Source of the DNA: a virus
Strand: one strand, 5' to 3'
IMG/VR virus record: IMGVR_UViG_3300017741_000060
Span: 1 to 22,492 of that record
DNA: 22,492 nt
The notes below the pieces were generated by a model. That model ran no database searches, had not been told where the DNA came from, and worked only from the letters and a program-made list of their open reading frames with translations. The translations under genes and the position numbers were made by a program. This document shows positions 1-22,492 of this stretch, piece by piece; the first letter of the stretch is position 1, and each line of letters begins with the position of its first letter.

Positions 1-304
1 CTGCACCTTTGGTTGGAGTTTTCTTTTCGACAAGCTGTGCATCCAATGCTGCATGAATTTCAGCAACCTTGTCCGCTCCACCAATAGCAGCTTGCGCCCA
101 AGTGATTGCTTGCGCTTCTGTCACGTCGTCATAAGCAACCATGTCGCTGGAGTCTGCAGCTTCAAGACCAACAGAGCCATAAGCGCCAGCGCTATACGTT
201 CCATCCTCATCAGTGGCATTCACTGTGTAGTGGAGCGTGTTAATCATGCCATCAGACAGAGTGCGATCACATTGACCGACTTTCCAAACGTAGGTGTTTG
301 CCAT
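1..304 (-). CDS. Hypothetical phage protein downstream of tail fibre, partial (C-terminus off window)
   Basis: An open frame starts at an ATG (304-302) and runs without a stop to the left edge, giving at least 101 residues that begin MANTYVWKVGQCDRTLSDG. The protein is small and acidic to neutral. A conserved-looking N-terminal half (TYVWKV, then a stretch rich in Gly, Tyr and Ser) is followed by a segment with AQAITWAQAAIGG and EIHAALDAQL that could form helices. I recall similar short proteins next to tail-fibre genes in marine phages (a family I know as DUF7936; the name is from memory). The function is unknown; the position suggests a structural or fibre-associated role. It sits 34 bases beyond a terminator-like hairpin, so it may have its own transcript. 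No strong Shine-Dalgarno precedes the ATG. Confidence 0.72.
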   Translation of the reverse strand, partial: MANTYVWKVGQCDRTLSDGMINTLHYTVNATDEDGTYSAGAYGSVGLEAADSSDMVAYDDVTEAQAITWAQAAIGGADKVAEIHAALDAQLVEKKTPTKGA

Positions 305-338
305 AGTTAAACGAATGCAGAATCAGTGTAAATGGAAA

Positions 339-358
339 GCCCCGCATTGCCACGGGGC
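339..358 (-). terminator. Terminator-like hairpin after the tail-fibre gene
   Basis: The sequence GCCCCG (339-344) pairs perfectly with CGGGGC (353-358) around an 8-base loop. Reading on the minus strand, the stem begins about 10 bases after the stop codon of the tail fibre and is followed by TTTCC, a short U-run. The stem is strong and the U-tract is weak, so it may be a partial terminator. On the plus strand there is no U-run, which supports minus-strand use. Confidence 0.6.
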
Positions 359-367
359 GGTTTACTG

Positions 368-3300
368 TCAACCAGCTTCAAGAGCTGCGACTTTGGTTTC
401 TAGGGTTTCAATACGACCGATAGCTTCTTGTAAAGCAGCAGTTAATAGAGGCACCAGCTTAGCTTGATCGATTCCTTGATATACAGGATTACCGTCATCA
501 TCAACTTCATTGTGAGTTCCTGTTACTGCTTCAGGAACAACCAGTTGCGCTTCATGGGCAAGGAAACCATCAACGGTTGTTTCACTATCAGTGATAAAGT
601 TAAAACGATACACTGGTAATGTTTTTAAACGAGGGATTGCAGCAGATAAATTAACAACGTTTTCTTTTAAACGATAGTCGGAACTAGTATTAACGGAAAT
701 AGAACTGCCGCTACAAGTAATACTGCCAACAACGCCATTGGAGCTAGCAAAACGCATAAGATGACCGCTAGAACCAGTAATTTTTACAGCAAGAGCATAC
801 TCTCCGGAATGATCACCCATAACTTGCAATGCTTCGGCATAAGATTCGCTATTAGTATCATTAATAATGACACGACCTGATGCTGAAATTCTCATCCGCT
901 CAACTGGACTATCTGTTTGATCAGGTGTTGTACTAAATACAAGTCGTCCAGGTGTATCACTGCCGCCAGGAAGGGCATCAATGAAGCATTCAATTTTTGC
1001 AGCCTGCGAAACAAAATCGGTACCATCACCTGCACACCAGAATATGCCGCCTACTGAATCATCCGTAGCTACATTGTGCGGAATTGTACCCCTTGATTTT
1101 GCAATCTGAATGCCAGCGCCTTCGGCATTATTGCCGCGATTAATAACTGAAATTCGTGAGGTTGCAGTAGTTGCACCTTCAACTTGCAATGCACAATCGA
1201 GACCGTTAATAGGAATAGTCGAAGAATTCCCCACCAACAGCCTGCCCGAGCTGTCGATTCGCATTCGCTCGGTGTCATTCGTTCCAAACAACAATGCGTG
1301 ATTGGAAGCAGTTTTTAAAATTGCACCATCAGAATGTGTACGATAAACACCAATGTGAGAACTTGAATCTGTAACCTTTAGTCCGTATCCAGTTGCTCCG
1401 TTTAGGTGGAGGGTATCGCTTGGCGACGTTGTACCAATCCCAACATTTCCCGAGCTGTCTTGGAATAAACCATTGTTAAGCGATGGGTTGCCGGTTAAAA
1501 CTTTAAACGTTTGAGCAATAATATCTACAGGAGCCCTAGCAGATGTGTTGCGGTTATATGAACTAACCTCATTAGTTCCAGAAGTATGTCCAAGTTCAAG
1601 ACCTTCAGCGCCGCCATTTGAAACTACAAATTTAGTAGCAGGCGACGACGTTCCAATCCCAATATTGCCCGAGCTGTCGATTCGCATCCGCTCGCTGGAA
1701 ACACCAAAAGCAAGCGCATTATCTGAATGGTTGTAAAGAATATATCCAGCAGTATTTGCAGCAGCGTCAGCAAATCTAATTTGGCTAGAAGTTGATGCGC
1801 CAATCGTTATACCTTGCTCTCCTACACTTGTACTGCCAACAACCAGATTATCAGCACCACCATCGGCGTAGTTAGTCGTAGTTCCAAGCAACACATTGCC
1901 CGAGCTGTCGACAACAATGCGTGACGTTCCAGCAGTTGCAATACCAAACTGATTAGACCCTGGCGAATAAATACCAGTATCCGTATCAGTTCCTGAATAC
2001 AAACTAACCGCAGCAGCAGAGCCAGCTGGATACGCCAACTTGCCATTAGCACTCAACAATCCAGTAACAGCAACCGTTGAATCAAACGTTGCCCCACTCG
2101 TTACATCTAGCGTTCCAGGAACATCAACGTTGCTCGTAAATTCAACGCCTGATCCACCGGCATCAGTCTGCAGCAGTTGACGCGCAGTGCCGTTTGCAAG
2201 CTTGCTAACTGCAATCTCTGCACTAGCGTTGATATCACCATTGTTAATAGTTCCGTCTAAAATCATCGTGCTAGTGACACTGCCGGTATCACCAGTTGTT
2301 ACGACCGTTCCAGTAACGTTTGGCAGCGTAATGGTGCGGTCAGCTGTTGGATTAGTGACCGTTAAAGTTGTCTCATAATCATCAGCTGATGAACCTTCAA
2401 ACACCACATTGGTGCTAGTTCCAAGGTTCAAGTCACCAGTCATTGTGCCGCCAGCTTTTGGCAGCTTTTCAGTGTCAAGCTCTTGAATACCAGCCTGCAC
2501 ATCAGTGGCAACAATGTTGCCAGTAGCAATTAACGAAATATTGCTAGCTGTTTGACCAGCAATAGCGTTAGAAACGTCGATTAATGAATACTCAGTTCCG
2601 ACACCCTGTGACAGCAACATGTCAGGTGGTGCAAGTGCAACAGCAGGTGCCGCTCCAGATCCTGTGCCGCTTGTATCCACAACCACGTAGTGGTTTAAAT
2701 TAGTTACCGCTGGAGCTGGTAGAGCGCTTCCAACAGAAAAGCCAGCAGCGGAACCAGCAGACGTTACACTGCTCATTTGGTTCGTATTAGCGTTATACGC
2801 GCCAGCATTAACCAGATTTCCTGATAACACCGTTATGGGCACAAATGCAGACCCGGTATATATATACAGATCTTGAGTGGTCTCGTCGTAGAAAAACTGT
2901 CCCTTAAAGTCTCCAGCGGGGAAAATGGTTACGTTGTCACTACTTGCAGCACCGCCAAATTTAGTTGTCGCTTCATTTGCTAACTTTGCTGCCGTAATTG
3001 AATCATTGGCAATCAAAGAAGAGCCAATTGTTCCAGAAGTTAGCTTTGCAGCAGAATGATCAGGAATGTCCGCTGCAACTAAAACATCACCTGCAGAAAC
3101 AACACCTTTAGAAGTAACTGTAACTTTGGTGTATGTTCCAGCAGTTACCGTGTTATCTATTGACAGATTACCGCTTGCATCAACAACAAGACCATCACTA
3201 GCAACAACAGCACCTCTGGCAGAACTTGTCGCAACAGGAAGATCTGATGACGAAATTACACTGCCGCCAGTAATCAAACCATTGGCATCGTAAGTAACAA

Positions 3301-4006
3301 GATGTTTAGTGCTGCTAGCAGTGACACTATTAGCAATCTGGATCGTGTCGGTACTTAAAGAAAGCCCACCGCCATTAACGATGACGCCACCTTTTGCCGA
3401 AGTAGTTGCAGTCGGTAAATCACCGCCATCAATCGTGCGATAACCAACCGTTCCACCAGATCCCACAGGTCCAGCAAGAAACTGTGCTGCAGAAGCAGTG
3501 TTATCAATTGAAGCTGTGACTGTTGCCGTTCCACTGCTTACAGCTGTGGTGATATTAATAATGCCTGCTGTAGTGTCAGTAAAAGCATTGACGGAAGCAG
3601 GTGCTTTAGTATTCAACCATGTAGTACCGCTCCAAACATATAGAGAATTATCGTCGGTATCTAGAGCTAGCTGTCCTATAAAGCCACCAGAAGTGGGTAG
3701 CGTAGATGCAAGAGCTACAATTACATTATCTGCAATCTTTGTTGAAGTGATCGCATCAGCAGCGATCTTGACTGTTGTTACGCCTGAATCAGCTAATGCT
3801 GCTGTGGCAATACTGCCAGAATCGAATAAAATCTTTGCGCCAGGGATCGTATTGTCGTTGATCAGCGTGACGCCATTGGCAATCAAATCGCCAACCGTAA
3901 GCTTTGAAGTCTGTGAAGCCGATGAATCAACAACAGCCAACTGGTCAGCTGACGCCAAGTCAGAACCGCTTAGCGCAGGCAGTTGGCTAATTTTTAGATC
4001 AGACAT
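368..4006 (-). CDS. Tail fibre / tail spike with C-terminal Peptidase_S74 chaperone
   Basis: This 1212-aa protein is the likely receptor-binding fibre. The N-terminus (MSDLKISQLPALSGSDL and a following SKLTVGDLIA-type segment) resembles tail-attachment modules of marine phage fibres. The middle is low-complexity and rich in Ser, Thr, Ala and Gly. Between about residues 740 and 1070 it carries repeats of the type RMRIDSSGNIGIGTSSP, usual for beta-structured trimeric shafts. Residues about 1108-1212 form an intramolecular chaperone: SSDYRLKEN at its start carries the Ser and Lys expected for self-cleavage, and it ends in a coiled coil (IGRIETLETKVAALEAG). From family knowledge, the chaperone trimerises the fibre and then cuts itself off. 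A GGAGG lies 11 bases before the ATG. The gene follows the tube-like proteins and is the last one before a terminator. Confidence 0.93.
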   Translation of the reverse strand: MSDLKISQLPALSGSDLASADQLAVVDSSASQTSKLTVGDLIANGVTLINDNTIPGAKILFDSGSIATAALADSGVTTVKIAADAITSTKIADNVIVALASTLPTSGGFIGQLALDTDDNSLYVWSGTTWLNTKAPASVNAFTDTTAGIINITTAVSSGTATVTASIDNTASAAQFLAGPVGSGGTVGYRTIDGGDLPTATTSAKGGVIVNGGGLSLSTDTIQIANSVTASSTKHLVTYDANGLITGGSVISSSDLPVATSSARGAVVASDGLVVDASGNLSIDNTVTAGTYTKVTVTSKGVVSAGDVLVAADIPDHSAAKLTSGTIGSSLIANDSITAAKLANEATTKFGGAASSDNVTIFPAGDFKGQFFYDETTQDLYIYTGSAFVPITVLSGNLVNAGAYNANTNQMSSVTSAGSAAGFSVGSALPAPAVTNLNHYVVVDTSGTGSGAAPAVALAPPDMLLSQGVGTEYSLIDVSNAIAGQTASNISLIATGNIVATDVQAGIQELDTEKLPKAGGTMTGDLNLGTSTNVVFEGSSADDYETTLTVTNPTADRTITLPNVTGTVVTTGDTGSVTSTMILDGTINNGDINASAEIAVSKLANGTARQLLQTDAGGSGVEFTSNVDVPGTLDVTSGATFDSTVAVTGLLSANGKLAYPAGSAAAVSLYSGTDTDTGIYSPGSNQFGIATAGTSRIVVDSSGNVLLGTTTNYADGGADNLVVGSTSVGEQGITIGASTSSQIRFADAAANTAGYILYNHSDNALAFGVSSERMRIDSSGNIGIGTSSPATKFVVSNGGAEGLELGHTSGTNEVSSYNRNTSARAPVDIIAQTFKVLTGNPSLNNGLFQDSSGNVGIGTTSPSDTLHLNGATGYGLKVTDSSSHIGVYRTHSDGAILKTASNHALLFGTNDTERMRIDSSGRLLVGNSSTIPINGLDCALQVEGATTATSRISVINRGNNAEGAGIQIAKSRGTIPHNVATDDSVGGIFWCAGDGTDFVSQAAKIECFIDALPGGSDTPGRLVFSTTPDQTDSPVERMRISASGRVIINDTNSESYAEALQVMGDHSGEYALAVKITGSSGHLMRFASSNGVVGSITCSGSSISVNTSSDYRLKENVVNLSAAIPRLKTLPVYRFNFITDSETTVDGFLAHEAQLVVPEAVTGTHNEVDDDGNPVYQGIDQAKLVPLLTAALQEAIGRIETLETKVAALEAG
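1243..1911. repeat. Imperfect direct repeats inside the tail-fibre gene
   Basis: The 28-base unit at 1243-1270 recurs at 1666-1693 with a single difference (plus-strand core CCCGAGCTGTCGATTCGCAT). Shorter copies of its core are at 1447-1459 and 1896-1911. A longer imperfect copy (1423-1459 against 1641-1678) shares the motif CCAATCCCAA upstream of the core. The repeats encode the DSSGN and RMRIDSSG shaft motifs, so they reflect protein repeats, but the near-identity of the DNA is high enough to allow recombination between units. Confidence 0.75.
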
Positions 4007-4025
4007 GGGCGTTTAGCCTCCAGGG

Positions 4026-4901
4026 CTACAGTCCAGAACTTTCAGTCAATAGCTTAGCTGAGCTGTCCTGATCCAAAAGTATCTCATCACTATCTTCCTG
4101 TAAAACCTTGGGTGGATCGGTTTCCAGCTGTACTTTCAGCTCAATTGGACCTGTAGTGACGAAATCCGCTGTAATCTCGACAGCTTGATCAGCAACGAAC
4201 TGAATCGCGCAAGACGTTAGAACACCTTCAACCTCATGCCAAATCGAGTCGTTGGCTGCAAAAGGGTTATTGCCGGCAGTTTGACCAGCTGTTTTGATGT
4301 AAAACTGCCCGATGAACCGACTGCCAACCTTGGTACGCAACAGCAACTGCAGCAAATACTGAGGCAGTTCTTTCTCGGTATCGCCTGTGTACTCCCAAAA
4401 ACACGTAACTTGCCCAGACCCAGACATCAAGCTGCTTATCTGCGAACGAAAACTATCGGACAAAGAAGTTGTATCTACTGTTTCGCGTTGAGTATTTAGC
4501 TCATAACTTCTTACCTGCGATAAAATTCTAAATTCCGCAGACTGTATAATTATTTTAATCTGTATTGACGCACCAGGGGTTGCAAGTGTTGTGGCATTTG
4601 CTGTTTTACCGTTTACTGCGTCAGCAAAAGAGTCATAAAGACGTATTCCGTTTAAATCGTCAACGTTGATAAATTTTCGTACCGCTCTTGCTGAGTAACC
4701 ACTGATAAAAGACAGTGCTGCATTGGCTTTATTGCTAATTCTGATTTCATCGCCTGTCAACAGTTGACCTGGCTCAAAATCAAAACTGAAACGCTTTCTG
4801 TCTGTATTTACGTCACTAGGAACCACCGTTCCATCAATCTGGGAATCGTTGAACTGGCGCTTTAGCTCAACATTGCCAAAAGTTCCGAGGTAGATGCTCA
4901 T
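4026..4901 (-). CDS. Virion protein with tail-tube-like domain and acidic C-terminal tail
   Basis: This 291-aa protein looks related to the major tail tube protein encoded at 15055-15795. Residues 129-146 (QVRSYELNTQRETVDTTS) match tube residues 116-133 (NVRSWSFEVNREEIDTTS) at many positions. Residues about 223-250 (EVEGVLTSCAIQF onward) match the tube segment QLEAVLTSASFSV in place and character. The N-terminal 120 residues also share a pattern with the tube protein's N-terminal insertion. The last 30 residues form an acidic, leucine-rich tail (EDSDEILLDQDSSAKLL). Its place between the tail tip and the fibre suggests a baseplate ring or fibre-attachment protein; this is inference. Its start overlaps the previous gene by TGATG, implying coupled translation. 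Confidence 0.82.
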   Translation of the reverse strand: MSIYLGTFGNVELKRQFNDSQIDGTVVPSDVNTDRKRFSFDFEPGQLLTGDEIRISNKANAALSFISGYSARAVRKFINVDDLNGIRLYDSFADAVNGKTANATTLATPGASIQIKIIIQSAEFRILSQVRSYELNTQRETVDTTSLSDSFRSQISSLMSGSGQVTCFWEYTGDTEKELPQYLLQLLLRTKVGSRFIGQFYIKTAGQTAGNNPFAANDSIWHEVEGVLTSCAIQFVADQAVEITADFVTTGPIELKVQLETDPPKVLQEDSDEILLDQDSSAKLLTESSGL

Positions 4902-5410
4902 CAGATGTTAACCGCAACTGGAGCGCCTTGGCATTGGAATTGAATATCTGCTGCCACAATATCGCCAACGGACATTGATAGAGATATGTTAGTAATAAAA
5001 ACTCTCATATCAATAAATTTGCCAGAAGTTGTTCCATCATCTATGTTTAAACGTAATCTAAAATTTTTCAAGCCTAAGTCGGCTTCATTTTGATCCAATG
5101 AAGCACCATTATCAAAACCTGAACCAGCACTACGTGGCTTAAAAACTTTATTCAAAAAAGTGCTTGCGCTGTTACTAGCATTGCTTGTCCCTAGGACTTC
5201 TTGATAATACAAAATACGACAACTGCCTGTCGTTGATCTTCCTATAGGAACAAAAGTATCGTCTGTATCGCCTAAGGTTTTATTGCTAATTAAAGAGACT
5301 GAAGAACTTACGCTCCAATTCTGGACCTTTGCAATCTCAGTGCCAGGATCGCTGTTATTAGCCGTGTCATTCAAAAACAGCTTGCCAGTAGCGCCAGTGA
5401 AAACAGCCAT
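4901..5410 (-). CDS. Small tail-tube-like virion protein
   Basis: This 169-aa protein has a layout seen in phage tube proteins. An N-terminal strand (GATGKLFLND) is followed at about residues 29-70 by VQNWSVSSSVSLISNKTLG and then GSCRILYYQ. The C-terminal half ends with FITNISLSMSVGDIVAADIQ, which resembles the closing strands of the major tube protein (LTSASFSVTPDDAQTVSVSF). The similarity is weaker than for the neighbouring 291-aa protein and was judged by eye. Both its ends overlap neighbours by TGATG, so it is translated as part of a tight set of virion genes. A minor tail or baseplate role is likely. No enzymatic motif is visible. Confidence 0.8.
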   Translation of the reverse strand: MAVFTGATGKLFLNDTANNSDPGTEIAKVQNWSVSSSVSLISNKTLGDTDDTFVPIGRSTTGSCRILYYQEVLGTSNASNSASTFLNKVFKPRSAGSGFDNGASLDQNEADLGLKNFRLRLNIDDGTTSGKFIDMRVFITNISLSMSVGDIVAADIQFQCQGAPVAVNI

Positions 5411-5850
5411 CAGAGCACGCCAATCAGATTCACTGTAACAGTGCTACGGCCCAAAGCTACCTGTGCCACCTGTGGTGGTCCTTCATAGCGATAGTTGTTG
5501 CCCTGGGTTTGAGCGCCTAAAGCGTCTTTGTCGCCCTCCCATCCGCCGCGAGTTGGATTTATCTTTGTCCCATCTACGTTGCCAACAGCAAAAGTCTGGA
5601 ACGTGCCTTGAACCGTGTCGTAATGATCTAAAAACAACTCGGCGTCGGCGTCTAAAATATTTGCATAGGTAAGCGACAGCTTCATATTGGTGCGTTTATC
5701 GCCATACAAAATCCTGTGCTCAGCGCCGTTTTGAGCCTTGTAAGTCTTGACTGGATAATCACCTGACTCAAAAGTGCGAGCGCTTGGCACCAAATAGTCC
5801 CCCAGCGCAAATGGTGCTGTGCGTCCTGCCTTAGTGATCGGGAAAGTCAT
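5410..5850 (-). CDS. Minor tail / tail-tip associated protein
   Basis: This 146-aa protein begins MTFPITKAGRTAPFALGDYL and is predicted to be mostly beta-structured. Its centre (ILYGDKRTNMKLSLTYANI followed by LFLDHYDTVQGTF) has the feel of lambda gpM/distal-tail-like proteins, in which a field of residues around DADAELFLDHY binds the tail tip. This assignment is by pattern and position only. It begins in an ATGA overlap with the large tip protein and ends in a TGATG overlap with the next gene, so it is made in step with them. Function in the tail tip is inferred; I cannot name the family securely. Confidence 0.78.
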   Translation of the reverse strand: MTFPITKAGRTAPFALGDYLVPSARTFESGDYPVKTYKAQNGAEHRILYGDKRTNMKLSLTYANILDADAELFLDHYDTVQGTFQTFAVGNVDGTKINPTRGGWEGDKDALGAQTQGNNYRYEGPPQVAQVALGRSTVTVNLIGVL

Positions 5851-8800
5851 GACTGAACGCTCCAGCCATCTGATCTTACAACCGCTAAGGCGATTTTGCT
5901 CTGCTGCTTACTGTCGCAAGGGTACTCAGAAGCAACAATATCAACAATGCCGTCTTGGGAGAAGGTCAACTGCTCAACAACATAGATATTTTGAGATACT
6001 TCGCTAGCTGTCACAGTGAATAAAATGTTGTAGTATTTAGAATCGTTGACTTTGCCCCCTGAAACCATTAACTTGCCTGTTTCAATTTCTTCGTCTGCCG
6101 ATCTAAAATAAGTAATATCATAGCCTTCTAAATTGTCTGGCATATCTCGCACGCTTGTAATTACGCCAGTAGCATCAACCGTTCCAGTGTTTGCAGAGTT
6201 ATAAGGAGTTGCTTCTGTCGTTACTTTGATAAAAGATCCAGCGCCAATGTTTAAACCTTCTGCTGTCGTAGAAAAGTTTATTGTATGAGTCACATACGCC
6301 CTTAGGGCCAAGAAATACTTTGCTACTAAAGTCGCGTGACTTTTTGATGTGCAAAATTGCGTCAAATCAAATTCTTCTTGAGGTAACAAGCTGGTGCCAG
6401 GAGAAGAATAAATGCCGCTGTCGTCAATTCCTTTCACTTCAATAACTGCCTCTTCTGGCAATTGATTGGCGCGTTCTTGTCTATACCGAACAACAGCTTT
6501 GAATGCTCGACGCTCTTCCGCTCCAAGGTATTCAATCTTGTAGCTGCCTTCGAGAATGTTTCCAGCCGTAAAGAATGCTTCTGGATTAATACGATCTATA
6601 CTTATGGTCCCATCGCTATTGACCGGGAAAGCAGGTTTTAATGAAAACTTGCCATTGACGATTGAAAAATTACATAAGAAATTCGGCGCAATGTCACTGA
6701 AGAATTGCCTTAAATTGGTGCGCTCAACGATTGGACCATTGAAGAACAAATTGTTTTTTACAAGAAATTTAGAAGTCAGCACCAAATCGCTTCTTTCGAC
6801 CATGTAACTTCTGTTGCCGTCCATTCCCAACAAACCACCCGCTCCAGCGGTTTGGTCTGTAAACATGAAATACATCAAATCTGTCAACAGATTGCTAGGA
6901 CCATGCGTTGCAGTATCACCGTAAAAAGAACTGGAAAGACCAACTGTTGGATGCAACCGCTCCACTGCTATTCCGTTCTTTAGCCACACCCTCATTTGAT
7001 CAAGAGCAGTAAAATTACGTCCTGCTTTAAGTGAAAAACCAGCAAGAGTTAAGTTAAGCATATTGGTAACACTATCGTTTATTTGCACTTCGTTTATGTA
7101 CACAATTTCGTGTTCAGGCGATGAATTGTTTGATTTTTCAACAAAATTGCGATAGGCACTGATGTCTGAGACTTGTGATTGCGATGCAAAATCAAGCTCT
7201 GAACTACTTACAGGGTCGGTAGTTTGTTCTAATTTTACGCTGCTAATTCTGTAGTTTTGTCCAACAGAGCTGTATAAAGTGCGGAATGGATTGTTGCTGC
7301 TTACAACGCGAAAGTCTGAAAATATTTCGTCAACCTCCCACTTAGCTATTGTTGTGTCTGTTCCTTCGTAAATTCGAGTTACTTCGCCATTTGTCCAGCC
7401 TTGGCTTTGACCAACAATTGGAGCTTTGAAATTTACAACCGTAGCTGTTAAATCAACAGTAATTTTTTTCAGCCCTTTAGTAAAAACAAATGCTGGGACA
7501 GTTTTTTTATCGGTAGCCTTAAGGTTGCCTATCGCTCCAAAAACTTCGTAGCGCCATGCTTGTGATCTAGCAACTAGCTCCACGTCTTCAGTGATCCTAT
7601 TCACTTCAAACCTCATGCCTGAAAACGTCATCGTTCCATCAGGGTTATTATTTACAAACGGGTTTGTATTTGGGTAGCTTGACTGACCACTTGCAACATC
7701 AGTGCCCTCAGATCCTCTCTTTATCTCAATCTCTTCTTTGGCTGAAAACCCTCCGCCACTGCCCAAGACAGTAACAGTTGATTCGCCGCTAAATGCCCAG
7801 CGATGAGTTTCGTTGGAATAAGATGCAGTAGTATTTTTCTTTTTTTGAATCTTCCACTGCAAGTGTAGCCATTTTTCTTGCTTGCCGTCTATATACTCGA
7901 ATGTTTCAATATCAATGTATTGATTATTTCTTACGTCAGGGCTATCCGCACTTCCGGCAATTGCATAAAAGAAAGCAGACACCTTTCCTGTGTTAATACC
8001 TACATTCGCAATGTTTCTGTTTGAAGGAGGTCTGTCTAAATTTTGACCGATCTCTGCAATGTTTCCTGTTACTACGGCAGGAGAAGGAGAATGAAAAGCA
8101 GCTGCGTCTGGATAAGTAGGCTCCTCGACAGCAGAAATTGTTTTAGGAGCTTTTTTAAATTCATTGTTGCCTTTAAGTCCTGTTTTATCATTAAATTTTC
8201 TGCCAGAAGTTTGTATTTCTAGTACAAGTCCATTGCTTAAATCTACGGGGTCTACCTGAACCTTGTTTGATTCTGACTTGTCAGCAGTGCTTGTTGATTG
8301 ATCTAGAACGACAAACGTAAATGATCTGTCCGTATCTCCAATAGCTCTAAACTCAGAGCAAGTGAAAGGAACAAATTTGAATTCAAGTTGACGCTGTAAT
8401 TGTTCAGGGCGCTTCTCTTCGTCTTGGTTGATAAATTTGATGTAATTATATTGGGCGCTTGGGCTCTGGCCTTGGATTACAAAGATCTGAGGGAACGCTG
8501 CAAAAGTTGATCCATTGTCCCTAGCATCTCTGACATAAATCCTAAACATCGAAGAACGACGGATTGTTGAGTTTATCGTTCCATTGTTTATTTGTATGTT
8601 TAGTTCTTCAGAGTTTTCTACTTCTTTAGGGGAGGGCAGGTTTTGAAAATTGCACAACCCGTTTAAACGCTGAAATACAGTGCTCTTAAGCCCAATCTCA
8701 GTGATAAATGCTGGCCTGTTGTTTTTGATAGTCGCAATCGCAACTTGCGTTAAAGGGAAAAATCCTTCGCCAACGTTAATTGATTGATCGCCAACACCGC

Positions 8801-10358
8801 TGTCTCCTATAAATGCGTTGCCATCGCCCTGCGGCTCAACGACTAAATCTTTGCTGACAATGCCAATTTTTTTGAACATTGAAGTTGATGTGTCTACACA
8901 TTCCATTGTTATTCTTTGGTCGTTTTCGCCTCCTCCTGAAGGCTCAAAATTTCGCAGCTTTCTCTTTGTTACCTTCCAAATACTTCCACCAATCATAAAA
9001 TGCTCACCAAGCTGCATTGCCCCGTCAGCCTCTTGCTGCAGTGAGCTGACAGTTGAATTTATGTCATCAACAGACGCTCCACCTTCTTCCCTTTGGTAAA
9101 AGTCTTCCTGTATTTTTGAGTTTTTTATTGAAAACACAATTGTGTCACCTTCTGCTACGTCTGTAATTACGGTCTTAAACGTCTTGTCAATAAATAATTT
9201 GTTGTCGGTATCGATGTTTTTCCTGTCGTTGTACTCAATAATTCCCATGCGGGGACTGTAGTTTCTTCCAGTGCCATCATGAAACTGTTCGATGATTGGC
9301 TCACGTTCTTTTTTCTCTGCACTTTTTGGAATGATCTTTCGATCTCTAAAAGACTGGCCATCATCAACCGCTCCAGATTCCCCCATCACTTTCATGCGCT
9401 GCAAAACAAGAACTTTTCTTTGATCTTGAGTGCTGTCTATTGCGATAAGATTTAATTGATAATTGACCCTAAAGTTTGTCCCGTTTGCAATTGGGCTGTG
9501 GCAGCCGAATGCTGCGGAATTTGCAGGTGTATAGGCATGACAGAAAAGTTGATTAGCCTCAAGCTCTCCTGCATCTTCGACCTCAAAAACATCGTCATCG
9601 TCCCCTTTGCCTACTCCTGGATCTCCAGAGTCAAGTGGCCCTCTTGTTCCATATTGCTTGTCACTTCCTCGAATACGAAAGTTGCCTGAAAAAGATGCCT
9701 TGTGCCAGTAAAAAGCAAAATTATCCTCAAAAATTGCATCTAGCGCATTGTTTCCCAGAAAAATTCCCTCAAGCTCTGGTTTGTCAATCCCAATATTATT
9801 TACGCCTTGCTCGCCAACAACAAACATAAGCTTGGCTCTTTGCGACGTTCCATGGCTAAACATCCGCGACCAAATCAGCTTTGGCGTAACCAGCATTCCG
9901 CCAATATTGTTTTTATACATCCCAAAAATTATGGGAACAGGCGAGGCATAATCTGCTAACTCTGCAAGCGTTTCAAAGCCGCGTGAAGGCGTAAAGCGAT
10001 TGGCCCCTGTAATGCTGCCAAGATCAGTAACACCACCGCCTTGAGCGCGTGGCATCTTTGGCTTTGGTGTCAGCAAATATGAAACACCAGTCAGCACAAG
10101 GCTGATTGCCAGGTTGATTAAAATTGCTGGCCCTGCAGCTCCTGCTTGAACGTCAGGGATATGGTCATACGCCGCTGGTCTTACCGCTCCACGCCTTCTT
10201 ACCTCAGCTGTAAATGCTCGATACTCTTCCTCAGTTATTCCAATCGTTGCAATTAGCTGCCTTTCATACGGAAGCAATGGTACGTCGTAAATGCTCGAAC
10301 CAATGACCACTGCACTTTCTGCGTCATCGGACCGATATACAGAATTCCCTTTTGCCAT
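5847..10358 (-). CDS. Large tail-tip / host-specificity protein (lambda I+J-like)
   Basis: This 1503-aa protein (from ATG 10358) is the central tail-tip protein. Near the N-terminus, around residues 75-105, a hydrophobic segment (ILINLAISLVLTGVSYLL) followed by TPKPK is typical of lambda gpI-like tail assembly proteins. The segment ending PVPIIFGMYKNNIGGMLV then leads into the long J-like part. The C-terminal hub contains FDLTQFCTSKSHATLVAKYF and then GAGSFIKVTTE (around residues 1325-1385), motifs I associate with J-type hub domains. The N-terminus overlaps the NlpC-like gene by about 106 bases. A TTG at 10376, a GTG at 10310 and a TTG at 10277 are alternative starts; the last would nearly remove the overlap. 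It ends in ATGA with the next gene. Confidence 0.9.
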   Translation of the reverse strand: MAKGNSVYRSDDAESAVVIGSSIYDVPLLPYERQLIATIGITEEEYRAFTAEVRRRGAVRPAAYDHIPDVQAGAAGPAILINLAISLVLTGVSYLLTPKPKMPRAQGGGVTDLGSITGANRFTPSRGFETLAELADYASPVPIIFGMYKNNIGGMLVTPKLIWSRMFSHGTSQRAKLMFVVGEQGVNNIGIDKPELEGIFLGNNALDAIFEDNFAFYWHKASFSGNFRIRGSDKQYGTRGPLDSGDPGVGKGDDDDVFEVEDAGELEANQLFCHAYTPANSAAFGCHSPIANGTNFRVNYQLNLIAIDSTQDQRKVLVLQRMKVMGESGAVDDGQSFRDRKIIPKSAEKKEREPIIEQFHDGTGRNYSPRMGIIEYNDRKNIDTDNKLFIDKTFKTVITDVAEGDTIVFSIKNSKIQEDFYQREEGGASVDDINSTVSSLQQEADGAMQLGEHFMIGGSIWKVTKRKLRNFEPSGGGENDQRITMECVDTSTSMFKKIGIVSKDLVVEPQGDGNAFIGDSGVGDQSINVGEGFFPLTQVAIATIKNNRPAFITEIGLKSTVFQRLNGLCNFQNLPSPKEVENSEELNIQINNGTINSTIRRSSMFRIYVRDARDNGSTFAAFPQIFVIQGQSPSAQYNYIKFINQDEEKRPEQLQRQLEFKFVPFTCSEFRAIGDTDRSFTFVVLDQSTSTADKSESNKVQVDPVDLSNGLVLEIQTSGRKFNDKTGLKGNNEFKKAPKTISAVEEPTYPDAAAFHSPSPAVVTGNIAEIGQNLDRPPSNRNIANVGINTGKVSAFFYAIAGSADSPDVRNNQYIDIETFEYIDGKQEKWLHLQWKIQKKKNTTASYSNETHRWAFSGESTVTVLGSGGGFSAKEEIEIKRGSEGTDVASGQSSYPNTNPFVNNNPDGTMTFSGMRFEVNRITEDVELVARSQAWRYEVFGAIGNLKATDKKTVPAFVFTKGLKKITVDLTATVVNFKAPIVGQSQGWTNGEVTRIYEGTDTTIAKWEVDEIFSDFRVVSSNNPFRTLYSSVGQNYRISSVKLEQTTDPVSSSELDFASQSQVSDISAYRNFVEKSNNSSPEHEIVYINEVQINDSVTNMLNLTLAGFSLKAGRNFTALDQMRVWLKNGIAVERLHPTVGLSSSFYGDTATHGPSNLLTDLMYFMFTDQTAGAGGLLGMDGNRSYMVERSDLVLTSKFLVKNNLFFNGPIVERTNLRQFFSDIAPNFLCNFSIVNGKFSLKPAFPVNSDGTISIDRINPEAFFTAGNILEGSYKIEYLGAEERRAFKAVVRYRQERANQLPEEAVIEVKGIDDSGIYSSPGTSLLPQEEFDLTQFCTSKSHATLVAKYFLALRAYVTHTINFSTTAEGLNIGAGSFIKVTTEATPYNSANTGTVDATGVITSVRDMPDNLEGYDITYFRSADEEIETGKLMVSGGKVNDSKYYNILFTVTASEVSQNIYVVEQLTFSQDGIVDIVASEYPCDSKQQSKIALAVVRSDGWSVQS

Positions 10359-10621
10359 GTGACTGCAAATGCCCAAGATTGCTGCGGTAACAGCAGAATG
10401 TCCCCATCATACGCAGGCTTTTCAACTCGCAAACCCCACCGCATCAGATCCCGGCATACATCCCACTTACTCGCTTGATACCAGCTCTGCTTGAACGGTG
10501 GCTTGTCAATGCCCATCCGCTCCAATGCCCGATAGCACAGATGGATGCAGTCAATATGGCCGTCACTACCGTCAGCACCAAGCCGATACGGCATTCCAAT
10601 TAGATCACTGCAGTCGGACAT
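10253..10621 (-). CDS. NlpC/P60-like tail-tip protein, possibly catalytically incomplete
   Basis: In this position lambda-like phages encode gpK, an NlpC/P60 peptidase that trims cell-wall peptides during DNA entry. The 122-aa product has LIGMPYRLGADGSDG followed by DCIHLCYRAL, which places the expected nucleophile at Cys25, and the usual GDILLLP turn at about residues 75-81. The family's second catalytic residue, a His in a HVGIYLG-type strand, is not apparent: the matching stretch reads WAFAVTWQKGILYIG. The only histidines are 22, 27 and 115. ATG 10621 was preferred over an upstream TTG at 10648 because it overlaps the previous gene by only 17 bases. The last 35 codons overlap the start of the tip gene in another frame. 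Confidence 0.85.
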   Translation of the reverse strand: MSDCSDLIGMPYRLGADGSDGHIDCIHLCYRALERMGIDKPPFKQSWYQASKWDVCRDLMRWGLRVEKPAYDGDILLLPQQSWAFAVTWQKGILYIGPMTQKVQWSLVRAFTTYHCFRMKGS

Positions 10622-11108
10622 TATTTGCAATTGGCAAGTTGCCAACAAGTTTCTTGGTTAAAGCACGCCTTGGAATGTCCGTTCCAACAGCATCTAACAC
10701 TGAGCTAAGTTGTAAATTCAACGATACGTTGTCCCAAGTTCCACCAGTAATTTGCCCGGTGTAACTATGTACGCTTTGATGCGTGCCGCCAGACGGATTG
10801 GATGAATCTACAATTAAAACTTCGACCTCAACAACATAATGATCTCTAATTGCTAGGACTGCCCATCCGCGAGATAAATCATTATTTGGGAAAACAAGAC
10901 TAGCTTCCATACCATCTCCCGTACGGTTTACGGTTACACCAGAGAACCCAAACGGCACAAAACCATACGAGTTGCTCTCGTATGTCATGTCTTGATTAAT
11001 AAAAAAGTTCTGAAAGCGGAACTGAACAAACAGCCCTTCAGTGTTGCTATTTGTTGACTCCCGCAAGGCATTGATCGTTACGAGCTGACCTAAAGCGTAC
11101 TGGCTCAT
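10605..11108 (-). CDS. Minor tail protein (lambda gpL-like position)
   Basis: This 167-aa protein begins MSQYALGQLVTINALRESTN and is rich in beta-type sequence. The C-terminal segment VGTDIPRRALTKKLVGNLP and the central GMEASLVFPNNDLSRGWAV resemble proteins encoded between the tape measure and the NlpC-like gene in many siphoviruses, where lambda has gpL (DUF2163/DUF1833-like families). Family membership is not certain. It probably bridges the tail tip and the end of the tape measure. The start overlaps the tape-measure stop by ATGA, and its end overlaps the NlpC-like gene by 17 bases. Confidence 0.8.
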   Translation of the reverse strand: MSQYALGQLVTINALRESTNSNTEGLFVQFRFQNFFINQDMTYESNSYGFVPFGFSGVTVNRTGDGMEASLVFPNNDLSRGWAVLAIRDHYVVEVEVLIVDSSNPSGGTHQSVHSYTGQITGGTWDNVSLNLQLSSVLDAVGTDIPRRALTKKLVGNLPIANNVRLQ

Positions 11109-14100
11109 ATTCCAATCCTCTTACGTGTACTGCCACTCATTTGTAAACGCTTCAGGGTTTGCTGTTCACCCTGTTTAGCACCCTGCTGTGCAGCTTGCTG
11201 CATTCCAGCCTGGAACTGATCAGCAGTCACGTAGTCAACGCTATTGATCCGCTCCACTGTGTAGCGAACATCGATTGGAGCGGCAACAGCAGTTCCGCCT
11301 CCTTCTCCTATGGCTTCAGCTGCACCAGATTCTGGAATGACAGAGTTACCACGGCTGCCGCGTGAATAACGCGACATTGCGGTACGCATTTTAGATTCTG
11401 GAATGACATATTCAGGCTCGCCACCTTCACCAATTAAAGCGTTAGTTGGTCGTGAAACATATCCACCTTCTGCAAATAATGACTTAGTAAGAACAGGGGA
11501 GGTATTAACATACTGTTGAATACCATCGAGATTTAAAGGGCTAGGACCAGCACTAGCGGTAGATCCAATGATGCTGCCAATAAATTGAATAGCCTGCGCC
11601 TTAATCGCAGCAGCAATAATCTGAGCTGTCATATCCAAGAAATGATCCGCTGTCTTTTGAAATAAATTTGCTAGTGCTTGTTGAGCACTCATGCTGCCGC
11701 TAATAACACCTTTGAATGATTCGCTAAAAGCATCTCCTATCGCTCCAGCTGCGGCTACAACTTGATTTACTGGATCAATTAATTTATTTAGCTCGCCCTG
11801 TGCATCGCCAATTGCGTCCTCGATTCTTTCCTTGTCTGACTTGCCTTTTCCAGGGCCCTCAGCCGCTTTACCTTCAATCAAACCCCTTTCTTCTTTTAAG
11901 TCATCTATTCGCTGCCTAAGAGCCTTGGCTTGTTCGCTATCTATATCAAGCGAAAGCAATTTTGCTTCTGCTATTTTAATTAACTCATTTTTTTGTAATA
12001 TCAACGCAGCAACTTGTTTGTTATATTCAACGATTCTCTTTGCTTCAGCGGGAAGAACTCCTTCCATGATTAGGCGATTGTATTCCTTTGATGCCGCAAG
12101 GTTTGCTTCTTGACTGTCTCGAATTTGTTTTAGTGGAGCGACTGCATCTCTAAGAGCTTTTGCACGTTTTTGCTCTTGATCAAATGCGAGTTTTGCTTCA
12201 GCGTTTGTTTTAATTTGAGCGGCTAATTTTCTTTGTTCGGATGCCTCACTTTGGTCTTTTAGCTTTGCAATTCTTTCCAGAGTCTGTTCGTATCTTCCTT
12301 CTATTGCAAGCTTTTGGGCTTCCACAGTGCCTGCTACTTTGCTTTGCGCTAACTGCCGATCCAGGGTTGCAGTAAGCGAGCTGGCTTGCTGTTTTTGCTG
12401 CAAAAGTTGCTTGTTTTGTCGGCTAGTATTTTTAACACCACTGGCTATTTTTTTGTTTTGACGTTCAAATGCCTCTTCGACATCTCTAGCAAGTTGATTT
12501 TGTTTTGTTATTGACTCCTCTATGATTTGCCCTTCTTTTATACGAAGCTGTCCTCGATCTTTTATAGTGCCGTTTTCATCGCGGCCTACGGTCTCTATAG
12601 CTTTTTCAATGGCAATATCTCTTTCTCTGATAATAGCTGCTCGCTTTAAATTGACAAAACTTTTATTCGTATAATCTGTTTTTTGTCTAGCCAATTTTGT
12701 ATTTATTTCATTTAATTTAGCGTCTTTTATCCCAAGAGCGCTTGAAACTTTTTTGAGCCTTAGTTCTTTTGCAGCAGCTTGAACTTGAGCCTCAGCTTCA
12801 GCCGTAACGCCTCTAGCCAATTCTCTAAGTTGATCTTCAATGCTAACTAACTCTGTGTATTGTGCTGGACTTAAACTATCTAAACTTGACGCTCCAGGTC
12901 CTAAAGCTCCTGATCCGTCGCCAAGTAATTCTGCTCTTCTTGTTTGCAACTCCTTAGCTTCTGGAGTATCTAAATTCATTCCTGCCGACAAATCATTGAT
13001 ATTTTTTAATGCGTCTACCGTAAAATCAACAAGGCCACTAAATAACTTTGAAGCCGCAGACTGCATAAGGGCCAAAGACCTAGACACTTGAACGCTTAAA
13101 TCAGCAGTACCATCACCAAAATCTCTTAGGGATTGAACGCCTTCATTACCTACAGTTGCCGCTAACAATGCAGTTGCGGCTTCAAGAGCTTGTTGCTCAC
13201 TACCTAGTTCCTGAATTGTCTTTAAAGCTTTTCCAGTCTCCGTGCCTGCGAAACCTGCTGCTTCAGCTAGTGCATCAATGTCAGCGGTAAGAGGATTAAG
13301 TGCCTGCCCAAGTGTTGCGCCACCACTAACAATTTGATCAGCAAACGCACCAATTTGCGTGCCGACAAGCGACAACGCAAATCCCATTTGACCGCCTGCT
13401 AAACCGCCAGCAAAGCCACCTATACCTCCACCAATAGCCGCTCCACCTCCTTGCCCAAACAGCAGTGGGAACGCACCACCAATAAGCCCGCTGCTGATTG
13501 CATTATCCCTGCGAGCTTTTCTATCAGCCCTTTGTGTTGCTATATCTTGCCTTTGTTTTGCTATATTTTGCTCTAATTTTTTAGCTGCCGTTAAGCCTGC
13601 TTTACGCTTAGCTTCTATGCGTTTTTCGCTGTCTTCGCGTATTTTTAAATATAATTTTTCGGCATCTGTGTTTAGTCGTATCCTACGAGTTAATTCTTGA
13701 TCGAACTTTGCCCCTTCTGCATTATCAGCCTTTATAGCCGCGCTAAGTTTCGTTCCAATAGCGTCGATCTCTGCGTCAAGTCGCTTTTGAATTCCTCTGA
13801 TTTTGTCGTTATTTAATTCAATAAAAGCGCGACGATCGGCTTGATTTACTTTGTTTGTAAGTTCTATTTTTTGTTGTGCAAGCCTTTGGGTTGCCTTGCC
13901 TTCGGCAATAGCTTCTGACGCCAAACCAGCAGCTCTAGTCCTAGCCGCTCCAGCTATTGGATCAAACCCTGGAGCGGGTTCTGGACCAAACTTAGGCTGA
14001 CCGCGAAGATACGAACCAGTCATCGTGGTTTGTGAACCACGCTGCGTAGCGGACGCAAGTTCAGCGTTATACGCTTTTAACGCTTGAGTTGCTGCGCCAC

Positions 14101-14419
14101 GATCCTGTATTTCTTGCCTGACTAATTTATTATTTAAATCTTGAGCGTCGTTAGAAGCGATTAACGCTGTGACAAAACTATCTAAGTTTCTTTTGTATAA
14201 ACCAGTCGCCTTGCCAGCCTTATCAGTCTCTATTTGAGTTTGGTTTAAATTTTCATTTGCTTTCCTTAAAGCTTCATTGTAAGAGCTTAAGTTTGCTACA
14301 GTAAATTCTTTCTTGTTTACCCTATCTACTTCATTGGCAAGACGCTCAAGCTGAGACTGAAACCTGTCAAGCTGCTTTACGCCCTTTACGCCGATCTCAA
14401 TCTCAGCTCTATAGGCCAC
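11105..14419 (-). CDS. Tail tape measure protein
   Basis: At 1104 aa this is the tape measure, whose length sets tail length and which is ejected with the DNA. It begins at GTG (14419), with GGAA a few bases upstream, and reads MAYRAEIEIGVKGVKQLDRF. Long Lys-, Glu-, Ala- and Gln-rich helical stretches (about 160-300 and 560-860) predict coiled coils. A glycine-rich hydrophobic region (about 305-365, with AIGGGIGGFAGGLAGGQMGF) is the usual membrane-active segment. Near residues 981-1013 it carries AEGGYVSRPTNALIGEGG followed by PEYVIPESKM, a conserved C-terminal motif of many phage tape measures. It follows the frameshifted chaperones, as in lambda. If the usual scaling of about 1.5 angstroms per residue holds, the tail would be roughly 150-170 nm. 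Confidence 0.95.
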   Translation of the reverse strand: MAYRAEIEIGVKGVKQLDRFQSQLERLANEVDRVNKKEFTVANLSSYNEALRKANENLNQTQIETDKAGKATGLYKRNLDSFVTALIASNDAQDLNNKLVRQEIQDRGAATQALKAYNAELASATQRGSQTTMTGSYLRGQPKFGPEPAPGFDPIAGAARTRAAGLASEAIAEGKATQRLAQQKIELTNKVNQADRRAFIELNNDKIRGIQKRLDAEIDAIGTKLSAAIKADNAEGAKFDQELTRRIRLNTDAEKLYLKIREDSEKRIEAKRKAGLTAAKKLEQNIAKQRQDIATQRADRKARRDNAISSGLIGGAFPLLFGQGGGAAIGGGIGGFAGGLAGGQMGFALSLVGTQIGAFADQIVSGGATLGQALNPLTADIDALAEAAGFAGTETGKALKTIQELGSEQQALEAATALLAATVGNEGVQSLRDFGDGTADLSVQVSRSLALMQSAASKLFSGLVDFTVDALKNINDLSAGMNLDTPEAKELQTRRAELLGDGSGALGPGASSLDSLSPAQYTELVSIEDQLRELARGVTAEAEAQVQAAAKELRLKKVSSALGIKDAKLNEINTKLARQKTDYTNKSFVNLKRAAIIRERDIAIEKAIETVGRDENGTIKDRGQLRIKEGQIIEESITKQNQLARDVEEAFERQNKKIASGVKNTSRQNKQLLQQKQQASSLTATLDRQLAQSKVAGTVEAQKLAIEGRYEQTLERIAKLKDQSEASEQRKLAAQIKTNAEAKLAFDQEQKRAKALRDAVAPLKQIRDSQEANLAASKEYNRLIMEGVLPAEAKRIVEYNKQVAALILQKNELIKIAEAKLLSLDIDSEQAKALRQRIDDLKEERGLIEGKAAEGPGKGKSDKERIEDAIGDAQGELNKLIDPVNQVVAAAGAIGDAFSESFKGVISGSMSAQQALANLFQKTADHFLDMTAQIIAAAIKAQAIQFIGSIIGSTASAGPSPLNLDGIQQYVNTSPVLTKSLFAEGGYVSRPTNALIGEGGEPEYVIPESKMRTAMSRYSRGSRGNSVIPESGAAEAIGEGGGTAVAAPIDVRYTVERINSVDYVTADQFQAGMQQAAQQGAKQGEQQTLKRLQMSGSTRKRIGI

Positions 14420-14449
14420 GACGGTTCCAGCGCACTGCGATGCCTAAGT

Positions 14450-14973
14450 TTAACGCCTACGACGCGCCTTATCCATTTCCTTCTGCCGCTCCTCGTTGAT
14501 TACGCTGAAATACGCGTTCCAGCCAATCAATTCCTCTTGCGTCATTGTGGCGCGAACCTCTGACAAGCTCATGCCAAGCTCTTTAGCAATGCCAAATTGC
14601 AGCATGAGCCAGTTATCTTTCCGAAGCTCAGCGCTTAGGACTTTGGGTCGATAGCCTCTTGTTCGTCGTCAGTCAAAATTGCCAGCATTAAAGACTGCAA
14701 ATCCTTGTCCTTCACTTCGTTTTTAAGCACATCAATTTCACCAGGCAAAAACAAAGCACTGCCATTTTCATCTTTAGCTTTACCAATTAAAAGCTGCAGT
14801 GCAAACGCATTAGCATCCTCCGATCCAGCACGCTTTTGAGCGCGTTCACGCTCTGCCATCGTCAATGGCGTAACCCACATCTCAAATTCTGTGCCATCTG
14901 AAAGCTTGACTGTCTTCTTAGCTGCTTCAAGATTGGCTGCTTTCTTAAGGCGGTCAATGGCGCGAACTGCCAT
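14450..14973 (-). CDS. Tail assembly chaperone, -1 frameshifted long form (GT-like)
   Basis: This is the predicted fusion product. Frame 0 is read from ATG 14973 through codon 111 (Lys, AAG), then the ribosome slips back one base at CCCAAAG and continues to the TAA at 14452-14450. The extension adds 63 residues starting VLSAELRKDNWLMLQF and ending in KEMDKARRRR, giving 174 aa. The extension has no good independent start and is free of stops. It is conserved in character with lambda T-like domains: an aromatic helical segment and a charged tail. In lambda the long form binds the tape measure through the T part while G coats it. The gene lies directly before the tape measure, as expected. Confidence 0.85.
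14635..14973 (-). CDS. Tail assembly chaperone, short form (G-like)
   Basis: The unshifted product has 112 residues, from MAVRAIDRLKKAANLEAAKK to the terminal DPKS, and ends at TAA 14637-14635. It has a beta-type start (VKLSDGTEFEMWVTPLTMAE) followed by a helical, acidic C-terminus (LMLAILTDDEQEAIDPK). This matches the small tail assembly chaperones encoded between the tube and tape-measure genes. These proteins are needed in many copies during assembly and are absent from the mature tail. A strong terminator lies upstream, between the tube gene and this one, so it is probably expressed well below the tube protein. Confidence 0.88.
   Translation of the reverse strand: MAVRAIDRLKKAANLEAAKKTVKLSDGTEFEMWVTPLTMAERERAQKRAGSEDANAFALQLLIGKAKDENGSALFLPGEIDVLKNEVKDKDLQSLMLAILTDDEQEAIDPKS
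14641..14647 (-). promoter_or_regulatory. -1 ribosomal slippery heptamer CCCAAAG
   Basis: The minus strand reads C CCA AAG in the frame of the short chaperone, exactly the X XXY YYZ arrangement needed for tandem -1 slippage (compare GGGAAAG in lambda G/T). It lies two codons before the frame-0 stop. Past the site the -1 frame is open for 63 codons. The placement at the very end of the first reading frame and directly before a tape-measure gene strongly supports programmed frameshifting. Confidence 0.85.
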
Positions 14974-15007
14974 ACATGCTCACTTGGTTGTACTAGCACA
15001 ATAGCAT

Positions 15008-15036
15008 TAAAAAAGCCCCCGACAATATCAGGGGCT
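15008..15036 (-). terminator. Rho-independent terminator after the major tail protein gene
   Basis: On the minus strand AGCCCC (15036-15031) pairs with GGGGCT (15019-15014) around an 11-base loop, followed at once by a run of six T (15014-15009). It starts about 18 bases after the stop codon of the tube gene. This is the clearest terminator in the window. It probably lets only part of the transcription pass into the chaperone and tape-measure genes. Confidence 0.85.
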
Positions 15037-15054
15037 CTTGCTATCAGCTAACGA

Positions 15055-15795
15055 TCAACTTTTAGCAAAGTCGAAAGTAGGTGCAGTTGTGGGACGGAAA
15101 CTGACTGAAACAGTCTGCGCGTCATCTGGCGTAACCGAGAAACTTGCAGAGGTCAGTACAGCCTCAAGTTGAATGGAACGACTCTTTGTATCGTCAGGCG
15201 TGCCAGAAGACAACACCGTGTCCATATACAACTTAAATGTTGCACCAGCTTGCTGACGCTGCGTTACGTCCTCAATCAAACGAGCAGAGATGCCGGTGTC
15301 ATCATCTGTGAAATACACTTCCGCAGATCCAGTGCCGTCAGCAAAACCAGAGATGAACGTACGGAATGGAGCGGTTTGACCCAACGTTCCACCAATACTG
15401 GTGGTGTCAATCTCTTCGCGGTTTACCTCAAAGCTCCAAGAACGGACATTTGCGACTGACTGAAACTCAGTAAAGTTGATCGCAAAGTCGCTGGTGCCAT
15501 CAGTACCATCGCTACTTAATGAAAGCTCAGTACCGCCTGCAGTAGCAGCAAACGTAGCAACACCAGTTGCAGCCACGTAGGTTCTGATAAAGACAGGGGT
15601 GCCTTCAGTTAAACCACCAGGCAGAGTGCCGCCACCAGCAGTAAACGAAACTTTGTCGTCTACCTTGAAATTCAAGAAGGCACCAACACTAATGTTGTTG
15701 CTTCCGCTGGTGACATCAGCAGCTTTGAACTTGCCAGATGTACCGGCAGGCTTGTAATAGAGGGCTCCAGAGGTGCCCGAAAGGACGGTAGCCAT
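15055..15795 (-). CDS. Major tail tube protein
   Basis: This 246-aa protein starts MATVLSGTSGALYYKPAGTS, a typical tube-protein start. Residues about 28-110 look like an inserted or extra beta domain (SVGAFLNFKVDDKVSFTAGG and onward). Residues 116-160 (NVRSWSFEVNREEIDTTS then GSAEVYF) and 209-236 (QLEAVLTSASFSVTPDDA) form the core of the tube fold. Hundreds of copies stack as hexameric rings to make the tail. The gene lies between the tail terminator and the chaperones, and has a 75-base leader before it and a strong terminator after it, both in keeping with high expression. Two genes at 4026-5410 look like relatives. Confidence 0.92.
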   Translation of the reverse strand: MATVLSGTSGALYYKPAGTSGKFKAADVTSGSNNISVGAFLNFKVDDKVSFTAGGGTLPGGLTEGTPVFIRTYVAATGVATFAATAGGTELSLSSDGTDGTSDFAINFTEFQSVANVRSWSFEVNREEIDTTSIGGTLGQTAPFRTFISGFADGTGSAEVYFTDDDTGISARLIEDVTQRQQAGATFKLYMDTVLSSGTPDDTKSRSIQLEAVLTSASFSVTPDDAQTVSVSFRPTTAPTFDFAKS

Positions 15796-15870
15796 TCGTA
15801 AAACGGAGAATGGTGGACTTTACGGGCGGAACCCGGACTCATCCAGCTTAGCGCGTCAACCGTGAAAGAT

Positions 15871-16302
15871 CTAACTTTGCTCCTCTGCAACGAAAGACGT
15901 TGTTATGCGTCCCATCATGTGAGGACTGGCTTCTGTTGCTGAAAACGTTGGTCCGTTTATCGCACCAGTGCGCAGATATATTCCTGAGCCGTCCCGCGTC
16001 GAAGCGGGTAAAGCTAAAAGCGTTGTAACCACAGTGTCTAAAAGCGTTTGATTTCTTGCGGGGCCTTGACCCTTTTCGCTGTAAATACGAATAACAATAA
16101 CGCCTCGCGGATAGTCAAGGTTGCCCGTAATAGTTGTTTCCGTTGTTAAACCAAAAGTAATATTTATTCGGACGTACTCTGTCGTAGTGTTTGCCGGAGC
16201 AGCGGTAATATTGTCAAAAAAGACCGGTACAGCTGGCGAAAGATTGTTAAAAGCCGTCAAAAGAGGGCTTTCGATAGCGGCTCGAATTGCTTGGTAGTTC
16301 AT
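15871..16302 (-). CDS. Tail terminator / tail completion protein
   Basis: This 143-aa protein begins MNYQAIRAAIESPLLTAFNN. Its central part (EYVRINITFG, then DYPRGVIVIRIYSEKGQGPA) matches the alternating strands and single helix of tail terminator proteins (lambda gpU, SPP1 gp17, DUF4128-like). These cap the tube at the head-proximal end and stop its growth. Its position directly before the major tube protein and after an HK97-gp10-like protein is the usual order. The start overlaps the previous gene by ATGA. Confidence 0.82.
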   Translation of the reverse strand: MNYQAIRAAIESPLLTAFNNLSPAVPVFFDNITAAPANTTTEYVRINITFGLTTETTITGNLDYPRGVIVIRIYSEKGQGPARNQTLLDTVVTTLLALPASTRDGSGIYLRTGAINGPTFSATEASPHMMGRITTSFVAEEQS

Positions 16303-16856
16303 CGTGGAAATTTTTTAAACGCTTCTTGAAAATTTAGTTTAATTGTTTTGTCTAAAGCGCCTCCTTCGAGATAAGTGTCATACCAGTCCAAAGGAGCAGT
16401 GCTCAAGTTGTCTCCTTCTCCTTCAGCAATATTGCCTCGAATGTTTTGTTGACGATTCCCGCGTTTTATTTTTGATTCATCTTGCAAAGGATCTTGCCCC
16501 GGATTCCGAAAATCACCGTCAGTGCCTGTTATACCCTGTTCGTAATCAATTGCAATTCCAGCGTCAGGGTCAACGTTGTAAATATTGTATTTAAACTCGG
16601 GCTTGCTCCATAACTCTTTGCCAGACAAAAAGGGTGCAATTACTTTTTGAGGCTGACCTTCAGCCTGAGAAGGATTGCTTTTCTCGCCACCTGAAGTCTC
16701 AATAACCCAAGAATTGGAAAATTTACCTGAGTAAAGAGGGCCTGCCTCTTGCAATTCGCTGACTATTTTTTCAGCGCCTTTTCTTATGTCCCTAGACAGC
16801 CTGCCGTTGACCCAACGATCCCAGTCTTCAGACATGCGTTTAAAGCCCCTTGCCAT
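16299..16856 (-). CDS. HK97 gp10-like neck / tail completion protein
   Basis: This 185-aa protein begins MARGFKRMSEDWDRWVNGRL. It has an N-terminal helix with many Arg and Lys, then GPLYSGKFSNSWVIE at residues 39-53, which is the family's 'P-x-(D/Y)-(T/S)-G-x-(L/F)-x-x-S-W' type motif seen in HK97 gp10-like proteins. These join the head-closure complex to the tail. A longer middle insertion (about residues 95-150, acidic and Asn/Gln-rich) makes it longer than the usual 110-150 aa. It starts in a TAATG overlap and ends in an ATGA overlap, so its translation is coupled on both sides. Confidence 0.85.
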   Translation of the reverse strand: MARGFKRMSEDWDRWVNGRLSRDIRKGAEKIVSELQEAGPLYSGKFSNSWVIETSGGEKSNPSQAEGQPQKVIAPFLSGKELWSKPEFKYNIYNVDPDAGIAIDYEQGITGTDGDFRNPGQDPLQDESKIKRGNRQQNIRGNIAEGEGDNLSTAPLDWYDTYLEGGALDKTIKLNFQEAFKKFPR

Positions 16857-17233
16857 TACTGCGGCCTCGCAATGATTGTGTGAAGCAAGGGATCCTCACC
16901 CCTAAAGCTCAGCACATTTAAAATCTTGGCTTCCCTGGTCGCACCAGCCTGTGAATACTGGATACGATCAGCCTCAGTTGGATAATAAGAACCCAACTCA
17001 TCGCCACCAATAATTACTTTGATGTCAGTTGTTTGATAAAGCCCGTCGTTTTCTCTTGATGAAACACTGGAAATTAAACCCTTCAACACCACAGACGTAT
17101 CCGCTCCAGTAACAGCACCTGTTGCTGGATCATAAGTGCGTGGTGTTGTTGTTTTGACTAACGTGATGTCTTGACCCCAATCGTCCAGTAGATCTTTGGG
17201 GATTGACTTGAAAGTGTCGTCTACAAGTGACAT
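16856..17233 (-). CDS. Head closure (stopper) protein
   Basis: This 125-aa protein begins MSLVDDTFKSIPKDLLDDWG. It shows LVKTTTPRTYDPATGAVTG near the N-terminus, then a compact beta barrel with VVLKGLISSVSSRE, DIKVIIGGDEL and a C-terminal EAKILNVLSFRGEDPL. This arrangement is that of head-tail joining proteins such as SPP1 gp16, which close the head channel after packaging. It sits between the adaptor and the neck protein, the usual place. TGATATG separates it from the upstream gene and TAATG overlaps it with the next. Confidence 0.87.
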   Translation of the reverse strand: MSLVDDTFKSIPKDLLDDWGQDITLVKTTTPRTYDPATGAVTGADTSVVLKGLISSVSSRENDGLYQTTDIKVIIGGDELGSYYPTEADRIQYSQAGATREAKILNVLSFRGEDPLLHTIIARPQ

Positions 17234-17234
17234 A

Positions 17235-17765
17235 TCAACCCCTCACCACACGAACTTGATAAGAGCCAGAACCTCCAGAACAATAAGCACCAAGATAAGA
17301 CTGCAACCAAGGATAAACGTCGAATACGTTATTAACAGTTCCGACAGCCTGACTATCAGTGTTGTACTTGACTTTGAGGTCTCCAAGCTCGACTTGCTCG
17401 TATAACCCCTTATCGCCGGTAGTCCCTGTAATCGCGTCCGTGTCATTGGCTAGCTCAAAGGCTAGTAAATATGTAGCCTTTTTGATTGCGTTTGGAATGG
17501 CAGAACATGTAAGTTCCACCCGATCGACATGATAATTATTGCGCGGCCATTTCAATGCTTGGCCTGAGTCGCAACGATCACCATAAAAAACCAACGTGTC
17601 GATCCAGCCTGTTGCTGAAATCAATGCACGATTTTTGTTGTCATCTTGCTTGTTGTCCCATTGCGTGCTGCTTGGAACGGTTTCAAAATATGCGTCGGCT
17701 TCAGCCAACGTTACATAGCTGTTAGCTGTCTCACTCTTCAGTGTGGCGTTGATCGTGGCAGCCAT
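17235..17765 (-). CDS. Head-tail adaptor (DnaT_2 / SPP1 gp15-like)
   Basis: The 176-aa product has SYVTLAEADAYFETV (residues 16-30), a Trp-containing linker, a helix (NRALISATGWIDTL), LKWPRNN (71-77) and a helical IPNAIKKATYLLAFELA. This matches the family often labelled 'putative DnaT-like ssDNA binding' (PF20557 from memory). In phages it is the first connector ring below the portal, not a replication protein. ATG 17765 was chosen: an upstream GTG at 17789 would place the first codons inside the terminator-like hairpin and adds residues unlike the family. No clear Shine-Dalgarno is seen. Confidence 0.86.
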   Translation of the reverse strand: MAATINATLKSETANSYVTLAEADAYFETVPSSTQWDNKQDDNKNRALISATGWIDTLVFYGDRCDSGQALKWPRNNYHVDRVELTCSAIPNAIKKATYLLAFELANDTDAITGTTGDKGLYEQVELGDLKVKYNTDSQAVGTVNNVFDVYPWLQSYLGAYCSGGSGSYQVRVVRG

Positions 17766-17781
17766 AGCGCAAAAATAAGGT

Positions 17782-17803
17782 GGCCCCACCTAATGGTAGG
17801 GCC
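17782..17803 (-). terminator. Terminator-like hairpin after the major capsid gene
   Basis: On the minus strand GGCCCTACC (17803-17795) pairs with GGTGGGGCC (17790-17782), nine pairs including one G-U, around the 4-base loop ATTA. The stem is followed by ACCTTATTTTT. It lies about 16 bases after the capsid stop and before the adaptor start. An alternative stem uses AAGG with CCTT, which would bring the U-run closer. It probably reduces read-through from the highly expressed capsid gene. Confidence 0.72.
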
Positions 17804-17819
17804 TTTGCTCTGATTACGA

Positions 17820-18899
17820 TCAGATGGTGCTGGTATCCAGCGAAGAGTTGACAGTCAACTGAACCATAGGGATCAGATCAATGTCATAGGTGGCAGCCCA
17901 CTTGTTAGCCGTTGCCAAGTTGGCATTGGTTGGGTTGTCACCAGCATCAGACCACTTAGTGCCCATCACGTGATACGCCGTGTGGTAATCCACTGATAGG
18001 ACGTCTTGCTTCGAGAGCACGCTGCGCTCAGCTTCGATCCGAAGATCTTGCTGCACACCTTCAAGGATGGTGCCTGATTTAATCAGGTAGCAATAGAACT
18101 CGCGTTGATGACCGCCAGTTCCAGGTGCAACAGTGTTGACTGCAGAATCGATGATTACATTCATACCGGCAAATTCGCCAATAGAACGCGCACCAACGCC
18201 AACTCCGCCACCGCCCCAAGTGACTGCACCGCCCGTAGACAATGCAGAAGTAGAGAAGGTCAGCATTCCTACCTGATACAGGTAGTAAGCAACAGAAGGA
18301 TGGACAACTAAGGTGTCCAGCTCTTCTCCACGTTCTCCAAGCTTGGAACGTGCTTCTGCCACTGTTGCAGCAGTCAAGAAGTTGTCTTCGTTAGCACCAG
18401 AAGCAGCAGCTTTACCTTTGTCCAGCGCATTGGCAGACAAAGCAGTGCCAAACAATCCAGCAAGATGAGAGAACAGACGTGCGCTGTTCAACTTGTTGAT
18501 TGCATCAGCAAGCTGATTGCGGATGTGAAGCATTGGATCTTCACCAGCAGCCAAAACCGCCATATCATCTACTGCATACGCAAATGCGCGATGGCAGATA
18601 GTAGCGATTTGAGTGCCAGTACCGATTTTCTGAGGAGTCAGATAACCAGCGCCACTGGTGCCCCAAGTGGCTGTACCGTCCAGAATTTCCTCGGTGGGAG
18701 ATACGGGATTGAACTCGGGAACTTGAATGCGGGTACCGCCTTCTCTTGAATCGAGAAGAGCGTTACGAACAACAGCACCAGACTTAATGAAAAGACTGCG
18801 CTCTTTGATTGCCTCAGACACATAAGTGCTGAGATTATTCCTTTTTACGATGTCCGCCAGAAGGACACCGCCGGAATAATTCTGAAATGGTGCGGCCAT
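17820..18899 (-). CDS. Major capsid protein (SPP1 gp13-like HK97 fold)
   Basis: The 359-aa protein starts MAAPFQNYSGGVLLADIVKR. Its N-terminal arm is followed by FIKSGAVVRNALLD, GGTRIQVPEFNPVSPTEEIL, and YLTPQKIGTGTQIATICHRA. A long helix-type stretch (YAVDDMAVLAAGEDPMLHIR and onward, about residues 108-150) forms the spine of the HK97 fold. The order and spacing resemble SPP1 gp13-like capsid proteins. It lies after scaffold and portal genes. The AAGGA before the ATG is very close (no spacer), so initiation may rely on leader structure or on coupling. The gene is flanked by hairpins on both sides, consistent with a separately controlled high level of expression. Confidence 0.92.
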   Translation of the reverse strand: MAAPFQNYSGGVLLADIVKRNNLSTYVSEAIKERSLFIKSGAVVRNALLDSREGGTRIQVPEFNPVSPTEEILDGTATWGTSGAGYLTPQKIGTGTQIATICHRAFAYAVDDMAVLAAGEDPMLHIRNQLADAINKLNSARLFSHLAGLFGTALSANALDKGKAAASGANEDNFLTAATVAEARSKLGERGEELDTLVVHPSVAYYLYQVGMLTFSTSALSTGGAVTWGGGGVGVGARSIGEFAGMNVIIDSAVNTVAPGTGGHQREFYCYLIKSGTILEGVQQDLRIEAERSVLSKQDVLSVDYHTAYHVMGTKWSDAGDNPTNANLATANKWAATYDIDLIPMVQLTVNSSLDTSTI

Positions 18900-18929
18900 T
18901 CCTTATTCAGGGATAAAGTTTGCGGGTGT

Positions 18930-18965
18930 TCAAGTCACAGACTTGAGATGGTGTCCCACGGGGAC
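18930..18965 (-). promoter_or_regulatory. Two tandem RNA hairpins in the capsid-gene leader
   Basis: In the 65-base gap between the scaffold stop and the capsid ATG, GTCCC (18965-18961) pairs with GGGAC (18957-18953), then TCAAGTC (18946-18940) pairs with GACTTGA (18936-18930), each with a 3-base loop. Neither is followed by a U-run, so they are not standard terminators. A role in mRNA processing, stability or capsid translation control is inference. Confidence 0.6.
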
Positions 18966-19669
18966 TATTTACCTGCCTCTCTCTTGAGCACAGCTGCAAG
19001 ATCAGGGTCGGTATTTTCCAAGGCCATTTGCCTCGTTAAGTTCATACTACCTTCTATCCAAGGATTAGCGACGCCTCCAGCACCAGAAATCCCAGTAACT
19101 GGTTTTGCACCCATCCCAGCTTGAGTGCTGGGCTTAAAATGATGCTCGTAAGAAGAACCAGGGTTTTTGAGCTTCGCAAGATAGACATTGATGTCTTGCT
19201 CAACGCCACCATCTAAAACTTTGACAGTGCCGTCCTCAGCTTTCTTGAGGTTGGTTTGAATCAATTGCAGCATTTGATCTGAATTGATCGCTCCAGCTTG
19301 GTTGATCGCTGAAAGTGCAGCGTTTTTCATGGCTGCTGTCTCGTTAGATGTCCGAAGATCAACTAACTGACGCTCCAATTCAGCTATCTGCTGGTCTTTG
19401 GTTTGAGCAGTTTTGTTGGCCTCTTCCCAAAGATCCTTCCACTGCCCTTGATCCTCAAGCGTTTTGCGACGTTGATCGTCTTGTTTTTTGTAAACGTCGT
19501 CGAGTTTTCCTTTGATGCCTTGGAATCGTTCCTCGGCTTCAGTGGCACGTTGTTGAAGCGCTTGAATTTGCTGCTCGTAACCAGAAACATCGACAGCAGG
19601 AGTTTCAGTCGCAGCCACTGGCTGTTCAGAAGACGCCACAGGCGTTTCCTGGATGACTTGTTCTTCCAT
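18965..19669 (-). CDS. Capsid scaffold protein
   Basis: The 234-aa product begins MEEQVIQETPVASSEQPVAA, an acidic, disordered stretch. It then has a coiled coil from about residue 30 to 110 (YEQQIQALQQRATEAEER, then QIAELERQLVDL) and a C-terminal helical tail (MNLTRQMALENTDPDLAAVL, ending KREAGK). This is the standard layout of phage scaffolds: a helical rod with a basic, capsid-binding C-terminus. It is encoded between portal and capsid genes, where the scaffold is normally found. No protease domain is visible. It starts two bases after a 39-aa mini-gene, and ends at TAG, next to a hairpin. Confidence 0.88.
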   Translation of the reverse strand: MEEQVIQETPVASSEQPVAATETPAVDVSGYEQQIQALQQRATEAEERFQGIKGKLDDVYKKQDDQRRKTLEDQGQWKDLWEEANKTAQTKDQQIAELERQLVDLRTSNETAAMKNAALSAINQAGAINSDQMLQLIQTNLKKAEDGTVKVLDGGVEQDINVYLAKLKNPGSSYEHHFKPSTQAGMGAKPVTGISGAGGVANPWIEGSMNLTRQMALENTDPDLAAVLKREAGK

Positions 19670-19671
19670 TA

Positions 19672-19791
19672 CTAAGAATTAGTTGACTTCTCTACTTTAC
19701 TACTTTTTGCCTGTTTGGTTGTTTTTTTGGGCTCAGGCATTGGGCATTCATCTTTTTTGGGTGGGTTGATCTCCTCGAAACGCATTCCCAT
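19672..19791 (-). CDS. Small lysine-rich protein between portal and scaffold (39 aa)
   Basis: The gap between the portal stop and the scaffold start is filled by an ATG-to-TAG frame of 39 codons. It starts MGMRFEEINPPKKDECPM and continues with a Lys-, Thr- and Ser-rich C-terminal half (PKKTTKQAKSSKVEKSTNS). It begins 15 bases after the portal stop and ends two bases before the scaffold ATG, so it fits the packed gene order. A second in-frame ATG at 19785 could be the true start. I do not recognise a family. The small size and basic tail recall the other small basic proteins further upstream. It could be a minor capsid or DNA-binding protein, or a translated leader. Confidence 0.5.
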   Translation of the reverse strand: MGMRFEEINPPKKDECPMPEPKKTTKQAKSSKVEKSTNS

Positions 19792-19805
19792 GGGAACAAA
19801 AGCTA

Positions 19806-21257
19806 TTACTCTTCTACTGTACCGCTTGATTCCGCTTCTGCTGCCATAGGCAAAATTTCGCCTTGTACCAACATGTCGCGGAACTCTTCACGATCAATAA
19901 TTTGATCTTGGAATAGCTGGCCCATTGCTGCAATGTCTTGCCCAATCAAACGTTGCAAGTCAAAATCACGACTAATCTTGACCTCAGGCGGTTCAATACC
20001 CAAGTAATTGGCAGCAAGGTTGTAAGACTTCTGCAAACCTGACTCAAGATCCATCGATACCATCGACAGCATCGAGTTCGTATCAATACGATCCAGCCTG
20101 CGAGCATCCGCAGATTCAGCTACAAATTTTTGCTGGCTCAATGTACTGATGCCTAACGTCGCCATTTGCTGCTGTAACTCTTGGATTTCTGATGTCTGCG
20201 CTTCAAATGCACCGTTTGAAGGCTGCACGTAATAAACCTTGTTACCCGGTTGTGTTGCCATCGCATAATTCACACTAATCGCCATGTCTTTTGTCTGATC
20301 GTCCCAACCCTCCAATACCAACATGGGCTGGCTGGCAATATGCAAACTATGAATCAGATCAGCTTGGCGCTGGAAATGAGCCAGATTTAAATGCGCTATG
20401 TCCAACAGTGGTGGACGACTTGTCATTGTATCTTTTTTATCAGCATAAATTGTTACCAGCGGAATCTGCCCAAGTGAAAAATCGCCTGATTCAACCAAGT
20501 CGTACTCCGCTGTAGCGTCGGATTGATCGAATGAAGCGGGGTATGGAAATGGCCCTTCCATTTCTTGCTTTTTCTGTTCCTGTCTAAAGACGCGATAACG
20601 ACCTGACTCAATAACACGGACTTGGTCATAAACTTTTTCTCCGAACTCTCCATCGGCTACAACTGCTTTTTCACCAATTCGTACTTGAGTAAGATTGCCA
20701 TAATTTGTTTCCCGATCTAAACGCCATCCATACACATTGGTTGGATCAACCTCAATCCAATATGGCCTACGGTTAAGAGCACGCTCTTCTGCCAAACTCC
20801 TTGCGTCTGATGGAGCGGGAAAATCAACAAGAACATGTGAATGCCCATAGGTCAATGCACAAGTGACCAATCGACGTGCATACTCATCTAAATCAGAACC
20901 GCAACCATCAACATCCTTGTTGAAAACTTCGGTCCAATAAGGCGCACCAGTTACACTGATGGGTTTGCGCAGAATAAGTCCTGCTGCTGCTCGGATTAAA
21001 CGCTGCGTATAAGGCGTAAATACAGCACGGTTTACACGCGCCAAATAAGCCGTGTAGTCCTCACGTGGCTCTAACGGTAAAAATGTCTCGCTATTCTCTC
21101 GAAGGTATTCCGTCCCAGATACAACGGCTTTCATAATCTCCCAGCCTTTCATCTGGTTGATTACTGCTCGCGTACGGACAAATGGGCTGTCAACACTCCC
21201 CATGTAGGAGCTGCTAACCAAACTTGTCCTGACGAGCCCTGGAACGGAGTAAGTCAT
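19806..21257 (-). CDS. Portal protein (DUF4055 family)
   Basis: The 483-aa portal forms the twelve-fold ring at one capsid vertex, through which DNA is packaged. Residues 80-99 (FTPYTQRLIRAAAGLILRKP) are the signature of DUF4055-type portals. Further motifs include HSHVLVDFPAPSDA, the tyrosine- and Trp-containing wing region (PYWIEVDPTNVYGWRLDRE) and a long helical C-terminal region with QLQQQMATLGISTLS-like repeats (LQQQMATLGISTL). The length is usual for the family. It follows the terminase and precedes the scaffold, as expected. The start ATG lies one base after the preceding stop (TGACATG), so translation is probably coupled. A GTGGTGA precedes it, but no strong Shine-Dalgarno. Confidence 0.93.
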   Translation of the reverse strand: MTYSVPGLVRTSLVSSSYMGSVDSPFVRTRAVINQMKGWEIMKAVVSGTEYLRENSETFLPLEPREDYTAYLARVNRAVFTPYTQRLIRAAAGLILRKPISVTGAPYWTEVFNKDVDGCGSDLDEYARRLVTCALTYGHSHVLVDFPAPSDARSLAEERALNRRPYWIEVDPTNVYGWRLDRETNYGNLTQVRIGEKAVVADGEFGEKVYDQVRVIESGRYRVFRQEQKKQEMEGPFPYPASFDQSDATAEYDLVESGDFSLGQIPLVTIYADKKDTMTSRPPLLDIAHLNLAHFQRQADLIHSLHIASQPMLVLEGWDDQTKDMAISVNYAMATQPGNKVYYVQPSNGAFEAQTSEIQELQQQMATLGISTLSQQKFVAESADARRLDRIDTNSMLSMVSMDLESGLQKSYNLAANYLGIEPPEVKISRDFDLQRLIGQDIAAMGQLFQDQIIDREEFRDMLVQGEILPMAAEAESSGTVEE

Positions 21258-21258
21258 G

Positions 21259-21543
21259 TCACCACTTTACTTTGTTAGCCCAATATGCGGCACTGGTTTT
21301 GCCCTTGGCAATGTTTTTTGCATGACGCTTCTTGAATGAAGACCTTTTATCCTTCATGGCTTGGCTTTCACCAGCTTTTGGCTTGCCCGCTGTCTTTGCT
21401 CCCTGCTGCCCAAATCGTATTAAACGATCCTTACCATTCTCTTTGATCACAACAGCATGAGATTTACCGCTGGAATGTCCAGGAGTAGAGATTGGTTTGT
21501 TGTAGCCATCGAATGTATGGCCTCCTCGTTGGATTTTTGCCAT
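21259..21543 (-). CDS. Small basic conserved phage protein (DUF6321-like), 94 aa
   Basis: This 94-aa protein reads MAKIQRGGHTFDGYNKPIST, then HAVVIKENGKDRLIRFGQQG, and ends with KKRHAKNIAKGKTSAAYWAN then KVKW. The pattern IRFGQQG ... RH-A-x-NI-x-KGK-x-SAAYWANKVKW resembles a family I know as DUF6321 (name from memory), common in aquatic phages next to the terminase and portal. Function is unknown; it is very rich in Lys and may bind DNA or the packaging complex. It starts in a TAATG overlap with the preceding basic-protein gene and stops one base before the portal ATG. Confidence 0.82.
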   Translation of the reverse strand: MAKIQRGGHTFDGYNKPISTPGHSSGKSHAVVIKENGKDRLIRFGQQGAKTAGKPKAGESQAMKDKRSSFKKRHAKNIAKGKTSAAYWANKVKW

Positions 21544-21848
21544 TACTTTTTACCCTTTGGTTTACGACGTTTATGCTGATACCCTATCTTCTTTGAACTC
21601 GTTTTCTCACGCTTGAATCGCGCTTTCTCTGCAGAAGACATCTCATCAGACGTTTTTGGCGTCTTTGAAGAAACTCTCTTGGAAGGTCGACACGCTGGAT
21701 AAGCACGATCCTCCCCCTTGGAACGACCACAAGGTTTCCCGGTCTTTATATCGACCCATTTCTCATCAAACCAACGCCCCAAGCCCCCTCGCGACTTATT
21801 TGGCTTTTTTGGTTTTGCTGGTTTTCGTGCCTTTTTTCGTTCCGCCAC
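21543..21848 (-). CDS. Small basic conserved phage protein with WVDIKTGKPCGR motif
   Basis: The frame carries RGGLGRWFDEKWVDIKTGKP, CGRSKGEDRAYPACRPS and a C-terminal KARFKREKTSSKKIGYQHKR. These motifs recur in small Lys-rich phage proteins (possibly DUF5872-like; from memory). Two conserved cysteines (PCGR and PACRP) could bind metal. The start chosen is GTG 21848 (product about 101 aa), because the alternative ATG 21932 (129 aa) would add 28 residues unlike the family and would deepen the overlap with the 68-aa gene. An upstream GGAAA supports the GTG weakly. It overlaps that gene by 53 bases in a +1 frame, so it could also be translated as a frameshift extension. Confidence 0.7.
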   Translation of the reverse strand: MAERKKARKPAKPKKPNKSRGGLGRWFDEKWVDIKTGKPCGRSKGEDRAYPACRPSKRVSSKTPKTSDEMSSAEKARFKREKTSSKKIGYQHKRRKPKGKK

Positions 21849-22002
21849 TGGTTGCTTTCCGATAGGTGCCGCCACGCTTCTTATATTCGCGTACCAACCA
21901 CGCATTCGCATACGCACTTGGATACACGTCAAATTTGCGCTTCGCTTCGGCCTTTACACGACTGTAAAGCGCCTTATTTGTTGGGACGTTTTCACTCGCC
22001 AC
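21796..22002 (-). CDS. Small basic conserved phage protein (KFDVYPSAYANAW motif), 68 aa
   Basis: The 68-aa frame begins at GTG and reads MASENVPTNKALYSRVKAEA. It then carries KRKFDVYPSAYANAWLVREY and KKRGGTYRKA, a motif recurring in small proteins of aquatic phages, before a Lys/Thr-rich tail ending in TAA. The protein may bind DNA or RNA, but no function is known to me. The GTG at 22002 lies inside the end of the preceding gene (11-base overlap), so translation is coupled. The downstream part overlaps the next basic gene by 53 bases or more in another frame. Confidence 0.78.
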   Translation of the reverse strand: MASENVPTNKALYSRVKAEAKRKFDVYPSAYANAWLVREYKKRGGTYRKATSGGTKKGTKTSKTKKAK

Positions 22003-22099
22003 AACGACACCGCATCTTCTTGCTGCCCTTCTTTACACCCTTCTTTTTCTTAGGTGGACGGCCTTTCTGAGTGCCGTATGTTCCAGGGCCTTTGGGCAT
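21992..22099 (-). CDS. Small Lys-rich protein MPKGPGTYG (35 aa)
   Basis: A 35-codon frame reads MPKGPGTYGTQKGRPPKKKK, then GVKKGSKKMRCRCGE and TGA. The motif KG-x-GTYG followed by GRPPKKKK is familiar to me from short genes beside phage terminase and capsid genes, which supports a real gene despite the length. The C-terminus has two cysteines (CRCGE). No function is known; a nucleic-acid-binding or packaging role is inference. Its stop overlaps the GTG of the next gene (TGTGGCGAGTGA). Confidence 0.7.
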   Translation of the reverse strand: MPKGPGTYGTQKGRPPKKKKGVKKGSKKMRCRCGE

Positions 22100-22121
22100 G
22101 ACAAAGACAAATGACTTGCCC

Positions 22122-22261
22122 TTATCCTAACCGCTTAAATGGTTGCGGACTAGAACCGGCTCTCGCGCCTGCATCCCTCACTCCTGATCCGCTGCAAGAG
22201 ACCTGTGCAACCGCTGTAAAGGGTTACCTTCATATCCTAGTAGATCCGATAAGAAGTCGTA
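22122..22261 (-). other. Protein-like reading frames after the terminase gene, without clear start
   Basis: In the gap between the terminase stop and the 35-aa gene, two successive frames look like protein. The first reads YDFLSDLLGYEGNPLQRLHR and SLAADQE to TGA (22180-22178), in the -1 frame relative to the terminase, with no ATG, GTG or TTG. The second begins at a GTG (22181-22179) overlapping that TGA and reads VRDAGARAGSSPQPFKRLG to TAA (22124-22122). Alternatives are an ATG frame of 27 aa (22233-22150), placed three bases after the terminase stop, and a 15-aa frame (22174-22127) behind AGGAG. Joined, the first two could be one small protein broken by an indel, or a frameshifted product. 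I cannot choose between these. Confidence 0.3.
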
Positions 22262-22492
22262 CCCAATGTCTCCGGTTTCGCAAGGTTGAATTGCTGCAAT
22301 ACCAAGTACCCAAATGCGTCAAACGCATGGTCCACTCCTAAATTCTTGTTCGGTAAACCCGTTCCAGGTGCATACGTTAACGTCCGAAGCGATTTTATTA
22401 GCTGCTTACATTTTGGATGGATCTTTACTCTTCGCGTTCCAGCAGCATCCATTAATCCTGTGTTTACTGCCGTAATCTTGTCCCGTATCTTC
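22237..22492 (-). CDS. Terminase large subunit, C-terminal fragment
   Basis: The frame is open at the right edge and shows 85 residues, ending TTSYRIY at TAG. It reads KIRDKITAVNTGLMDAAGTR, then KIHPKCKQLIKSLRTLTYAP, then VDHAFDAFGYLV. This is the end of the RNase H-like nuclease domain of large terminases; the Asp in HAFDAFGY sits where a metal-binding Asp of the 'H-x-x-DALGY' motif is expected. The ATPase half lies outside the window. The protein cuts concatemers and powers DNA filling through the portal encoded nearby. Confidence 0.92.
   Translation of the reverse strand, partial: KIRDKITAVNTGLMDAAGTRRVKIHPKCKQLIKSLRTLTYAPGTGLPNKNLGVDHAFDAFGYLVLQQFNLAKPETLGTTSYRIY

What the first reader, a model, noticed from the sequence alone, without database searches (positions are those of the whole stretch)
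4026..5410. Two extra tail-tube-like proteins placed after the tail tip
The 291-aa protein shares QVRSYELNTQRETVDTTS-like and EGVLTSCAIQF-like segments with the major tube protein (NVRSWSFEVNREEIDTTS and EAVLTSASFSV), in the same order and spacing. The 169-aa neighbour has a looser version (VQNWSVSSSVSL and FITNISLSMSV). Tube folds are known to be reused in baseplates, but three per genome with two beside the fibre suggests a tip or collar made from tube duplicates.
Basis: partly seen in the sequence, partly recalled or inferred. Interest (0 to 1): 0.6.

Follow-up and report, generated by a model that had tools for sequence, protein, structure and literature searches.

The report
Extra tube-like proteins at tail tip
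Besides the protein that builds its tail tube, this uncultured marine virus of bacteria carries two further proteins of the same fold, always encoded beside the tail-tip and fibre genes in related viruses, which suggests that the end of the tail is finished with remodelled tube rings; this is a new variation on a well-known theme.

Summary
The 291-aa protein (B291) is homologous to the major tail protein (MTP): BLASTP E 1e-7, profile-profile 97.8% (E 4e-12). The 169-aa protein (A169) is not detectable by a single pairwise comparison (E 0.21), but its family profile matches the MTP (94%, E 2e-8). Predicted models of both (moderate confidence) match mainly solved tail tubes. They belong to the tip module. 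In 117 of 117 sampled B291 loci A169 lies directly upstream; in long contigs the order is tape measure, gpL-like, K-like, J-like hub, gpM-like, A169, B291, fibre. Relatives with similar head, chaperone and tape-measure genes but a lambda-type tip have no tube-fold gene after the tape measure (0 of 14). A separate tube gene coexists with the pair where contigs reach far enough, sometimes moved ahead of the capsid gene, so the pair does not replace the tube. A169 and B291 are each monophyletic and old, not recent duplicates of this phage's MTP. Most likely they form specialised rings between tube, gpM-like ring and fibres, B291's inserted domain and C-terminal tail serving attachment; location and stoichiometry are inferred. 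No relative was found among 50,697 cultured phage records. New variant of a known kind.

The parts
4026..4901 (-). B291: tube-fold protein with an inserted domain (about residues 17-122) and a conserved C-terminal tail (about 259-291); proposed distal ring or collar that holds the fibre
   Evidence: BLASTP and profile homology to MTP; model matches tail tubes; A169 always directly upstream
4901..5410 (-). A169: minimal tube-fold protein; proposed distal adaptor ring
   Evidence: profile homology to MTP; model matches tail tubes; linkage
5410..5850 (-). 146-aa gpM-like (distal tail protein-like) protein
   Evidence: phrog_15525 minor tail protein E 6e-15; hhalign 94.5%, E 8e-8, to the gpM family (PF05939) of relatives with lambda-type tips
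5847..10376 (-). 1509-aa J-like tail hub / central fibre protein; possible gpI-like stretch near residues 83-153
   Evidence: phrog_27845 tail protein E 2.5e-33; phrog_32 weak, E 0.009
10253..10648 (-). NlpC/P60-like (gpK-like) protein
   Evidence: NLPC_P60 E 0.003, below the curated cut-off; phrog_329 E 1.6e-5
10605..11108 (-). 167-aa protein, possibly gpL-like without the C-terminal domain
   Evidence: phrog_25799; hhalign 44%, E 2e-4, to the gpL family
11105..14419 (-). tape measure protein
   Evidence: length and position; homologs in the same position in relatives
14635..14973 (-). tail assembly chaperone-like protein
   Evidence: phrog_20784 E 8e-37 (unknown function); phrog_344 tail assembly chaperone E 0.007; position
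15055..15795 (-). major tail (tube) protein, with its own inserted domain
   Evidence: phrog_1407 E 4e-8; 45% to KBS-S-2A homolog, and relatives annotated major tail protein in S-2L and MED4-117
368..4006 (-). 1212-aa tail fibre; C-terminal stretch resembles an S74-type intramolecular chaperone (read by eye)
   Evidence: sequence; follows B291 in the relatives

Best explanation
A169 and B291 are two structural proteins of the tail tip built on the tail-tube fold, old paralogs of the tube protein. Shown here: homology to the tube protein, a tube-like predicted fold, and strict co-inheritance with one type of tip module. [quoted passage not shown] A169, the bare tube fold, would act as an adaptor ring; B291, with an extra inserted domain that would point outward and a conserved C-terminal tail, would be the collar that holds the fibre encoded next to it. 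The J, gpM-like, A169 and B291 genes overlap by 1-4 bases, which fits coordinated production of tip parts.
For: Homology by BLASTP and profiles with negative controls. Models match tail tubes, with few unrelated folds. A169 directly upstream of B291 in 117 of 117 loci. 15 of 15 tips with this J carry gpM-like, A169 and B291; 14 of 14 loci without such a J have no tube-fold gene after the tape measure. Gene overlaps. Precedent: lambda gpM has the gpV topology and joins tube to hub (PMC10721106); T1 likewise (PMC11945409).
Against: No virion proteomics, structure or complex prediction. Model confidence is only moderate (pLDDT 65-66). Fibre holding rests on gene adjacency, an inserted domain of unassigned fold and a conserved tail. 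Linkage shows shared function or shared transfer, not physical place.
Confidence: 0.6

Rival explanations
1. A169 or B291 is a second tube subunit that polymerises along the tail with the MTP, or replaces it in some relatives.
For: Same fold; L049 and L040 have no MTP before the chaperone gene; SPP1 builds its tube from two MTP forms (PMC8718954).
Against: Relatives with the L049-type chaperone carry a separate tube gene of about 145 aa ahead of the capsid gene, and L191 holds that gene plus A169 and B291. The pair follows the tip type, not the tube type: it occurs with long, short and relocated tube genes.
Confidence: 0.15
2. They are assembly factors, for example an initiation platform on which the tube starts, not parts of the finished virion.
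For: In lambda an initiator complex precedes tube polymerisation (PMC8718954); lambda gpK was not found in virions by mass spectrometry (PMC10721106).
Against: Solved proteins of the tube fold are mostly ring-forming virion or injection-system parts.
Confidence: 0.1
3. They are peripheral fibre-collar or receptor-binding parts that reuse the tube fold without lining the DNA channel.
For: Genes lie between the gpM-like gene and the fibre; B291 has a less conserved inserted domain (47% vs 61% in the core), with a further insertion in some relatives.
Against: A169 has no extra domain beyond the tube core; no peripheral use of this fold was tested here.
Confidence: 0.15

Closest known systems
Lambda-type tail tip (gpV tube, gpM distal tail protein, gpL, gpI, gpJ; PMC10721106; T1 in PMC11945409)
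   Same: Tube fold reused in the tip (gpM, gpL N-terminal domain); window counterparts of gpM, probably gpL, K-like and J-like are present.
   Different: Two more tube-fold proteins, closer in sequence to the tube protein than to gpM; gpM-like gene after J; the gpL-like protein is short.
RcGTA / R4C-type tail (tube, Dit, hub, megatron, fibres; PMC10276861)
   Same: Marine siphophage-like tail; the R4C tube (8gtb) is the best VIA match of B291.
   Different: R4C tip has one Dit ring, hub, megatron and fibres and no second tube-like protein is described.
Contractile-system tube initiators (T4 gp48/gp54, PVC/AFP tube paralogs; own knowledge)
   Same: Several tube paralogs per machine, some serving as initiator or adaptor rings; T4, PVC and AFP baseplate chains appear among the matches.
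   Different: No sheath gene was seen here, and the gene neighbourhood is that of a siphophage.
SPP1 gp17.1 / gp17.1* (two MTP forms; PMC8718954)
   Same: More than one tube-fold polypeptide in one siphophage.
   Different: The SPP1 form is a C-terminally extended variant of the same MTP that builds the tube; here there are separate genes linked to the tip.

Membership tests
Tail tube protein superfamily | Sequence homology to a tail tube protein | tested here: met
   B291 BLASTP E 1e-7; A169 and B291 profiles vs MTP 94.4% and 97.8%, controls negative
Tail tube protein superfamily | Tube fold (beta-sandwich with flanking helix and long hairpin) | tested here: met
   A169 model: tail and injection-system chains at the top, VIA best Z 8.5; B291 best Z 8.4 to the R4C tube; both models of moderate confidence
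Tail tube protein superfamily | Forms hexameric rings stacked along the tape measure | not testable with these tools
   no complex prediction or experiment available
Distal tail protein (gpM / Dit) | Profile match of A169 or B291 to the gpM family | tested here: not met
   A169 0.7%, B291 0.2%; the neighbouring 146-aa protein matches instead (94.5%)
Tail tip component | Gene linkage with tip genes rather than with tube or head genes | tested here: met
   117 of 117 pairs; 15 of 15 against 0 of 14
Tail tip component | Presence at the tip of the virion | not testable with these tools
   no isolate, proteome or structure; no relative in cultured phage records by tblastn

The most novel reading that the evidence does not exclude
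A widespread marine siphophage group ends its tail in a segment of at least two different tube-paralog rings, an adaptor collar that comes and goes as one unit with the tip, so that one head and tube chassis can carry either this tip or a lambda-type tip.
Probability: 0.4. Interest if true: 0.55.

Novelty: new variant of a known kind. Interest (0 to 1): 0.42.

Why it matters
The siphophage tips described in the papers read here use a plan of tube, distal tail protein and hub with peripheral accessory proteins. A tip with two more tube-fold proteins, with more than 400 matching stretches in the viral collection but none found in cultured phage records, would show how tube paralogs become adaptors and how tips are exchanged. 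Two tip types on one chassis make the question testable by comparison.

Tried and rejected
Rejected: that A169 or B291 is the only tube protein in phages lacking an MTP before the chaperone gene (L049); in that class the tube gene is ahead of the capsid gene. Rejected: shared origin of the inserted domains of MTP and B291; no profile match, so the first hhalign over 227 columns owes its score mainly to the core. Rejected: recent duplication within this lineage. Led nowhere: cultured relatives of A169/B291 by tblastn; PDB sequence profiles (only xkdM at E 0.88); the P-SS2 siphovirus proteome, judged by its annotation to be a different tail type; BFVD search of the B291 model, mostly unnamed or low-score matches; [quoted passage not shown] The fold of B291's inserted domain stays unassigned; matches to astrovirus capsid and UBA7 chains are at a common-arrangement level.

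Full report
Setting. The window is a 22,492-base virus record. The main genes are on the minus strand in siphophage order: portal, scaffold and capsid candidates, terminator (phrog_179), major tail protein (MTP, 15055-15795), chaperone-like gene, tape measure, a 167-aa protein, an NlpC/P60-like protein, a 1509-aa J-like protein, a 146-aa minor tail protein, the two proteins of the finding (A169, 4901-5410; B291, 4026-4901), and a 1212-aa fibre.

Observation. The quoted segments exist with spacing 95 (MTP), 96 (B291) and 109 (A169) residues. MTP and B291 are homologous by plain BLASTP (E 1e-7, 28% over 137 aa), far above 2000 shuffles. MTP and A169 are not clearly related as single sequences (E 0.21; 5 of 2000 shuffles), but their family profiles are: 94.4%, E 1.8e-8. 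B291 and A169 cores match at 79%, E 1.5e-5; reversed profiles and unrelated neighbouring families give at most 2.1%. Single-sequence phmmer also links the window MTP with A169-family members of other contigs, best E about 1e-5. Independent libraries agree weakly: phrog_10528 'major tail protein' for both, and PF16460 lambda-like TTP for an A169 relative, below the curated cut-off.

Fold. Models built on alignments of 30 (A169) and 25 (B291) sequences have mean pLDDT 65 and 66. All 22 Foldseek matches of A169 at E 1e-3 or better are tail, tailocin or injection-system chains; VIA best Z 8.5. B291 matches are weak in Foldseek, but the VIA list is dominated by tail tubes and Hcp, best the R4C tube, Z 8.4. 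The B291 matches span both sides of its inserted domain (model range 6..259), as expected for a tube fold interrupted by an insertion.

Inserted domains. MTP and B291 both carry about 95-105 extra residues between the first strand region and the core. Their profiles do not match (2.7%), so they are unrelated or too diverged to tell. In B291 the insertion is less conserved (47%) than the core (61%); the C-terminal 33 residues average 44%, with a recognisable pattern (LQEDSDEILLDQD in the window) and two invariant positions in the family alignment, E269 and L276.

Linkage. In every contig of the first two searches that reaches far enough the order is J, gpM-like, A169, B291, fibre. In a larger sample, 117 of 117 B291 genes with 700 bases upstream have A169 immediately upstream (these are loci, and a few contigs appear twice). 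Among loci with the tape measure and enough downstream sequence, 15 of 15 with this J type have gpM-like, A169 and B291; 14 of 14 with no such J have no tube-fold gene after the tape measure (again loci, with at least two from one contig in the first group). One of the latter, L218, has PF05939 (gpM), PF05100 (gpL), a JAB/NlpC protein, a gpI-like and a gpJ-like gene in lambda order. The 146-aa protein of the window is the counterpart of that gpM (94.5%) and the 167-aa protein possibly of gpL (44%). So the two tips share counterparts, in different order, and differ by the presence of A169 and B291.

Is there always a separate tube gene? In L049 and L040 none lies before the chaperone gene. Relatives with the L049-type chaperone carry a tube gene of about 145 aa ahead of the capsid gene, and L191 contains that gene plus A169 and B291. 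Hence the pair does not stand in for the tube where this can be checked; in many contigs it cannot, because they are too short.

Age. In a maximum-likelihood tree of the tube core (142 columns), A169 and B291 form clades with support 98 and 100, separate from long MTPs (with KBS-S-2A) and short MTPs (with MED4-117 and S-H1). The order of the deeper splits is not firmly resolved (89).

Mechanism. Shown: homology, fold class, linkage, gene overlaps. From the literature: lambda gpM is topologically identical to the gpV tube domain and joins the six-fold tube to the three-fold hub, and gpL has a gpV-like domain (PMC10721106); T1 is similar (PMC11945409); mycobacteriophage baseplates have a 6:6:3 core of tube, distal and hub proteins with accessory proteins (PMC13252515). 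Inferred: A169 and B291 add one or two rings to this stack, and B291 presents its inserted domain and C-terminal tail for fibre attachment. I hold the tip assignment at about 0.85, ring formation at about 0.6 and fibre holding at about 0.35.

Distribution. More than 400 matching stretches in the viral collection, two in metagenome-assembled bacterial bins (probably viral contigs), none in cultured phage records by tblastn. The host is unknown; the cultured relatives of the tube protein infect marine Synechococcus and Prochlorococcus for the most part.

Novelty. Reuse of the tube fold in tips is established. What appears new is a siphophage tip module with two additional tube paralogs, in fixed order, on a chassis that elsewhere carries a lambda-type tip. 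I found no description of it in the library searched, which holds only open-licence papers.

Noticed in passing
L151, L171, L226, L158, L191, L218, L221 (ahead of the capsid gene): In a large class of related phages the tail tube gene (about 145 aa) has moved ahead of the major capsid gene, leaving terminator and chaperone genes adjacent.
   Followed up: partly
L142:32508-32945 and 32912-33370: Synechococcus phage S-H1 has two tandem tube-like genes between terminator and chaperone.
   Followed up: no
L218 compared with window 4026-11108: Two alternative tip modules (lambda-type M-L-K-I-J, and the type described here) occur on related head and tape-measure chassis.
   Followed up: partly
L029:1970-2989, L031:5910-6929: Some B291 relatives carry a further insertion of about 50 residues (AGTVYQI...DFT..GA pattern) inside the inserted domain.
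   Followed up: no
window 10605-11108: The gpL-like 167-aa protein lacks the C-terminal region that in lambda gpL binds an iron-sulfur cluster; it contains no cysteine.
   Followed up: no
L040: The J-like gene is split into two open frames (349 and 1213 codons): a frameshift or an assembly error.
   Followed up: no
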